Shown here piece after piece: positions 1-64,000 of a stretch of DNA of 64,000 nucleotides (position 1 is its first letter; every line of letters begins with the position of its first letter). The stretch comes from an uncultured Clostridia bacterium (lineage in GTDB: Bacteria; Bacillota; Clostridia; Oscillospirales; Ruminococcaceae), in NCBI GenBank assembly GCA_947510165.1, contig CANNSB010000002.1, forward strand, positions 1 to 64,000. The letters run 5' to 3'. The notes beneath the pieces are model-generated. The model worked only from the letters and a program-made list of their open reading frames with translations, had not been told where the DNA came from and did not search any database. A program made the position numbers and the translations under genes.

Positions 1-29
1 TTGACAATTATATTTTCAAAGTATACAAT
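1..29 (+). promoter_or_regulatory. sigma-A promoter of the parE-parC operon
   Basis: TTGACA at 1-6, a 17-base spacer and TACAAT at 24-29 form a near-consensus sigma-A promoter. The AGGAG at 56-60 then sits 6 bases before the ATG at 67. The promoter starts at the very first base of the window, so any upstream operator cannot be seen. Confidence 0.7.
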
Positions 30-66
30 ATAAACTTATTGTGATATTTATATTTAGGAGCTTCTA

Positions 67-2052
67 ATGAAACAAACAAGTAAAGCAATTTATGGAAATC
101 AAAGTATATCATCTTTAAAAGGGGCAGATCGAGTTAGAAAAAGACCATCTGTTATATTTGGATCAGATGGTAAAGAAGGATGTAAACATTCTGTTTTTGA
201 AATTTTATCTAATTCAATAGATGAAGCAAGAGAGGGCCATGGTAAAAAAATAATTTTGACTAAATATTTAGATAATTCTATAGAAATACAAGATTTTGGT
301 AGAGGAATTCCTGTTGATTATAATGAAAATGAAAAAGTTTATAATTGGGAACTACTTTTTTGTGAACTTTATGCAGGGGGGAAATATTCAAAAGATAATA
401 GTGATAATTATGAATTTTCTCTAGGATTGAATGGGCTAGGCTTATGTGCGACACAATATTCTTCAGAGTTTATGGATGTAGAAGTTGTAAGAGATGGATA
501 TAAATATAGCCTAAAATTTGAAAAAGGAAATAATATAGGTTATTTTAAAAAAAAGACTTCTCCAGAAACAAGTACAACAACTAAAATTAAATGGAGACCT
601 GATATAGATGTCTTTACAGATATAGAAATTGAAGAAGAATATTTCCGAAATATATTAAAAAAACAGGCAATAATAAATAAAAATATTGAATTTATTTTTA
701 TTAAAGAAGACATAGAAGGAAAGAAAGAAGAAATATTTTTATATCATGAGGGTATAAAAGATTATTTATCTGAAATTGTAAAAGAAGATGGAATAAATAA
801 AAATATATATTGGGAAAAGGAAGATATAGGAAAAGATAGAGAAGACAAGGGAAGTTATAAAGTTAAGATGAGTGTAGCTTTTTGTTTTTCGGCAAAAACT
901 CAGCTGTCGGAATACTATCATAATTCTAGTTTTTTAGAATATGGAGGTTCTCCCGAAAAAGCAGTTAAACAAGGGTTTATTTCAGAAATAGACAACTATA
1001 TAAAACACTCAAATAAATATCAAAAAAATGAGAGTAAAATAACGTTTGTAGATATAGAAGATTGTTTAGTTTTGATATCATCATCATTTTCTACCCATAC
1101 TTCATATGAAAATCAAACTAAAAAATCTATAACTAATAAGTTTATATATGAAGCAATGACAAAATTTTTGAAAGAAAATTTAGAAATTTATTTTGTAGAA
1201 AATCCAGCTGATGCAAATAGAATTGCAGATCAAGTTTTGATAAATAAAAGAAGTAGGGAAAATGCAGAGAAAACAAGACTTAATTTAAAAAAGAAACTTT
1301 CAGGGAATATAGATATATCTAATCGTATACAAAAATTTGTTGATTGTAGAAGCAAGAATATAGATCATAGAGAGATATTTATAGTTGAAGGAGATTCTGC
1401 TTTGGGGGCTTGTAAGCAGGCTAGAAATGCGGAGTTTCAGGCAATAATTCCTGTTAGAGGAAAGATTTTAAATTGTTTAAAATCAGAGTATACAAAAATT
1501 TTTAATAATGATATAATTACAGATATAATTAAAGTTTTAGGTTGTGGAGTAGAAATATCTAGTAAACAGAATAAGGAATTTTCAGATTTTAATATAAAAC
1601 TTTTAAGATGGAATAAAATTATTATCTGCACTGATGCAGATGTAGATGGGTTTCAAATAAGGACATTAATCTTAACTATGATATACAGACTTATTCCATC
1701 ATTAATAGAAAAAGGATTTATATATATAGCAGAGTCTCCACTTTTTGAAATAAATGCAAAAAGCGGAACATATTTTGCATATACAGAACAAGAAAAAACT
1801 GATATACTAATAAAAATAAAAGATGAAAAATATACTCTTCAGAGATCAAAAGGGCTTGGTGAAAATGAGCCGGATATGATGTGGACTACAACTATGAATC
1901 CTAAAACGAGAAGAGTAATAAAAATATCTCCTGAAGATGTAGATAAAACAGAAACTATGTTTAGTACATTATTAGGAGATGATATAAAATCTAGAAAAAC
2001 ATTTATAATAGAAAAAGGGCAACAATATTTAAATAATGTAGATTTAAGCTAA
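67..2052 (+). CDS. parE: Type IIA topoisomerase subunit B (ParE/GyrB-like)
   Basis: ATPase subunit of a type IIA DNA topoisomerase, pairing with the A subunit that starts 29 bases downstream. The N-terminal GHKL ATPase shows the catalytic Glu45 and Asn49 (FEILSNSIDEA), Asp76 in IQDFGRG, and a GLNGLG lid around 120-125. The TOPRIM domain begins at EGDS (441-444) and carries the DADVD metal-binding triad at 523-527. The motif reads EGDSALG, not the EGDSAGG of canonical GyrB; I recall this variant from the second topoisomerase of Ruminococcaceae. At 661 aa it is the usual ParE length, without the insert of proteobacterial GyrB. No recF or dnaN lies beside it, which favours topoisomerase IV (decatenation) over the main gyrase. 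Confidence 0.88.
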   Translation: MKQTSKAIYGNQSISSLKGADRVRKRPSVIFGSDGKEGCKHSVFEILSNSIDEAREGHGKKIILTKYLDNSIEIQDFGRGIPVDYNENEKVYNWELLFCELYAGGKYSKDNSDNYEFSLGLNGLGLCATQYSSEFMDVEVVRDGYKYSLKFEKGNNIGYFKKKTSPETSTTTKIKWRPDIDVFTDIEIEEEYFRNILKKQAIINKNIEFIFIKEDIEGKKEEIFLYHEGIKDYLSEIVKEDGINKNIYWEKEDIGKDREDKGSYKVKMSVAFCFSAKTQLSEYYHNSSFLEYGGSPEKAVKQGFISEIDNYIKHSNKYQKNESKITFVDIEDCLVLISSSFSTHTSYENQTKKSITNKFIYEAMTKFLKENLEIYFVENPADANRIADQVLINKRSRENAEKTRLNLKKKLSGNIDISNRIQKFVDCRSKNIDHREIFIVEGDSALGACKQARNAEFQAIIPVRGKILNCLKSEYTKIFNNDIITDIIKVLGCGVEISSKQNKEFSDFNIKLLRWNKIIICTDADVDGFQIRTLILTMIYRLIPSLIEKGFIYIAESPLFEINAKSGTYFAYTEQEKTDILIKIKDEKYTLQRSKGLGENEPDMMWTTTMNPKTRRVIKISPEDVDKTETMFSTLLGDDIKSRKTFIIEKGQQYLNNVDLS

Positions 2053-2081
2053 TTTTTTTGATAGGAGAATAAGAAAAATCG

Positions 2082-4295
2082 ATGGCAAAAAAGAAGAGGG
2101 AAGATAAAGGAGAAATGCCTTTAAATACTCATATATCAAATGCAGGAGTTATGGTAGAACAAGGTATAACTGATGTTTTAGAAAAAAATTATATGCCATA
2201 TGCTATGAGTGTTATAATGTCTAGAGCTTTGCCGCAAATAGATGGATTTAAGCCATCTCATAGAAAAATTTTATATACAATGTTTAAGATGGGACTATTG
2301 GGTGGTGGAAAAACAAAATCAGCAAATATAGTAGGACAAACTATGAGGTTAAATCCACATGGAGATAGTGCAATCTATGAAACAATGGTTCGTTTGTCAC
2401 GAGGATATAATGCTCTTTTACATTATTATGTTGAAAGCAAAGGAAATTTTGGAAAATCTTTTTCTAGAGATATGGCATATGCTGCTTCTAGGTATACCGA
2501 GGCAAAACTTAGCAAGATATGCAAGGAAATATTTGGAGATATAGATAAAAACACAGTTGATTTTGTTCCAAACTATGACAATACAACTACAGAACCAGTG
2601 ATACTTCCTGTAACATTTCCCTCTATTTTAGTTAATTTAAATTTGGGAATTGCTGTTTCTATGGCAAGTTCTATCTGCTCGTTTAATCTAGAAGAAGTTT
2701 GTAGAACAACTATTAATCTTATGTATGACAAAAATTTTAATATTTTTGAGACGTTAAAAGGACCAGATTTTGCATCAGGTGGATTTATAATTAATAATGA
2801 AGTTGAATTGGATAAAATTTATAAAACTGGAAGAGGAAGCGTTAAAATAAGATCTAGATATAATTATGACAAGTCTTATAATTGTATTGATATAGTAGAA
2901 ATTCCCCCAACAACCACTATAGAAGCAATAATAGACAAGGTTGTCGACTTGGTAAAACAAGGAAAAATAAAAGAAATTTCTGATATAAGGGATGAAACAG
3001 GACTATCGGGTTTAAAGATAACAATAGATTTAAAAAGAGGAATTAATCCCGAAAAACTTATGAAAAAACTTTATAAATACACAACTTTAGAAGACAATTT
3101 TTCATGTAATTTTAACCTTTTGGTGGATAATATGCCGATGGTTTTAGGCGTTGAGGATATTTTAAATTATTGGATAAAATTTAGAATTTCTTGTGTTAAA
3201 AGAAGAGTTAAATATACCTTAGATAAATATACATCCCAACTACATTTACTAAAAGGTTTAAATAAAATATTATTAAATATAGATAAAGCTATAAAAATAA
3301 TTAGAGAAACTGAAAAAGATAGTGAAGTCGAATCAAATTTAATGGAAAGTTTTGATATAGATAGTATACAAGTTGGATTTATATGTGATATAAAACTTAG
3401 AAATTTAAATAAAGAATATATTTTAAATAAAACAAAAGATATAAAAAAGTTGGAAGAATATATAACAGATTTGACAGATACATTAAAAAAAGAAGAAAGA
3501 ATAAGATCCATAATAAAAGAAGAGCTAGAAAGTGTTATAGAAAATCATGGACTGGCTAGAAAAAGTTTATTTATATATCTAGAAGAGTCGGATATATTTG
3601 ATGAAAAACAGAGTATAGAAGACTATAAGGTTAATATATTTTTGACAAAAGAGGGATATTTTAAAAAGATTTTGCCACAATCTATAAGAGGAAATAATGA
3701 ACATAAGCTAAAACCAGGTGATGAAATTATAGATAAAAAAGAAGTTTTAAATAGTAGTGATATTTTGATATTTGGTAGTAGTTGTAATTTATATAAATTT
3801 AAACTTATAGATATCCAAGAAGTTAAGGCTAGTATGATAGGGGAATATATAAAGGCAAAATTAGGAATATCAGAAGATGAAGATTTATTGAAGATGATTG
3901 TAACAATAAATTATACTGAAAAGGTTATTTTTGTATATGAAAATGGAAAGATAGCAAAATTAACCCTTGAAGTTTATAAAACAAAATTAAATAGAAAAAA
4001 AATAACTAAAGCTTTTATTGATAAGTATAAAATCGTAGGAATATATTTTATAGTAGAAGATAAAGATTTTTATTTTGAAACATCTTCGGGGAAAAGAGGC
4101 TATTTCAACTCTGGTTTAATAGAAACAAAAGATTTTAAAGGATATACAGGAGTTAGTTTTATAAGTTTAGAAAAGGGATCTATAATAGTAGATTTTAAAG
4201 AAGCAGAATATAAAGATAAAGATATAAAGATAGTTAAGAGCATACCAATTGCTGAAAAAAAGCTTAAAGATGGAAATTATAAAATGAATATATAA
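2082..4295 (+). CDS. parC: Type IIA topoisomerase subunit A (ParC/GyrA-like)
   Basis: DNA cleavage and religation subunit that works with the preceding ATPase. The winged-helix/tower core is clear: YAMSVIMSRALPQIDG near 41-56, HRKILY, and the active-site tyrosine Tyr138 in AASRYTEAKL. A coiled-coil-rich region (about 370-490) follows, then a divergent C-terminal domain without an obvious GyrA box (QRRGGKG), which fits ParC better than GyrA. The first ~15 residues are Lys/Glu-rich. AGGAG at 2063-2067 lies 14 bases before the ATG. Tandem B-then-A order and short spacing indicate one transcript. The 737 aa length is short for GyrA and typical for this divergent clostridial ParC class. Confidence 0.87.
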   Translation: MAKKKREDKGEMPLNTHISNAGVMVEQGITDVLEKNYMPYAMSVIMSRALPQIDGFKPSHRKILYTMFKMGLLGGGKTKSANIVGQTMRLNPHGDSAIYETMVRLSRGYNALLHYYVESKGNFGKSFSRDMAYAASRYTEAKLSKICKEIFGDIDKNTVDFVPNYDNTTTEPVILPVTFPSILVNLNLGIAVSMASSICSFNLEEVCRTTINLMYDKNFNIFETLKGPDFASGGFIINNEVELDKIYKTGRGSVKIRSRYNYDKSYNCIDIVEIPPTTTIEAIIDKVVDLVKQGKIKEISDIRDETGLSGLKITIDLKRGINPEKLMKKLYKYTTLEDNFSCNFNLLVDNMPMVLGVEDILNYWIKFRISCVKRRVKYTLDKYTSQLHLLKGLNKILLNIDKAIKIIRETEKDSEVESNLMESFDIDSIQVGFICDIKLRNLNKEYILNKTKDIKKLEEYITDLTDTLKKEERIRSIIKEELESVIENHGLARKSLFIYLEESDIFDEKQSIEDYKVNIFLTKEGYFKKILPQSIRGNNEHKLKPGDEIIDKKEVLNSSDILIFGSSCNLYKFKLIDIQEVKASMIGEYIKAKLGISEDEDLLKMIVTINYTEKVIFVYENGKIAKLTLEVYKTKLNRKKITKAFIDKYKIVGIYFIVEDKDFYFETSSGKRGYFNSGLIETKDFKGYTGVSFISLEKGSIIVDFKEAEYKDKDIKIVKSIPIAEKKLKDGNYKMNI

Positions 4296-4297
4296 AA

Positions 4298-4325
4298 AAA
4301 TGGTCGGATTATTATCCGACCATTT
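4298..4325 (+). terminator. Hairpin terminator after parC
   Basis: A perfect 12-bp stem (4298-4309 with 4314-4325) around a TATT loop follows the parC stop directly. On the plus strand only three Ts belong to the end of the stem and no real U-tract follows; the longer run of seven As lies upstream, so it would look stronger to minus-strand transcripts. Confidence 0.6.
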
Positions 4326-4442
4326 ACATTATAAACTCTTTAAAAGCAAGCGCAATATTAAATAAGAGTTCTAATGTAATAGTATTATTGTCAAATAAAT
4401 AGAATATATACATCTACATAAAATTTTATAAGGAGGAAAATA

Positions 4443-4913
4443 GTGGATAGAAGAGATAAAATAAATTATTATTTAGATATAGCTGATAGTGTTTTAAAGA
4501 GAGGAACATGTTTAAGAAGAAACTATGGTTGTGTGATAGTGAATAATGATGAGATAGTTTCCACAGGATATACAGGAAGTCCTAGAGGAAGAAAAAATTG
4601 TATAGAACTAAACTATTGTAAACGAGAAGAAGCAGATGTGCCAAGGGGAGAAAGGTATGAACTTTCCCGATCTGTCCATGCAGAAGCAAACGCGATGATT
4701 TCCGCTTCTAGAAAAGAGATGATAGGAAGCACTTTATATCTAGTTGGAAGGGATTATAAAACAAAAGAGCTTGTAGAGAATGCAAATTGTTGTACCATGT
4801 GTAAAAGAATGGTGATAAATTCTGGAATTTTCAAAGTAGTTGCGAGAGATACACAAGATGAATATAGAGAGATAGAAGTTCAAAAATGGATAGAAGATGA
4901 TGATAGTTTATAA
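4443..4913 (+). CDS. comEB: dCMP deaminase (ComEB family)
   Basis: Zinc-dependent deoxycytidylate deaminase converting dCMP to dUMP, the precursor for thymidylate synthesis. The zinc site is complete: His79-Ala-Glu81 (SVHAEANA) with Glu81 as proton shuttle, and the Cys117-Thr-Met-Cys120 pair. In most relatives the second motif starts PCxxC; here it is CCTMC preceded by Asn. The GSPRG segment at 45-49 and the Cys-containing insert (CIELNYCKRE) before the HAE motif are typical of the dCMP deaminase group rather than CDA or TadA. Translation starts at a GTG with AGGAGG six bases upstream (4431-4436). 156 aa matches the family. It seems to be transcribed alone, between a terminator and the pflB promoter. 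Confidence 0.9.
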   Translation: MDRRDKINYYLDIADSVLKRGTCLRRNYGCVIVNNDEIVSTGYTGSPRGRKNCIELNYCKREEADVPRGERYELSRSVHAEANAMISASRKEMIGSTLYLVGRDYKTKELVENANCCTMCKRMVINSGIFKVVARDTQDEYREIEVQKWIEDDDSL

Positions 4914-4977
4914 CAAAATATTGAATAAAATAAAAAAGATTAGCTATAATAATATATATGAGGCTTTATAAGAAATA

Positions 4978-5006
4978 TTGACAAAATTTTATCAATTTGA
5001 TATTAT
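4978..5006 (+). promoter_or_regulatory. pflB promoter with overlapping Rex-like inverted repeat
   Basis: TTGACA at 4978-4983, a 17-base spacer and TATTAT at 5001-5006 make a strong sigma-A promoter. The -35 is embedded in an imperfect 18-bp inverted repeat (4978-4995, TTGAC-AAAATTTT-ATCAA) with the TTG...CAA ends and AT core of a redox-sensing Rex operator. Rex control of pfl genes is known in some Firmicutes; here it is inferred from position and symmetry only. Confidence 0.6.
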
Positions 5007-5047
5007 TTTAGTATTATTTAGTATTTTATTTAAAAAGGAGTGTCTTG

Positions 5048-7267
5048 ATGATTTTTCAAAAAGGTAGATGGAATGAAGAGATAGATACTAGAGATTTTAT
5101 TATAAATAACTTCACTCCATATGATGGGGATGAATCTTTTTTAAAGAATCCTACAGAAAAAACAAAAAAATTATGGGATATTTTATCTAAAAAGATGAAA
5201 GAAGAAAGATCAAGAGGGGGAATATATGATATAGATACAAAAACAATATCAACTATTTCTGCTCATAACTCAGGATATATAGCAAAAGAATACGAATCTA
5301 TAGTTGGTTTACAAACTGATGAAGCTTTAAAAAGAGCAATAATGCCATTTGGAGGAATCCGTATGGTTCATGCATCTTTAGAGGCTTATAATAGAGATAT
5401 GGATGAAACTGTAGATAATATATTTAAATATAGAAAAACTCATAATGATGGTGTTTTTGATGCTTATACAGATGAGATGAAAAAAGCAAGACATACAGGA
5501 ATAATTACAGGTTTACCAGATGCATATGGTAGAGGTAGAATAATAGGAGATTATAGAAGAGTTCCTTTATATGGTGTTGATAGGCTTATAAAGGAAAAAC
5601 AAAATTCTAAAAAAGATCCAAAATATACAGAGGTTTTGACAGAAGAAGTTATAAGACTTCGAGAAGAAATTTCTGAACAGATAAGAGCTTTAAAAGATTT
5701 AAAGGTTATGGCTGAAAAATATGGATTTGATATATCAGAGCCGGCAAAAGATACAAAAGAAGCAATACAATGGTTATACTTTGCATATCTTGCTGCTGTG
5801 AAAGATCAAAATGGGGCTGCAATGTCTATTGGTAGAATTTCCACATTTTTAGATATATATGCAGAAGAAGATTTAAAATCAGGAAAATATACAGAAGAAG
5901 AGATACAAGAATTTGTAGATCATTTTGTAATGAAATTAAGAATAGTTAGATTTTTAAGAACACCAGAATATGACGAATTATTTTCAGGAGATCCAACATG
6001 GGTTACAGAAACATTAGGTGGAGTTGCTTTAGATGGTCGACATATGGTTACAAAGATGAGTTATAGATTTTTACACACATTGGTTAATCTTGGTCCAGCT
6101 CCAGAGCCAAATTTAACAGTTTTATGGTCTATAAAACTTCCGTCAAATTTCAAGAAATATTGTTCAAAAATTTCAATAGAGACTTCATCAATTCAATATG
6201 AAAATGATGATATAATGAGAGATACTTTCACAGATGATTATGGAATAGCTTGTTGTGTATCTGCGATGACCATTGGAAAACAGATGCAATTTTTTGGAGC
6301 AAGAGCAAACTTAGGAAAAGCACTTTTATATGCAATAAATGAGGGAAGAGATGAAAAATATGATGAAAAAATTATAGATTTTGTTAAACCTTTAAAGAGT
6401 GCAGACTTGTTAGATTATGATGAAGTTATGGAAAAATTTGAGCTAGTTACAGATTGGTTGGCAAAACTTTATATGAATACATTAAATGTAATTCATTTTA
6501 TGCATGATAAATATTGTTATGAAAAAATTCAGCTTGCATTACATGATGATGAAATATTAAGAACACAAGCAACAGGAATTGCAGGGTTATCAGTTGTAGC
6601 CGATAGTTTATCAGCGATAAAATATGCAAAGGTTAAACCTATTAGAACAGAAACAGGGTTGGTTGTAGATTTTGAAATAGATGGAGATTATCCTAAATAT
6701 GGAAATAATGATGAAAAGGTAGATTCCATCGCTATTAAACTAGTTCAAAGTTTTATGAAAAAATTAAGATCACATATAACTTATAGAAACGCAAAACCTA
6801 CAATGTCTATTCTTACAATAACATCTAATGTAGTTTATGGAAAGAAAACAGGATCAACTCCAGATGGAAGAAAATCGGGAGAGCCATTTGCACCGGGAGC
6901 AAATCCGATGCATGGAAGAGATACAGAGGGTTGTGTTGCTTCTATGAAGTCTATTGCTAAACTTCCTTATGAAGATTCTGAAGATGGAATTTCATATACA
7001 TTTTCTATAATTCCAGATGCTTTGGGAAAAGAAATAGATCAGCAGAAGAAAATTTTAGCCGATCTACTTGATGGATATTTTGAAGATACAGGGCATCATA
7101 TAAATGTAAATATTTTGGATAGAGAGATGCTATTAGATGCTATGGATCATCCAGAAAAATATCCACAACTAACTATAAGAGTTTCAGGATATGCTGTAAA
7201 CTTTATTAAATTAACAAAAGAACAACAGATGGATGTTATAAATAGAACATTTCATGAAAAATTTTAG
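5048..7267 (+). CDS. pflB: Formate C-acetyltransferase (pyruvate formate-lyase)
   Basis: Cytosolic glycyl-radical enzyme cleaving pyruvate plus CoA to acetyl-CoA and formate, central to anaerobic sugar fermentation. The catalytic cysteine pair is Cys402-Cys403 (GIACCVSAM), and the radical glycine is Gly714 in RVSGYAV, 26 positions from the C-terminus by numbering, as in E. coli Pfl[10 protein letters not shown] near 100 and the extended homology mark true PFL rather than a diol dehydratase paralogue. I use the ATG at 5048 because AGGAG at 5036-5040 is 7 bases upstream; an in-frame TTG at 5045 would be one codon longer. 739 aa is normal. Its activase follows after a 74-base gap containing a hairpin. 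Confidence 0.97.
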
Positions 7268-7277
7268 AATAAAATAA

Positions 7278-7316
7278 AATAAATACAATTCACTTTAAAT
7301 GTGGATTGTATTTATT
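7278..7316 (+). other. Intercistronic hairpin between pflB and pflA
   Basis: Bases 7278-7293 pair with 7301-7316 (16 pairs, one T-G) around a 7-base loop. There is no U-tract after it, so it is better explained as a 3'-end stabiliser or partial attenuator that lowers pflA expression relative to pflB, which is needed in much larger amounts. The pflA ribosome binding site (AAGGAG, 7322-7327) begins just after the stem. Confidence 0.6.
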
Positions 7317-7341
7317 ATTATAAGGAGAAAATATATAGTAT

Positions 7342-8061
7342 ATGGATGTTATAGGTAGAATACATTCTATAGAAACTTTTGGTGCAGTTGATGGGCCGGG
7401 GATTAGGTTTATAATTTTTTTTCAAGGATGTCCGTTACGTTGTTTATATTGTCATAATCCCGATTCTTGGAACTTTAAAGAGGGAAGAGAGACAACACCC
7501 AAAAAAATGATAGAAGAAATTTTAAAATATAAGACTTATATAAAATCAGGAGGAGTTACATTATCAGGAGGAGAGCCTCTAATGCAACCAGAATTTGCAT
7601 TAGAAATTATAAAAGAGTGTAAAAAAAATGGAATTCATACAGCTATAGACACATCTGGATTTATGAATTTAGATAGCTGTAAAAAAGTTATTGATCAAGT
7701 TGAATTAATTCTTTTGGATATAAAGGATATAGATGATGAAGACTGTATAAAACTTACAGGTAAGGGGAATAAAAATATGAAAATGCTTCTATCTTATTGT
7801 GAAAGCATTGAAAAGCCTGTATGGATTCGTCATGTTGTTGTTCCTGACTATACTATGAAGAAAGATAAATTAGAAAAATTATATAATTTTATTAAAAGCT
7901 ATAAGTGTATAAAAAAAGTTGAACCTTTAGATTTTCATAAAATAGGGGAATATAAATGGAAAGAGATTGGTTTTGATTATATGCTTTCTGAAACAAAAGA
8001 ACCAACAAAAAAAGATATGGAAGAAGTTTATAAAATATTAAAAATAAAAGAGGATAGATAA
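7342..8061 (+). CDS. pflA: Pyruvate formate-lyase activating enzyme
   Basis: Radical SAM activase that abstracts a hydrogen from the glycine of PflB, making the active glycyl radical. The [4Fe-4S] motif is Cys30-x3-Cys34-x2-Cys37 (GCPLRCLYC), at the same positions as in E. coli PflA. The GPGIRF entry segment, the SGGEP motif (SAM contact) and DIK near 125-127 are also present. 239 aa is the usual length without the extra ferredoxin domain of other glycyl-radical activases, so it should be specific for PflB. The AAGGAG at 7322-7327 is 14 bases from the ATG, rather far, which may reduce translation. The last codons lie within the terminator stem. Confidence 0.96.
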   Translation: MDVIGRIHSIETFGAVDGPGIRFIIFFQGCPLRCLYCHNPDSWNFKEGRETTPKKMIEEILKYKTYIKSGGVTLSGGEPLMQPEFALEIIKECKKNGIHTAIDTSGFMNLDSCKKVIDQVELILLDIKDIDDEDCIKLTGKGNKNMKMLLSYCESIEKPVWIRHVVVPDYTMKKDKLEKLYNFIKSYKCIKKVEPLDFHKIGEYKWKEIGFDYMLSETKEPTKKDMEEVYKILKIKEDR

Positions 8062-8084
8062 AAATCTATCCTCTTTTATTTTTT
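8046..8084 (+). terminator. Intrinsic terminator after pflA
   Basis: A perfect 14-bp stem (8046-8059 / 8064-8077) with an AAAA loop is followed by ATTTTTT. The left arm overlaps the end of pflA and its stop codon. Confidence 0.9.
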
Positions 8085-8119
8085 GCAAACAATTTCTATC
8101 AAGTATGAATATAATAGAT

Positions 8120-8163
8120 CATTATCTTATTAAATAGATAATGAATATAGTATATATTATAAT
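8120..8163 (+). promoter_or_regulatory. Possible promoter with palindrome for the three small genes
   Basis: TATAAT at 8158-8163 is a perfect -10 box, but no TTGACA-like -35 is placed before it. Instead an 8-bp inverted repeat (CATTATCT, 8120-8127, with AGATAATG, 8136-8143) sits where a -35 or activator would bind. This suggests an activator-dependent promoter, but AT-rich DNA makes such palindromes common. Confidence 0.3.
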
Positions 8164-8207
8164 CATATATATATTTATAAGAAAGAAATCTGTAAAGGAG
8201 GTTGTGT

Positions 8208-8456
8208 ATGAATACAAATTTTTCAAAAAATCAAATAAATCAAATTTTAAAAATGGCGGGAGAAAAAATGGGAAAAACTCCAGATAATTTAAAAAAAGAT
8301 GTTCAGCAAGGAAATATTGAAAAAGCTTTAAATAATTTAAACCCAACACAAGCAGAAAAAATAAAACAAATCTTAAATAATCCAGTTTTAGCAAATCAAA
8401 TGCTAAATACCCCACAAGCAAGAAGTTTAATAGAAAAATTTTCTAAGGGGAAATAA
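8208..8456 (+). CDS. Small protein of unknown function (first of three)
   Basis: An 82-aa Asn/Gln/Lys-rich soluble protein. The ATG at 8208 is chosen because AAGGAGG (8195-8201) lies six bases upstream; in-frame TTG at 8202 would overlap the ribosome binding site region. The sequence (e.g. ILKMAGEKMGKTP, QILNNPVLANQML) looks like two or three short amphipathic helices. There is no signal peptide, membrane segment or cysteine. It is 3 bases from the next gene, so the three genes 8208-9445 are almost certainly one operon. I recognise no family. Confidence 0.72.
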   Translation: MNTNFSKNQINQILKMAGEKMGKTPDNLKKDVQQGNIEKALNNLNPTQAEKIKQILNNPVLANQMLNTPQARSLIEKFSKGK

Positions 8457-8459
8457 AAT

Positions 8460-9017
8460 ATGGAAGATATGATAAATAAACTTAAAGAAATTTTGGAAAC
8501 AGATGAAGGAAAAGAAAATTTGAAAAACATTTTAAATGGAATAGGAAATTCAGAAGAATCAAATAATTTAGTTATAGATAAGGAAAAAAAACAAAAAGAA
8601 GAAGGATTTGATTTATCAGCATTAACAAATATTTTATCTGAATTTGGTAAACAAAAAAAGACTTCTGAAAAAAATAGTGACAATAATGAAAATATGATTG
8701 GAAATCTTTTATCAAATTTAGATACAAATAAGCTATCAGGATTACTTTCTAGTTTTGGACAAAATAATAATGCAGAAAATAATAATAATAATCCATTAAG
8801 TGGGTTGGGGAATATGGATATGAGCATGTTGCTAAAACTACAACCTTTGATGAAAAATATGGGAAAAGAAGATAAAAATACTAGATTAATGGATGCTTTA
8901 AAAGAACATGTAAAACCATCTAGAGTTCCTAAAATAGAACAGGCCTTAAATATAATGAAGATGATGACAATGCTACCAATGTTAAAAGAAATAGGATTAT
9001 TTGGCGGTGAAGGATAA
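8460..9017 (+). CDS. Asn-rich protein of unknown function (second of three)
   Basis: A 185-aa protein with a predicted helical N-terminus (1-30), a low-complexity Asn/Lys-rich middle (about 70-120, with runs of Asn), and a Met/Leu-rich C-terminal third (SMLLKLQPLMKNM, MMKMMTMLPMLKEIG) that looks amphipathic or weakly membrane-associating. AAGGGG at 8445-8450 serves as ribosome binding site. Its last codon overlaps the next start (TAATG at 9015-9019), implying translational coupling. The repeated Gly/Leu/Asn theme (LLSNLDTNKLSGLLSSFG) is shared in flavour with the first protein. Function unknown. Confidence 0.72.
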   Translation: MEDMINKLKEILETDEGKENLKNILNGIGNSEESNNLVIDKEKKQKEEGFDLSALTNILSEFGKQKKTSEKNSDNNENMIGNLLSNLDTNKLSGLLSSFGQNNNAENNNNNPLSGLGNMDMSMLLKLQPLMKNMGKEDKNTRLMDALKEHVKPSRVPKIEQALNIMKMMTMLPMLKEIGLFGGEG

Positions 9018-9445
9018 TGGCAGAAAATAATAATTATACTAAATTAGAGATAGAAAATATGCAAAAACAGGCAATAAATAGAGTTAGGGATATGCAGGAG
9101 AGAGCAAAAAAAAGAGTTTCTATGGGAAATAGTCCTTTCTGGCAAAATCAAAATAATAGAGATAATGAAGATTATAATATAAATAATAAAAAAGACACTA
9201 AACCTATAATTAGACGCAATAGCCTAGAAGATATAGATGAGTCTTCTAGTAAAATGATAGATAGTATAAAAAATAAAAAAATTGATATATTAGATCAAAA
9301 AGAATTTGGATTAAAAAATATTATATCTACAGTTATGGATTTAATGGAAGAAGACACAATACTTATATTAATGTTAATATTTGTTTTATCTAAAGAAGAT
9401 GCGGATAATAATTTAATTTTAGCATTATGTTATATACTTATATAA
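9017..9445 (+). CDS. Small protein with C-terminal membrane anchor (third of three)
   Basis: A 142-aa protein, coupled to the preceding gene by a one-base TAATG overlap. Residues 1-50 are charged and helical (RVRDMQERAKKRVSM), 50-110 are polar and probably disordered, and the end carries hydrophobic stretches (DTILILMLIFVLS and NLILALCYILI). This resembles a tail-anchored or membrane-bound partner for the two soluble proteins before it. No catalytic motif is visible. A strong bidirectional terminator begins at its stop codon, closing the operon. Confidence 0.7.
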   Translation: MAENNNYTKLEIENMQKQAINRVRDMQERAKKRVSMGNSPFWQNQNNRDNEDYNINNKKDTKPIIRRNSLEDIDESSSKMIDSIKNKKIDILDQKEFGLKNIISTVMDLMEEDTILILMLIFVLSKEDADNNLILALCYILI

Positions 9446-9489
9446 AAAAGAAAAGCTATAGATCTTAAAATCTATAGCTTTTCTTTTTT
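9444..9489. terminator. Bidirectional terminator between convergent genes
   Basis: A perfect 19-bp stem (9444-9462 / 9471-9489) with an 8-base loop. The outer six base pairs are A-T, giving a U-tract in both directions, so it can end both the small-gene operon (plus) and the M23 peptidase gene (minus). Confidence 0.92.
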
Positions 9490-9513
9490 ATATAAAAGGA
9501 AGGAAATAAATAA

Positions 9514-11061
9514 TTATTTATGTCCAACATATATTGCAGGATTCACTCTTCTACCATTAACAATAACTTCTAGATGAAGATGGTTCCCAGTAGAGTTTCC
9601 AGTAGAGCCAACCTGTGCAATAATCTGCCCTGTTGTAACAATATCACCAATAGAAACTAGTAATTTGCTGTTATGAGCATATAGAGACTGTATACCATCT
9701 CCATGATCTATTAAAATCATATTTCCATAATCTCTACGATATACAGAATTTAAAACAACTCCAGATTTTATTGCATAAACGGGAGATCCATAAGGAGCAG
9801 CAATATCATATCCTTTATGAGATCCGCCACGAGAACCAAATTTAGAACTTACATATCCATTTAATACAGGATATGTAAAACCATTTTTGGAAGTAGATAC
9901 AGATACTTCTGGAGAAGATAGTCGACCATTATTTAGCATAGTAGATAATGGTTCTGGTTGTTTTGATCCTTTAGAAATTATTGAATTCATAGGTTGTTCT
10001 AAAGAACTTCGATGAATTTCTTTAGAAGAGATTTCTTTTCCATCAATATATTCAATAGTTTTTACAAGATATTCTTTTCCATCATGACCTTGTTGAACAA
10101 TGGTGTCGACACCGACAAGAGAGGATTCGTCCATGATAATTTCAGACTGATGTGGTATAGGTACAACTTCTGATGATTCTACAACAACTCTAACAGCAAG
10201 AGAGTATGAAGAGGGGTCTATTGACATATATGGATTAGATTTGCCCGTAGAAAGCATAGCGTGGGCTTTCATTTCAGAATGCATAGAAAGATTATCTCTA
10301 AGTATATCTAAACTTAATTTACTAGAATCTACAAAAGATTCTTTTAAGAATACCCCACGTTCAACTTTTATATTATTTACAAAATCAGAAGATATAATAT
10401 TCTCTTGGGGAATATGCTTTGTTTTTTCATTTAAAATCGAACGAAGAGCGAGTTCGATTTTATATCCATTATCTACAATTGAAAATATTTCATCATTGAT
10501 ATATAAAGCATATCCATCAGAAATATATTCATCATAAATATTTATAAGGCTAGATGAAAATTCTTCGTCATTTTGGATTTTCTTTTTATGTATAAATGTT
10601 ATCTTCATATCTAAATTATCTATAGCATCAAGGGTTGAAACTTGAGAGTTTAGAAGTTTTTTTAATTTTATTTGAGAATTAACCAAACTTTTTTGGTTTA
10701 GAACATATCCAACATGATCTCCATCATAATTTATATTTAGAGCGAATGAAAAGTTCATAAGGATTCCAAATATACCGATCAGGATAAAAGAAACAGAAGC
10801 TGCTGAATATAAATATATAAATTTATTTATGAATGTTTTATTTTTTTTAATTTTTTTAACTTTATATTGTTTAGGAATTTTTGAATAAATAGAAGATTTG
10901 CCTTTTTTAATAGTATTTTTTTTAGAATAAAAAGCTTCTTGTGATAGGTTACTGAGTACACTGGCAAAGCCTTTATATTTTTTAATTTTAGCGGTGTTTA
11001 GAGGGGATAAATTTTTATCAGATGAGTTTTTTTGGCTAAACCTGGGTCCAACTGTAGCCAT
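9514..11061 (-). CDS. M23 family metallopeptidase with G5 domain
   Basis: Membrane-anchored peptidoglycan endopeptidase. Residues 1-80 are a basic cytoplasmic tail, about 81-107 a transmembrane helix, then an extracytoplasmic region with a G5 domain (about 310-370) and a C-terminal LytM/M23 domain. The zinc ligands are His415 and Asp419 (HKGYD) and His496 (HLHLE); His494 is the second His of that motif. All are present, so it should be active. The 515-aa architecture (TM, G5, M23) is common in Clostridia and is thought to trim cell-wall cross-links during growth. AGGAGT lies just before the ATG. It is transcribed alone and diverges from pth. Confidence 0.88.
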   Translation of the reverse strand: MATVGPRFSQKNSSDKNLSPLNTAKIKKYKGFASVLSNLSQEAFYSKKNTIKKGKSSIYSKIPKQYKVKKIKKNKTFINKFIYLYSAASVSFILIGIFGILMNFSFALNINYDGDHVGYVLNQKSLVNSQIKLKKLLNSQVSTLDAIDNLDMKITFIHKKKIQNDEEFSSSLINIYDEYISDGYALYINDEIFSIVDNGYKIELALRSILNEKTKHIPQENIISSDFVNNIKVERGVFLKESFVDSSKLSLDILRDNLSMHSEMKAHAMLSTGKSNPYMSIDPSSYSLAVRVVVESSEVVPIPHQSEIIMDESSLVGVDTIVQQGHDGKEYLVKTIEYIDGKEISSKEIHRSSLEQPMNSIISKGSKQPEPLSTMLNNGRLSSPEVSVSTSKNGFTYPVLNGYVSSKFGSRGGSHKGYDIAAPYGSPVYAIKSGVVLNSVYRRDYGNMILIDHGDGIQSLYAHNSKLLVSIGDIVTTGQIIAQVGSTGNSTGNHLHLEVIVNGRRVNPAIYVGHK

Positions 11062-11117
11062 ACAAACACTCCTTTAATATATGTTTTTTTTTACTTATTT
11101 TAAGAAAAACTTTTTTT

Positions 11118-11146
11118 ATCATACTACAATATTTAAAATTTTACAA
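11118..11146 (-). promoter_or_regulatory. Promoter of the M23 peptidase gene
   Basis: Read on the minus strand: TTGTAA (11146-11141), 17 bases, TATGAT (11123-11118). Each box is two mismatches or fewer from the sigma-A consensus with ideal spacing. It lies about 57 bases upstream of the ATG within the 281-base divergent gap 11062-11342. Confidence 0.5.
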
Positions 11147-11273
11147 TAGTAAAATATAATTTTTAAATAAATAATTTTTATTTTATTCATATTTTTATGA
11201 AATATAGCTAAAATTATGAGTAGATAAGTTATATATCGGTAGAGTATATTTGCTTAAAATACCGTTCCATAAA

Positions 11274-11302
11274 TTGACAAAAAAAAGTTATGAATGTAAA
11301 AT
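11274..11302 (+). promoter_or_regulatory. Promoter of pth-mfd
   Basis: TTGACA (11274-11279), 17-base spacer and TAAAAT (11297-11302) form a strong sigma-A promoter, 40 bases before the pth start. The rest of the gap 11147-11273 shows no gene or clear hairpin. Confidence 0.75.
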
Positions 11303-11342
11303 AATTTTTATTATAAATATAATATGAAAGAGTGTATTTAAA

Positions 11343-11933
11343 TTGTTAAAATTATTTAAAAAAAGTAATATAGAGTGGGTTATAGTTGGGCTAGGAAATC
11401 CAGGGTTATCCTATGAAAATACAAGGCATAATGCAGGATTTAAAAGTATAGACTATCTAGCGAAAAAGCTGGATATAACCCTTAATAGATTAAGGTTTAA
11501 AGGGCTTGTTGGTGAGGGTTGTTGTGAAGGAAAAAAAGTTGTTCTTTTAAAACCACAAACTTTTATGAATAATAGTGGAGAATCTATTATACAAGTATTA
11601 AAATATTACAAAGTTTCTAGCCAACAGATGATAATATTATACGATGATATAACTTTAGAAGCGGGAATTTTAAAGATAAAAAGCAAGGGAAGTTCGGGAG
11701 GACATAATGGTATTTCAGATATTTTAAACTATATAGATACAGATGTTTTTCCAAGGATAAAAATAGGGGTAGGAAAAAAGCCATATAAAGATATGAATCT
11801 TGCAGATTGGGTTTTATCTCGTTTTAAGCAGGATGAAAATGAATTGATGGAAAAAAGTTATAAAAATAGTGTAGATATGGTTTTTTCTATAGTTAAAAGC
11901 GGAGTGGATAAAGCGATGAATATGCATAATTGA
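11343..11933 (+). CDS. pth: Peptidyl-tRNA hydrolase
   Basis: Releases tRNA from prematurely dropped peptidyl-tRNA; essential recycling enzyme in the cytosol. The catalytic His29 lies in GLGNPGLSYENTRHNAG, and the supporting motifs LKPQTFMNNSGES and GSSGGHNGISDI are intact. The conserved aspartate motif reads YDDITLE where many relatives have HDDLDLP. The reading frame begins at TTG 11343; only a weak purine-rich sequence (GAAAGAG) precedes it. 196 aa is slightly longer than usual because of a basic N-terminal extension (MLKLFKKSN). mfd follows after 32 bases, the standard Firmicutes neighbour. Confidence 0.94.
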   Translation: MLKLFKKSNIEWVIVGLGNPGLSYENTRHNAGFKSIDYLAKKLDITLNRLRFKGLVGEGCCEGKKVVLLKPQTFMNNSGESIIQVLKYYKVSSQQMIILYDDITLEAGILKIKSKGSSGGHNGISDILNYIDTDVFPRIKIGVGKKPYKDMNLADWVLSRFKQDENELMEKSYKNSVDMVFSIVKSGVDKAMNMHN

Positions 11934-11965
11934 TATATTTTTATTCTATTAATGGAGGATAAATA

Positions 11966-14900
11966 ATGAATATTTTTAAATACGATGTAAATAAAGAAAC
12001 AAATTTTTCTGAAATTTTTAAAAATATAGATCAAAAAAAGCTTCCTTCTTTAGTTGTAGGAGCAAATCTTATTCATAAATCACATATTATATTTAACGCA
12101 GTTTATTTAAATAGCGACAAAAATATATTAGTGGTTACATCTAATGAAGGGGAATCTTCAAAACTTGTGTATGATATAAATTCTATGTTTGGGGATGAAA
12201 AAGCGTTCTTATTTCCATCTAGAGAGATTATATATAGAGATATTGGTGCTATTTCTTTAGAATATGATCATATAAGGTTAAAAAGTTTATGGGAACTTTG
12301 TTTAGGGAAGGGGAAAATTTTTGTAGCATCAATAGACAGCGTGGTTCAAAAAGTTATATCTTTTAATAGATTAGAAACTTGCAGTTTTTATATATCAACT
12401 AAAAAAAATAAATATTCTATGGAAGATATTATAAAAAAACTAATAAAAATAGGATACATAAATAGAGCACAGGTCGATGGAATAGGACAGTTTAGTAAGA
12501 GAGGGGGAATATTAGATATATATTCCCCCTGTAATAAAAATCCTGTTAGAATAGAATTTTGGGGAGATGAGATAGATAGCATTGCTTATTTTGATCTAGA
12601 CAATCAAAGGAGAGATGGGGTTATAGAGTCTATAACTATTATCCCTGCCAGAGAAAGTTTTGTATATGATAAAGCTGAGCTTATAAAAAAGCTAGATAAA
12701 TTTTTGTTGTCTATAAAAAAATCTAATAATTATTTAAATATAGAAAAGTTTATAAAGCAAGATTTAGAATTAATAAATCAAGATATAAGCTTAAATCATA
12801 TTGATAAATATATTCCCTTTATGGATGGATTTGGAAGTTTATTTGATTATTTTAAAAAAGATTTAATATTTATATTAGAATATGGAAAGATAAAAGAAAG
12901 ATATAAGAGTATAAATTCACAATATATAGAAGATTTAAAAATTCTTACAGATGAAAATCAAATATGCAGAGGATTTGAGGGATATATACAACCTTTTGAT
13001 ATATTAGATGAAACTTTTAAAACATCCAATAGTATATATCTGGATAATTTTTTAAAAAGTTATAATAATATTAAATTTAAAGGGATTGTAAATCTAAATT
13101 GTTTGGAAACATCTAGCTGGAGTGGTGATATAAAGATGTTGTATGAACAATTAAAAGATTTTAAGCTAGAGGGGTATACTGTAGTTGTTTTAGCTATAAC
13201 AAAAAAAGCAGCAAAAAATTTAGTTTTAGATTTAGAAGATATGGGTATAAAATCTAGTTATTATTTAAAAGGGGAAGAGATAATTTCTGGTGAAATATAC
13301 ATAAAAGAGGGATGTTTGTCTTCTGGGTTTGAATATCCAGATTCTAAATTTGCGGTTATAACTAGTAGAAAAGAAGGGAAATCGATTTCTTCTCGAAAGA
13401 TAAAAAAATCTAGAGGAGAAGAGATAAAAAGCTTATCTGATTTACAACAGGGAGATATAGTTGTCCATGTTTCTCATGGGATTGGAATATTTGATGGAGT
13501 TAATAAAATAAAATTAGATGGAATTATAAAAGATTATATAAAGCTAAAATATGCAGGAGCAGACACTTTATATCTTCCTGTAACACAGCTAGATCTAGTT
13601 TCTAAATATATAGGACCCAAAGATGAAACCAAGATAAAATTAAATAAATTAAATAGTGGAGAGTGGAATAAGACAAGGTCAAGGGTTAAAAAAGCCGTAG
13701 ATGATATGGCGAAAGAACTTATAAAAATATATTCTGATAGGATAAAAATAAAAGGGTTTGCTTTCTCAGAAGATTGTGAAATGCAGAGAGATTTTGAATC
13801 TCATTTTGAATATCAAGAAACAGACGATCAACTAAGATGTATAGAAGATATAAAAAAGGATATGGAAAGTATAAATCCTATGGATAGGGTTTTATGTGGA
13901 GATGTGGGATTTGGAAAGACAGAAGTTTCTATTAGAGGTGCGTTTAAAGCTGTTTTAGATGGAAAACAATGTGCTCTGCTATGTCCTACAACCATTTTAG
14001 CATGGCAACATTATAAAACTATAAAAAAAAGAATAGGAAATTTTCCTATTAAAGTATCCCTTTTATCTAGATTCAAAAATAAAAAAGAACAAAAGCAAGT
14101 TTTAGAAAGGTTAGAGTCGGGGGAGATAGATATAATAATTGGAACCCATAGGCTTGTTCAAAAAGATGTTAAATTTAAAGATTTAGGGTTGGCTATAATA
14201 GATGAAGAACAAAGGTTTGGGGTTTTACATAAAGAGAAGTTTAAAGAGTTTTTTATAGGGGTTGACCAATTAAGTCTTTCTGCAACACCAATTCCAAGAA
14301 CTTTAAATATGGCCATGTCTGGAATAAGAGATATGTCAATAATAGAGCAGGCTCCAAGAGACAGATTGCCTATACAAACCTATGTTATGGAACATAATAT
14401 GGGTGTAATAATAGATGCAATAAATAAAGAGATGAGGAGAGGGGGGCAAGTCTTTTATATTCATAACAGAGTGGAAACCATCGATCGAGTTGCAAATAGT
14501 TTGATAGAACAAGTTCCAGATTGTCGAATAGGAATTGCACATGGGAGAATGGGGGAAGAGGATCTAGCAAAAGTTTGGAAGAGTCTAATTGATAAGGAGA
14601 TAGATGTATTAGTCTGTACAACTATTATAGAAACAGGGGTGGATATAGCAAATTGTAATACACTTATAATAGAAGATGCAGATAGAATGGGATTGTCTCA
14701 GCTTTATCAACTTAGAGGAAGAGTTGGAAGATCCAATAGAAGAGCATATGCATATTTCACATTTTCGGAGGGAAAGGAGCTGTCTGATGTTGCTTCTAAA
14801 AGATTGTCGGCTATAAAAGAATTTACCCAGTTTGGATCGGGGCATAAAATTGCTTTAAGAGATTTAGAGATACGTGGTGCAGGAAATATGTTAGGTTCAA

Positions 14901-15433
14901 AACAGCATGGTCACATGGAAGATGTGGGATATGATATGTATCTAAAACTTCTTTCTGATGCTATAAAAGAACAAAAGGGAGAAAAGAAAGATATAGCAAC
15001 GACAGAATGTTTGATAGATGTTAGGATAGATGCGTATATTCCAGATAATTATATCCAAAATTTGGCACAGAGACTTGATATATATAGAAAGATAGCAGGT
15101 ATAAAAAATTTAGAAGATAGCCAAGATATATTAGATGAGGTTATAGACAGATTTGGAGATATTCCAAAATGTGTTGAAGGTTTGGTAGATATCGCACTTT
15201 TAAGAAATACGGCGGCTAAGTTTGGGTTTAAAGAGATAAATCAGCAAGGAGAAAAATTGATATTTTCAACGAATAGTTTAGATATAGATATAGTTGGAGT
15301 TTTGACAAAAACACTTAGAGGAAGAGTTTTAGTTAATGCTGGAAAAAATCCATATATAATAATTAAAATTATTAAAGGTGGAAAGTCGGCTGATGTTATT
15401 AGAGAAGTTGTTGATATTCTCCTAAACATATAA
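11966..15433 (+). CDS. mfd: Transcription-repair coupling factor
   Basis: ATP-dependent translocase that removes stalled RNA polymerase at lesions and recruits UvrA. Order of domains: UvrB-like N-terminal region (1-340), an RNA-polymerase-binding CarD-like domain (about 490-550, GDIVVHVSHGIGIFDG), RecG-like helicase with Walker A GDVGFGKTEV (about 645) and DEEQ Walker B at about 746, motif III LSATPIPRTL, then the TRCF C-terminal domain. 1155 aa is full length. GGAGG precedes the ATG at 11966. Co-transcribed with pth. No terminator is obvious after the stop. Confidence 0.97.
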   Translation: MNIFKYDVNKETNFSEIFKNIDQKKLPSLVVGANLIHKSHIIFNAVYLNSDKNILVVTSNEGESSKLVYDINSMFGDEKAFLFPSREIIYRDIGAISLEYDHIRLKSLWELCLGKGKIFVASIDSVVQKVISFNRLETCSFYISTKKNKYSMEDIIKKLIKIGYINRAQVDGIGQFSKRGGILDIYSPCNKNPVRIEFWGDEIDSIAYFDLDNQRRDGVIESITIIPARESFVYDKAELIKKLDKFLLSIKKSNNYLNIEKFIKQDLELINQDISLNHIDKYIPFMDGFGSLFDYFKKDLIFILEYGKIKERYKSINSQYIEDLKILTDENQICRGFEGYIQPFDILDETFKTSNSIYLDNFLKSYNNIKFKGIVNLNCLETSSWSGDIKMLYEQLKDFKLEGYTVVVLAITKKAAKNLVLDLEDMGIKSSYYLKGEEIISGEIYIKEGCLSSGFEYPDSKFAVITSRKEGKSISSRKIKKSRGEEIKSLSDLQQGDIVVHVSHGIGIFDGVNKIKLDGIIKDYIKLKYAGADTLYLPVTQLDLVSKYIGPKDETKIKLNKLNSGEWNKTRSRVKKAVDDMAKELIKIYSDRIKIKGFAFSEDCEMQRDFESHFEYQETDDQLRCIEDIKKDMESINPMDRVLCGDVGFGKTEVSIRGAFKAVLDGKQCALLCPTTILAWQHYKTIKKRIGNFPIKVSLLSRFKNKKEQKQVLERLESGEIDIIIGTHRLVQKDVKFKDLGLAIIDEEQRFGVLHKEKFKEFFIGVDQLSLSATPIPRTLNMAMSGIRDMSIIEQAPRDRLPIQTYVMEHNMGVIIDAINKEMRRGGQVFYIHNRVETIDRVANSLIEQVPDCRIGIAHGRMGEEDLAKVWKSLIDKEIDVLVCTTIIETGVDIANCNTLIIEDADRMGLSQLYQLRGRVGRSNRRAYAYFTFSEGKELSDVASKRLSAIKEFTQFGSGHKIALRDLEIRGAGNMLGSKQHGHMEDVGYDMYLKLLSDAIKEQKGEKKDIATTECLIDVRIDAYIPDNYIQNLAQRLDIYRKIAGIKNLEDSQDILDEVIDRFGDIPKCVEGLVDIALLRNTAAKFGFKEINQQGEKLIFSTNSLDIDIVGVLTKTLRGRVLVNAGKNPYIIIKIIKGGKSADVIREVVDILLNI

Positions 15434-15689
15434 TAAGAAAAAAACTATTTAATATACAATTATTGACAAATTATTATCTGGTTTAAATATATAATAATGT
15501 TATAAAATATAATATTTTAAAGCAATATGCATAAAGTGTAGATAAGAATACAGACTTTTATTTAATTTGACAAGAAACTTTATATATGAATTATTTATAT
15601 ATCTTATAGAGATAGATTTGGTATATATTATATGTTATAAAATATAGTATTTTTAATGGAATATATTTATAAAGGAGATTGAATTTACT
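15434..15689 (+). promoter_or_regulatory. Leader region before the SLOG gene, with a duplicated 15-mer
   Basis: This 256-base gap contains no gene. TTGACA occurs at 15463-15468 and at 15567-15572; the second is followed after 17-18 bases by a weak ATTATTT. The 15-base string ATGTTATAAAATATA is present at both 15497-15511 and 15632-15646, suggesting a duplicated promoter-proximal element. Final ribosome binding site AAGGAG lies before the ATG at 15690. Confidence 0.4.
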
Positions 15690-16184
15690 ATGGTTAAATC
15701 TTGTTCTTTCACTGGTCATAGACCATCCAAACTAAGCTTTGGATATGATGAAGAAAATATTAAGTGTTTGAATTTAAAAAAAACTTTACGAGAAAATATA
15801 GTTTCGTTAATACTGGATGATTTTAAAGTTTTCTATACGGGGATGGCATTGGGAGCAGATATCTGGTGTGCTGATATAGTTTTAGAATTGAAAAAAATAT
15901 ATTCTGATATTAAACTTATCTGTGTTATACCTTGTGAAAGTCAAGCAGATAGGTGGTCGCCCTATCATAGAGATAAATATTTTAGTATAATTCAAAAGAG
16001 TGATGAAGTGGTTTATATAAGCAAGAAGTATACTAAAGGTTGTATGGCGAAGAGAAATATCTATCTTGTGGATATGGCTATGACTATATTAGGGGTCTAT
16101 AATGGTCATAAGGGAGGGACAAAGTTTACATTAGACTATGCAAGCAAAAAACAAAAAGAAATTATACTAATATCAGAATTGTAG
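15690..16184 (+). CDS. SLOG-family (YpsA/DUF1273-like) protein
   Basis: A 164-aa single-domain Rossmann-like protein. FTGHRPSKL at the N-terminus, YTGMALGADIWCAD near 50-63 and the C-terminal TILGVYNGHKGGT segment are signatures of the YpsA/DUF1273 clade of the SLOG superfamily, which binds nucleotides or nucleotide-derived ligands. B. subtilis YpsA affects cell division when overproduced; the biochemical role is not settled. It stands alone with its own leader and converges on spoIID with a 6-base gap. A weak 8-bp inverted repeat (16188-16195/16206-16213) may terminate it. Confidence 0.82.
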   Translation: MVKSCSFTGHRPSKLSFGYDEENIKCLNLKKTLRENIVSLILDDFKVFYTGMALGADIWCADIVLELKKIYSDIKLICVIPCESQADRWSPYHRDKYFSIIQKSDEVVYISKKYTKGCMAKRNIYLVDMAMTILGVYNGHKGGTKFTLDYASKKQKEIILISEL

Positions 16185-16190
16185 ATACTA

Positions 16191-17195
16191 TTATTTTAAT
16201 ATATTAATAATAGATATATTGGAATAATAGTGATTCAAAATTTCTGTATAGGATGATCCTTGTTTTGCCATCTGATTTGCGCCATACTGGCTCATGCCAA
16301 CTCCATGTCCAAAACCTTTCGTTTCAAATTTAAAAGACTCACCTTCAGGTATGATAGAAAAAGATGATGATTTTAAAGAAAATATTGATCTTATTTTTGA
16401 TCCAGTCATATTTTTATCACCGACTTTGATATCGATTGTATATCCTGAAGGAGAAATATTTTCATTGGAAAACCATAAATTTTTATCTTCTGGAAGTTTT
16501 ATATCAGGAGATGATTTTTTTAAAATAGAACGAACGTCTTCTACAGAAAAAGATCGGGAAGATTTGTTTATAGAAACCTCTAAATCTAGTGGACTATCTA
16601 CTGGTTGTAGATATGGAACATCATTTCCCCAAATATTTTTGGCGGATTCTGTTATACCAGAAGAGTTTGAATGATAAGCGGCAATGATTGGCTTGTCTTG
16701 ATATGTCATTAGCTGGCCTAGAGTTTCATCAACTGCTTTTAAAATTTTTTGATTATATTTTTTAAAATTATCTTTATATAAATCTTTAGCCTCATCTTCT
16801 GAAACAAAGGATTGATGGGACGATGGATTTGTAGAAATAATTGCACCCTTTAGCTTAGAGGATGGAGATTTTAGAGAGGTGTCTATACTAGAAATTAGGT
16901 ATGTATAAGCGGCAACAGATTGGGCTTTTATAGCTTCTTCTTCAAAGTTCGCAGGGATTTCTCCTCGAACAACACCTGCTATATAGTCTTTTATTTTTAT
17001 GTCAAAAACTGTATCTGTATTATGATCTAAAACTTTTATTTTTTTTAAATTTTTAATAGATGGGATATCTTTTATAGATAAATTATTCTCTATTTTGGTT
17101 ATATCTTTTTTATTTGATTCTTTTTTTAATGAGAATATAGGTAATATAATAATTATAGAAATAAATAGTGTTATTATTAAAATATTCTTTTTCAA
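16191..17195 (-). CDS. spoIID: Stage II sporulation protein D (SpoIID/LytB family)
   Basis: Membrane-anchored lytic transglycosylase of the engulfment machinery (with SpoIIM and SpoIIP) that cleaves denuded glycan strands. An N-terminal membrane anchor (4-23) is followed by the SpoIID domain: GVVRGEIPANFE with the likely catalytic Glu79, AIKAQSVAAYTYL, YHSNSSGITESA, and GFGHGVGMSQYGANQ near the C-terminus. 334 aa is close to B. subtilis SpoIID. The start is a TTG (17195-17193) with AAGGATG eight bases upstream, which would keep expression low. Sigma-E control is expected from the family; I could not identify a convincing sigma-E promoter. Confidence 0.9.
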   Translation of the reverse strand: MKKNILIITLFISIIIILPIFSLKKESNKKDITKIENNLSIKDIPSIKNLKKIKVLDHNTDTVFDIKIKDYIAGVVRGEIPANFEEEAIKAQSVAAYTYLISSIDTSLKSPSSKLKGAIISTNPSSHQSFVSEDEAKDLYKDNFKKYNQKILKAVDETLGQLMTYQDKPIIAAYHSNSSGITESAKNIWGNDVPYLQPVDSPLDLEVSINKSSRSFSVEDVRSILKKSSPDIKLPEDKNLWFSNENISPSGYTIDIKVGDKNMTGSKIRSIFSLKSSSFSIIPEGESFKFETKGFGHGVGMSQYGANQMAKQGSSYTEILNHYYSNISIINILK

Positions 17196-17238
17196 TCTTA
17201 AATCATCCTTCTATACATAGTATAATTGTTTTAATCTA

Positions 17239-17267
17239 TTGACTTTATAGGGTTTAAATATTATTAT
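17239..17267 (+). promoter_or_regulatory. Promoter of the eight-helix membrane protein
   Basis: TTGACT (17239-17244), 17-base spacer, TATTAT (17262-17267). It lies in the short divergent region between spoIID and the membrane protein gene. Confidence 0.65.
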
Positions 17268-17329
17268 AGTTAATATATATTATACTAAGGTGTAAGGATA
17301 TTACACAAATTTATATGGAAGTGCTTATT

Positions 17330-18184
17330 ATGAAATTAAATTTTAAGGGATACATAATTATTGTTGTTTTCCTTATTTTCTCTATATTATCTATGTTTTT
17401 AAAGTTTGTTCAAATAGAAGGAGAAACTTTATATTTAGGGGAAATAATCTCTCACACCGGTGATATTTCTTCATTTATAATTTATTCTGTTGTCTTTTCT
17501 GGAAGTTTTTTTATATTTTTCTCGTATTTATTGCATTTAGATTATACATATAAAACTGTAAATTCTAATAAAGCTGCATTTGGATTGGTATATATATTTG
17601 TTTTTTTAGTTTGTTTTTCTCAGTTTGCTTTACAAATTATTATAACTAAAAATATAACATTTCTTACTATTATTCAGTATATTTCTATTGGTTTAACTAG
17701 TTTATGCTTTTTGTTTTTAGGACTTTCTTTTCTAGGGATAATTAAAGAAAGATATATGTATTATTATTTTATGTTTTCTCCTATTCTTTTATTTCTTATA
17801 AGAATAGTTAGAACATTTTCATCGGATACAACAACGATTGAGATTACAGATATCTGGTTTGAAACTATATATTTATGTTGTATGGCTTTATTTTTAAATG
17901 GATCTGCTAGAGTTTTGACAGGCTGTGATTTAAAAGTAAATAGAACATCATTGTTTTTTTATGGTATATTTGGTGGATTTTTAGGATTAGTTGGAACTAT
18001 TCCAAGATATATATCATCAATTTTTTTTGGAACAGAAAATATATATATAGATGATATGATACATATAAGCGACTTTGCTATATCTATATATGCTTTATTT
18101 TTCACATTTGTAATATTAAAAAGTTATAAATTTGGGGAAGAACAGGTCCCCGTTATGGAACCGATAATGCAACTGCCGATGTAA
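17330..18184 (+). CDS. Polytopic membrane protein of unknown function
   Basis: A 284-aa protein with eight predicted transmembrane segments (starting YIIIVVFLIFSILSMF and ending AISIYALFFTFVILKSY), short loops and a small cytoplasmic tail. I see no transporter, kinase or protease motif. GGAAG at 17317-17321 sits eight bases before the ATG at 17330 (MKLNFKG), so I prefer it to the ATG at 17315, whose nearest AAGGA is 16 bases away. The gene has its own promoter and terminator and so forms a monocistronic unit divergent from spoIID. Its function cannot be deduced from the sequence. Confidence 0.75.
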   Translation: MKLNFKGYIIIVVFLIFSILSMFLKFVQIEGETLYLGEIISHTGDISSFIIYSVVFSGSFFIFFSYLLHLDYTYKTVNSNKAAFGLVYIFVFLVCFSQFALQIIITKNITFLTIIQYISIGLTSLCFLFLGLSFLGIIKERYMYYYFMFSPILLFLIRIVRTFSSDTTTIEITDIWFETIYLCCMALFLNGSARVLTGCDLKVNRTSLFFYGIFGGFLGLVGTIPRYISSIFFGTENIYIDDMIHISDFAISIYALFFTFVILKSYKFGEEQVPVMEPIMQLPM

Positions 18185-18208
18185 TAAAATATAAATTTAG
18201 TTATTTTT

Positions 18209-18250
18209 GTAAATAAAAGAGGGATACAAATGTATCCCTCTTTTATTTAC
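18209..18250. terminator. Strong hairpin terminator
   Basis: A perfect 19-bp stem (18209-18227 / 18232-18250) with an AAAT loop, containing T-rich arms. It ends transcription of the membrane protein gene and isolates the lipoprotein operon that starts at 18307. Confidence 0.85.
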
Positions 18251-18306
18251 AAAAAAATGGTTTATATGTTATAATAAATTACAAAATAGTTAATGAAAGG
18301 TTAAAG

Positions 18307-19620
18307 ATGAAGTCTAAAATTTTGTTTATAATTCTTGGAACTTTTATGATAACAATTCTAGCTGGTTGTAACAGTAGTTTAAGAAATATAGAAGAATCTA
18401 TATTTTCTCCAACATTTTCAAAAACACAGACTGATATATACAAATCTTTTAAAAAATCTTTATTTAATAAAAATGCAAATCTAATATATCCAAAAACAGG
18501 GCCAAATTTGTTACCTATAATTATTTCGGATATAAATATTGATGGAAATAAAGATGGGATAGTTTTTTATTCAACAGAGCCTGATGGATATAGAAAAAAT
18601 ATTAATATAAATCTTCTTTCTCAAAAAGATGGAAATTGGATATCTATACAGGATATTTCGATTTCTGCTTTAGATATTGATAAAGTTTTTCATATAAATA
18701 TAAATAATAAGACATTTGTTATTATTGGATTTATTGATTTTTCTTTAGAAAAAAATTTTTATATATATGAATTTAATTTAAATAAATTAAACTTTATATC
18801 TTCATACAAATATGAATTTTTAGAAATTTTTGATATAGATGGGGATAACAAAGAGGATATAATTTATTCTAATAACGATAATAAAGGAAATATTATTGTT
18901 AATCTGATTAAATATGATATAGAGAGAAATTTGTTTTCGGATATTTCTTCTTTGAAGATAGATCCATCTCTTAAATTTCATATAAATTCTACAAAGGGAT
19001 TTTCACAAAGAGGAGATCCAACTTTAATTTTGGATTTTATTGGGGAAGATACAAGTATATATAGCCAAGCTTTATATTATGAAGATGATCTATTATTAAA
19101 CCCTATATATTTAATGGGAGAAAAAGCACTTAAAGAAACAAAAAGATTTAATCGTTTTTTTTCAAAAGATATAGATCTTGATGGAGAGGTAGAAATTCCA
19201 TCAGAAATTATTGTAAATGGATATGATAAAGAAGATCATAAATTATATTTCACTATCTGGAAAAAACATAGAGATGATGGTTTTCATAAAGTTGCACAAA
19301 CATATATAAACACTAAGTTTAATTATATGGTAGAATTTCCAGAAGATTGGATAGACAAAATAACAGTAAAAGAAGAGTCGGGTGATATTCTAGGGTTTTA
19401 TCTTTATGAAGGTGATCTAGAAAAATCTACGATTCCATTAGTAAAGATAAAAACTGTATTAAAATCTGATGATTATAGTGAATTTTTAGATGATGGTTAC
19501 ATAAAAATCTCTGAACATGGAAGATTTAGGTATTTAGCTAAAGCGTTTTCCCATGAAAACTATGGTATAACAAGTTTATCAATTGAGGAAATAATTAAAT
19601 TATTTAAGATATATTTATAA
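18307..19620 (+). CDS. Lipoprotein with FG-GAP-like acidic repeats, linked to a two-component system
   Basis: A 437-aa exported lipoprotein: signal sequence with lipobox LAGC (cysteine at 21), then a beta-rich extracytoplasmic domain. Several acidic loops resemble calcium-binding FG-GAP/VCBS turns: DINIDGNKDGI, DIDGDNKEDII and DIDLDGEVEI. The C-terminal ~110 residues (from FNYMVEFPEDWIDKITV) form a separate domain. It lies 12 bases before the response regulator gene, so lipoprotein, regulator and kinase are one transcript. A role as an extracellular sensor accessory or as a product of the regulated pathway is possible; neither is shown by sequence alone. A TATAAT at 18270-18275 may be its -10 box. 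Confidence 0.85.
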   Translation: MKSKILFIILGTFMITILAGCNSSLRNIEESIFSPTFSKTQTDIYKSFKKSLFNKNANLIYPKTGPNLLPIIISDINIDGNKDGIVFYSTEPDGYRKNININLLSQKDGNWISIQDISISALDIDKVFHININNKTFVIIGFIDFSLEKNFYIYEFNLNKLNFISSYKYEFLEIFDIDGDNKEDIIYSNNDNKGNIIVNLIKYDIERNLFSDISSLKIDPSLKFHINSTKGFSQRGDPTLILDFIGEDTSIYSQALYYEDDLLLNPIYLMGEKALKETKRFNRFFSKDIDLDGEVEIPSEIIVNGYDKEDHKLYFTIWKKHRDDGFHKVAQTYINTKFNYMVEFPEDWIDKITVKEESGDILGFYLYEGDLEKSTIPLVKIKTVLKSDDYSEFLDDGYIKISEHGRFRYLAKAFSHENYGITSLSIEEIIKLFKIYL

Positions 19621-19632
19621 AGGGGATATGGC

Positions 19633-20334
19633 ATGAAAAAGATATTAATCTGTGAAGATGAAGACGTAATAAGAGACTTTGTGGTTATAAATTTGGAAAG
19701 AGCAGGATATGATGTGACCGATGTTTCAAACGGAGAGGATGCATTGGCCGTTTTTGATAAACATGGAGGAGATTTTGACATAGCTTTATTGGATATAAAT
19801 CTTCCTGGAATAGATGGATTTTCTGTTTGTAAACAGCTTAGAAAAAAAAGTGCTACTCTAGGAATAATAATGCTTTCGGCAAAAACACAAGAGATGGACA
19901 AGGTAGGGGGACTTATGTTAGGTGCAGACGATTATGTAACCAAACCGTTTAGCCCTTCTGAACTTGTGGCAAGGGTGGATGCAATCCATAGAAGGGTTAA
20001 TATGGCGACGGCGGGAACACAAAAATCTAAAATCGTTAAATCAGGAGAATTTATACTTAATCCTAAAAGAAGAACTCTGACAAAAAATGAAAATGTATTG
20101 GATTTAACACAGGTTGAATATCAAATAATAGAATTTTTTATGAATAATCAAAATGAAGCGTTAGAGAGAACAAAAATTCTTGAAGAAGTTTGGGGGGATA
20201 AATATTATGGAGATATAAAGATTGTCGATGTTAATATTCGTCGTCTCAGAATGAAGATAGAGGATGAACCTTCTTCTCCAAAATTTATAGTAACTATTTG
20301 GGGATATGGTTATAAATGGAATGGAGTAGACTAG
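19633..20334 (+). CDS. OmpR/PhoB-family response regulator
   Basis: A 233-aa transcription factor. The receiver domain has the acidic pocket (ICEDED, 7-11), phospho-acceptor Asp54 (LLDINLPG) and the conserved lysine in VTKPFSP. The C-terminal half (about 130-228) is a winged helix ending IVTIWGYGYKWN, a hallmark of OmpR/PhoB regulators. The kinase gene follows after 24 bases and a lipoprotein gene precedes it. The targets are unknown; autoregulation of this operon would be typical. Confidence 0.94.
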   Translation: MKKILICEDEDVIRDFVVINLERAGYDVTDVSNGEDALAVFDKHGGDFDIALLDINLPGIDGFSVCKQLRKKSATLGIIMLSAKTQEMDKVGGLMLGADDYVTKPFSPSELVARVDAIHRRVNMATAGTQKSKIVKSGEFILNPKRRTLTKNENVLDLTQVEYQIIEFFMNNQNEALERTKILEEVWGDKYYGDIKIVDVNIRRLRMKIEDEPSSPKFIVTIWGYGYKWNGVD

Positions 20335-20358
20335 GTATTTTTTATAGGAGATGGTTTT

Positions 20359-21828
20359 TTGGCGATAACCAGTATGACTCACAAATGGGTTATAAGTAGC
20401 CTTGTTATAATATTTGTTTTATTATTTTCTGTACTTATTGGAGTTTCATTTGGTCTTAAAAGATTCTATTATTCTAATGTAGAACAGTATATATATTCTA
20501 GAGCAACAATTACATATGATTATATATCGGATCAAATTTTAAAAAATGGAGATGCTTTAAAAGAAAAGCTTAAATATTTGATAAAAGATTTTAAATATAA
20601 AGATAAAATAGAGATAATGGCAATAGATATAGACGGAAACATACTATTAAATTCTAGTGGATTTCCTTATATATTTGATGTGGATAAGGATTATAAAAAA
20701 GCAGAAGAGAGTATAAATGGGATAACTACATATATTTCATATACACCTAATGTAGGTGGATTTATGTCTGTTTGTGTAATAATACCAAAATCTGATAGTG
20801 ATATCCACGCGGTTCGATTTGTTGCGAATCTTGACAATATAGATGTAGCAATCTCTAGAGATATGTTAAATTTCACTATACTTGCCATATTCTTTTTTAT
20901 ATTTATATTTATATTTGGATATAGGTATACAGGGGCTGTTGTTTTACAGATAAGAAATATTGGAACTGTAGCTAGAAAGATAGCTACAGGAGATTTTACA
21001 GCAAAGGCAGAAAGATCTTCTAGTGATGAACTTGGAGAATTATGTGATATGATAAATAATATGGGGGATGACTTAGCAAAATCTGATAAATTGAAGCATG
21101 ATTTTATATCTGGTGTTTCCCATGAATTAAGAACTCCATTAACTGCCATAAAAGGATGGGGAGAAACTTTGACAATGACAAACCCATCTGATACTGAGAT
21201 GTTTGAAAAAGGAATGAAGGTTATAGTTAATGAAACCAGAAGGCTTTCCTCTATGGTTGAGGATCTTTTAGATTTTTCTAAAATGCAGAATGGGCGGTTT
21301 ATATTGGTAAATAATAAAACAGATGTACTCGCCGAATTAGAAGAATCTTTGCTTATATATACAGATAAAATTAAAAAAGATGAAATAAAAATTATATATA
21401 ATTCGCCTGAATTTATTCCATATATTTTTGGAGATAAAGACAGGTTGAAACAGGTTTTTATAAATGTTATAGATAATGCTATAAAATATTCTGGACCAAA
21501 AGCAATAATATATATAGATGCTATTTATGATAAAGATTTTATAACTATATCTGTAAAAGATAATGGTTGTGGAATAGGAAAAGCGGATCTTCCTTTTATA
21601 AAACAAAAATTTTATAAAGCGAACTTTAAAAAAAGAGGGTCAGGAATAGGACTTTCTCTATCATCTGAAATAATTACACTTCATGGAGGATCGTTAGAAC
21701 TAGAAAGTGAAGAGAATATTGGAACAACAGTGTTTATAAAAATTCCTATAAATTTGAAAAAGGGAGAAAGTAGGGATCCAGAGGTTAAACAGAGCGTTGT
21801 AGAAAGAGGTGAATATGATGAGCAATAA
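20359..21828 (+). CDS. Membrane sensor histidine kinase
   Basis: A 489-aa kinase, cognate to the preceding regulator. Two transmembrane helices (about 12-34 and 170-192) flank an extracytoplasmic sensor of about 135 residues, then a HAMP linker, HisKA with phospho-acceptor His255 (SHELRTPLTAIKG), and HATPase_c with VIDNAIKYSG, DNGCGIG and GSGIGLSLS. The start is TTG 20359, with AGGAG (20346-20350) eight bases upstream; no ATG fits this spacing. The 3' end overlaps the DUF1385 gene by 11 bases, tying the two-component system to the housekeeping genes that follow. Confidence 0.93.
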   Translation: MAITSMTHKWVISSLVIIFVLLFSVLIGVSFGLKRFYYSNVEQYIYSRATITYDYISDQILKNGDALKEKLKYLIKDFKYKDKIEIMAIDIDGNILLNSSGFPYIFDVDKDYKKAEESINGITTYISYTPNVGGFMSVCVIIPKSDSDIHAVRFVANLDNIDVAISRDMLNFTILAIFFFIFIFIFGYRYTGAVVLQIRNIGTVARKIATGDFTAKAERSSSDELGELCDMINNMGDDLAKSDKLKHDFISGVSHELRTPLTAIKGWGETLTMTNPSDTEMFEKGMKVIVNETRRLSSMVEDLLDFSKMQNGRFILVNNKTDVLAELEESLLIYTDKIKKDEIKIIYNSPEFIPYIFGDKDRLKQVFINVIDNAIKYSGPKAIIYIDAIYDKDFITISVKDNGCGIGKADLPFIKQKFYKANFKKRGSGIGLSLSSEIITLHGGSLELESEENIGTTVFIKIPINLKKGESRDPEVKQSVVERGEYDEQ

Positions 21829-22753
21829 AGCTTCGTATAAAACGTCTATAGGGGGACAGGCTCTTATAGAAGGGATTATGATGAGGGGTGTAGATAAGAC
21901 GGTTATGTCCACTCGTCTTCCAAATGGAGATATAGATACTGAGGTTGTTTTAGAAGGAGCGCCAAAGAAAAATTTTTTTAAAAAAATGCCTGTTATAAGA
22001 GGAGTATTAAACTTTATAGAAAGTCTATCCCTTGGTTATAAATGTTTAAACAAGTCTGCGGAAAAATCTATGGGAGATATTGAGGTAGAAGATACAAAAT
22101 TTGATAAATTTTTATCTAAAATTTTTGGAGATAAATTTTCATCAGCTGTCTCTTTTATAGGAATTTTTTTAGGTATTATCATTTCTATCTCATTATTTAT
22201 ATTAATACCAACATATATAGTAGATATTATTCCTAATCTAGGGGATAACTATTTTATTAGATCTCTTTTAGAAGGAATTTTAAAGATAATTATATTTATT
22301 TTATATTTAGCAGGAATCTCAAATATTAAGGATGTAAAACGTCTTTTTCAGTATCATGGGGCAGAGCATAAGACGATATTTTGTTATGAAAATCATAAAG
22401 AATTAACCGTAGAAAACGTTAAAAAATATACAAGATTTCATCCAAGGTGTGGAACAAGTTTTATACTTATTGTTTTAGTTATAAGTATAATTATATTTTC
22501 TATAATAAAGATAGATCATGTTTTTTTAAGAACAGCTATAAAACTTTTAATGCTTCCAATTGTTGTTGGGGTTGGATATGAGTTGATAAAATTTTTAGGT
22601 AGACATGATAATTGGTTTACAAGATTTTTGTCGTCTCCTGGTTTATGGCTTCAAAATTTCACAACAAAAGAGCCGGATGATGGACAGATTGAAATTGCTA
22701 TTGTTGCTTTAAAAGAAGTTATTCCAGCTGAAAAAGGTTTAGATAAATGGTAG
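21818..22753 (+). CDS. DUF1385 (YqhQ family) membrane protein
   Basis: A 311-aa membrane protein with four or five hydrophobic segments. GGQALIEGIMMRG at the N-terminus and FQYHGAEHKTIFCYE followed by RFHPRCGTSFI are the DUF1385/YqhQ signatures. The conserved His, Cys and Glu residues suggest a metal or cofactor site, but no function has been established to my knowledge. Its next-door position to prmC recurs in Firmicutes. I use the ATG at 21818, eight bases after AAAGAGG (21803-21809); GTG 21809 and ATG 21815 are alternatives. It overlaps prmC by 7 bases. Confidence 0.88.
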   Translation: MSNKASYKTSIGGQALIEGIMMRGVDKTVMSTRLPNGDIDTEVVLEGAPKKNFFKKMPVIRGVLNFIESLSLGYKCLNKSAEKSMGDIEVEDTKFDKFLSKIFGDKFSSAVSFIGIFLGIIISISLFILIPTYIVDIIPNLGDNYFIRSLLEGILKIIIFILYLAGISNIKDVKRLFQYHGAEHKTIFCYENHKELTVENVKKYTRFHPRCGTSFILIVLVISIIIFSIIKIDHVFLRTAIKLLMLPIVVGVGYELIKFLGRHDNWFTRFLSSPGLWLQNFTTKEPDDGQIEIAIVALKEVIPAEKGLDKW

Positions 22754-23601
22754 AAATATCCATTTCATATTTATATAATAGCTGGTGTGAGATATTTGAG
22801 AAAGCAGGTATAAGTAATTTTAAAAATGAAGTTTTATGGCTTATACAAAAATATATAGATATTAGTATAAGTGATATCCATCTTTTAAATAGCTATAATA
22901 TCAGTGAAGGCACCCATTCTAATATACTAAATAGTCTTAAAAAAAGGTCAGAAAGGTATCCTTTACAATATATTTTAGAAACTCAACCATTTTATACTAG
23001 AGATTATTTTGTAGGGGAAGGTGTTTTGATTCCTAGAAGTGATACAGAATGTATATGTGAAAAAGGGATAGAATTTATAAATAAACATAAATATAACTCT
23101 TTTGTTGATATATGCTCTGGAACAGGATGCATTGGAATAACCTTAGAAAAAGAAACTCAGATTAGTAGATGCTTAGCCATTGAAAATAGTTTATTGGCGT
23201 ATAAATATTTAGAGAAGAATAAAAAATTTCATAATTGTGATATAAAATTAAAATTAATTGATATATTTTCTAAAAGTTTTGCAGAAGATATAGATCAAAA
23301 ATTTGATTTAATAGTATCTAATCCACCATATTTAACAAAAGAAGATATGGAAAATCTTCAGCCAGAAGTTTTATATGAGCCAAGGGATGCTTTATTTGGA
23401 GAAACAAATGGGCTGTCATTTTATCATAGAATAGTATCGATATCAAAAAAAATATTAAATAAAAATGGAATGATTTTATTTGAAATTGGTTTAGGACAAA
23501 GCAAGGATGTTATTAAGATTTTAGAGAATGCATGCTTTTTAAATATTGGATTTATACAAGATGATAGTAATATTACACGGGGAGTTTATGGGTTTAAGTA
23601 A
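22747..23601 (+). CDS. prmC: Release factor glutamine methyltransferase
   Basis: SAM-dependent N5-glutamine methyltransferase that modifies the GGQ glutamine of peptide chain release factors (one of which, prfB, is at 49643-50746 in this window). The Rossmann SAM site is [12 protein letters not shown], and the catalytic motif is Asn192-Pro-Pro-Tyr195 (SNPPYL). The N-terminal helical substrate-binding domain is present. 284 aa is standard. prfA, its frequent neighbour, is not here; DUF1385 precedes and recA follows. Confidence 0.93.
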
Positions 23602-23623
23602 TATAAGAAGGGATTTATATATT

Positions 23624-24805
23624 ATGATAGGAAAATCAAAATTGTCTGAAAATAAAAGTAGCGATAAACAGAGAGCTATAGAAACCGCTATAGCTCAGAT
23701 TGAAAAACAGTTTGGAGCAGGGGCGGTTATGAAGCTTGGGCAAGCCGGAGGGATGAATATAGATTTTATTCCTACAGGGTCTATAAGTTTAGATATAGCT
23801 TTGGGGATTGGTGGAGTTCCTAGAGGGAGAATTATAGAAGTTTATGGACCAGAATCATCAGGAAAAACCACTGTTGCCCTACAGATGGTGGCAGAAGCAC
23901 AAAAAGAAGGTGGAGAAGCCGCTTTTATAGATGTTGAGCATGCCTTGGATCCTGTTTATAGCAAAGCTTTAGGGGTTAATATAGACTCTCTGCTTGTTTC
24001 ACAGCCAGACACAGGAGAACAGGCTTTGGAAATTACAGAAGCATTGGTTAGATCTGGTGCAATTGATATAATAGTGTTAGACTCTGTTGCTGCTATGGTT
24101 ACAAGGGCGGAGATTGAAGGAGAGATGGGGGATGCTCATGTTGGGTTACAAGCACGACTTATGTCTCAAGCTTTAAGAAAACTGACTAGTGTTATATCAA
24201 AATCTAATTGTGTGGCTGTATTTATAAATCAAATTAGAGATAAAATAGGAATCACCTATGGAAATCCAGAAACTACCCCAGGAGGAAGAGCTTTAAAATT
24301 CTATTCTTCTATTAGAATAGAGGTTAGAAAAGGAGAAGCTCTTAAAAGTGGTAGCGAAATTATAGGGAATAGAACAAGATGTAAAATTGTTAAAAATAAA
24401 GTTGCTCCTCCGTTTAGAGAGGCAGAGTTTGATATAATGTACGGTGAAGGAACCTCGACAGAAGGGGAAATTTTAGATTTAGGTTTAAGCTTAGGAATAG
24501 TTAATAGAAGTGGAGCATGGTTTAGCTATAAAGAAGAGAGATTAGGAAATGGAAGAGACAATTCTAAAGATTTTCTTAAAGATAATCCTGCAATAAAAGA
24601 AGAAATTTATACCCTAATAAAAGAAAATGCTGATAAACTTGTAATGAGTTCTAAAAGAGCAAAAAAGATGGCTGCAGTTGAACTTGCTCAAAAAGCTGTT
24701 ATTGAATCAAGCAAGGAATCGGAAAATATTTCTACTGAAAAAAAGGTAGAAAAAGCAAAAGTTAAATTAGATGTTGAAGTTGATAAGATGGATGTAAATG
24801 GATAA
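23624..24805 (+). CDS. recA: Recombinase RecA
   Basis: ATP-dependent strand-exchange protein and SOS co-protease. Walker A is GPESSGKT (75-82); [31 protein letters not shown], the L2 loop around [10 protein letters not shown] and [14 protein letters not shown] are all present. At 393 aa it has a longer C-terminal tail than E. coli RecA, and the tail is Lys/Glu-rich. I chose ATG 23624, preceded by AAGAAGGG at 23605-23612; longer frames would overlap prmC and add a non-homologous N-terminus. No SOS box of the CGAACRNRYGTTYC type was seen, since it appears to be read through from prmC. recX overlaps its end by 8 bases. Confidence 0.97.
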
Positions 24806-25457
24806 AAACATAATTAGTAAGATAGAAAAATATAAGAAATTATATTATAATATCTTTATAAATAATGAATATTTTACTACATTACATAGTGAAGTTTTAG
24901 ATAAATTTTCTTTAAAAGAAGGTAAGATTTTAGAAGATATAGATTTAGAAGATATAAAAATATATGCTGAAGAAAGAAAAGCTAGGGAGAGATGTCTGTA
25001 TCTAATATCCTATCGAGATCATAGTTGGAAAGAGCTTTATGAAAAGCTTTTAAAATCTGTTTCGGAAGAAGTTGCAAGAAAATCTGTACAAAAGATGGAA
25101 GATATTGGACTTATAGATGATATTAAATATGGAATGGCTCTGGCAAAAAAATATTTAGTTATTAAAAAATGGGGATTTAAAAAAGCTAAATATGAGTTAT
25201 CCCTTAAAGGTATATCCAGTGAAAATATTGATATTATCTTTAGAGAATATCAATATGAAGTTGATATTCTTGATAATATTAAATTTATCATAGAAAAGAA
25301 GCATAAAAAAAATCTTTTGGATTATAAAGGGAACCAGAAGATAATTGCATCTCTTTTAAGAATGGGTCATAGCTATAGCGATATAAAAATTGTAATAGAT
25401 GACATTACCGAAGATATAAATACCGAAGATATAAATACCGAAGATATAAATGATTAA
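24798..25457 (+). CDS. recX: RecX, regulator of RecA
   Basis: Helical-repeat protein that modulates RecA filaments. The N-terminal ~60 residues are divergent, followed by RecX three-helix modules: [56 protein letters not shown]. It overlaps recA by 8 bases, so translation is coupled. The C-terminus ends in a threefold TEDIN repeat encoded by perfect 15-base tandem units, a tail not expected in the family. Length 219 aa. Confidence 0.9.
25407..25451 (+). repeat. Three perfect 15-bp tandem repeats at the end of recX
   Basis: The unit ACCGAAGATATAAAT occurs three times without mismatch at 25407-25421, 25422-25436 and 25437-25451. It is in frame (15 bases = 5 codons, Thr-Glu-Asp-Ile-Asn) and runs to the stop codon. 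Confidence 0.98.
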
Positions 25458-25478
25458 ATTTTATTTAAGGAGATTTTA

Positions 25479-26807
25479 ATGAAAGTTAAAGTTGGTTTGG
25501 TGTCTTTAGGGTGTTCTAAAAATCAGGTTGATGCTGAGATGCTTTTAAGCGTTATAGATAAAGATGGATTTTTAATTACACCAGATGTAGATCAAGCAGA
25601 TGTTATAATTATAAATACTTGTGGCTTTATAGAGTCTGCAAAACAAGAGTCGATAGAAAATATTCTAGAATTTTGCACACTAAAGCAAGAAGGAAAGATA
25701 AAATCTGTGGTTGTTACAGGTTGTCTTGTTGAGAGATATAAACAAGATATAATTAAAGAAATACCAGAAGTTGATGTTGTTTTAGGAATAGGCTCTAATC
25801 TAAATATTAGTCAGGCTATAAAAAAATCTCTGATGGGAGAAAAGGTTATAGATATATCTGATAAATACAATCTTCCGTTAGAAGGAGAAAGAATACTTAG
25901 CACATCACCGTTTTATGCATATGTAAAAATTGCTGAAGGGTGTAGCAATGGATGCACCTACTGTTCTATCCCATTAATTAGAGGAAAATTTAGAAGTCGA
26001 CCTATGGAGAGTGTTTTAAAAGAAATTAAATCTTTAGAAGTACAAGGAGTTAAAGAGATTATACTTGTGGCACAGGATACAGGTAGATATGGACATGACC
26101 TATACGGAGAAAATAGTCTATATAAATTATTAGAAGAGATTACAAAATTTGAGGGAATACGCTGGATAAGAATATTATACTGTTATCCAGAAAGAATAGA
26201 CGAAAAATTATTGTCTGTTATTAGAGATAATCCAAAAATTTTAAAATATATAGATATGCCTATGCAACATATTAACAAAAGAATTTTAAAAGAGATGAAC
26301 AGAATTGGAGATATAGATTTTTATAGATCTCATATATTAAATATGAGAAATAGTGTCCCTGGTTTGGTTATAAGAACAACATTTATTGTTGGTTTCCCAG
26401 GAGAAACTGAACAAGAGTTTCAGGAAGTTTATAACTTTGTTAAAGAGTGTAAATTAGAAAGAGTTGGATGTTTTGCTTATTCAAAAGAAGAGGGAACAAG
26501 GGCGGCAATTATGGATAATCATATAGATGAAATTGAAAAAGAAAGAAGAGCTGTAGCTATTATGAAACTACAGCAAGATATTATGAAAAAGCATAATCTA
26601 GACCTTATTGAAAAAGATTTGGAAGTTGTTGTAGAGGGATATGATAAATATGCAGAATCTTATTATGGAAGAAGTTATATGGATTCTCCTGAAATTGATG
26701 GAAAAGTTTTTTTTCAGTTTGAGGGAAGTTTAAATATAGGAGATTTTATAAAGGTTAGGGTTTTTGATAGTCTAGATTATGATCTTTTAGCAGAAGTTTT
26801 GACATAA
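25479..26807 (+). CDS. rimO: Ribosomal protein S12 methylthiotransferase RimO
   Basis: Radical SAM enzyme that adds a methylthio group to an aspartate of ribosomal protein uS12. The N-terminal MTTase domain has LGCSKNQVDAE and TCGFI (cluster ligands); the radical SAM cluster is Cys155-x3-Cys159-x2-Cys162 (EGCSNGCTYCSIP); the TRAM domain ends the protein. IRILYCYPE and TTFIVGFPGET match RimO rather than MiaB. 442 aa is standard. AAGGAG lies upstream of the ATG. It is followed by pgsA after 29 bases, as in many Firmicutes. Confidence 0.95.
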   Translation: MKVKVGLVSLGCSKNQVDAEMLLSVIDKDGFLITPDVDQADVIIINTCGFIESAKQESIENILEFCTLKQEGKIKSVVVTGCLVERYKQDIIKEIPEVDVVLGIGSNLNISQAIKKSLMGEKVIDISDKYNLPLEGERILSTSPFYAYVKIAEGCSNGCTYCSIPLIRGKFRSRPMESVLKEIKSLEVQGVKEIILVAQDTGRYGHDLYGENSLYKLLEEITKFEGIRWIRILYCYPERIDEKLLSVIRDNPKILKYIDMPMQHINKRILKEMNRIGDIDFYRSHILNMRNSVPGLVIRTTFIVGFPGETEQEFQEVYNFVKECKLERVGCFAYSKEEGTRAAIMDNHIDEIEKERRAVAIMKLQQDIMKKHNLDLIEKDLEVVVEGYDKYAESYYGRSYMDSPEIDGKVFFQFEGSLNIGDFIKVRVFDSLDYDLLAEVLT

Positions 26808-26836
26808 ATTGTATAAAATAGAGAGGATGCTTATAT

Positions 26837-27400
26837 TTGAATTTGCCAAATAAGTTGACTATTTCTAGGATTTTATTATGTCCATTTTTTGTATTCTTTC
26901 TTCTTTTAAAAGATTTTAAATATAATTATATAGTAGCATTAATTATATTTATTATAGCAAGTATAACAGATGCAATAGATGGAAAAATCGCAAGAAAACG
27001 AAATTTAATAACAAATTTTGGAAAACTTATGGACCCATTAGCAGATAAATTATTGGTTATATCAGGGTTTATTGCATTTATATCTTTGGGGTTGGCATCC
27101 TCTTATTTGGTGATATTAATTATTGCTAGAGAGTTGTTAGTTACATCTTTGAGGCTTTTATCCATGGAAAAAGGTGTGGTTATAGATGCCGGAAAATATG
27201 GAAAACTTAAAACTGTTATACAGATGATATCTATTATAAGTATAATGATTATTGCATCTTTACCAAGTGTTGGTATAAATATTTCTATGGATAATATTAA
27301 ATTTTTGACAAGTTTTTTTATGTACGCTTCAACAATTATAACAATTTTTTCTGGAATTGATTATATGTATAAAAATAAAAACATAATGTTAGATTTATAG
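26837..27400 (+). CDS. pgsA: CDP-diacylglycerol-glycerol-3-phosphate 3-phosphatidyltransferase
   Basis: Integral membrane enzyme making phosphatidylglycerophosphate, the committed step to phosphatidylglycerol and cardiolipin. The CDP-alcohol phosphatidyltransferase motif is complete: DAIDGKIARKRNLITNFGKLMDPLADK, shown here as D-x2-DG-x2-AR-x8-G-x3-D-x3-D across residues about 35-61. Four or more transmembrane helices. The start is TTG 26837 with GAGAGGA upstream. 187 aa is normal. It ends the long operon, directly before a terminator. Confidence 0.94.
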   Translation: MNLPNKLTISRILLCPFFVFFLLLKDFKYNYIVALIIFIIASITDAIDGKIARKRNLITNFGKLMDPLADKLLVISGFIAFISLGLASSYLVILIIARELLVTSLRLLSMEKGVVIDAGKYGKLKTVIQMISIISIMIIASLPSVGINISMDNIKFLTSFFMYASTIITIFSGIDYMYKNKNIMLDL

Positions 27401-27402
27401 GA

Positions 27403-27436
27403 AAAAATATTCGTCTTTTATAGGACGAATATTTTT
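27403..27436 (+). terminator. Terminator after pgsA
   Basis: A 13-bp stem (27403-27415 / 27424-27436) with an 8-base loop, ending in TTTTT. It closes the 18.3-27.4 kb transcription unit and isolates cysS. Confidence 0.9.
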
Positions 27437-27504
27437 AATATTAGAAACAGATAAAATACTATATAAAATATAGAATATTTATAAATAATATGGAGGAAAT
27501 TTTT

Positions 27505-28905
27505 TTGAAAATATATAATACATTAACAAGAAAAAAAGAGGAATTAGTTTCTATAAAAAACAAAGAGGTTAGTATATATGCGTGTGGACCAACGGTTTAT
27601 AACTATATACATATAGGAAATGCAAGGCCAATTTGTGTATTTGATGTTTTAAGAAGGTATTTGAAATATAAAGGAAATAAAGTTGTATTTGTTCAAAATT
27701 TTACAGATATAGATGATAAGATAATAAATAAAGCAATACAAGAAAAAGTTGATAGTTTAGAAATTTCTGAAAGGTATATAAAAGAGTATAAAAAAGATGC
27801 AGTAGGATTAAATATAATAGAACCAGATATGGTTCCTAAAGTTACAGAAAATTTAGATTCTATATCAAAGATGATAGAAGGGCTTTTAGAGAAAGGTTTT
27901 GCCTATAAAGTTGATGGAGATGTATATTTTCGTTCTGATAAATTTGAAGAATATGGAAAGTTGTCCAAAATGCCATTAGATTCACTAGAATCTGGAGCGA
28001 GGGTTGAAACAGGGAATAAAAAAGAAAGTCATTTAGATTTTGCGCTATGGAAAAAGGTTAAAATAGGAGAACCATCTTGGGAAACAAGTTTTGGAGAGGG
28101 TAGACCGGGATGGCATATAGAGTGTTCTGCGATGATAGAAAAAATATTTGGAGAAACAATAGATATTCATTGTGGTGGACAGGACTTAATATTTCCCCAT
28201 CATGAAAATGAGATTGCACAGAGTGAATGTTATTCTGGGAGAGAACTTGCAAAATATTGGATGCATAATGGATATATAAATGTTAATAATAAAAAAATGT
28301 CTAAATCTTTAAACAATTTTTTCACTGTTAGAGATGTAGCGGAAAAATATGGATATGAGCCAATAAGATTTATGATGATTCAAGCACATTACAGAAGTCC
28401 GATAAACTATACAATAGAAGTTATCGAAAGTTGTGTATCATCTTTGGAAAGGCTGTATAATTTTAGAGATAATATAAAATCACAAATAAAACAGAACACT
28501 AATGTTAAATATACAGATATACAAAAACAAATTATTCAGGAGTATAATACAGCTTTTAATAGATGTATGGATGATGATTTAAATACATCAGATGCTTTGG
28601 CTGTTATATTTGATATGGTTCGGGATATAAATATATATATATCTGATAGTGATAATATAAGTAGAATATATTTGGAAAATATATTAGTTTTATTTGAAAC
28701 ATTCACGAATATTTTGGGAATACTCTATAATATAAAACAAGAAGAAGATATACCAAAAGAGATAAAACAACTTGTAGAAGAAAGGATAAAATATAGAGGC
28801 GAAAAAGATTATAAAAAAGCTGATAATATAAGAGATATTATAGAGGAAAAAGGGTATAGTATTGTTGAAACAAAACAAGGAACAAAAATTTTTAAAAAAA
28901 ATTAG
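27505..28905 (+). CDS. cysS: Cysteinyl-tRNA synthetase
   Basis: Class I aminoacyl-tRNA synthetase charging tRNA-Cys. Zinc ligand Cys27 in ACGPTVYNYIHIGNARP (HIGH motif as HIGN), zinc/active-site residues in GWHIECSAM and FPHHENEIAQSE, and KMSKS at 264-268. I start at TTG 27505 because GGAGGA (27492-27497) is seven bases upstream; the in-frame ATG 27490 would place the ribosome binding site inside the gene. The resulting 466 aa equals the family length. No T-box leader is evident in the 68 bases after the preceding terminator. Confidence 0.95.
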   Translation: MKIYNTLTRKKEELVSIKNKEVSIYACGPTVYNYIHIGNARPICVFDVLRRYLKYKGNKVVFVQNFTDIDDKIINKAIQEKVDSLEISERYIKEYKKDAVGLNIIEPDMVPKVTENLDSISKMIEGLLEKGFAYKVDGDVYFRSDKFEEYGKLSKMPLDSLESGARVETGNKKESHLDFALWKKVKIGEPSWETSFGEGRPGWHIECSAMIEKIFGETIDIHCGGQDLIFPHHENEIAQSECYSGRELAKYWMHNGYINVNNKKMSKSLNNFFTVRDVAEKYGYEPIRFMMIQAHYRSPINYTIEVIESCVSSLERLYNFRDNIKSQIKQNTNVKYTDIQKQIIQEYNTAFNRCMDDDLNTSDALAVIFDMVRDINIYISDSDNISRIYLENILVLFETFTNILGILYNIKQEEDIPKEIKQLVEERIKYRGEKDYKKADNIRDIIEEKGYSIVETKQGTKIFKKN

Positions 28906-28927
28906 TTTTATATGAAGGGAAATATTT

Positions 28928-29875
28928 ATGGATTTTAATATAATAGGAATATCACTAAATCCATCTATGGATGTCACTATGTGGGTTGATAAAATAGATT
29001 TTGAAGAACCTGTAAAGCCGATAAAAGAAAAGGTTTATACAGGGGGAAAATCTATAAATGTTTCTAAGGTTTTATCATCTTTTAAAACAGAAAATAAAAT
29101 TATAGGAGTTGCAGGAAAGGATAATTTTGATGGATTTAAAAAGCTTTTAGAAAAAGATAAGATTATTTATGAGTTTTTTTTAGTTGAGGGAAGTGTTAGA
29201 GAGAATGTTTCTATAGTTTTAAAAGACAATAAGATGATAAAGATAAATCGAAGAGGCTGTGAAGTTGATTCAATGGTTTATAAAAACATTAAAGATGTTG
29301 TTGATAATCATATGGTTTTGGATAAAAAAAATATTTTGATGTTTTGTGGAAGTATGCCACCGAATTTGTCACCAGTAGATTATAAAAATTTTATAATTAG
29401 TTTTAAAGATGATAATAATCTAATTGTTATAGATAATGATATATTTTCATTGGAAGATATAAAAGAGATATCTCCATTTATAATAAAACCAAACCATCTA
29501 GAGATAGAAAAGATGCTAGGGAAAAAGGTTGATGGAAAAGAGGATTTATTTAAAAGTTTATATAAATTTGATGGATTTGTGGAAAATGTTATAGTTAGTT
29601 TTGGAGATGAAGGATTAGTATACTATAATGGAAAGACTAATAAATTATTGGATATTTCTGTTCCAAACATCTCTGTTAAATCAACAATTGGGGCTGGAGA
29701 TAGCGTATTAGCGGGGTTTATACATTATTATGTAAATGGAAAAAGTATAGAAGATTGCATAAAATTTGGGGCATCTTGTGGAACAATAGCGGTAACCGTA
29801 GAAGGGACAGATACAGTGGATCTAAAAGATGTTACACAATTTGTGGATAATATAAAAATAATACTAGATAATTAA
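28928..29875 (+). CDS. PfkB-family sugar-phosphate kinase (1-phosphofructokinase-like)
   Basis: Ribokinase-fold kinase. The N-terminal GGKSINVSKVLSSF and the C-terminal GAGDSVLAGF motif (255-258, catalytic base Asp258) are intact. ITLNP-like opening (ISLNPSMDVTMWV) and overall form resemble the FruK/LacC subgroup, which phosphorylates fructose-1-phosphate or tagatose-6-phosphate. No fructose PTS or repressor gene lies next to it, so the substrate cannot be fixed. 315 aa is standard. It sits 22 bases after cysS and is probably co-transcribed with it. Confidence 0.85.
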   Translation: MDFNIIGISLNPSMDVTMWVDKIDFEEPVKPIKEKVYTGGKSINVSKVLSSFKTENKIIGVAGKDNFDGFKKLLEKDKIIYEFFLVEGSVRENVSIVLKDNKMIKINRRGCEVDSMVYKNIKDVVDNHMVLDKKNILMFCGSMPPNLSPVDYKNFIISFKDDNNLIVIDNDIFSLEDIKEISPFIIKPNHLEIEKMLGKKVDGKEDLFKSLYKFDGFVENVIVSFGDEGLVYYNGKTNKLLDISVPNISVKSTIGAGDSVLAGFIHYYVNGKSIEDCIKFGASCGTIAVTVEGTDTVDLKDVTQFVDNIKIILDN

Positions 29876-29962
29876 ATTCCGACATTTTTTTTTAGCTAAC
29901 CAAAATATAATATCTATTATCAATTGGAATAAATTGGGAATTTTGGAAGTTAAAAATAACGG

Positions 29963-32317
29963 ATGGCGGTGTTTATTTTGAAGACAAAAAGTTTAGACGT
30001 TTCAACAAGTAGTTGGAGACTAGGTGATAAAAGTTTCGTTTTTCAGATGGCAAATCAAGTTATAGTTTTTGTTTTGGCGTTTATATTTTCTAATGCAAGA
30101 GTTTTAGGGATTATGGCGCCTTTCAATATTGCAGTTACAGCGGCGTTGCCTGTAAATTTATCTTACATATCTTTTTTAGGAAGCCTTATGGGTTATGTGT
30201 TTTTTGGAGGAATATCATCTAATATTTCAGCAATATTTTGTATGTTTCTAATAATAGTTGCAAAACAACTATTTATTAAATCACAGCTTTTAAAATATAA
30301 TATTTTAGGAGTTTCATTTTTAAGTGTTGGTATTACCTTTTTGATAGAAGGGTTAAACTTAGTTATTATTGGTATTAATATTTCAGGGATATTATTTGTA
30401 TTATCAGAAAGTCTTTTAGTAGGATCGATGACATATTTTACATTTATGTGTTTTAATTGTATTAATAAAGGAAAATTTTTAGGAGACTTAAATATATTTG
30501 AAAAGTCTAGTTTTATAATACTCTTTGGGCTATTTATATTATCTACAACAGGGATAGGTTTTTTCTTTATGAGTTTGGGGAATATAATTGGAATTCTAGC
30601 AATCCTTACTATGGCGTATAAATATGGTGTAGTAGGTGCCTCTATTTCTGGGATAGTTGTTGCTATGGCTATAACTTTATATAATCCAAATTTAATATAT
30701 CTAGCTAGTGGTTTTGTGGTAGCTGGTTTTTTGTCATCTATATTCAATAAACTAGGAAAATTTTTGATGGTTTCTGTATTCATGATTGTAAATTCTGTAG
30801 CTTTTATATTATTATCTAACGATATATCTATTTTTTCTGATGTTGTAGATATATTTTTATCTAGTATTATATTTTTAATGATTCCGGAAAAAGTATTTGA
30901 GTTTATATCTATAAATAAGACAGAAAAAAATTATACAGGAGTAATTAATGCAAATAACAGCATAAGTTCAAAGCTAAAATTTGCATCTAACACAATATCA
31001 GATTTACAGTTATCTGTAGAAAGTGTTTCTAAAAAAATAGATGGGCTAAATACGCAAAATGTTAGCAATATATTCCATGAAACAGCAAATAAAGTTTGTA
31101 AAAGTTGTGTTTATAATATGCAGTGTTGGGATAAAAATTATAATGAAACTATAAATGCTCTAGACAAAACTATAGAATGCATAAAGATAAAAAAAGAGAT
31201 AACAAAATTTGATCTACCTGTATATTTTCAACAAAAATGTAGGAGGATAGAATTGTTAGTTTCTGTTATAAATCTTTTTTATGATAATCAAATATCAAAA
31301 CAGATATCCAGTAAAAATTCTGCAGAGATGAGATATGTGGCAATGGAACAGTTTGACGCGATGTCAAACATGCTTTTTGATATAAGTGATGAAATTTCTG
31401 ATATTACAAGGGTAGATTATGAAAAGCAAGAAAAGGTTAGAAAATTATTTGAAAACAAAGGTTATCAAACTAGCGATATATCTGTATTGTTTGATAAATA
31501 TGGAAGAATATCGGTGGATGTATATCTATCAAATAGTTATATAGGGGATTTAAAGATAATAACAGAAGAACTTTCTGATAGTTTAGCAAGAGATTTAGAA
31601 ATTCCATCTATAATAAGACTTAAAGATAATAGCAAGATGAGTTTTTTTGAAAAAGCAAATTATTCTATAGATTTTTGCAGTAAGCAGTATGCGATTGATA
31701 AAACTAACATTTGTGGTGATAGCTATGAGTTTTTTGTAGACAGTAGAGGGTGTGCAAATCTTATATTAAGCGATGGGATGGGTAGTGGAAAAAAAGCTGC
31801 AATTGATAGTATGATGACATGCTCTTTAATACTTAAATTGATAAAAGCAGGATTTGGATTTAGCACAGCGATAAAATTGATAAATTCATCTCTTTTGATA
31901 AAATCTAAAGAAGAATCGTTGGCTACATTGGACATAACCACGATAGATCTTTATACAGGGAAGGTTAAATTTAATAAGGCGGGAGGGTGCACATCGTTTT
32001 TATACAAAGGGGGGAGAGTTTTAAAATTTGAGGGAAATTCTTTACCAATAGGAATACTAAATGGAGCAGCATTTGATAGCCAAAATTCCAGTATAGATAA
32101 TAATAGTATCTTGGTTATGGTTTCTGATGGAGTTTTATCAACAGGGGTAGAATGGATAGAAATGGAGCTAAAATTGTATAAAAAGCAAACAGCAGAAGAG
32201 ATATGCAGCGTAATATCTAGAGAGGCAAAAAGAAGATTACATAAAAATGATCAAGATGATATAACAGTTATGGTAGCGAAATTTGGAAAATTAAATCATT
32301 CATTTAATGTTGTGTAA
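29963..32317 (+). CDS. spoIIE: Stage II sporulation protein E (SpoIIE phosphatase)
   Basis: Membrane PP2C-type phosphatase that dephosphorylates SpoIIAA, releasing sigma-F in the forespore; its targets are encoded at 56.1-57.5 kb of this window. The first ~330 residues hold about ten transmembrane helices, then a regulatory region with a Cys-rich CKSCVYNMQCW segment, and the phosphatase domain (from about 575) with metal-binding Asp586 (CGDSYEF) and Asp604 (SDGMGSG). 784 aa is close to B. subtilis SpoIIE. The start is uncertain: ATG 29963 has GGAAG 13 bases upstream, while TTG 29978 has GGCGGTG six bases upstream and would shorten it by five residues. Confidence 0.93.
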   Translation: MAVFILKTKSLDVSTSSWRLGDKSFVFQMANQVIVFVLAFIFSNARVLGIMAPFNIAVTAALPVNLSYISFLGSLMGYVFFGGISSNISAIFCMFLIIVAKQLFIKSQLLKYNILGVSFLSVGITFLIEGLNLVIIGINISGILFVLSESLLVGSMTYFTFMCFNCINKGKFLGDLNIFEKSSFIILFGLFILSTTGIGFFFMSLGNIIGILAILTMAYKYGVVGASISGIVVAMAITLYNPNLIYLASGFVVAGFLSSIFNKLGKFLMVSVFMIVNSVAFILLSNDISIFSDVVDIFLSSIIFLMIPEKVFEFISINKTEKNYTGVINANNSISSKLKFASNTISDLQLSVESVSKKIDGLNTQNVSNIFHETANKVCKSCVYNMQCWDKNYNETINALDKTIECIKIKKEITKFDLPVYFQQKCRRIELLVSVINLFYDNQISKQISSKNSAEMRYVAMEQFDAMSNMLFDISDEISDITRVDYEKQEKVRKLFENKGYQTSDISVLFDKYGRISVDVYLSNSYIGDLKIITEELSDSLARDLEIPSIIRLKDNSKMSFFEKANYSIDFCSKQYAIDKTNICGDSYEFFVDSRGCANLILSDGMGSGKKAAIDSMMTCSLILKLIKAGFGFSTAIKLINSSLLIKSKEESLATLDITTIDLYTGKVKFNKAGGCTSFLYKGGRVLKFEGNSLPIGILNGAAFDSQNSSIDNNSILVMVSDGVLSTGVEWIEMELKLYKKQTAEEICSVISREAKRRLHKNDQDDITVMVAKFGKLNHSFNVV

Positions 32318-32340
32318 ATAGAGTGTGTAAAGATAAAAAC

Positions 32341-32369
32341 TTGACAAAAAAGTGTGCATTTAGTATAAT
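32341..32369 (+). promoter_or_regulatory. Consensus sigma-A promoter of ylxM-ffh operon
   Basis: TTGACA at 32341-32346, exactly 17 bases, then TATAAT at 32364-32369: a perfect match to consensus, placed 38 bases before ylxM. It should drive the SRP and ribosome-maturation operon strongly. Confidence 0.92.
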
Positions 32370-32407
32370 AGGATGACAAAAGAATGTTTTTATAGGTTGA
32401 TGATATA

Positions 32408-32761
32408 TTGAATAAATTAGATATGATTCCATTTTTTGATATATATGGTTGCTTGCTTAAAGAAAAACAGAGAGAGATATTAGAAAATTATTATAACGGT
32501 GATTTATCTTTTTCTGAAATTTCTCAAAATGAAGGAATCACAAGACAGGGCATTAGTGATAATATTAAGAGGTCTGAGATGGCTCTTTTAAAATTTGAAG
32601 ATAAATTAAAACTTGTATCTTTGTTAAACTCTTTACAAGGATGTATAGAAGATATTGATGAAAATAGTTTACAAAACGAAATTTCTTTAAATAGTATCTA
32701 TCTAAAAAAAATTTTAGAAATGAAAAATATTTTAGATAGATATATAACAGATATTATTTAA
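32408..32761 (+). CDS. ylxM: YlxM family DNA-binding-like protein
   Basis: A 117-aa helical protein of the UPF0122/YlxM family, always found beside ffh in Firmicutes and reported to stimulate SRP GTPase activity in streptococci. The N-terminal half resembles sigma-70 region 4: LKEKQREILENYYNGDLSFSEIS followed by ITRQGISDNIKRSE. The start is TTG 32408, with only a weak AGGTTGATG before it. ffh follows after 27 bases behind a strong AAGGAGGTGG. Confidence 0.9.
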   Translation: MNKLDMIPFFDIYGCLLKEKQREILENYYNGDLSFSEISQNEGITRQGISDNIKRSEMALLKFEDKLKLVSLLNSLQGCIEDIDENSLQNEISLNSIYLKKILEMKNILDRYITDII

Positions 32762-32788
32762 AAAAATTATAAAAAGGAGGTGGTTTTA

Positions 32789-34126
32789 ATGGCATTTGAA
32801 AGTCTTTCTGAAAGGTTATCAGCAACCTTTAAAAAGCTTAGGCTTCGTGGAAGATTAAAAGAATCAGATGTTAAAGATGCTATGAGAGAGGTGAAACTTT
32901 CTTTATTGGAGGCTGATGTTAATTATAAAGTTGTAAAAGATTTTATAAACTCTGTTACAGATAAATCAGTTGGGGAAGATGTTTTAAAAAGTCTAACTCC
33001 AGCGCAACAAGTTATAAAGATAGTTGATAATGAACTTAGCTCGCTCATGGGAACAGAAGCTGAAAAGATAAATTTCCCATCAAAACCACCTTGTATAATT
33101 ATGATGTGCGGATTACAGGGAAGTGGAAAAACAACCCATACGGGAAAATTGGCAAAAAAGTTTAAATCTATGGGTCATAGACCGTTGGTTGTTGCTTGTG
33201 ATGTTTATAGACCTGCTGCTATAGAACAACTTAAAGTTGTTTCGGAGCTTGCAGGAGTTCATTTTTTTGAAAAGGGACAGATCTCACCAATAGAAATAGC
33301 AAAAGAATCTTTGAAGCATGGAAAAGACCATGGATTTGATGTTATTATATTGGACACTGCGGGGAGGCTTCATGTAGATGAAACTCTTATGCAGGAACTT
33401 AAAGATATCAAACAAGCTGTAAATCCCACTGAAATTTTATTTGTTGTAGATGCAATGACGGGGCAGGATGCTGTTAATGTTGCTCAAAGTTTTAATGAAT
33501 CTTTAGAGATTGATGGAGTTATTTTAACTAAGTTGGACGGAGATACAAGGGGAGGGGCGGCCCTTTCTATAAGAGCAGTTACAGGAAAGCCTATAAAATT
33601 TGTTGGAATAGGCGAAAAGGTAGATGATCTTGAAGAATTTTATCCGGATAGAATGGCTTCTCGTATTTTGGGAATGGGAGATGTTTTGACCCTTATAGAA
33701 AAAGCCCAAAATAATGTAGACGATCTAGAGGCTGAGAGGATTACGAAAAAATTTAAAGAAAATAAATTTGATTTAAATGATCTTTTAATGCAGATGAAAC
33801 ATATTCAAGGTATGGGATCTATTAAGCAAGTTTTATCCATGTTACCAGGAATTTCTGGAAAGATAAAAGACGAAGATATAGATGAAAAGCAGATAACTAG
33901 AGTAGAAGCAATTATAACTTCTATGACTCCGTATGAACGGGAAAAACCTTCTGTAATAAATCATAATAGAAAAGTTCGTATATCCAAAGGTTGTGGAATG
34001 AAGATAGAAGATGTTAATAGGCTTTTAAAACAGTTTGAACAGATGCAAAAGATGATGAAAAAGCTTTCTGGTTCTGGGTTTGGAAAAAAGCCTAAAGGCA
34101 ATAAAAAGATGAAACTTCCTAGATAA
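32789..34126 (+). CDS. ffh: Signal recognition particle protein Ffh
   Basis: SRP54 GTPase that binds signal peptides and 4.5S/6S-type SRP RNA for co-translational targeting. N domain (1-90), G domain with G1 GLQGSGKTTH (from 108), DTAGRLHVD, TKLDGDTRGGAA, and M domain (about 300-445) with Met-rich helices and the RNA-binding RISKGCG segment. I use ATG 32789 with AGGAGG (32775-32780) upstream; GTG 32780 would overlap the ribosome binding site. 445 aa is typical. Confidence 0.97.
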   Translation: MAFESLSERLSATFKKLRLRGRLKESDVKDAMREVKLSLLEADVNYKVVKDFINSVTDKSVGEDVLKSLTPAQQVIKIVDNELSSLMGTEAEKINFPSKPPCIIMMCGLQGSGKTTHTGKLAKKFKSMGHRPLVVACDVYRPAAIEQLKVVSELAGVHFFEKGQISPIEIAKESLKHGKDHGFDVIILDTAGRLHVDETLMQELKDIKQAVNPTEILFVVDAMTGQDAVNVAQSFNESLEIDGVILTKLDGDTRGGAALSIRAVTGKPIKFVGIGEKVDDLEEFYPDRMASRILGMGDVLTLIEKAQNNVDDLEAERITKKFKENKFDLNDLLMQMKHIQGMGSIKQVLSMLPGISGKIKDEDIDEKQITRVEAIITSMTPYEREKPSVINHNRKVRISKGCGMKIEDVNRLLKQFEQMQKMMKKLSGSGFGKKPKGNKKMKLPR

Positions 34127-34202
34127 AATTATTTAGCTTATACTCTTGGATAGATTCAAGGTGTAATATATATATCAATAATATGAAAGAGGTGAAAATA
34201 AT

Positions 34203-34445
34203 ATGGCTGTAAAAATTAGATTAAGAAGAATGGGTGCAAAAAAAGCTCCTTTTTATAGAATAGTTGTGGCTGATTCAAGATCTCCTAGAGATGGTAGATG
34301 TATAAAAGAACTAGGATATTATGATCCAACAAAAAGTCCATCTGTTGTTAAAGTTGATGCGGATGAAACTAGAAAATGGATTTCTACAGGAGCACAACCA
34401 ACAGATATAGTAAAAAAATTACTTAAAGACAACAATGTTATATAA
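34203..34445 (+). CDS. rpsP: 30S ribosomal protein S16
   Basis: bS16, 80 aa. The N-terminus [24 protein letters not shown] is characteristic (first part shown is typical VKIRL-RMG-KK-P-YRIVV pattern), and [12 protein letters not shown] follows. It binds 16S rRNA during assembly. AAAGAGGTG lies upstream of the ATG. Its position between ffh and khpA-rimM-trmD is the conserved Firmicutes order. Confidence 0.97.
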
Positions 34446-34472
34446 TTTTTAAAATAAAAGAGGTTGGTATTT

Positions 34473-34706
34473 ATGAAGGAATTATTAATTCAAATAGCGC
34501 AAGGACTAGTAGAAGACAAAAGTTCTGTAACTGTTTTAGTTGATGAGCCAAATGAAGATGGTGTTGTTATATATCATCTAAGTGTTGGTCAAGAGGACAA
34601 AGGTAGAGTTATAGGAAAGCAAGGACGTATTGCGAAAGCTATAAGAATAGTTATGAGAGCTGCAGCTAGCAGAGTTGGCGAGAAAATTTTAGTTGAAATA
34701 GACTAG
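34473..34706 (+). CDS. khpA: KH-domain RNA-binding protein KhpA
   Basis: A 77-aa type II KH domain with the GKQG loop (VIGKQGRIAKAIR). It binds RNA with partner KhpB and affects division and cell elongation in Firmicutes. I use ATG 34473, nine bases after AAAAGAGG (34456-34463), instead of the in-frame TTG 34464. It sits between rpsP and rimM, its usual site. Confidence 0.94.
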   Translation: MKELLIQIAQGLVEDKSSVTVLVDEPNEDGVVIYHLSVGQEDKGRVIGKQGRIAKAIRIVMRAAASRVGEKILVEID

Positions 34707-34719
34707 AATATATAAATAA

Positions 34720-34770
34720 TAGATAATAAATTTAGGGAAGGCGTTTAGCTTTCCCTAAATTTATTATCTA
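34720..34770 (+). other. Long perfect hairpin between khpA and rimM
   Basis: Bases 34720-34739 pair perfectly with 34751-34770 (20 bp); three further pairs inside (GGC with GCT) leave a 5-base loop. There is no U-tract after it, and the rimM ribosome binding site follows closely. It may be an RNA processing site, attenuator or leaky terminator separating two parts of the operon. Confidence 0.85.
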
Positions 34771-34790
34771 AAAGCAAATGAGGAATATGT

Positions 34791-35297
34791 ATGAGTAAAG
34801 AGTATTTAGAAGTTGGAAAATTAGTTGGTCATCATGGGATAAAAGGAGAGTTAAAAATATTATATATGTGTGATGGATATGATTTTATTCAAGAATTTGA
34901 TGAATTTTATTTAGGAAAATCAAAAGAAAAAATATTTGTTGAAACTATAAGAGAAAATAAAAACACAGCAGTTGCTAAGTTTAAAGGGATATCTAGAAGA
35001 GAAGAATCGGAAAAATTTATAGGAGAAAAAATATATATAGATAAGCAAGATATTAGCCTAGAAGAGGGGAGGTATTTTGTTAAAGATGTTATAGGTTGTG
35101 AAGTTTTTGATGTAGATAGTGAAGAGAGTTATGGAGAAATTTTGGATATAATACAAACAGGAGCTAATGATGTTTATATTTCTAAGGGAAATGGGAGAGA
35201 ATATTTAATACCAGTTATAGAAAAGGTTATAATTGATATAAATATTGCTGAAAAAAAAGTTATAATAAAGCCACTAGAAGGGTTATTTGATGTATGA
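34791..35297 (+). CDS. rimM: 16S rRNA processing protein RimM
   Basis: A 168-aa 30S maturation factor that binds ribosomal protein uS19. N-terminal RimM beta-barrel (EVGKLVGHHGIKGELKI) and C-terminal PRC-barrel (VIGCEVFDVDSEESYGEI, YLIPVIEKVI). ATGA overlap with trmD at 35294-35297 implies coupled translation. Confidence 0.95.
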   Translation: MSKEYLEVGKLVGHHGIKGELKILYMCDGYDFIQEFDEFYLGKSKEKIFVETIRENKNTAVAKFKGISRREESEKFIGEKIYIDKQDISLEEGRYFVKDVIGCEVFDVDSEESYGEILDIIQTGANDVYISKGNGREYLIPVIEKVIIDINIAEKKVIIKPLEGLFDV

Positions 35298-36007
35298 TAT
35301 TTAAGGTTGGGACACTCTTTCCAGAAATATGTGATGCTTATGTAAATAAAAGCATTATAGGTAGAGCGAAAGAAAAAGGTCATATAGAGATAAAATGTTA
35401 TAATATAAGAGATTATACAGAAGATAAACATAAGAGAGTTGATGATTATCCTTTTGGGGGAGGAAAAGGGATGCTTATACAAGCGGAACCAGTTTATAAA
35501 TGCTATTTAGGTATGATGGAAGATAGCGTGGATAAGATGCCTTATGTAATTAATATGTCTCCAAGGGGAAAAAAGTTGACCCAAGAATATTGTAAAGAAC
35601 TTTCAAAAAAAAGAGAAATTTTTATAATATGTGGACATTATGAAGGTATAGATCAAAGGGTTATTGATAAAATTGTTGATCAAGAGGTTTCTATTGGAGA
35701 TTATGTTATGACAGGTGGAGAGTTGGGGGCTTTAGTTTTAATAGATTCTATATCTAGATTATGTAATGGGGTTTTGTCTGAACGAGTTTGTTTTGAGGAT
35801 GAAAGTCATTATAATGGTTTGTTAGAATATAATCAATATACTAGACCTAGAAATTGGAGAGGTGTAGAAGTTCCAGAAGTTTTGATTTCGGGACATTTTA
35901 AAAATATAGAGGAGTATAAAAAAGAAAATTCTATAGATCAAACAAAAGAAAAAAGGTTAGATTTATATAATGAATATATTTTAAATAAAGATACAAATAA
36001 TCAATAA
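35294..36007 (+). CDS. trmD: tRNA (guanine-37-N1)-methyltransferase
   Basis: SPOUT methyltransferase making m1G37 in tRNAs that read CNN codons, preventing frameshifting. Seen: the DDYPFGGGKGM segment near 50-60, the knot motifs GHYEGIDQRV and SIGDYVMTGGELGALVLID, and YTRPRNWRGVEVPEVLISGHF near the end. 237 aa is normal. It ends the SRP/ribosome operon; rplS, which often follows, is absent here. Confidence 0.96.
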   Translation: MIFKVGTLFPEICDAYVNKSIIGRAKEKGHIEIKCYNIRDYTEDKHKRVDDYPFGGGKGMLIQAEPVYKCYLGMMEDSVDKMPYVINMSPRGKKLTQEYCKELSKKREIFIICGHYEGIDQRVIDKIVDQEVSIGDYVMTGGELGALVLIDSISRLCNGVLSERVCFEDESHYNGLLEYNQYTRPRNWRGVEVPEVLISGHFKNIEEYKKENSIDQTKEKRLDLYNEYILNKDTNNQ

Positions 36008-36024
36008 TATAGATGTATATATTA

Positions 36025-36053
36025 TTGATAAAAGATTAAATAATTGTTATAAT
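36025..36053 (+). promoter_or_regulatory. Promoter of the HPr-like gene
   Basis: TTGATA (36025-36030), 17 bases, TATAAT (36048-36053). It lies 41 bases before the ATG, giving the HPr-uvrC pair independent expression. Confidence 0.8.
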
Positions 36054-36093
36054 AATTTTTAATATAGTAAAGGGTAGATAGGAGGATTTTTAT

Positions 36094-36357
36094 ATGTATA
36101 TGAAAGAAGTAGTTGTAAAAAATGAGATAGGACTTCATGCAAGACCAGCAACATTTTTTATTCAAACAGCAAATAAATACAAATCATCTATATGGATAGA
36201 AAAAGACGAAAGAAGAGTTAATGCAAAAAGTCTATTAGGTGTTTTGTCTTTAGGAATAGTTGGGGGGACAACTGTAAAACTTTTTGCAGATGGATCAGAT
36301 GAAAATGAAGCGATAAGTGGATTAATAAAAATGATACATGATGGACTGTTTGAATAA
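36094..36357 (+). CDS. HPr-family phosphocarrier protein
   Basis: An 87-aa HPr fold. The active histidine lies in GLHARPA (His17 with this start) and the regulatory serine region reads AKSLLGVLSLG (normally KSIMGVMSLG), so both the PTS phosphorylation site and the HprK site appear conserved. GGAGG is eight bases before ATG 36094; ATG 36100 is an alternative. No ptsI, EII or hprK is nearby, so it may be the main PTS HPr encoded alone or a Crh-like regulatory version. It is 31 bases upstream of uvrC. Confidence 0.9.
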   Translation: MYMKEVVVKNEIGLHARPATFFIQTANKYKSSIWIEKDERRVNAKSLLGVLSLGIVGGTTVKLFADGSDENEAISGLIKMIHDGLFE

Positions 36358-36388
36358 TTTTATTTAAATTGTTAGGGGATTTTTGTTT

Positions 36389-38224
36389 ATGTATAAAAAG
36401 ATAGGGTTATTGTTAGAAAAAGCTAAAAAGCTTCCTATATCTCCAGGAGTTTATATAATGAAACAAGAATCTGGAAAAATTATATATATAGGAAAGGCAA
36501 AAATTCTTAAAAATAGAGTTTCTAGCTATTTTCTACAGATAAAAAAGCATGATCCAAAAGTTTTAAAGATGGTAGAGAATGTATTCGACTTTGATTTTAT
36601 AGTGACTAATAGTGAGTTTGAAGCATTGGTTCTAGAATGTAGCCTTATAAAGCAGGAGAAGCCAAAATATAATATTTTATTAAAAGATGATAAAGGATAT
36701 TATTATATAAAGATGGATTCTAAAACTAATTATCCTAGAATAGTTGCAGAAAAGAATAATCATGATAAAAATTTTGAGTATATAGGACCATATACTAGTT
36801 TTTTTGCAGTTAGCCAGATTGTGGATCAGGCAAACAGTATATTTAAACTTCCGACATGTAGCAGGGTTTTTCCTAAAGATTTTAAAAAGGAAAGACCTTG
36901 CTTAAATTATTATATTAATTTATGTACTGGAGTTTGCAAAGGAAATATTGATGAAAAAGATTATAAAAGATCTTTTTTACAAGCAAGGGAATATATAAAA
37001 GGTGGAAGTGAAAAAGCGGTTATTGTTTTAAAAAAGAAGATGGAAGTTCATTCTAATCTTTTGGAATATGAACAGGCTGGAAAATATAGAGATAAAATAA
37101 ATGCTATAAAAAAGATTTTATTAGAGCAGAAGGTTGTTTTAGAAAACAAGATAGATTTGGATGTAATTGGATATTATAAAATAGATGAAAATGTGTGTAT
37201 AAATATATTAAAGTTTAGAAAAGGAAGGCTTTCTGATAAAGAAGAAATGGTTTTTTCCGATATATATAATGTAGAAGATTTGATTTCAGATATGATTTCT
37301 TTATATTATTCTAAAATTAAGGAGATTCCTTCTTTAATTATAAGCCAAATACCTATTAGAGATGATGAGCTTATAAGTAAATATTTATCAAATTTATCTA
37401 GAAAAAAGGTTAGTATAAAAGTTCCTGAAAAAGGCGATAAAAAGTATCTTGTGGATATGGCGATAAAAAATTCTAAAGAGCTACTTTTTTATAATAGGGG
37501 AAGGGTTTTTAAAGGGAATAGAGTTTTAGAGGAATTAAAAAGTATACTTGGATTAAAGAATATTCCTATATATATAGAAGCCTATGATATATCTAATATA
37601 GGAGATTGTAATATTGTTTGTGGAATGGTTGTTTTTAAGGATGGAGTTCCTTATAAAAAAGGGTATAGAAGATTTGCGATGAAGGATATAAAAACACAGG
37701 ATGACTATGGTAGTATGAAAGAGGCGTTGATTAGAAGATTTGAGAGATATAAAAAAGAGCAACCGACAGAAGATGGGTTTGGAAAAAAGCCAGATCTTAT
37801 TCTTCTAGATGGTGGAAGCGGACATGTTTCTATGGGAGAAGCAGTTATAGATGAATTTTGTTTAAATATTCCTGTTTTTGGAATGGTTAAAGATTCTAAA
37901 CACAAAACAAAAGCTATTTCTAAAGGTGGAAAACAGATAGATATTTTTTCAGATAAACCAGTTTTTAAATTTATATCTAATATACAAGATGAAGTCCATA
38001 GATATTCTATAGATTATCAAAGAAAATTGGATAAGAAAAGAAATATAAATTTAATGCTTAGATCTTTTGATGGAATAGGAGAAAAGAAATCACAAAATTT
38101 AATTATCTATTTTAAGACTATGGAAAATATAGAAAGTGCATCTCCAGATAAAATTTCTCAAATTGCGAAGATATCTGTGGATAAAGCGAAATTGTTACAA
38201 AAATTTATAAAAGATAGTTTATAG
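36389..38224 (+). CDS. uvrC: Excinuclease ABC subunit C
   Basis: Nuclease that makes both incisions in nucleotide excision repair. GIY-YIG domain (GVYIMKQESGKIIYIGKAKI) at 20-40, Cys-rich segment (CLNYYINLCTGVC) near 170-185, UVR domain, RNase H-like endonuclease domain (IEAYDISNIGD, LLDGGSGH), and C-terminal helix-hairpin-helix (FDGIGEKKSQNL). I use ATG 36389 with AGGGGA nine bases upstream (36374-36379), not TTG 36383. 611 aa is full length. With mfd it gives this window two NER components. Confidence 0.96.
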   Translation: MYKKIGLLLEKAKKLPISPGVYIMKQESGKIIYIGKAKILKNRVSSYFLQIKKHDPKVLKMVENVFDFDFIVTNSEFEALVLECSLIKQEKPKYNILLKDDKGYYYIKMDSKTNYPRIVAEKNNHDKNFEYIGPYTSFFAVSQIVDQANSIFKLPTCSRVFPKDFKKERPCLNYYINLCTGVCKGNIDEKDYKRSFLQAREYIKGGSEKAVIVLKKKMEVHSNLLEYEQAGKYRDKINAIKKILLEQKVVLENKIDLDVIGYYKIDENVCINILKFRKGRLSDKEEMVFSDIYNVEDLISDMISLYYSKIKEIPSLIISQIPIRDDELISKYLSNLSRKKVSIKVPEKGDKKYLVDMAIKNSKELLFYNRGRVFKGNRVLEELKSILGLKNIPIYIEAYDISNIGDCNIVCGMVVFKDGVPYKKGYRRFAMKDIKTQDDYGSMKEALIRRFERYKKEQPTEDGFGKKPDLILLDGGSGHVSMGEAVIDEFCLNIPVFGMVKDSKHKTKAISKGGKQIDIFSDKPVFKFISNIQDEVHRYSIDYQRKLDKKRNINLMLRSFDGIGEKKSQNLIIYFKTMENIESASPDKISQIAKISVDKAKLLQKFIKDSL

Positions 38225-38251
38225 TTGTAATATATTTTAATTTTATTTTAA

Positions 38252-38280
38252 TTGACATTGGATATTTGGTATTATATAAT
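38252..38280 (+). promoter_or_regulatory. Consensus promoter of the first cohesin/dockerin-like gene
   Basis: TTGACA (38252-38257), 17 bases, TATAAT (38275-38280): a perfect sigma-A match. The transcript would have an untranslated leader of nearly 90 bases before the ATG at 38376; AAGGGAAG near 38361 is the ribosome binding site. Confidence 0.92.
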
Positions 38281-38375
38281 CACATAAATAATAGTTTTTA
38301 GTTATAGATAAATATATATTGTTTAATGGAATGATTATATAAGTGGTGTTTAAATAAAGGAAAAGGGAAGTTTTT

Positions 38376-39767
38376 ATGAAAGATTTATTAAAAAAAAGTA
38401 TAGCTTTTATAGCTGTAGCCTCTATGGCATTTTCTTTTTATCTAGGGGATATTGATTTAGATAAAAAGGATTCTACAGGATTCAATGGTTTAATAACTGC
38501 ATCTGCTGTAACAAGTAAAAAAGCTTTAATAGAGATGGATGTTTATAAATATATCTCTCCGACGGCTGAGAATCCTAATGGTGTTATAGGAGATAAATTA
38601 GAGGATAAAAGACTTATTCTACCAAAAGACAATTATATGCTTAAGATTAGACTTTCAGAAAATGGAGCAGATATATTAAAAAATGGAGTTTTAAGCTTGG
38701 CGACATATATAGATTATGATTCGACAAAAATCACTATAACTTCTAATTCTACAAGTGTAGATGGAGAAGTTTTATCAAGCCAAAAAGATAAAGATATCTT
38801 TGATAGTGGTCTTAAAAATGGAGGAGCTAGTGCTGTTTCCTTTAAAAAGAATATTTTTGATAATTTTATAACTAACACAGTTTCTGCAACAGCTGGTGTA
38901 GATAGAATATCTATTCTTCAGTCTGTTAAAGATGGAAATTATGGAGATGGAAATAAATTTTATAAAGGATTAGAAGCTGATGATGTAATAGCAGCCATAA
39001 CTTTTAGTGTAGATCAGATGGCAACTAGTATAGATGATAGCTTTTTAAGATTTGATTCTTCTATAAATGAGATGACAGTTTTTAACTCTGAAGTTACAGA
39101 GGATAAAACAACTTATAATAATCAATTTGATAGAGATAAACTTAGTTCTATAGAAGATTTTAAGAACACAGAAAGACTTATTGGAGAACCAAAAAACATT
39201 TCTCTAAATGTTGGAAATCCAGGAGAATTGGATCCAACAGATGATAAAACATTAAATATCTATTATAAAAAAGAGTTTAGAGACACAGGCTTTAGTGTTT
39301 TAGATGATAATGGACTGAACTATGACGCTGATTATAGGGTTTCTAGAGTTGTTACAGTTCCAGGAAGTTCTGACAAGGTAGATATTGGTTTATTTTCTTC
39401 TACAGAAAAAATTTCAAATCTTTCTATAAACCCAAATGAAATGGGCAAAATTGAGTATTCATATCCTTTAAGAAGTGGTAGAGTTGATATAAAAACAGAT
39501 AGAAGCCTTAAAACTCATTATCTTAGAGGCGATGTGAATAATGATGGTGAAATAACAAAAATTGATGAAGTTTTAGTTAATGAAGTTAATAAAAGAATTT
39601 ATAAGAATATAAAATTGGGTATTCATGAAGATAAAGATACATATTTTTTGAGAGCTATAGATGTTGATAGAGATAAATTTTCTACCCATCATGATGCATT
39701 TAGAATCCAAATGGATAGAACTGGGATACAATTGATAAAACAAGACTATTCTTATCTAGTTAAATAA
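38376..39767 (+). CDS. Secreted protein with cohesin-like and dockerin-like modules (P1)
   Basis: First and smallest (463 aa) of four related exported proteins. A signal peptide (1-25, possibly processed nearer ITASA at 40-44) leads to the shared mature start (ALIEMDVYKY). Residues about 45-235 form a beta-rich domain with the cohesin-like pattern of an LPKDNYMLKIRL strand followed by ATYIDYDSTKITI. An Ig-like module with the conserved EFRD signature follows (about 290-370). The C-terminus (383-445) is dockerin-like: first loop GDVNNDGEITKIDEVLV with Asp/Asn at calcium positions, second loop IDVDRDKFSTHHDAFRIQ. It lacks the middle module found in P3 and P4. There is no membrane anchor or LPxTG. 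The family assignment is by pattern; confidence in export is high, in module identity moderate. Confidence 0.8.
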   Translation: MKDLLKKSIAFIAVASMAFSFYLGDIDLDKKDSTGFNGLITASAVTSKKALIEMDVYKYISPTAENPNGVIGDKLEDKRLILPKDNYMLKIRLSENGADILKNGVLSLATYIDYDSTKITITSNSTSVDGEVLSSQKDKDIFDSGLKNGGASAVSFKKNIFDNFITNTVSATAGVDRISILQSVKDGNYGDGNKFYKGLEADDVIAAITFSVDQMATSIDDSFLRFDSSINEMTVFNSEVTEDKTTYNNQFDRDKLSSIEDFKNTERLIGEPKNISLNVGNPGELDPTDDKTLNIYYKKEFRDTGFSVLDDNGLNYDADYRVSRVVTVPGSSDKVDIGLFSSTEKISNLSINPNEMGKIEYSYPLRSGRVDIKTDRSLKTHYLRGDVNNDGEITKIDEVLVNEVNKRIYKNIKLGIHEDKDTYFLRAIDVDRDKFSTHHDAFRIQMDRTGIQLIKQDYSYLVK

Positions 39768-39781
39768 ATTAAATAAGATAT

Positions 39782-39818
39782 AAATAAGGAAAAATCTTTT
39801 AAAGATTTTTCCTTATTT
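39782..39818 (+). terminator. Terminator after P1
   Basis: At least a 16-bp stem (39782-39797 / 39803-39818) with a short loop, T-rich on its 3' arm (GATTTTTCCTTATTTTA). Confidence 0.88.
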
Positions 39819-39931
39819 TACATTTAGGGCTATTTTAGTATCATTTAGTGTAAAAACATTATAATTATTAATACATATAGTAAAATAAATTAACAATATA
39901 ACGATAAAATATATGAAAAGAAAAAAGATAG

Positions 39932-39960
39932 TTGATTTTATTTTTTATATGTTTTATAAT
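39932..39960 (+). promoter_or_regulatory. Promoter of the large surface protein gene (P2)
   Basis: TTGATT (39932-39937), 17 bases, TATAAT (39955-39960). The predicted leader is about 95 bases and contains the hairpin at 39997-40035. The rest of gap 39819-39931 is featureless AT-rich DNA. Confidence 0.8.
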
Positions 39961-39996
39961 TATTAATGTAGAATTCACAGGTTGATAATTATTTTG

Positions 39997-40035
39997 CATA
40001 AACTCTAAGAAGTTTTTCTAATTTCTTAGTTTATG
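39997..40035 (+). other. 5' leader hairpin of P2 mRNA
   Basis: CATAAA (39997-40002) pairs with TTTATG (40030-40035) and CTAAGAA (40005-40011) with TTCTTAG (40023-40029), with a two-base bulge and an 11-base loop. It ends 13 bases before the AGGAGG (40049-40054). A stable leader stem close to the 5' end often lengthens the life of abundant surface-protein mRNAs; that role is inferred. Confidence 0.6.
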
Positions 40036-40060
40036 ATATAAATTAAGCAGGAGGGATATA

Positions 40061-43000
40061 ATGTTTCCAAAAACTTTTAAAAGAGCCGTTGCAGTATTTT
40101 TATGTTTTGCTGTAATGATTTCTATTATTCCGCAAAGTTTCCAAGCAGATGCATTAAGTTTTTTCAAAACTACTACTAAAGCCGATTTTAAATTAGAGCT
40201 TTATAAGTATGACAAAACTAGTGTAGATTCAGAAGGCATTGGTAGCCTTGGCGATATGTTAAATCCAGATGGAGATAAAGCTATCGTAACACCAGGGGAC
40301 GAAATCGTAGTTTTAGTTAAGATGGAAAAATACGAAAAACCTTTTGGTTTTAGTGGTATCGAGTATTCTCTTGGATATGATCCAGGACAAGTTACACTTA
40401 TGACAAGTCCTGATACTGGAAGTGGAGTTGTTCCACCAGAGGGAAGCGAGCAAACAGAATTCCAAAATGCATATTGGAATAAACTAAACCCTGGAAAGTT
40501 AAAACCAGCAAATGATATATATGGTGAATTCCGTATAAGTAATTTTGATCCTTTTGGAGCTTTAGATTCTGCTGTTGAAGGACAAAGAGAAATTCAAGCT
40601 TATATATACAATTCAAATGGTGAAACTGGTATACCATATGATAAAGAAGCGAACTTTACAGGTTCTGCTGATGATCAAACAATAGGGGTTTATATATTTA
40701 AAGTTAATGATAAACCAAGTCCAACACCAGGAGTTAAACCACTTTCAGTTTTCACTGATGATGGATCTATAGTTATCTCAAACTTCACTGCTGATAACTA
40801 TGTAGATTCAACTCATATTGTTAAAGGTGGAGCTGGAGATGCTGACTTTGATGCAGTGTTTAACCCACCAGTTGATCCTGAAGTGGACATCGAAATAAAC
40901 CTACCAGATGTGAATAGCATAATAATCAGCAATGCTGATGTTTATACTGGTATAAGAGATGTTGAAATTTCAAAAATGAGTGATGGAACATTTATTCCAA
41001 AAGACTCTATAGTTAAAATATACTCACCTGATAATGTTCTTATGGCTGAATATACTTTAACTGAAACAACTACAGAAAAAACACCGGCTAAATTTACAAT
41101 CGAAAGACATGATAAATCTAACCTAGGTGGAGATTTTGGAGTTTCCGTAACATTACCAGGAAAACTAGAATCTGATAAAGTTTCTATTAAAACAAACCCA
41201 AGAGACAATAATATTAAAACAGATTCAACTCTTACAACTCCTACAGAACCAACATTAGAAATTGGCCGTCCAATCAAGGATGTAATTTCTAAAAAAGGAA
41301 CTGATGAGAGCGATAAATTACCTACATTACCAAAAAATGCTACTGTTACATATAACCCAAACACAGGTTCAGAATCTGGGACTTATAGTGCAAAAGCTGC
41401 TTTAGGTGATTGGTTCTTTGGACCTGGATCTGACCTTAATAGTGTAGGAATAGTTAAAACAAGTACATTGTTTGAAGAAAATATTATTGCTATTCCTACA
41501 GGTAATATGAAAGTTGTTAACGTAGGAACTGAAGCTGATAATAAAATCAGAAGATATGCGCATATGTATATCAGAATGACACCTCCAATCTTCGATTATA
41601 TTATGCCAGTTGCTCCAGTTTATACATCTGCAGATGATGAAAAACTAAAAGATACTAAATCTGATAAAGATGTAATCGACGTATTATTCCCAACAACTGT
41701 AAAAGCTGTTAAATCTGATGGTAGAATTTTAACACTTGTTGCAAATTGGGGACCAGATGCGGGAGTTAATAATAAGTTCGATCCTAAAGGACAAACTTAT
41801 ACTTATAAAACAAATATAAATGGTGTTGTTGCAAATAAACAACTTGCAGGACAACAAGCAATAGTTACACCTGTTACAGGTAAACTACCTGCAGAAGTTA
41901 AAGACTCCACTATTATATTACCAAAAGATAGCACTGTAACTTATGCTGAATTATTAGCTATGTTCCCTAAATCAAACGGAAATATAGAACTATTTGGAAG
42001 CATATTCGGAAATGTTGTTGGACCTACATATTCAATAGCATGGACACCAAATGCTCTTCCAGGCGATTGGGATACAAGCGTTGCTGGAAAAGAATTTAAA
42101 TTTACAGGTGCAATAACTACTGGACCTATCGATAGATGGTTAACTTATAACGATGTTAAGAGTATAACTATCACAGTTAAAATTGACGATATGGACGATA
42201 TAGTTATAATAGATCCATTACCAACTTATCCAGATGATCCAAACACAGAAGGTAGTGTAGATCCATTTAAAGGTCATCTAACATCAGCTGATGATAAACT
42301 TATTGAAAAAGCAGATACAACACAAGATATTTCTGATCTAACTTTACCAAACTTATTAGAAGTTGGAAAATTAGTTGATGGAAAAGTTGTTTCAGTTGGA
42401 TATATGAAAGCTAATTGGAATTTTGTATCAGCAATCAATGGTTCTACAAAAGATAAAATTGAATATAAAAAAGAATCATATTCTTATTCTTCTTCTGTAG
42501 ATGGCGTTAAAGCACAAATTGATGCTAAATCAGTTGTAACAGCAGTTAAAGGTTCTCTAGATGTTGCAACACCTATGGACATATTCTTAACACAAGAACA
42601 ACGTGAAGAGATATTTACGTATGAAGATTTAGTTAAATATTTCCCTTCAAGAAATGGTGATATTAAACTAGTTGATAATAAACCATATTCTAATGTTTCT
42701 TATACAATTTCATGGGCTCCTGGATCTCTTCCAGAAGATTTCTTTACAGTACAAAAAGGAACATTTAAATTTAATGGAGCTGTTTCATTAACAAAACCAA
42801 GATGGCTAACAGAAGAACCAACAATTCCATCAGAAGTTATAGTTAATGTACATGTTGATAATAGTAAAACTATTGTTGATATAGTTGATCCAGCTGATAA
42901 ATTTGAAGAAACTTATGCAGATGATGCAAGAGTAAACAAAGCATCAAGTGTTGATTCTATAATTGCTTTATTACCTCAAAACATAGAAGTTGAGATGAGT

Positions 43001-44152
43001 GATGGATCAACAGTATTTGTTCCAGCCAATTGGATACCTGATAGTCAAAAAGATTCTCAAATTGAATTAAAAGGAAAAGTTTATAATTTCACTTCAGGAA
43101 TTTTAGGACTACCAGCTGTAGTTGATCAATCTAAAGGACAGGTATCAGTAATTTCAGTTAAAGGTGAACCTGACGATACATTTAAAGATGCTACTGTAGA
43201 GATTCCTTTAGGAAATACTATATCTTCATTTGAAGAATTGGTTAAACTATTCCCACAAGGAAGCAATTTTGTTCTTCCAGTAGGCAAACATATGCCAGGA
43301 ACAGTTGCACCTTATATAATTGATTGGAACCCAAACACATTATCAGGATTTAACCCACAACAACCAGGTGCAACTAAAACATTTAAAGGTAAATTAAATC
43401 ATTTAAGTGCAAACTGGTTAACATACGATGATACTTTAGAAATAACTGTAACAGTTAAAGTTGCTGATCTACCGATAATTACACCGGAAGATGGAAACCA
43501 TGGGCTTGCAGGAAATAAAGATATTTATATGTATGTAAATCGTGGATTTAGAGATAATGATACTAAACTTGTAAATCTAGATGGAACAGAATTTACAGAT
43601 CCTTATACAATAACAAGATTTGTTGAAAAATATTCTAGCATTACTTCTACAACAATTGCTTCAGGAAGTAAAAAAGATTTACCAGAATATAATCCAACAG
43701 AAGATCTAACTTTAGGTAATGATGGAGAGAATAGTTATGGTAAATATAGAATTACTTATAATTCTACTATTTATGGTAATGTACTTCCAGCAGTAACTAA
43801 AGATGTATATGTTATCTATCTACGTGGAGATATCAACAAAGATGGTATCTTAAACGGACAGAAAAATGACACAACAAGTAACACTGATATGGGACTATTT
43901 AACAGAATAGTTAAAAGACAAGAAAAATATAACAACGGCGAAAGCGATGTTGATTATATGGCTAATCTAGTTAATGCAGGACCATTCAATGGATCATTTA
44001 ACCCTACTGCTGCATTCAGAGTGCACAACCAAGAAAGACTAGAAAAATTAATTTCTGGAATAATTGAAGTTGCACCACAACTATTTGGATACCTAGTTGA
44101 AGGTGAAGACGCTCACACAAATAAACATAAAATCAAATCTATAAACGACTAG
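40061..44152 (+). CDS. Large secreted multi-repeat protein with cohesin-like N-terminus and dockerin-like C-terminus (P2)
   Basis: A 1363-aa exported protein, second of the four. Signal peptide 1-33 (hydrophobic core VAVFLCFAVMISIIP). Residues about 43-250 hold the shared cohesin-like domain (FKLELYKYDK, TPGDEIVVLVKM, GIEYSLGYDPGQVTL). Then a module around 275-390, a linker, three Ig-like repeats of roughly 200 residues (about 515-1140), the FRD module (GFRDNDTKLVNLDG, from about 1161), and a divergent dockerin-like end: GDINKDGILNG with an insertion, and a second loop (NAGPFNGSFNPTAAFRV) that lacks the normal calcium ligands. Codons ending in C (AAC, TTC, GAC, ATC) are visibly more frequent than in neighbouring genes, suggesting high expression. 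AGGAGG is six bases before the ATG. No CBM, SLH or LPxTG was seen. Confidence 0.82.
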   Translation: MFPKTFKRAVAVFLCFAVMISIIPQSFQADALSFFKTTTKADFKLELYKYDKTSVDSEGIGSLGDMLNPDGDKAIVTPGDEIVVLVKMEKYEKPFGFSGIEYSLGYDPGQVTLMTSPDTGSGVVPPEGSEQTEFQNAYWNKLNPGKLKPANDIYGEFRISNFDPFGALDSAVEGQREIQAYIYNSNGETGIPYDKEANFTGSADDQTIGVYIFKVNDKPSPTPGVKPLSVFTDDGSIVISNFTADNYVDSTHIVKGGAGDADFDAVFNPPVDPEVDIEINLPDVNSIIISNADVYTGIRDVEISKMSDGTFIPKDSIVKIYSPDNVLMAEYTLTETTTEKTPAKFTIERHDKSNLGGDFGVSVTLPGKLESDKVSIKTNPRDNNIKTDSTLTTPTEPTLEIGRPIKDVISKKGTDESDKLPTLPKNATVTYNPNTGSESGTYSAKAALGDWFFGPGSDLNSVGIVKTSTLFEENIIAIPTGNMKVVNVGTEADNKIRRYAHMYIRMTPPIFDYIMPVAPVYTSADDEKLKDTKSDKDVIDVLFPTTVKAVKSDGRILTLVANWGPDAGVNNKFDPKGQTYTYKTNINGVVANKQLAGQQAIVTPVTGKLPAEVKDSTIILPKDSTVTYAELLAMFPKSNGNIELFGSIFGNVVGPTYSIAWTPNALPGDWDTSVAGKEFKFTGAITTGPIDRWLTYNDVKSITITVKIDDMDDIVIIDPLPTYPDDPNTEGSVDPFKGHLTSADDKLIEKADTTQDISDLTLPNLLEVGKLVDGKVVSVGYMKANWNFVSAINGSTKDKIEYKKESYSYSSSVDGVKAQIDAKSVVTAVKGSLDVATPMDIFLTQEQREEIFTYEDLVKYFPSRNGDIKLVDNKPYSNVSYTISWAPGSLPEDFFTVQKGTFKFNGAVSLTKPRWLTEEPTIPSEVIVNVHVDNSKTIVDIVDPADKFEETYADDARVNKASSVDSIIALLPQNIEVEMSDGSTVFVPANWIPDSQKDSQIELKGKVYNFTSGILGLPAVVDQSKGQVSVISVKGEPDDTFKDATVEIPLGNTISSFEELVKLFPQGSNFVLPVGKHMPGTVAPYIIDWNPNTLSGFNPQQPGATKTFKGKLNHLSANWLTYDDTLEITVTVKVADLPIITPEDGNHGLAGNKDIYMYVNRGFRDNDTKLVNLDGTEFTDPYTITRFVEKYSSITSTTIASGSKKDLPEYNPTEDLTLGNDGENSYGKYRITYNSTIYGNVLPAVTKDVYVIYLRGDINKDGILNGQKNDTTSNTDMGLFNRIVKRQEKYNNGESDVDYMANLVNAGPFNGSFNPTAAFRVHNQERLEKLISGIIEVAPQLFGYLVEGEDAHTNKHKIKSIND
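41603..43473 (+). repeat. Three diverged repeats of about 200 residues within P2
   Basis: Repeat boundaries are approximate: residues 515-735, 736-945 and 946-1140. Each has an opening adenine-rich coding stretch for TSADD/YADD-like residues, a strand pair ending in ANW (VANWGPD, KANWNFV, PANWIPD), a TYAELLAMFP / TYEDLVKYFP / SFEELVKLFP motif, an IAW/ISW/IDW-x-P motif and a closing RWLT/NWLT segment. Protein-level similarity is clear; DNA-level identity is low, so the duplication is old. Confidence 0.88.
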
Positions 44153-44165
44153 TTTTAGAATTTGA

Positions 44166-44196
44166 AAATAAGGCTAACTTTTAGTTAGCCTTATTT
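44166..44196 (+). terminator. Terminator after P2
   Basis: A 13-bp stem (44166-44178 / 44184-44196) with a 5-base loop, followed by more Ts. A textbook intrinsic terminator. Confidence 0.93.
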
Positions 44197-44261
44197 TTTA
44201 TGTATAAATATAAATTGTAAATATATGTAATCTCTAAATATTGTTAATATTATATTTTCCA

Positions 44262-44275
44262 TGTCGAATTATAAT
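44262..44275 (+). promoter_or_regulatory. Possible P3 promoter with Spo0A-like box
   Basis: TATAAT (44270-44275) is a perfect -10. No good -35 is present; instead TGTCGAA (44262-44268), an exact match to the Spo0A box TGNCGAA, ends one base upstream of the -10. This could mean Spo0A control, although such a 7-mer is expected several times by chance in 64 kb. Confidence 0.35.
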
Positions 44276-44338
44276 ATAAGTAATTTAAAAAGTTTGTGAT
44301 AAACATTCTTTATAAGTTAGATGTTAGGAGAGATAATT

Positions 44339-46411
44339 ATGGGTAAAAATATAGATAGATATAAATTAGGGTCAATTTTTTTATCAGTTATATTTTTTTT
44401 TACAGGAATAATAAATTGTAATAGTGTTGTAAGTGCGGATAGCAAAAAAACTAAAGCGGTTTATACATTGAAGATGTATAAATATCTAGAAGATCCAACA
44501 GGAATAGGTGTAGGAGAATTGGGAGAAGTTATAAAAGATAATATATTACTGCCTGGACAAAAATTTGTTTTAACAATGGCATTAGATAATTTTGATTCTG
44601 TCCACGGTATAGCTGGACTAGATAGTGTAATATCATATGATTCTGCTAGATTTAATTATTTGGGAATTCCTGGTGCAGGAGATCATGATAGTATTATTGG
44701 TGGAGATGAATTTAATTTATCAGATATATCTCAGAATATATTTGATTTAGGTTTTCCAAAATTAGGTGCAAATAGGGATAAATTATCATTTGGAGGTATA
44801 AATAAATATAAAAATTATCTTATAGAATATCCGACAAGGATAGATAATGAAAAAGCTCCAGAAAAGATGAGGTCGATATATTCTAATGTATATTATGCAG
44901 ATACTAAATATGAAAAAAATGAAATATTTGATTTTGAAAAAAATAGGGATGATAAAAATATAATAGGATCATATCTGTTTGAAGTTAAAGAAAATCCTGG
45001 AATAACAGTTGGGATAGATGGATTTATGGTTGATCCAGATTTTATAACTATTTCATACTATGATACAGAATCACTTACATCGGTAAAATATCTTAAAGAA
45101 GATGTAGAGTCGGGAAGTAGTATATTTGATGAAATAGAAGATTTAACACCTTTAAACCCTATAATATTAGATAAAACAGCGGAAAATATAACAGATGATA
45201 TAGATCATGAAGTTGGAACAAGAACCATTACAGTAGGGAATTTAAAAGGATTATTAGAGGTTCCAATAGGTGCAGAAATTGTTGTATATGATAAAAATGA
45301 AGTTGAGTTAGGAAGAGAGATTTCCACTGGGGGTTCTGTAACTGTAAATATTGACAGGGGAACGGATGATAAAAACGCAAGTATTAATCTAGGCGGTGGT
45401 TATAAAATTGTTCCTGTTATTTCGGGTGATAAATCAACTGCGGTTGTACATGAAGTTATAAAAAGACATAATTATATAAAAGAAAATTTAAATATGGGTG
45501 AACTAGGAGAGTTTCCTCTTGGAACGGATCTAGCAGGATTAGATGATAAAGCTGATGAAGTTATAATTACATTTGATATAAAAACAGGATTAGAAGCATC
45601 AATAGGAGCTTTGGAAAAGGATAAACCTAAAATTAATGGAGTTAGTCTTGGAAAATGGAATTTTATAAATCCTGATGATAATATGATTTTAGGAAATCAT
45701 ACTATAAAAAGTATATTTTTGGACAGTATAATAGGAGAAGATACTATTATAAATAAAGATGAAACTTTTATAGGAACAGGAAATATATCAATAAATAGAA
45801 TTGCTACACCAGAGATTATTTTAGGGAATGGAAATGCACTAGATAAAGATATTAAAGATGGTACAGATGATATAACAACATTATACCAGTATTATGGTCT
45901 AGGATTTAGAGATGATTTTAGAGCTATAAATAGCTATGGGATAGATGTTACATCTAAAGTAGAGAGAAGAGTTATATCCGATTCTATAGTTGATTTTAAA
46001 CTTCCAGAGTTTAAGAGCAATGAAAGATTAGATGATTTAAGCGATTCTATATTGGACGCTACAAAGATTGTTATTAAAAACTTTGAAATAATATATTCTT
46101 TTTTAGATATCGATGGAACAGAGATATCAATTTCTAGAAAAGTCAAAGTTTTACATAGATTAGGTGATATAGATAGAAATGGATTTATTGAAGTTTTAGA
46201 TAGAGATATTATGAATGATTTTGTACTAGGATATACAAAAGAATTGGATCTAATAAAAAATCCAGAGACGCTTAAATACATTATAGATATTACAAGAGAA
46301 GGTGAAGCGGATTTAGGAGATTCGTCTAAAATTCAACAACATACGACAGGGTTAGAGAAAATTAGACAGATATATTCTATTATATCTGACGATGAACCAA
46401 TAAATAAATAA
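44339..46411 (+). CDS. Secreted protein with cohesin-like and dockerin-like modules (P3)
   Basis: A 690-aa exported protein, third of the four and closest to P4. ATG 44339 is preceded by AGGAG (44326-44330) at eight bases, so the ATG at 44321 is not used. Signal peptide about 1-34 (LGSIFLSVIFFFTGIINC). Cohesin-like domain about 38-260: YTLKMYKYLED, LPGQKFVLTMALDN, GIAGLDSVISYDSARFNYL and the GIPGAGDHDSIIGG / NLGFPKLGAN motifs shared with P4. Middle module near 290-350 (TRTITVGNLKG, INLGGGYKI). FRD Ig-like module near 520-600 (GFRDDFRAINSYGIDVT). Dockerin-like end from about 608: GDIDRNGFIEVLDRDIM and DITREGEADLGDSSKIQ. No anchor motif. Own terminator. Confidence 0.8.
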   Translation: MGKNIDRYKLGSIFLSVIFFFTGIINCNSVVSADSKKTKAVYTLKMYKYLEDPTGIGVGELGEVIKDNILLPGQKFVLTMALDNFDSVHGIAGLDSVISYDSARFNYLGIPGAGDHDSIIGGDEFNLSDISQNIFDLGFPKLGANRDKLSFGGINKYKNYLIEYPTRIDNEKAPEKMRSIYSNVYYADTKYEKNEIFDFEKNRDDKNIIGSYLFEVKENPGITVGIDGFMVDPDFITISYYDTESLTSVKYLKEDVESGSSIFDEIEDLTPLNPIILDKTAENITDDIDHEVGTRTITVGNLKGLLEVPIGAEIVVYDKNEVELGREISTGGSVTVNIDRGTDDKNASINLGGGYKIVPVISGDKSTAVVHEVIKRHNYIKENLNMGELGEFPLGTDLAGLDDKADEVIITFDIKTGLEASIGALEKDKPKINGVSLGKWNFINPDDNMILGNHTIKSIFLDSIIGEDTIINKDETFIGTGNISINRIATPEIILGNGNALDKDIKDGTDDITTLYQYYGLGFRDDFRAINSYGIDVTSKVERRVISDSIVDFKLPEFKSNERLDDLSDSILDATKIVIKNFEIIYSFLDIDGTEISISRKVKVLHRLGDIDRNGFIEVLDRDIMNDFVLGYTKELDLIKNPETLKYIIDITREGEADLGDSSKIQQHTTGLEKIRQIYSIISDDEPINK

Positions 46412-46424
46412 AAAAATATCACAT

Positions 46425-46472
46425 ATAAAAGATAAAGATATAAAAATAAAATTTTATATCTTTATCTTTTAT
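46425..46472 (+). terminator. Terminator after P3
   Basis: A 21-bp, very AT-rich perfect stem (46425-46445 / 46452-46472) with a 6-base loop, 14 bases after the stop codon. Confidence 0.8.
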
Positions 46473-46552
46473 ACTATATTTACAAAATTATTAATATAAA
46501 ATAACGTTAATATTAAAACTGGTTAAGAATTATCTCCTTTTACGTATTTCTG

Positions 46553-46581
46553 TTGCAAAGGTTATTTATTATGTATATAAT
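46553..46581 (+). promoter_or_regulatory. Promoter of P4
   Basis: TTGCAA (46553-46558), 17 bases, TATAAT (46576-46581). The leader to ATG 46663 is about 75 bases. The rest of gap 46473-46552 shows no structure. Confidence 0.8.
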
Positions 46582-46662
46582 ACATAGATAAGAATAGATG
46601 ATAAATATTTTGTTTAAAATATATTTTAATTGTCTATATTTTACTTAGGGAGTGATTATTTT

Positions 46663-48750
46663 ATGCTTAACAAAAACTATACTAGAAGAATAGCTGCTTT
46701 ATTTATTTGTTTCACATTATTTTTCAGCTTTTTTACACCTAGTGATGTTGGTTTTGCACTTAATGCAGATAAAAAAATAGCGTTAGATTTTTTAAAAACA
46801 ACTAGTCCAAAATATAATTTAAGAATTTATGAATTTATTGAGGATGATAAAGGAAATCCTTCAATGGGTAAAGAGGTTTCTAGCGTTTATCCAAATGATA
46901 AAGTTGTCGTAACAATTTCGTTAGACAATCTTGCAGTAAACTCTGGATTTGCTTCATTTGAGCATAGTCTTCATTATGACAAGGGTGTTGTTGATTATCT
47001 AGGACTTCCTGGTGCTGGAATTGATCACGAAGCCGTAGGTGGAAGTTATCTAGAAGATATCGATCAAAAGTCTAAAGACTATTTTAATTTAGGGTTTCCA
47101 GAAACTGGATTAAATACAAAGTTTATTAGTCTTGGAGAAGAAAATTCTTATGATAAAACATTAATAGAATACCCAGCTTATATAGATTACGGAAATACAA
47201 AACATCCAAATATAAGATCTATATACTTTAGTGCGAGATATGAGGTTGATCCTCCTGTATATGATAAATCAAAAATTTTCTTTTTAGAAAAAAATGTTTC
47301 TGATCAAAATATTTTGAGTTCTTATGTTTTCCAAATAAAAGAAAATCCAAAAAACACATCAGGGGAGTCTATATTTGCTATAGATCCATCATCTTTATTA
47401 CTTTCATATTATAATACAGAAAATATAGTTGATACTACAGACCTTTATGAAACTGTAGGGCCAAATAATATATTTGATGTTATAGAAAAACCAGGACCTG
47501 TAAATCCTGATATAGTTGTTCCATCTCCAGAAAATATTACAGATACTATTGATGAAGTTAATAGAACTAGAACAGTAAGTGTAGGTAATGTAAAAGGAGA
47601 AACATCTGTTCCTATAGGAACATTAATAAAAGTTTATGATCCTAAAGGGAATCTTTTAGGAGAAAAAACAGCTAGTACAGATGGTTCTGTAACTGTTGAT
47701 ATAGTTCGAGGAAGCGATGAAAAAAATGCTGCTATAAATCTTGGTGGAGAATATAGAGTTACAGCTCAAGCAAAAGACTATCCACATGAAAGTATAGCAA
47801 CACCACATATAGTTAAATCTATAAACAATAAAATAATAGCTGATGTAATAGTGGAAGATAGAGAACTTACACCAGGCAGTTCTCTAGGAAAGCTACCAAC
47901 GACTGCTTCAGATATTCCTGTATTAGCAGATCAAAACACTGGATTTGAAAACGGAGAGTATAAATTAGATAGTATTAATTTAGCTTCTTGGAAATTTGCA
48001 GATCCATCAGTAGATTCTAGTATGCTTGGAACTCATGATGTTGAAGCTGATTTTATATTACCAGTGGGTGTATCTAATCCAGATAATAAATTTAAAGCCA
48101 AATCTAAAGTAACTATAAAAGAAAAAATATTATCAAAAATCACTTTAGGTAAGGGAAATGCATTGGAAGCAGATATAGAATCTGGAAAAGATAAAGAAAC
48201 AGATATATATACCTATTATGATCATAACTTTAGAGATAAATTTTTAGCAGTTGATGATAAGGGAATTGATGTAACTAAAGATGTTGAAAGAACTATCTCT
48301 AAAAAAGGTTCAACTAATTCAGTTTCTTTGCCAAAATATTTAAATAATGAATCTATAAATCTTAATATAATTATTGATAATCCTACAGGATTTTTTCAAC
48401 AAGATTTAGTTATAAAATATACTCTTAAAGGAAAAAATATAGATCCTGAAACAGGAGAGATAGAGATTCTTGCAGAGGATGAAAGAACTGTAAAAGTTAT
48501 TCATAAATTAGGAGATTTAGATAGAAACGGTATTATAGATGCTAGAGATAGCAAGATCATAAATGATTATGTTTTAGGATTTGGAACGGATATAAAACCT
48601 TTATTCACACCAGAAATTATAAAACTATTAGTAGATACTAATAGAGATAGTCAGGTGGATTTAGGTGATGCCCATGAAATAATTGCTCATATGAGAAAAT
48701 TATCAAAGATAAAACAGGATTATACTTTTGTTGCAGATGATTATTTATAA
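46663..48750 (+). CDS. Secreted protein with cohesin-like and dockerin-like modules (P4)
   Basis: A 695-aa exported protein, last of the four. ATG 46663 follows AGGGAGTGA (46647-46655) by seven bases; the longer frame from TTG 46630 is rejected. Signal peptide 1-33 (IAALFICFTLFFSFF). Cohesin-like domain about 45-265 (YNLRIYEFIED, YPNDKVVVTISLDN, FEHSLHYDKGVVDYL, GLPGAGIDHEAVGG). Middle module near 300-365 (TRTVSVGNVKGET, INLGGEYRV). FRD module near 520-605 (NFRDKFLAVDDKGIDVT). Dockerin-like end from about 616: GDLDRNGIIDARDSKII and LVDTNRDSQVDLGDAHEII, both loops with near-complete calcium ligands and so the best-formed of the set. It aligns with P3 along its length, pointing to tandem duplication. 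Confidence 0.82.
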   Translation: MLNKNYTRRIAALFICFTLFFSFFTPSDVGFALNADKKIALDFLKTTSPKYNLRIYEFIEDDKGNPSMGKEVSSVYPNDKVVVTISLDNLAVNSGFASFEHSLHYDKGVVDYLGLPGAGIDHEAVGGSYLEDIDQKSKDYFNLGFPETGLNTKFISLGEENSYDKTLIEYPAYIDYGNTKHPNIRSIYFSARYEVDPPVYDKSKIFFLEKNVSDQNILSSYVFQIKENPKNTSGESIFAIDPSSLLLSYYNTENIVDTTDLYETVGPNNIFDVIEKPGPVNPDIVVPSPENITDTIDEVNRTRTVSVGNVKGETSVPIGTLIKVYDPKGNLLGEKTASTDGSVTVDIVRGSDEKNAAINLGGEYRVTAQAKDYPHESIATPHIVKSINNKIIADVIVEDRELTPGSSLGKLPTTASDIPVLADQNTGFENGEYKLDSINLASWKFADPSVDSSMLGTHDVEADFILPVGVSNPDNKFKAKSKVTIKEKILSKITLGKGNALEADIESGKDKETDIYTYYDHNFRDKFLAVDDKGIDVTKDVERTISKKGSTNSVSLPKYLNNESINLNIIIDNPTGFFQQDLVIKYTLKGKNIDPETGEIEILAEDERTVKVIHKLGDLDRNGIIDARDSKIINDYVLGFGTDIKPLFTPEIIKLLVDTNRDSQVDLGDAHEIIAHMRKLSKIKQDYTFVADDYL

Positions 48751-48783
48751 AATATAAATAACTCTAGAATTAAAATATAAATA

Positions 48784-48819
48784 ATAAAAGGAAAGGCGTT
48801 TATGCTCCTTTCCTTTTAT
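48784..48819 (+). terminator. Hairpin after P4
   Basis: A perfect 13-bp stem (48784-48796 / 48807-48819) with a 10-base loop. It overlaps the first ATG of the downstream frame (48802), a reason to place the mscS start further in. Confidence 0.75.
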
Positions 48820-48846
48820 AATTGTAGAGATGGGAAAACGATAAAA

Positions 48847-49650
48847 ATGAAGATAAAACATTTCATAGATGCATATGGCGAAAAAATTATTATTTCTTGT
48901 ATAATTTTTATTATTGGTTTTTTTCTTATAAAATATTTAAATAAAGCATTAAAGAAGGCTATAGAAAAAAGCAAATTAGATAAGACAATAAGTGTATTTT
49001 TAATATCAATATTAAAAATACTATTATATATAATTTTATTTATAATAATATTTTCAAATTTAGGAGCAGATTTAAATTCTCTTGTAGCAGTTTTAGGGGT
49101 TATAGGTTTAGCAATTTCTCTTGCAGTAAAAGATACTCTAGCAAATTTATCAGGAGGGATGTTGATTTTATTTTCTAAACCATTTAATATAGGGGATTAT
49201 ATAGAAGTTGAAGATGTTGAAGGTGTGGTTGACAGCATATCTATTTTACATACAAAGCTTCATACATATGATAGAAAAACAATATATATTCCAAATGGTA
49301 TAGTATCAAATCAAGCAATAACGAATCATTCTGAGGAAAAAATTAGAAGATTAGATATATCTATAGGTATAGGATATGATGATGATTATAACAAGGCTAA
49401 AGAGATTTTAGAAAGTATAATTAAAGAATCAGAAATTAGTATATTAGATCCAAAGCCAGTTGTAAATATTTCTGAGTTTTCACAAAGTTGTATAAATTTG
49501 TCTATTCGAGTATGGGTCAAATTAGAAGATTATTTTAATCTAAAATTTTATCTATATGAAAAAATAAAATTTTATTTTGATAAAGAAGGAATAACCATTC
49601 CATATAACAAATTAGATATAAATATTATAAAAAATGAGAAGATTAATTAA
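48847..49650 (+). CDS. MscS-family small-conductance mechanosensitive channel
   Basis: Membrane channel that opens under tension and releases solutes on hypo-osmotic shock. Residues about 12-95 contain three transmembrane helices; the pore-lining TM3 is Gly/Ala-rich (GVIGLAISLAVKDTLANLSGG), followed by the beta domain (FNIGDYIEVEDVEGVVDSI, PNGIVSNQAITNHS) and alpha/beta C-terminal region. 267 aa is typical of the minimal MscS. I use ATG 48847 (MKIKHF), with GGGAA ten bases upstream; ATG 48802 lies inside the P4 terminator. It converges on prfB, overlapping it by 8 bases. Confidence 0.92.
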   Translation: MKIKHFIDAYGEKIIISCIIFIIGFFLIKYLNKALKKAIEKSKLDKTISVFLISILKILLYIILFIIIFSNLGADLNSLVAVLGVIGLAISLAVKDTLANLSGGMLILFSKPFNIGDYIEVEDVEGVVDSISILHTKLHTYDRKTIYIPNGIVSNQAITNHSEEKIRRLDISIGIGYDDDYNKAKEILESIIKESEISILDPKPVVNISEFSQSCINLSIRVWVKLEDYFNLKFYLYEKIKFYFDKEGITIPYNKLDINIIKNEKIN

Positions 49651-49664
49651 TCTTCTCATTTTTT
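49629..49664. terminator. Shared palindromic terminator with both stop codons inside
   Basis: A perfect 36-base palindrome (18-bp arms meeting at 49646/49647). The mscS stop (49648-49650, plus) and the prfB stop (49645-49643, minus) both lie at its centre. The outer six A-T pairs give a U-tract in each direction. Confidence 0.92.
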
Positions 49665-50746
49665 AAATAAGCCTTTATAAAACCGTCTATATTTCCATCC
49701 ATAATAGATGCAATATTTCCTTCTTCATAGTTTGTTCGATGATCTTTAACAAGGGTATAGGGCATAAAAGTATATGACCTAATCTGAGATCCCCAAGAAA
49801 TTTCTTTTTTAAAACCTTTTATATCTTCAATTTTTTCTAGATTTTTTTGTTGTTTAATTTCAAAAAGTTTAGATTTTAAAACTTTTAAACAGGTAGATTT
49901 ATTTTTTCCTTGACTTCTTTGAGTTTGGCAGGAAACAGTTATACCTGTAGGAAGATGAACAATTCTAACAGCAGATTCTGTTTTATTTATATGCTGACCG
50001 CCAGCACCGCTGGCACGAAATGTGTCTATCTTAAGATCAGTGTCTTTTATTTGTATGATTATATCATCATCTATTTCAGGAACAACTTCTACAGAGGCGA
50101 ATGAAGTGTGTCGCTGTCCAGAAGAGTCGAATGGGGATATACGAATGAGACGATGTACACCAACTTCAGATTTTAAAAATCCGTAAGCGTTTTGTCCAAT
50201 TACAGTTAAAGATATAGATTTTAGACCGGCATCTTCTCCATCTAAAAATGATATTACTGATATTTTAAATTTTTTCATCTCTGCCCATCTTGTATACATT
50301 CGGTAGAGCATCTGTGTCCAGTCTTGAGCATCTTTTCCACCAGAGCCAGCATGTAAAGTTATAATTGCGTTATTTTTATCATATTGATATGAAAATAGAG
50401 TATTTATAGTTTGATCTTCTAATTTTTTTTCAACTATTTGTATATTGTGAAATATATCATCTATTATAGAATAGTCATTATCATCTATAGCTATATTTAA
50501 AAATTCTGAAATATCTTCTAAGGAAGAAGATATTTCATTATATATTTTTATTGTATTTGAGAGAGATTTTATAGTTTTTAATATAGATTTCATCTCAGTA
50601 TTATGCCAAAAATCTTCTTTTGAAGAAATAGATTCTAAATTTTTTAATTCTAATTCTAGGGTGGAAATTTTTAGAGAAGAATATAATTCTTCTAAATCAA
50701 TTTTAAGTTTTTTGTACTTAAAGCTGATATCATCAAATGTTATCAT
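49643..50746 (-). CDS. prfB: Peptide chain release factor 2
   Basis: RF2 recognises UGA/UAA and triggers peptide release. The SPF anticodon-like motif (RISPFDSSGQRHTSF) identifies RF2, and GGQ is at 249-251 (ASGAGGQHINKTESA); that glutamine is the PrmC target. Many prfB genes need a programmed +1 frameshift near codon 25; here the whole 367-aa protein is in one frame and there is no in-frame UGA, so that autoregulation is missing. The N-terminal coiled coil is present. Own promoter. Confidence 0.95.
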   Translation of the reverse strand: MITFDDISFKYKKLKIDLEELYSSLKISTLELELKNLESISSKEDFWHNTEMKSILKTIKSLSNTIKIYNEISSSLEDISEFLNIAIDDNDYSIIDDIFHNIQIVEKKLEDQTINTLFSYQYDKNNAIITLHAGSGGKDAQDWTQMLYRMYTRWAEMKKFKISVISFLDGEDAGLKSISLTVIGQNAYGFLKSEVGVHRLIRISPFDSSGQRHTSFASVEVVPEIDDDIIIQIKDTDLKIDTFRASGAGGQHINKTESAVRIVHLPTGITVSCQTQRSQGKNKSTCLKVLKSKLFEIKQQKNLEKIEDIKGFKKEISWGSQIRSYTFMPYTLVKDHRTNYEEGNIASIMDGNIDGFIKAYLKNEKIN

Positions 50747-50780
50747 ATATAAATATAAACTCCATATTTCTTTTATAAGT

Positions 50781-50809
50781 ATTATATTATAGAATTTTTA
50801 TAAAGTAAA
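50781..50809 (-). promoter_or_regulatory. Promoter of prfB
   Basis: On the minus strand TTTACT (50809-50804), 17 bases, TATAAT (50786-50781), 35 bases before the ATG. Confidence 0.6.
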
Positions 50810-50819
50810 GATTTATTAT

Positions 50820-50848
50820 TTGAAAAAGAAATAATAAGATGATATAAT
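50820..50848 (+). promoter_or_regulatory. Promoter of the RING-like gene
   Basis: TTGAAA (50820-50825), 17 bases, TATAAT (50843-50848), 32 bases before ATG 50880, divergent from prfB. Confidence 0.75.
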
Positions 50849-50879
50849 CATATTAAGCATTGATATACGGAGGTATTGA

Positions 50880-51761
50880 ATGAATAAATTTTTTAATGAA
50901 GATTGTGTTATATGTTCTATAAAAATAGAAGAAAATAATGATATAGTAGTTTGTCCTGAATGTGGTGCACCGTTTCACAGGGGTTGTTTTAAAAAACAAG
51001 GATTTTGCAGTTATCATAAAGATAAAAGTATAGATAGTGATAATTTTTTTTGGAAAGAACAAAATCCAAAGGATATTATAAAAAGCACATCCCAAGATAA
51101 ATTCATATGTGATAAATGTGGAAAAGAAAATCAATCTAGTGGAATTTTTTGCGAATCTTGCGGCGGTGATTTAAATAAAAATATGAAGTCTTTTCAAAAA
51201 TATCCTTCAAATTTTTTAAATCAAAATAAAGATATTATAGATAGCGGCGAAGATATTGATGGGGTTGCTGTTAAAGATATTGCTATGTATATAGGAGAAA
51301 ATGCAAATTATTTTATACCGAGATTTAGAGAATTTGATAAAAAAAATGGAAAAAAATATATTATAAATCTTTCTTGTTTATTTTTAGATTTTTATTATTT
51401 TATATATAGAAAAGTTAATTTATTTGCTATTTTTCTTATAATTTTATTTTTTTTAATGTCTATTCCAAGTGTATTAACAACTATTTATACAAATAGTTCT
51501 TCAACATTTGTAATGCTATCTTTTATATCTATAATGTTGTCTTTTTCTATTAAATTTTATATAGCTTTTTCATTTAACTATATATATTATAAAAATGTTA
51601 TAAAGAAGATAAAGCGTATAAAGAAGAACTCTATTTCTAATGAAGAATATATTTTAAATATAAGTACCAAGGGTGGAGTTTCTAGAATTGGAGTATTTAT
51701 TATTGCGTTTATTCTTCTATTTGTACCAATGATTATATCTGGGATGTCTACATTTTTTTAG
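50880..51761 (+). CDS. Prokaryotic RING-finger-like zinc-binding membrane protein
   Basis: A 293-aa protein with an N-terminal RING-like knuckle: Cys9-x2-Cys12, Cys25-x2-Cys28, His33-x2-Cys36, Cys43-x2-His46, followed by a zinc ribbon Cys77-x2-Cys80 / Cys91-x2-Cys94. The second half has three or four hydrophobic segments (from LFLDFYYFIYRKVN) resembling the DUF2628 class. I recall the combination of a prokaryotic RING finger and DUF2628 in Clostridia, with no known function. GGAGG is upstream of the ATG. galU follows 20 bases later and may share the transcript. Confidence 0.8.
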   Translation: MNKFFNEDCVICSIKIEENNDIVVCPECGAPFHRGCFKKQGFCSYHKDKSIDSDNFFWKEQNPKDIIKSTSQDKFICDKCGKENQSSGIFCESCGGDLNKNMKSFQKYPSNFLNQNKDIIDSGEDIDGVAVKDIAMYIGENANYFIPRFREFDKKNGKKYIINLSCLFLDFYYFIYRKVNLFAIFLIILFFLMSIPSVLTTIYTNSSSTFVMLSFISIMLSFSIKFYIAFSFNYIYYKNVIKKIKRIKKNSISNEEYILNISTKGGVSRIGVFIIAFILLFVPMIISGMSTFF

Positions 51762-51781
51762 AATAGGTGTTGTGAAAATAT

Positions 51782-52651
51782 ATGAAGATAAAAAAAGCAA
51801 TAATCCCAGCAGCAGGATTTGGAACAAGAGTTCTTCCTTTAACCAAGTGTTTACCAAAAGAGATGATTCCTATAGTTGATAAACCTTCTATACAATATAT
51901 AGTTGAGGAAGCTGTTAGAAGTGGTATAGAAGATATTTTAATAGTTATTAGTAGAGGGAAATCTTTAATAGAAGACCATTTTGATTATAATCCAGAATTA
52001 GAAGAAAAACTTATATCTAATAATAAAATGGAGCTTTGTAAGCAAGTTAGAGAAATTTCGGAGCTAGCAAATATATATTTTATTAGACAAAAAGAGCCTA
52101 AAGGTTTAGGGGATGCTGTTTTATTAGGTAAAGAGTTTATTGGAGATGAAAGTTTTGCGGTTTTATATGGTGATGATGTTATATTAGGTGAAAATCCAAC
52201 CTGTAAACAACTTTGTGATGCACATATAAAATATGGTAAATCAGTAGTAGGGATTAAAGAGGTTCCTCAAAAAGATATATATAAATATTCTTCTATGAAG
52301 CTTTCTAAAAAAGAAGAAAATATATTTGAGATAACTGATATGATAGAAAAGCCAAAAAAAGGAGAAGAATTTTCTTTATACTCTATATTGGGCAGATGTA
52401 TTTTAACACCCAAAATTTTTGATATATTAGAAAAAACAAACAAAGGATCTGGTGGAGAAATCCAGCTCACTGATGCTATGAAGGTGGTTTGTTTGGATGA
52501 GGGAATAGTGGGAGTTGATTTTATTGGAGATAGGTATGATATGGGAAATAAATTTGGAATATTAAAAGCTTCTATAGATGTCGGTCTTTGTCATCCAGAA
52601 ATAGGTGAAGAATTAAAAAATTATATAAAGTTTCTTTCCAATATTATATAA
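51782..52651 (+). CDS. galU: UTP-glucose-1-phosphate uridylyltransferase
   Basis: Makes UDP-glucose for cell-wall polymers, glycolipids and galactose metabolism. The nucleotide-binding N-terminus (IPAAGFGTRVLPLTKCLPKE) and PIVDKPSIQYIVEEA are diagnostic; VLYGDDVI and a conserved GKLG-like region toward the end support it. 289 aa is standard. It converges on comFC with one base between the stops. Confidence 0.95.
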   Translation: MKIKKAIIPAAGFGTRVLPLTKCLPKEMIPIVDKPSIQYIVEEAVRSGIEDILIVISRGKSLIEDHFDYNPELEEKLISNNKMELCKQVREISELANIYFIRQKEPKGLGDAVLLGKEFIGDESFAVLYGDDVILGENPTCKQLCDAHIKYGKSVVGIKEVPQKDIYKYSSMKLSKKEENIFEITDMIEKPKKGEEFSLYSILGRCILTPKIFDILEKTNKGSGGEIQLTDAMKVVCLDEGIVGVDFIGDRYDMGNKFGILKASIDVGLCHPEIGEELKNYIKFLSNII

Positions 52652-52652
52652 A

Positions 52653-53345
52653 TTATAGCTGCGTTGTTGCAAAAACAATACAGCTTATTTTTTTTGCTCC
52701 ATTTTTTTTTAGACAATGGGAAAAAATATTTAAAGTTGAACCAGTTGTAGAAACATCATCACATATGAGAATATTTTTTTCCTGTATATATTCTGGTTTT
52801 ATACATTTATATGCATTTATTAAATTTAATTTTCTTTGTTTTTTATTTAGTTTATGTTGTTTTTCTGTAGATTTTTGTTTTATCATTATTTTAAAATTTG
52901 TATCTATATCTAGTGTTTTTGAAATATTTTTTGCAATAATTTCAGATTGATTAAATCCTCGTTTAAATTTATCTTTAGAAGTCATTGGTATAGGAATTAT
53001 AAGATCGGTTTCTTTTATAATTTCAGGAAATTGTTGTAATTTATCTACCATATATTTTGATATTGTTTTAGCATAATTAATTTTTTCCCTAAATTTAAAA
53101 TTTTTTATAGATGTTATAACAGGCTCTTGATAGCTAAAAGGACAGATGATTTTATCGAAAAACCATCTATCAGATTCGCATATACAACTATCTTTACTGC
53201 ATATATTACATACAGATGTTTTTGTAAAAGGAAGATTTAAATAGCAGTTAGAACAACAAAGACTATTTATTTCAATTATATCAGAGCAGAAGATGCATTT
53301 TTTAGGAAAAAATATATTTAATATATTGGAAATAATTTTAGTCAT
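52653..53345 (-). CDS. comFC: ComF-family phosphoribosyltransferase-like protein
   Basis: A 230-aa ComFC/GntX-like protein. Four CxxC-type pairs in the first 55 residues (CIFC, CCSNC, CNIC, CIC) form a zinc finger, followed by a type I phosphoribosyltransferase fold with IPIPMT, RGFNQSEIIAK and the PRPP loop ICDDVSTTGST. The family is needed for DNA uptake during transformation in B. subtilis. No comFA is beside it; instead the start overlaps the end of recD2 by 8 bases, so it is translated from the recD2 transcript. Confidence 0.92.
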   Translation of the reverse strand: MTKIISNILNIFFPKKCIFCSDIIEINSLCCSNCYLNLPFTKTSVCNICSKDSCICESDRWFFDKIICPFSYQEPVITSIKNFKFREKINYAKTISKYMVDKLQQFPEIIKETDLIIPIPMTSKDKFKRGFNQSEIIAKNISKTLDIDTNFKIMIKQKSTEKQHKLNKKQRKLNLINAYKCIKPEYIQEKNILICDDVSTTGSTLNIFSHCLKKNGAKKISCIVFATTQL

Positions 53346-55551
53346 CTCCTTGTAATAAAAATTTCAAACCGGTATATCTAAACATTTTTTTATTATTATT
53401 TATCATAAACCTGATTCTTTCAGCCGATCCAATAAGAATTAAAATTTGTTTTGCACGGGTGACACCAGTGTATAAAAGACTTCTATAATATAGTTTGTCA
53501 TATCCTTCTAAAATAGGAATTATTACTGATTTAAATTCGCTTCCTTGACTTTTATGTATTGTTATGGCATATCCTAAAACAATTTCTGAAAGGGAATCAT
53601 AATTATATGTTGCAATTTTGCCTTCAAAGTTTATAATTATTTTATCATCTTTTTTAGATAAAGATAGGATTATTCCTATATCACCGTTGAAAACTCCTAG
53701 ACCTTTTTTCTCGTCTTTTTCCCAAGGAATATTATAATTATTTTTAATCTGCATAACTTTATCACCAACACGAAATATATTATCATTATATTTAACTTCT
53801 GATTTTTCTTTAGACGGCGGATTTATCACAGCTTGTATATCTTTGTTTAAAGAGGTTGTACCAACGGTTGATTTTTTTGAAGGACATAATATTTGTATAT
53901 CTTTTATAGGGGAAAAACCGTATTTTTTTGCAAGTCGGTATGATATCAGATCTATTATTGTTTTAGATATTTTTTCTCCATTATTTTGCTCTATAAAAAA
54001 GAAATCACTATCTTTTTTATCTAATATTGGGTTTTCTCCATTTATTATTAGATGGGCATTTTTTATGATTAAACTAGATTTTGCCTGTCTAAAAATTTCT
54101 TTTAAACATATAGTAGGAACTGTTTGGCTATCTATTAGATCTTTTATTATATTTCCTGCACCAACTGATGGAAGTTGGTCATAATCTCCAACTATAATTA
54201 TTTTGCAATATTCTGGAAGAGCTTTTATAAAAGAGGAAAATAAAAATGTATCCACCATAGACATCTCATCAATTATAACTACGTCACATTTAAGCTGATT
54301 ATTTTCATTTTTTACAAATATAGTTTTATCAAATTGATTAAATCCTACTTCTAAAATTCTATGAATAGTTTTGGCATCTCTATCAGTTACATTAGATAAA
54401 ACTTTGGCTGCACGACCGGTTGGTGCGGATAGTATTATTTTATTTCCTTCTGTTTCTAAAATTTTTATGATTGCATTTAAAGTGGTAGTCTTTCCGGTTC
54501 CAGGGCCGCCGGTTAAAATCATTATATTTTCTGTCAAAGCTGATTCTATAGCTTTTTTCTGAATATCTTCATAAAATATATTATTTTCTTCTTCTATAGA
54601 AGATATTAATTGTTTAATTTCAATATCAGAATATACTTTTTTAAAAGAAATATTTTTTGATAATAATAATTTTATCCTTTCACAAATGTTTATTTCTTCT
54701 TCAAATATTTCTGATATATATATATACGATCTGTTTTTAAAAAGTTCTATAAATTTTCCTTTTTGTATTTCAATATCTATTATAGGTGATATATCAGACT
54801 CTGAAATATTTAATAAAGATATAGCAAGGGATATAAGTGTTTCTTTTGGTAGAGAAGTGTGTCCATTTTTTTTGTTATAAGACAGGATAAATTTTAGGGC
54901 AGATGATATTCTATTGGAATTGTTTTTTTGTATATCCATGTCTTCTGCAATAGAATCAGCGGTTTCAAAATCTATATCAATATCAGCATCGGTTAGTATA
55001 AATGGGTTTGTTTTTATAAATGATATCCCTTGATTTCCAAAAATTTTCCATACTTTTATACTTTTTATAGTTGTTATATTATATTTTGATAAAAATAAAA
55101 CAATTTTTTTTATCCCACAAATTTTATTATATTCATAAACTATAGTATTTAATTTTGTAGGAGAGATTCCTTTTATTTTTAATAAAGAATCTGGAGAATT
55201 TTCTATAATATTAAATGTTTCTTCTCCAAATAGTTCAACAATTTTTCTTGCTGTAGAAATTCCAATACCTTTGATAACTCCAGATGATAGATATTTTAAT
55301 ATGGCTTTTTTTGTTTCTGGCATTCTAACTTCGAAAGCCGAAGCTTTAAATTGTTGTCCATATTTTTGATGGGCGATAAACTCTCCATAAAAAGTTGCGT
55401 CTTCTCCCTCGTTTAAAGATGAAATGTTTCCCACAACAACTAATAATATATTATCGAATACTATTTCAACAACTCCAAATCCGGTTTCTTCATTTTTAAA
55501 TAATATATTTTCAATATATCCGGTGATACTTTTTAGATTATTATTCTCCAT
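53338..55551 (-). CDS. recD2: RecD2-type ATP-dependent DNA helicase
   Basis: A 737-aa SF1B 5'-3' helicase of the RecD2/YrrC family, which acts without RecBC in DNA repair. An N-terminal OB-like and helix-hairpin-helix region (GVIKGIGISTARKIVELFG) precedes Walker A (GGPGTGKTT, near 347-356), Walker B VVIIDEMSMVD, and the C-terminal motifs GYAITIHKSQGSEF and YTGVTRAK. Length is typical. A terminator at 55606-55649 separates it from the upstream gene, so its promoter must lie at about 55552-55605. Confidence 0.93.
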   Translation of the reverse strand: MENNNLKSITGYIENILFKNEETGFGVVEIVFDNILLVVVGNISSLNEGEDATFYGEFIAHQKYGQQFKASAFEVRMPETKKAILKYLSSGVIKGIGISTARKIVELFGEETFNIIENSPDSLLKIKGISPTKLNTIVYEYNKICGIKKIVLFLSKYNITTIKSIKVWKIFGNQGISFIKTNPFILTDADIDIDFETADSIAEDMDIQKNNSNRISSALKFILSYNKKNGHTSLPKETLISLAISLLNISESDISPIIDIEIQKGKFIELFKNRSYIYISEIFEEEINICERIKLLLSKNISFKKVYSDIEIKQLISSIEEENNIFYEDIQKKAIESALTENIMILTGGPGTGKTTTLNAIIKILETEGNKIILSAPTGRAAKVLSNVTDRDAKTIHRILEVGFNQFDKTIFVKNENNQLKCDVVIIDEMSMVDTFLFSSFIKALPEYCKIIIVGDYDQLPSVGAGNIIKDLIDSQTVPTICLKEIFRQAKSSLIIKNAHLIINGENPILDKKDSDFFFIEQNNGEKISKTIIDLISYRLAKKYGFSPIKDIQILCPSKKSTVGTTSLNKDIQAVINPPSKEKSEVKYNDNIFRVGDKVMQIKNNYNIPWEKDEKKGLGVFNGDIGIILSLSKKDDKIIINFEGKIATYNYDSLSEIVLGYAITIHKSQGSEFKSVIIPILEGYDKLYYRSLLYTGVTRAKQILILIGSAERIRFMINNNKKMFRYTGLKFLLQGDD

Positions 55552-55605
55552 TTTTCAGACCTCATCTATAAATTATATATTTAGATTATATCATATAGAT
55601 TATAT

Positions 55606-55649
55606 AAATAGAAAAAAACCTTTGGATTTCCAAAGGTTTTTTTCTATTT
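55606..55649 (-). terminator. Terminator after the sigF operon
   Basis: A 20-bp stem (55606-55625 / 55630-55649) with long A and T runs. On the minus strand it follows the stop of the 121-aa gene, whose last codons it overlaps, and ends in a U-rich tract. Confidence 0.9.
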
Positions 55650-56009
55650 ATTATACAAAATAAAATTTGAGTTTATAAAACTAGGTAGCTCATCTTTTTT
55701 ACATATAGATATATTAGTATTTTTTTCTGCAAATAAATAGCAGATTTTTTTTGTTTCATCATCTATACCCATATCAATAATAATTATATAGGGTTGGCTG
55801 TTGATTATATTTGTTTGTTTAAACTGTATAAGCATTGATCTAATTATATATTCTATTTTTTCTACATGGCCAGATAAAGGAACTATTGAGATTAGTTGTT
55901 GATTTTGATCTAGTGATGATCTATGTATGATAGTAGATATAATAGTTGCCAATCCTATTATACTTGTAACAATGATAATAGATATAGCAGATATGTTTAA
56001 TATTTCCAT
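55644..56009 (-). CDS. Small membrane-anchored protein downstream of sigF
   Basis: A 121-aa protein with an N-terminal membrane helix (ISAISIIIVTSIIGLATIIS) and a soluble alpha/beta-looking domain (YIIIIDMGIDDETKKICYLFAE). Its C-terminus is Asn/Leu/Tyr-rich. It begins 62 bases after sigF, behind AGGAGG, with a small 8-bp hairpin (56029-56036/56046-56053) in between, so it probably belongs to the spoIIA operon. This site is often held by spoVA genes in Bacilli. I recognise no family; a forespore or engulfment role would be guilt by association only. Confidence 0.72.
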   Translation of the reverse strand: MEILNISAISIIIVTSIIGLATIISTIIHRSSLDQNQQLISIVPLSGHVEKIEYIIRSMLIQFKQTNIINSQPYIIIIDMGIDDETKKICYLFAEKNTNISICKKDELPSFINSNFILYNK

Positions 56010-56071
56010 AATATTCCTCCTATAAGTAGTGTATTTTATTTTATGAAATACACGAATATTATGTTAAAATA

Positions 56072-56794
56072 TTAGTTAATTAATTTTTGTCTTAGATATA
56101 AAAGAATTTTTTTTTCTCGTCTAGATATTTGAACTTGGGTTGTTTTTAGAAGTTTAGAAGTTTCTTTTTGTGTTTTATTTTGAAAATATCTATATATTAT
56201 TAGTTTTCTATCACTTTCTGTTAAAAGAAGAATAACTTCTTTTAAAGATATTATATCAGATATTTTATCTTCAATATTATCTGTTTTAATATCAATCTGC
56301 TTATTTTCGTCATCTTCATCATCATTTATAGTTAGAGATATAGGATGATGGCTAGAGTTTATAGCCTCTATAACGTTTTCTATAGAAACATCTAAAGATT
56401 CTGCAATTTGGGATAGGGAAGGTTCTATTCCGGTTTTTTTAAGAAAATATTCCTTTTCTCGAAAAACTTTTAAAGAAAGTTCTTTTAAACTTCGACTAAC
56501 TTTTAACGCTCCACCATCTCTGAATAGTCTTTTCATCTCCCCTAAAATTACAGGAACAGCATAGGTTGAAAATTTCACGCCTCTGTCTTCGTCAAATCCA
56601 TCAAAAGCCTTAATAAGACCCATAGATCCTGCTGAAAAAAGGTCATCATATTCAATTCCTCGACCTTTAAATTTATGTGCGCAAGAATGCACAAGTCCAA
56701 GATTTGATTTTATAAAATTGTCTTTTGATGTACGATCTTTAATCAATATGTTTTTTAGAAGAAAGTTTTTTAGATAAAATAACTGTGGTTCCAT
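56072..56794 (-). CDS. sigF: RNA polymerase sigma factor F (early forespore)
   Basis: Forespore-specific sigma factor held by SpoIIAB. Region 2 is clear (NLGLVHSCAHKF, YDDLFSAGSMGLIKAFDGFD, VKFSTYAVPVILGEMKRLFRD), region 3 follows (SLKELSLKVFREKEYF), and region 4 ends the protein (SDRKLIIYRYFQNKTQKETSKLLKT). The start is uncertain: ATG 56794 overlaps spoIIAB by 56 bases and has no clear ribosome binding site; TTG 56746 overlaps by 8 bases but would leave only about 15 residues before region 2. I keep the long form, which better matches family length. Third gene of spoIIAA-spoIIAB-sigF. Confidence 0.93.
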   Translation of the reverse strand: MEPQLFYLKNFLLKNILIKDRTSKDNFIKSNLGLVHSCAHKFKGRGIEYDDLFSAGSMGLIKAFDGFDEDRGVKFSTYAVPVILGEMKRLFRDGGALKVSRSLKELSLKVFREKEYFLKKTGIEPSLSQIAESLDVSIENVIEAINSSHHPISLTINDDEDDENKQIDIKTDNIEDKISDIISLKEVILLLTESDRKLIIYRYFQNKTQKETSKLLKTTQVQISRREKKILLYLRQKLIN

Positions 56795-57185
56795 TATCTA
56801 AAGATGAAAAAACTTTCAATCTATCCATAAAAGATTGCATAACAGCAAATCCTAGTCCAGCTCTTTCTCCTGTTGTACATGTTGTAAATAGTGGTTCTAA
56901 AGCTTGATCTATGTTAGATATTCCACAACCTTTATCTTTTATCTTTATGTATATTTCATTATTTTCAAAAATTTTTCCATGGATATATATATTTCCTATT
57001 TCATTTTTATATCCATGCACTATACAGTTTGTGACCGCTTCAGAGACAGCAGTTTTAATATCTGCAACTTCTTCTAAAGTTGGATCTAGTTGTGCAAAAA
57101 AACATGTTATAGCTGTTCGTGCAAAACTTTCGTTTGATGATCTACTAGGAATTATAAGTTTTACTTCATTTAAAAGGTTTTTCAT
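56739..57185 (-). CDS. spoIIAB: Anti-sigma F factor / serine kinase SpoIIAB
   Basis: A 148-aa GHKL kinase that binds sigma-F and phosphorylates SpoIIAA. The N box is SEAVTNCIVHGY, G1 DKGCGISN and G2 GERAGLGFAVMQ, all intact. It begins 15 bases after spoIIAA and overlaps sigF, the normal order. SpoIIE at 29963-32317 would reverse its action on SpoIIAA. Confidence 0.95.
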   Translation of the reverse strand: MKNLLNEVKLIIPSRSSNESFARTAITCFFAQLDPTLEEVADIKTAVSEAVTNCIVHGYKNEIGNIYIHGKIFENNEIYIKIKDKGCGISNIDQALEPLFTTCTTGERAGLGFAVMQSFMDRLKVFSSLDNGTTVILSKKLSSKKHID

Positions 57186-57200
57186 ATTCTATCCCCCAAA

Positions 57201-57512
57201 CTAAATGTTAGTTATCTTTAATATTTTTTCTATTCCAGCAAGCTTCATAACCTTTGATATATGGCTTGAAAGGTTTTTAAGTTGTATTCCTCCACCTATT
57301 TCTTTCATCGATTTATATCGTCCCATGACAAGTCCTATTCCACTACTGTCCATAAAAGAAACGTTTTTAAAATCTAATATTAGTTTTGAAGGAAGATGAT
57401 TTTTTATCTCTATATCTATCTGTTCTCTAATATCTTTTGCAGAATGATGATCAATATCACCATCCATATACGCAATTAAATTTTTATCTATCTTCTCTAT
57501 TTTTATTCCCAT
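57201..57512 (-). CDS. spoIIAA: Anti-anti-sigma factor SpoIIAA
   Basis: A 103-aa STAS-domain protein that releases sigma-F when unphosphorylated. The phosphorylation site is Ser57 (or Ser56) in FMDSSGIGLVMG. I start at ATG 57512 (MGIKIEKIDK), preceded by GGAGG at 57530-57526; a longer reading frame to 57584 adds a non-homologous N-terminus that runs through the folC terminator. First gene of the operon. A sigma-H promoter is expected from the family but I could not place one confidently. Confidence 0.94.
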   Translation of the reverse strand: MGIKIEKIDKNLIAYMDGDIDHHSAKDIREQIDIEIKNHLPSKLILDFKNVSFMDSSGIGLVMGRYKSMKEIGGGIQLKNLSSHISKVMKLAGIEKILKITNI

Positions 57513-57556
57513 ATTTAAATAATAACCTCCTAAAAGATTTATGTCTTCCAAAATAA

Positions 57557-57598
57557 AAATAAAACCCTTTATGTTGAATATCATAAAGGGTTTTATTT
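57557..57598 (-). terminator. Terminator after folC
   Basis: A 17-bp stem (57557-57573 / 57582-57598) with an 8-base loop, T-rich after the stem on the minus strand. It separates the rqcH-valS-folC operon from spoIIA. Confidence 0.9.
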
Positions 57599-57608
57599 AT
57601 AAATTTTG

Positions 57609-58940
57609 TCATATAGTGTCTTTTATAAAATTTCTTATATCCGAGGCTAAGTATAGAGATCCACAAACAACAAATGAAAAATTGTTATCTTTTTGATAAA
57701 TTGTATTTATACACTCTACAACATCTAGATATGAGCTTAAAGAAAATGCTTCTATATTATAATTTTTTGTATAATCTAATAAAGTTTGAATATCTACAGA
57801 AGAATGATTTTCTATATTTACAAATATTATATGAGAAAATTCTTTAGATAATATTTCTAGCATATCTTTATAATTTTTGTTTGAAAGCACACCAAATATA
57901 CATGCTTTGTTTCCTGTAATAAATTTTAATGTTTCTTTAAGTTTTAGAATACCATCTAAATTATGTGCTCCATCGATATATATATTCGGAGATGATTTTA
58001 TTTTTTCCATTCTAGCTGGTATAAAAGATTGGGACAATCCGTTAGTTATATTTTTATTTGATATAGAAAATTTCTTTTTGTTTAAATTTTTGTATTTCGA
58101 TTTAATAGTTATAGTATTAATAGTTTCTATAGCTGTTATAGCGTTGTATATTTGATGTTCCCCTACAAGATTTATCCTGTATTTATATCCATCGTATATA
58201 AATTCTGATCCATATAAATCCATCTTTTCTATTATAAGGGAAGATGTTGAAGGAAGGATTACAGTTGATTTAGATAAGGTTGAGGCTTTTTTATAAATTA
58301 TCTCTAAAATTTCTTCAGAATTTTTGGGGTAAACAATAACAGGGGAGTTTTCTTTTATTATTCCAGCTTTATTTTCTGTTATCTCTGATATAGTTTCACC
58401 TAGTCGATCTGTATGGTCTATAGATATTGATGTTATTATAGATGCAACGGGGGGAGGGATAATATTTGTAGCGTCTAAACTTCCACCTAAGCCAGTTTCT
58501 AGACAGACAAAATCACATTTTTTATAGAGGAAGAAAGCAAATCCTATAGCTGTTAGTGCTTCAAATTCTGTTATTATTACATCATCATTTTTAAGATTTT
58601 CTATAACAGGTTTTATAGTATTTGTAATCCAAGCAAATTCATCTTCTGTAATCATCTGGTTATCAACTTGAAATCTTTCTCTAAAATTTATTATATGAGG
58701 GGAAAAAAATGCACCTGTTTTATATCCTGCACTAATTAAAATATTTGAGCAGAACATAGTTGTAGATCCTTTTCCGTTTGTTCCTGCTATGTGTATAAAG
58801 TTTATTTTTTTTTCGGGATTTTTTATTATATCCAAAAGAATTTTTATACGATCTAACCCAAGCTTAGACCCAAATTTTTTTAAAGAAGATATATATTTAT
58901 ATGCTTGTTGATAGTCTGTATTTTCTTTCATAGGTACCAC
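57609..58940 (-). CDS. folC: Folylpolyglutamate synthase / dihydrofolate synthase
   Basis: ATP-dependent ligase adding glutamate to folates (and often to dihydropteroate). The Mur-ligase-like P-loop is GTNGKGSTTMF, followed by SPHIINFRERFQV; ETGLGGSLDATNI and SIDHTDRLG (metal-binding His) are intact; the C-terminal domain has IDGAHNLDG. 443 aa is standard. It lies 4 bases after valS, the common Firmicutes arrangement. Confidence 0.94.
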   Translation of the reverse strand: MVPMKENTDYQQAYKYISSLKKFGSKLGLDRIKILLDIIKNPEKKINFIHIAGTNGKGSTTMFCSNILISAGYKTGAFFSPHIINFRERFQVDNQMITEDEFAWITNTIKPVIENLKNDDVIITEFEALTAIGFAFFLYKKCDFVCLETGLGGSLDATNIIPPPVASIITSISIDHTDRLGETISEITENKAGIIKENSPVIVYPKNSEEILEIIYKKASTLSKSTVILPSTSSLIIEKMDLYGSEFIYDGYKYRINLVGEHQIYNAITAIETINTITIKSKYKNLNKKKFSISNKNITNGLSQSFIPARMEKIKSSPNIYIDGAHNLDGILKLKETLKFITGNKACIFGVLSNKNYKDMLEILSKEFSHIIFVNIENHSSVDIQTLLDYTKNYNIEAFSLSSYLDVVECINTIYQKDNNFSFVVCGSLYLASDIRNFIKDTI

Positions 58941-58944
58941 CTTT

Positions 58945-61602
58945 TTAGTTGGTTTCTAATTTTTTTAAACTTTCTTTTATATTCTCTAAAAGTTTTTGGC
59001 TTTTTTCTAATTTATCTTTTTCTATATTCACGATTTTTTCTGGAGCTTTATCTATAAATTTTGGATTTTCTAATTTGTTTGATAAAAAGTTTATATCTTT
59101 TTGGCAGATATCCAATTCTTTTTCTAGGCGAATTTTTTCTTTTTCTTTGTCTACAAGCTGTTTTATAGGTATTAATATAATTGAGGAATTGGTAACAACT
59201 GAAACACAATCTTGAATATTAAAATTTTCTGATATTTCTATCGATTCGCCTCCTGCCAGAAGTTTAAAAAGATTTATAGATTTTTTAAATATCTCTTGAT
59301 GGAGAGTTGATATATATAGATTTGTTTTTTTGCTATTTTTTATATCCATTTCACCACGAATATTTCTGATTCCTCTTATAGCATCTATAATATGTTCAAA
59401 ATCTTTTTCCTGTTTTTCAAAAGCTAAAGAATTATCAGTATTGGGAAAATTTTGTATCATTATACTTTTTTCATCTATAAATATAGAAGACCAAATTTCT
59501 TCTGTTATAAAGGGCATGAATGGGTGAAGTAGTTTAAGAATTCCTGAAAGAAGAAAAACTAAAATATCTTGTGCAGTTTTTTTTGATTTTGGATTATTTG
59601 TAGATTGAATTCTGGATTTCGAGATTTCTATATACCAATCACAAAATATATCCCATATAAAATCATATAAATTTGAAGATGCTACGCCAAGCTCAAAATT
59701 TTCTAAATTTTCTGTAACCTGTTTCACTAGGCTATTATATTTGGATAAAATCCAAAAATCTTCTGGTGAAAAATTTGTAATATCATCTAATATAGTATTC
59801 TTATTTTCTATTGTATCAATATTCATAATGATAAATCTTGTGGCATTCCATAGCTTGTTTGCAAAATTTCGGCTAGACTTAACCTTTTCTTCTACAAATC
59901 TCATATCGTTTCCAGAGCTTGTTCCATTAGTTAGTGTAAATCTTAAAGCATCTGCCCCATATCTATCTATTATATCTAGAGGGTCTATCCCATTTCCTAA
60001 AGATTTAGACATTTTTCTTCCTTGATTATCTCTAACCATTCCATGGATAAAAATAGTATTAAATGGAATCGTTTTTGTTTGATCTAGAGATAAAAATATC
60101 ATTCTAGCAACCCAAAAAAATATTATATCGTATCCTGTAACAAGAGTATTTGTTGGAAAGAAATTTTTAAAATCAGTGGATTTATTTGGCCATCCAAGGG
60201 TTGAAAAAGGCCACAGACCAGAGCTAAACCAAGTGTCTAAACTATCTTTATCCTGTTGTATATTTGAACTTCCACATGATTTGCAAATGATAGGATTATT
60301 TTCAGAAACTGAAATTTCTTTACAATCTAAGCAATAATATGCAGGAATTCTATGACCCCACCATAACTGTCTAGATATACACCAATCTCTTATATTTTCC
60401 ATCCAATGTAGATATGTTTTGGAAAATCTCTCGGGGACAAATTTTATATCTTTATTTTCAATAGCCTCTATAGCTGGTTTTGTCAATGTATCCATCTTTA
60501 CAAACCATTGTTTAGAAACCTTAGGTTCTATAATAGTATTACATCTATAACAAGCTCCAATATTATTTTTGTGCTCTTTAGTCTCTAATATTAGATTGTT
60601 TTCCTCAAGATGTTTTAATAATTCTTTTCTACACTCATATCTGTCTAAGCCTGTGTATGGTGCTCCGTTTTCATTTATAGAACCATCATCATTCATAATA
60701 TTTATTATAGGAAGATTGTGACGTAGACCAACTTCAAAATCGTTTATATCATGGGCAGGAGTTATTTTCACACAGCCTGTTCCAAAATCCATCTCTACAT
60801 AAGTGTCCGAAATAATGGGGATTTGTTTATTTATAATAGGAATTAGCACAGTTTTTCCGATTAGATGGCTATATCTTTTATCATCAGGATGGACAGCAAT
60901 TGCGGTGTCTCCTAGAAGAGTTTCTGGTCTTGTTGTGGCAACTTCTAAAAACCCTGATTTATCTGAAAATATATATTTAATATGCCAAAATTGTCCATTA
61001 TTTTCTGTGTGTTCAACCTCTGCGTCGGATATAGATGTTTTACAGGTGGTACACCAGTTAATAATTTTTTCACCTCTATAGATTAGTCCTTTATTAAATA
61101 GATCTATAAAAACCTTATTTACAGCCTGACTGCATCCCTCATCAAGAGTAAATCTTTCTCTTGTCCAATCGCATGATGCACCAAGCTGTTTTAATTGTGA
61201 AGTTATTTTATTTCCAAATTTTTCTTTCCATTTCCAAGCTCTTTCTAAAAAAGCTTCTCTTCCTATAGATTCTTTTGTTATACCATCTTTTTTCATATCT
61301 TCAACAATTTTAGCTTCTGTAGCTATAGAAGCATGGTCTGTTCCAGGAATCCAAAGGGTAGAAAATCCTTTCATTCTTTTAAATCTAACAAGTATGTCTT
61401 GTAGAGTATTATCTAAAGCATGTCCCATATGAAGTTGACCCGTTATATTAGGAGGAGGCATGACTATTGTGTATGTTTCTTTTTCCTCACTTAGGTTAGG
61501 GCAAAAAAGACCGTCTTCCATCCATTTTTTATATATTTTTTCTTCAAAGTTTTTTGGGCTATAAACTTTTTCTATATTGTTATTCAATAGAAATTCCTCC
61601 AA
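58945..61602 (-). CDS. valS: Valyl-tRNA synthetase
   Basis: Class I synthetase charging tRNA-Val. The HIGH motif is NITGQLHMGHAL, KMSKS is GRKMSKSLGNGIDP, the editing CP1 domain has TTRPETLLGDTA and CVKITPAHD, and the C-terminal coiled-coil tRNA-binding arm (about 815-885) is Lys/Glu-rich. 885 aa is full length. Only 4 bases separate it from rqcH upstream, so there is no space for a T-box leader; control would have to come from the rqcH promoter. Confidence 0.97.
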   Translation of the reverse strand: MEEFLLNNNIEKVYSPKNFEEKIYKKWMEDGLFCPNLSEEKETYTIVMPPPNITGQLHMGHALDNTLQDILVRFKRMKGFSTLWIPGTDHASIATEAKIVEDMKKDGITKESIGREAFLERAWKWKEKFGNKITSQLKQLGASCDWTRERFTLDEGCSQAVNKVFIDLFNKGLIYRGEKIINWCTTCKTSISDAEVEHTENNGQFWHIKYIFSDKSGFLEVATTRPETLLGDTAIAVHPDDKRYSHLIGKTVLIPIINKQIPIISDTYVEMDFGTGCVKITPAHDINDFEVGLRHNLPIINIMNDDGSINENGAPYTGLDRYECRKELLKHLEENNLILETKEHKNNIGACYRCNTIIEPKVSKQWFVKMDTLTKPAIEAIENKDIKFVPERFSKTYLHWMENIRDWCISRQLWWGHRIPAYYCLDCKEISVSENNPIICKSCGSSNIQQDKDSLDTWFSSGLWPFSTLGWPNKSTDFKNFFPTNTLVTGYDIIFFWVARMIFLSLDQTKTIPFNTIFIHGMVRDNQGRKMSKSLGNGIDPLDIIDRYGADALRFTLTNGTSSGNDMRFVEEKVKSSRNFANKLWNATRFIIMNIDTIENKNTILDDITNFSPEDFWILSKYNSLVKQVTENLENFELGVASSNLYDFIWDIFCDWYIEISKSRIQSTNNPKSKKTAQDILVFLLSGILKLLHPFMPFITEEIWSSIFIDEKSIMIQNFPNTDNSLAFEKQEKDFEHIIDAIRGIRNIRGEMDIKNSKKTNLYISTLHQEIFKKSINLFKLLAGGESIEISENFNIQDCVSVVTNSSIILIPIKQLVDKEKEKIRLEKELDICQKDINFLSNKLENPKFIDKAPEKIVNIEKDKLEKSQKLLENIKESLKKLETN

Positions 61603-61606
61603 AATT

Positions 61607-63361
61607 TTAAATAATTTTTAAACTTTCACATATTTCATAGTTTGGTTTTATAAATGCGGTTTTATAGTTATCAAATATAACCATTCCTGGTTTTGCACCT
61701 TTGGGTTTTTTAACATTTTTTATATGTGTATAATCCACGGCAACAAGGGTTTGATTATGAGCTTTGCTATTTACAGATGCGATTAAACAGGCTTGTTCTA
61801 TTGTGGAATTAGGAACAGTTGTTCCATTTGTTATTATTATAACATGAGATCCTGGAATATTTTGTGTATGCAACCATATATCATTTTTAGCAGCCTTTTT
61901 TGTAGTTAGGATATCATTTTGATTATTATTTTTACCACATAATATTGTATATCCATCAGATGATATATATTTTTTTGGTTCAGATATTTTGGATTTTTTA
62001 ATAACTTTAGATTTGTTTTTTATATATCCTACATCTGATAATTCTTGGGTTATTTCTAATAAATCGTTGTCAGTATCTGATCGAACTATAAAGTCGAAGA
62101 TAGAATCTAGATATTTAAGTTCATCCTCAGATTGTTTTATTATTTTTATTGCTATATTTTGAGATGTTATTAATTTTCTATATTTATTAAAATAATATTG
62201 TGCGTTTTTAGATGGGGAAAGTTTAGGATCTAATTTTATATTTATTTCTTCTAGAGAATCAGAAAAATAGTTTTGTACTATTACAGATTCATCACCATAT
62301 TTTATTTTATATATATTAGCTGTTATAAGTTCGCCTATAGATTTTAACTTTTCTTTTTCTTTTGCTTTTTCTAAATTTTCTTGTTGTATTTTTATTCTTT
62401 TAGAAGCACGGTTTGTATATTTTAAAACCACCTTCAATATATTATCTGCTTTTTGTTTAATTCTGTTTAAATTTTCTTTTCTTTCAAAAAAAGTGTCTAA
62501 AAGAAGGCAGGGAGTTTCTAAGTTTTTTTTCGAAAACATAACACCATATTGTAATATATCTATAAATGAAAAATATTTAGGTGAGTTTTCATGATCATAA
62601 ATTATATTTAAATTAGTATTATTGTTTAATATATCTTTCTTGACCTTTCCTAGGATAAATACAAGCCGATCTTTTTGATCTTGGTTTATTGGCTTTGATA
62701 AATTAGTATTAGATGAGATATAAAAACAAATTTCTCTAGAGAATATAGGAGAAACACCATCAATAACAGATAAAATAGATTTACTTATAGATTGTTCCGA
62801 AGATGTTATAATTTGGTTTATAATATTTTCAAAATCGTCTTCTAAAAGATTTAATTTTTGTTTCATAGGGGGTAGATGGTATAAAATTCCTGGAAGAATA
62901 GGTCGTATAGAAGAAGTTTCTATAGATATTCTTTTTATAGAATCTATAACTTTATTTTCGCTATCGGTTATAATTAAATTGCTATGTCTTCCCATTATTT
63001 CTATAATAATATTTATGTTTTGTATATCTCCGATTTCATTAGTCGAAATAAATTCAAAAATAAGAATTCTATCTAGATTATGTTGTTTTATATCCATTAA
63101 TTTTCCCGAACCTATAAGTTTTCTTAAAAGAAGACAAAACATAGGAGGTGATTTTGGATTTTCAATTGTTTTATTTATTATGTGTATTCTAGGAGAATCT
63201 CCCGTTGTGTTTATATATAACTTTTTAGTTCCTTGTTTTGTTTTAAATTGTATGACAACTTCATGCTTAGAGGGTTGATAAACTTTATCAACCCGTTGTA
63301 AAATAAGTTCTTCTATTAGTTGATTTTTTACAAGGTGTAATAAAACTCCGTCTAGAGACAT
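61607..63361 (-). CDS. rqcH: Ribosome quality-control factor RqcH (NFACT family)
   Basis: A 584-aa NEMF/Rqc2-like protein that binds stalled 50S-peptidyl-tRNA and adds alanine tails for degradation. Earlier annotations call it fibronectin-binding protein. The NFACT-N domain (MSLDGVLLHLVKNQL, ILQRVDKVYQPSKHE), coiled coil (about 290-420) and NFACT-R domain (NDIWLHTQNIPGSHVII) are seen. I use ATG 63361, shortly after AGCAGGTG; GTG 63370 would lie within the ribosome binding site. It heads the rqcH-valS-folC transcript. Confidence 0.92.
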   Translation of the reverse strand: MSLDGVLLHLVKNQLIEELILQRVDKVYQPSKHEVVIQFKTKQGTKKLYINTTGDSPRIHIINKTIENPKSPPMFCLLLRKLIGSGKLMDIKQHNLDRILIFEFISTNEIGDIQNINIIIEIMGRHSNLIITDSENKVIDSIKRISIETSSIRPILPGILYHLPPMKQKLNLLEDDFENIINQIITSSEQSISKSILSVIDGVSPIFSREICFYISSNTNLSKPINQDQKDRLVFILGKVKKDILNNNTNLNIIYDHENSPKYFSFIDILQYGVMFSKKNLETPCLLLDTFFERKENLNRIKQKADNILKVVLKYTNRASKRIKIQQENLEKAKEKEKLKSIGELITANIYKIKYGDESVIVQNYFSDSLEEINIKLDPKLSPSKNAQYYFNKYRKLITSQNIAIKIIKQSEDELKYLDSIFDFIVRSDTDNDLLEITQELSDVGYIKNKSKVIKKSKISEPKKYISSDGYTILCGKNNNQNDILTTKKAAKNDIWLHTQNIPGSHVIIITNGTTVPNSTIEQACLIASVNSKAHNQTLVAVDYTHIKNVKKPKGAKPGMVIFDNYKTAFIKPNYEICESLKII

Positions 63362-63377
63362 CTGGTTCACCTGCTTT

Positions 63378-64000
63378 TTATATAATTTTGATGATTGGTT
63401 TGTCCTCTGTAAAGATTGTTGTTTTTATAGAATTAAATTTTTTATTTATCATCGATTCAATATGCTTAAAAACTATAAACTCTGTTTGATAATGACCAGC
63501 ATCTATTAGTGTTATTTTATTTTTCATGGCGTATATCATTGTGTCATGTTTTATATCTGATGTAATAAAAGCTTGTGATTTTCCTAGAATATTTTTGATA
63601 TATGAAGATCCAGATCCGGCTAAAACAGAAACATTTTTTATCTTATCACAATAAGGAAGAACTCGTATATAATCACAATTTAGGGCTTGTTTAACTATTC
63701 TTCCAAGTTCTATAGCTGTCATCTCTGATTTTAGAGATCCAACCTTACAAAATCCATAACCGTCTTGTATAGCATGATTTTCTATTATGTCATAAGCTGG
63801 TGTTTCGTAAGGATGAATTTTAAGCATAGCAGATATAATATTATCTAACTTTTTTTCTTCAACTATAGTTTCTATTTTTATTTCATTGTTTATCTGAAGT
63901 TTTTCGCCATCACCAATAAAAGGAACTGTATTTTTAGAAGGTTTAAATGTAGATATACCTTCTGATGAAAAAGAAGTGTGGGAATAGTTTGCAAATTTTC
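63378..64000 (-). CDS. Nif3/DUF34-family (YqfO-like) protein, cut by window edge
   Basis: Only the C-terminal ~207 residues are in the window; the frame stays open to base 64000. Visible: STFKPSKNTVPFIGDGE, the inserted PII-like domain (IVEEKKLDNIISAMLKIHPYETPAYDI), and the C-terminal metal-site segment AFITSDIKHDTMIYA and LIDAGHYQTEF with the conserved His/Glu ligands. The family binds two divalent metals and is proposed to act as a GTP cyclohydrolase or metal-insertion-type protein; its role is unsettled. It lies 16 bases upstream of rqcH and may be co-transcribed. In Firmicutes it often follows a trmK-like methyltransferase and rpoD, which would be to the right of this window. Confidence 0.9.
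   Translation of the reverse strand, partial: KFANYSHTSFSSEGISTFKPSKNTVPFIGDGEKLQINNEIKIETIVEEKKLDNIISAMLKIHPYETPAYDIIENHAIQDGYGFCKVGSLKSEMTAIELGRIVKQALNCDYIRVLPYCDKIKNVSVLAGSGSSYIKNILGKSQAFITSDIKHDTMIYAMKNKITLIDAGHYQTEFIVFKHIESMINKKFNSIKTTIFTEDKPIIKII

Follow-up and report, generated by a model that had tools for sequence, protein, structure and literature searches.

Cohesin-dockerin pairs are known mainly for holding enzymes. The preliminary description of this locus placed the two partners normally on different proteins, which is not supported: a cohesin and a dockerin on one enzyme-free chain make up a named class, the monovalent adaptor scaffoldins (PMC11557425, in excerpt), with 5-11 members per R. 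flavefaciens strain (PMC4081043, in excerpt), and the relatives of the present proteins found outside their genus belong to this class. In the R. bromii amylosome, Amy4/Sca1 is a cohesin plus dockerin chain for which self-aggregation has been proposed, and Sca5 is sortase-anchored (PMC5814915, in excerpt). Modules acting outside cellulose breakdown have been described from ANME archaea, Omnitrophota, Clostridium perfringens and Archaeoglobus (excerpts of PMC9012536 and PMC10066038; titles of PDB entries 2jh2 and 2xdh).

The window, that is, the whole 64,000-nucleotide stretch of DNA analysed, comes from an uncultured member of the Ruminococcaceae and contains four genes, orf1 to orf4, whose products may build a cell-surface scaffold. 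Like the ScaC-type adaptor scaffoldins of R. flavefaciens, each product is an apparently secreted, enzyme-free chain with one cohesin-like module, here called the N-domain, and one dockerin-like module. Unlike in the ScaC type, the former scores below and the latter around or below the Pfam cut-offs, the N-domain is ~200-250 aa long (139 in the Pfam cohesin model), an FRD module and mostly Ig modules lie between the two, and no dockerin-bearing enzyme was found. The amylosome also has a cohesin plus dockerin chain and a sortase-anchored protein, but Amy4 is an amylase, whereas no member here has a detected enzyme domain. The non-cellulosomal proteins occur in other hosts and with other companion domains, and the excerpts of that literature (PMC9012536, PMC10066038) describe no set in which four cohesin-dockerin chains are encoded in tandem and accompanied by an anchor of their own. 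Unlike a cellulosome, the system contains neither dockerin-bearing enzymes nor a multi-cohesin primary scaffoldin, as far as found. Cohesin and dockerin on one chain are not new; what is new is the divergence of the modules and a set made up entirely of adaptors with no cargo found.

Organization of the gene cluster

The four genes were confirmed as a tandem array on the + strand, with all open reading frames within 38376-48750. orf1 (38376..39767, 463 aa) encodes a signal-like N-terminus, the N-domain (38508-39185), the FRD module (39225-39515) and the dockerin-like module (39516-39764), the N-domain passing to FRD without an Ig region between them. orf2 (40061..44152, 1363 aa) encodes an N-domain (40166-40915), a long middle of 861 residues with a sub-threshold Big_4 match (40916-43498), the FRD module (43499-43816) and a dockerin-like module with a long insertion inside (43817-44149). 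orf3 (44339..46411, 690 aa from the ATG at 44339; a longer reading starts at 44321) encodes an N-domain (44438-45193), an Ig-like region (45194-45835), the FRD module (45836-46153) and the dockerin-like module (46154-46408). orf4 (46663..48750, 695 aa from the ATG at 46663; a longer reading starts at TTG 46630) has the same order, with the N-domain at 46786-47547, the Ig-like region at 47548-48159, the FRD module at 48160-48501 and a dockerin-like module with both calcium loops well kept at 48502-48747.

A hydrophobic, signal-peptide-like N-terminal stretch was recognized by eye in all four sequences. The previously noted start pattern recurred in orf1 to orf4 as MDVYKY, LELYKY, LKMYKY and LRIYEF, and the YD strand motif as IDYDSTK, LGYDPGQ, ISYDSAR and LHYDKGV; FRD was invariant across the four proteins. 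Pfam and NCBIfam annotated almost nothing in them, and no PDB relative of the FRD module was found at E<=10. A perfect promoter-like site (TTGACA-17-TATAAT, 12/12 positions) lies 5' of orf1 at 38252..38280 on the + strand, in a scan that overall gave 82 sites versus 71.3 in shuffles (sd 8.6), hardly above chance. Codon usage gave no clear signal of high expression.

Homology of the terminal modules to cohesin and dockerin

The N-terminal domain had been proposed to be cohesin-like, and profile-PDB, hhalign, family-protein, HMM and Foldseek results agree on this, with Pfam scores below the cut-off. The N-domain profile matched two PDB entries at E<=10, both of them cohesins, and the hhalign score was 46.6, compared with at most 13.5 for 50 column shuffles and at most 18.8 for five other modules. 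All three profile matches outside the genus lay in Pfam-confirmed cohesin plus dockerin proteins. With an HMM built from 12 family cohesins, all found by Pfam alone, the N-domain proteins took ranks 1-5 and 7 among 355 frames. An HMM of 17 cohesins (the 12 plus five more) placed them at ranks 1-6 (E 3.7e-6 to 0.035; next 3.4), but it is partly circular, since three of the 17 were found with the N-domain profile and two are neighbours of those; the non-circular result is the weaker one. For Pfam PF00963, no protein of the genome reached the cut-off, the best being a cohesin-only paralogue (14.9 versus 24.1 bits). By profile, orf2, orf4 and the cohesin-only protein gave the strongest signal of homology, a sortase-tailed anchor protein and orf1 the weakest. 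On these profile comparisons, the N-domain is a divergent cohesin, homologous to true cohesins.

An AlphaFold2 model of the orf2 N-domain was searched with Foldseek, and ranks 1-33 were all cohesin chains (best E 1.3e-4), with the ScaC cohesin 5lxv among the matches; the domain is thus predicted to have the cohesin jelly-roll fold. The full-length orf4 model (pLDDT 49.1, pTM 0.31) was too poor for docking or fold search. In VIA-align, streptococcal adhesin domains scored nearly as high as cohesins against the N-domain model, and this score by itself cannot tell cohesin from other Ig-type surface domains.

The C-terminal module matched the PDB chains 8ajy_B (E 2e-5) and 4uyp_B (E 1.3e-5), in line with its description as dockerin-like. 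Against Pfam Dockerin_1 (PF00404, cut-off 22.9), orf1 scored 23.8 bits and orf4 22.6 (28.7 with neighbours), both marked as over it, and a second search gave 21.7 and 21.1 bits, just under the cut-off; no match was obtained in orf2, orf3 or a dockerin-only protein elsewhere in the genome. The duplicated calcium loop described before is well kept in orf4 and nearly so in orf1, but not in the other two proteins. Only in orf2, where the long insertion lies, does the first loop depart from the regular form seen in orf1, orf3 and orf4. At positions 1, 3, 5 and 12 of the second loop, orf1 and orf4 retain ligands that are acidic or Asn; in orf3 this loop is degenerate, in orf2 it cannot be recognized, and the dockerin-only protein has lost it.

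Other cohesin-like and dockerin-like proteins of the genome

The genome search proposed for other cohesin or dockerin proteins turned up an anchored N-domain protein, an N-domain-only (cohesin-only) protein and a dockerin-only protein. In total, the genome encodes six N-domain proteins, each with one N-domain, and five dockerin-like modules at E<=1 with a profile built from dockerins of the genus itself. The cohesin-only protein is encoded on contig C1 and the dockerin-only protein on contig C3; they parallel orf2 in module type, the former being 47% identical to the orf2 N-domain and the latter 48% identical to the orf2 FRD plus dockerin region.

The absence of enzyme, SLH and CBM domains was upheld for the four proteins (Pfam, E<=1). 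They also lack sortase tails, but one is present on a fifth N-domain protein, which is located on contig C3 outside the cluster. This protein reached 19.0 bits for LPXTG_anchor TIGR01167 (cut-off 15.9) and 12.9 bits for Gram_pos_anchor PF00746, under the cut-off of 20. Like a ScaE-type anchoring scaffoldin, it combines a single cohesin-like module with a sortase tail; unlike that type, it has an I/V-PMTG sorting motif, Ig modules and one of the most divergent N-domains of the genome (14-21% identity), and the sortase is of class B. This is the only sortase in the genome (TIGR03064, 174.4 bits versus cut-off 153.75). Gram_pos_anchor, a noisy model that rang in 13 of 14 controls, had 10 matches; seven of the eight with inspected loci have NPxTG- or NPxTSD-like tails, so the single sortase probably has substrates beyond the anchor protein.

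No enzyme domain was detected by Pfam on any member, cluster protein or paralogue. Cohesin and dockerin likeness together with the lack of an enzyme, whether attached or bearing a dockerin, makes a scaffold different from a cellulosome a fair reading, as had been proposed. The four proteins could instead serve as adaptors in a conventional complex of enzymes (acting on mucin sugars, for example) whose own dockerins have diverged so far that they escaped detection. Adaptor scaffoldins are described alongside dockerin-bearing enzymes (PMC11557425 and PMC4081043, in excerpt), mucinolysomes exist (PMC12997984, in excerpt), a mucin-binding-domain protein (PF03272, 42.0 versus 27 bits) adjoins the cohesin-only gene, and Pfam detects only two of the five dockerin-like modules. 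However, none of the five modules found with the genus profile, which could miss very divergent dockerins, lies on an enzyme, none of the six N-domain proteins is a multi-cohesin scaffoldin, and no GH5 was found in any of the three genomes searched. We consider this alternative unlikely.

The cohesin-only gene has a gene for a SipL-domain protein in its vicinity, and the sortase gene adjoins one for a SpoIID-type protein. Apart from this loose neighbourhood of paralogues, the suggested spore fibre found no support, and nothing ties the cluster itself to spores.

Conservation in the genus and a possible surface assembly

Two further species of the genus carry the same four genes in the same order, modules outside the signal peptides are 66-95% identical between species (at least 77% for all values but one), and dN/dS of the cluster is 0.14-0.24; the cluster is therefore more than chance. 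The genus genome is 1.3 Mb. In Arctic char, FISH has shown the gut epithelium to bear dense clusters, up to 10 um thick, of one member of the genus, AC_RUM01 (PMC11092275), and the terms cohesin, dockerin and cellulosome do not occur in the main text of that paper. GH84 was reported for AC_RUM01 (PMC11092275); our PF07555 search of three genomes gave no match, and neither did the controls. No literature tying cohesin to Ruminococcaceae of the salmonid gut was found.

Such an epithelium-associated lifestyle would also suit modules that have diverged to separate tasks, such as binding of a host glycan or epithelial ligand and a calcium-stiffened stalk, with mutual binding lost. N-domain types are only 14-24% identical to each other, the adhesin domains are nearly equal in VIA-align score, and only the signal peptides, the orf4 Ig region and the anchor tail are less conserved than the N-domains of orf4 and the cohesin-only protein (75-78%). 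Set against this are the retention of both modules together in four paralogues and three species and, in alignment, two well-kept calcium loops of orf4 in all three species, and the loss of mutual binding appears rather improbable.

We favour, with a probability of about 0.55, the reading that the four proteins are divergent adaptor scaffoldins chained head to tail on the cell surface as an enzyme-free assembly for adhesion. The C-terminal calcium-loop dockerin-like module of one secreted molecule would bind the N-terminal cohesin-like module of another, from the same or a different gene, with the FRD module and, in three of the four proteins, Ig-like spacer modules in between; binding in trans would give head-to-tail chains. 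With both partners on one chain and spacers between them, they might also clasp in cis to give a closed monomer, but a dockerin-only protein and two dockerin-less N-domain proteins are easier to explain by trans binding, and we regard the closed form as very improbable. In the chain model, the single class B sortase would attach the sortase-tailed protein to the cell wall, where it would hold the chains, the cohesin-only and dockerin-only proteins would cap or end them, and the assembly may serve cell-cell or cell-mucosa adhesion of a gut symbiont.

More speculatively, and with considerable doubt, a small-genome mucosal symbiont might have recast cellulosome linkers as a structural, calcium-dependent, sortase-anchored and cargo-free surface polymer, in which orf1 to orf4 are adaptor links between a wall anchor and the two kinds of end piece and which holds cells together on the gut wall. 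The system is small, and its 6 x 5 module pairs can be fully mapped on one ELISA plate. If the chain model is true, a fish-gut symbiont would be using plug and socket as building material, in an enzyme-free set of links, anchor and end pieces, and this would hint at how an uncultured host-associated lineage makes dense epithelial clusters.

Four-gene cluster and its conservation

The four tandem genes, orf1 (38376-39767), orf2 (40061-44152), orf3 (44339-46411) and orf4 (46663-48750), are reading frames on the + strand of the window, separated by 293, 186 and 251 bases and flanked by uvrC-like and mscS-like genes, names that reflect a reading of the translations. All four proteins share an N-terminus comprising a signal-like stretch and a cohesin-like domain of ~200-250 residues (N-domain), followed by a module with an invariant FRD (alignment A7) and, at the C-terminus, a module showing the calcium-loop pattern of dockerins (alignment A3). 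An Ig-like region lies mid-protein in orf3 and orf4 and is absent from orf1, and the middle of orf2 is long and matches Big_4 below the threshold. The motifs quoted in the preliminary description were all found in the four proteins; the duplicated calcium loop that it assigned to each of them is well kept in orf4 and nearly so in orf1, but is not kept in orf2 and orf3.

Pfam Dockerin_1 matched orf1 and orf4 with scores around the cut-off, and orf4 matched the ScaH dockerin 8ajy_B (E 2e-5). The A3 profile of the genus's C-terminal modules matched best the ScaB dockerins 4uyp_B and 4uyq_B (E 1.3e-5); next came chains whose title reads serine protease (E 3.3e-4) and then more dockerins, with EF-hand and other proteins appearing only from E 0.7 upward. 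The orf proteins scored weakly against an HMM built on five true dockerins of relatives (best E 0.013; orf2, 2.7), and the dockerin assignment therefore rests on the Dockerin_1, 8ajy_B and A3 matches together with the calcium loops. By these sequence comparisons the C-termini of orf1-4 are dockerin-like. The repeat HMM with family cohesins weakens one of several lines suggesting that the N-domain is a cohesin and leaves the overall assessment of the set unchanged. Across the family, A3 at E<=1e-4 matched genus members only, in 3 of 397 genomes. A search with the orf4 protein matched 3 of 61 genomes, again the genus members.

At a relative's locus (L003, contig JAGUQX010000003.1, Oscillospiraceae bacterium isolate AC_RUM01), the four genes, their order and their neighbours are all as in the window. 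G001, another species of the genus, has the four genes in order and the same downstream genes, on a contig that stops just upstream. Module identity to the window outside the signal peptides is 66-95%, and at least 77% for every value except the orf4 Ig region in G001. The dN/dS values against L003 were 0.18, 0.24, 0.14 and 0.23 for orf1 to orf4, above those of prfB and galU (0.07 and 0.09, in this order), indicating that the genes are under constraint yet evolve faster than housekeeping genes.

The dS of orf2 against L003 was 0.20, about half that of the other three (0.41-0.45). This gene is also richer in C-ending codons, and a codon-usage test gave no clear result; the two features are perhaps a sign of high expression.

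Complement of parts in the genome

The window's genome (G000; 1.32 Mb, 19 contigs, listed 100% complete) encodes six N-domain proteins, namely orf1-4, a 780-residue protein (C3:46178) and a 357-residue, cohesin-only protein (C1:22700). The third species, G002, taken to be the source of L003, has six, and G001 (83% complete) has five, one of them matched in two parts. For dockerin-like modules (E<=1) the counts are five in G000, five in G002 and four in G001; those of G000 are in orf1-4 and in a protein that consists only of FRD and dockerin behind a hydrophobic N-terminus (C3:85365). None of the modules found by the A3 search of the genome is borne by an enzyme. GH5 was absent from all three genomes searched, with controls giving matches; a GH84 search of three genomes gave no match, and neither did its controls. 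Identity between orf3 and orf4 is 39% for the N-domain and 40% for FRD plus dockerin, and orf2 is 47% identical to the cohesin-only protein in the N-domain and 48% identical to the dockerin-only protein in FRD plus dockerin. These parallel module types suggest that the links and the end pieces are of one kind.

At its C-terminus the C3:46178 protein has IPMTG, with VPMTG at this place in the two other species, then a hydrophobic segment and finally a basic tail. It scored above the cut-off for NCBIfam LPXTG_anchor and below it for Pfam Gram_pos_anchor. Each of the three genomes has one PF04203 sortase, class B by TIGR03064, ~8 kb away from the C3:46178 gene. NPxTG- or NPxTSD-like sortase tails were also seen on other proteins of the three genomes (L061, L063, L064, L065, L066, L067, L068), and the single sortase probably has other substrates.

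Relation to known cohesin-dockerin systems

The preliminary description treated a cohesin and a dockerin on one chain as a surprise. Such enzyme-free chains already have a name, monovalent adaptor scaffoldins (PMC11557425). ScaC is one of them, with 5-11 such proteins per Ruminococcus flavefaciens strain, where ScaE is covalently attached to the wall (PMC4081043). R. bromii Amy4 carries both modules and may self-aggregate (PMC5814915), cohesins and dockerins outside cellulosomes have been described (PMC9012536, PMC10066038), and cohesins are common in the window's family, occurring in 44 of 149 genomes. The surprise therefore falls. In the same family, two genomes of genus g121 (L069, L070) each have a tandem pair of genes that encode cohesin plus dockerin and no further Pfam domain.

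The orf1-4 set looks like an adaptor-scaffoldin set. What is new, relative to known adaptor scaffoldins, is that divergence has brought its modules to the limit of Pfam detection or below it, and that adaptors, an anchor and end pieces make up the set, with no cargo found. Tests for two defining features of a cellulosome, dockerin-bearing enzymes and a multi-cohesin scaffoldin, found neither, which upholds the earlier view that the set is not a cellulosome.

Proposed working and lifestyle

In the most likely working, secreted links would couple dockerin to cohesin through putative Ca2+-dependent binding, the sortase-anchored member would fasten the chains to the wall, and the cohesin-only and dockerin-only members would terminate them.

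The AC_RUM01 bacterium is described as a coccus of ~1 um whose dense clusters on the gut epithelium of farmed Arctic char reach a thickness of 10 um, mostly in fish whose guts were empty; 29 of 35 wild fish also had its sequence variant, and its MAG has few carbohydrate-use genes for its size (PMC11092275).

A 1243-aa protein (L015:9137-12868) with DUF11, Big_9, GEVED and a C-terminal SipL/SPOCS domain is possibly spore-surface related; adjoining short proteins look similar to its end. Near the cohesin-only gene lies a gene for a 539-aa protein with a PF03272 mucin-binding module (42.0 vs 27 bits) and Big_2 (L015:5146-6765; G000:C1 ~20.1-21.8 kb), and G002 has a similar gene at the same place (L048:4481-6100). 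This proximity fits a mucosal role. For the window's species the lifestyle is suggested by shared genus only; an epithelium-associated lifestyle fits the proposed scaffold.
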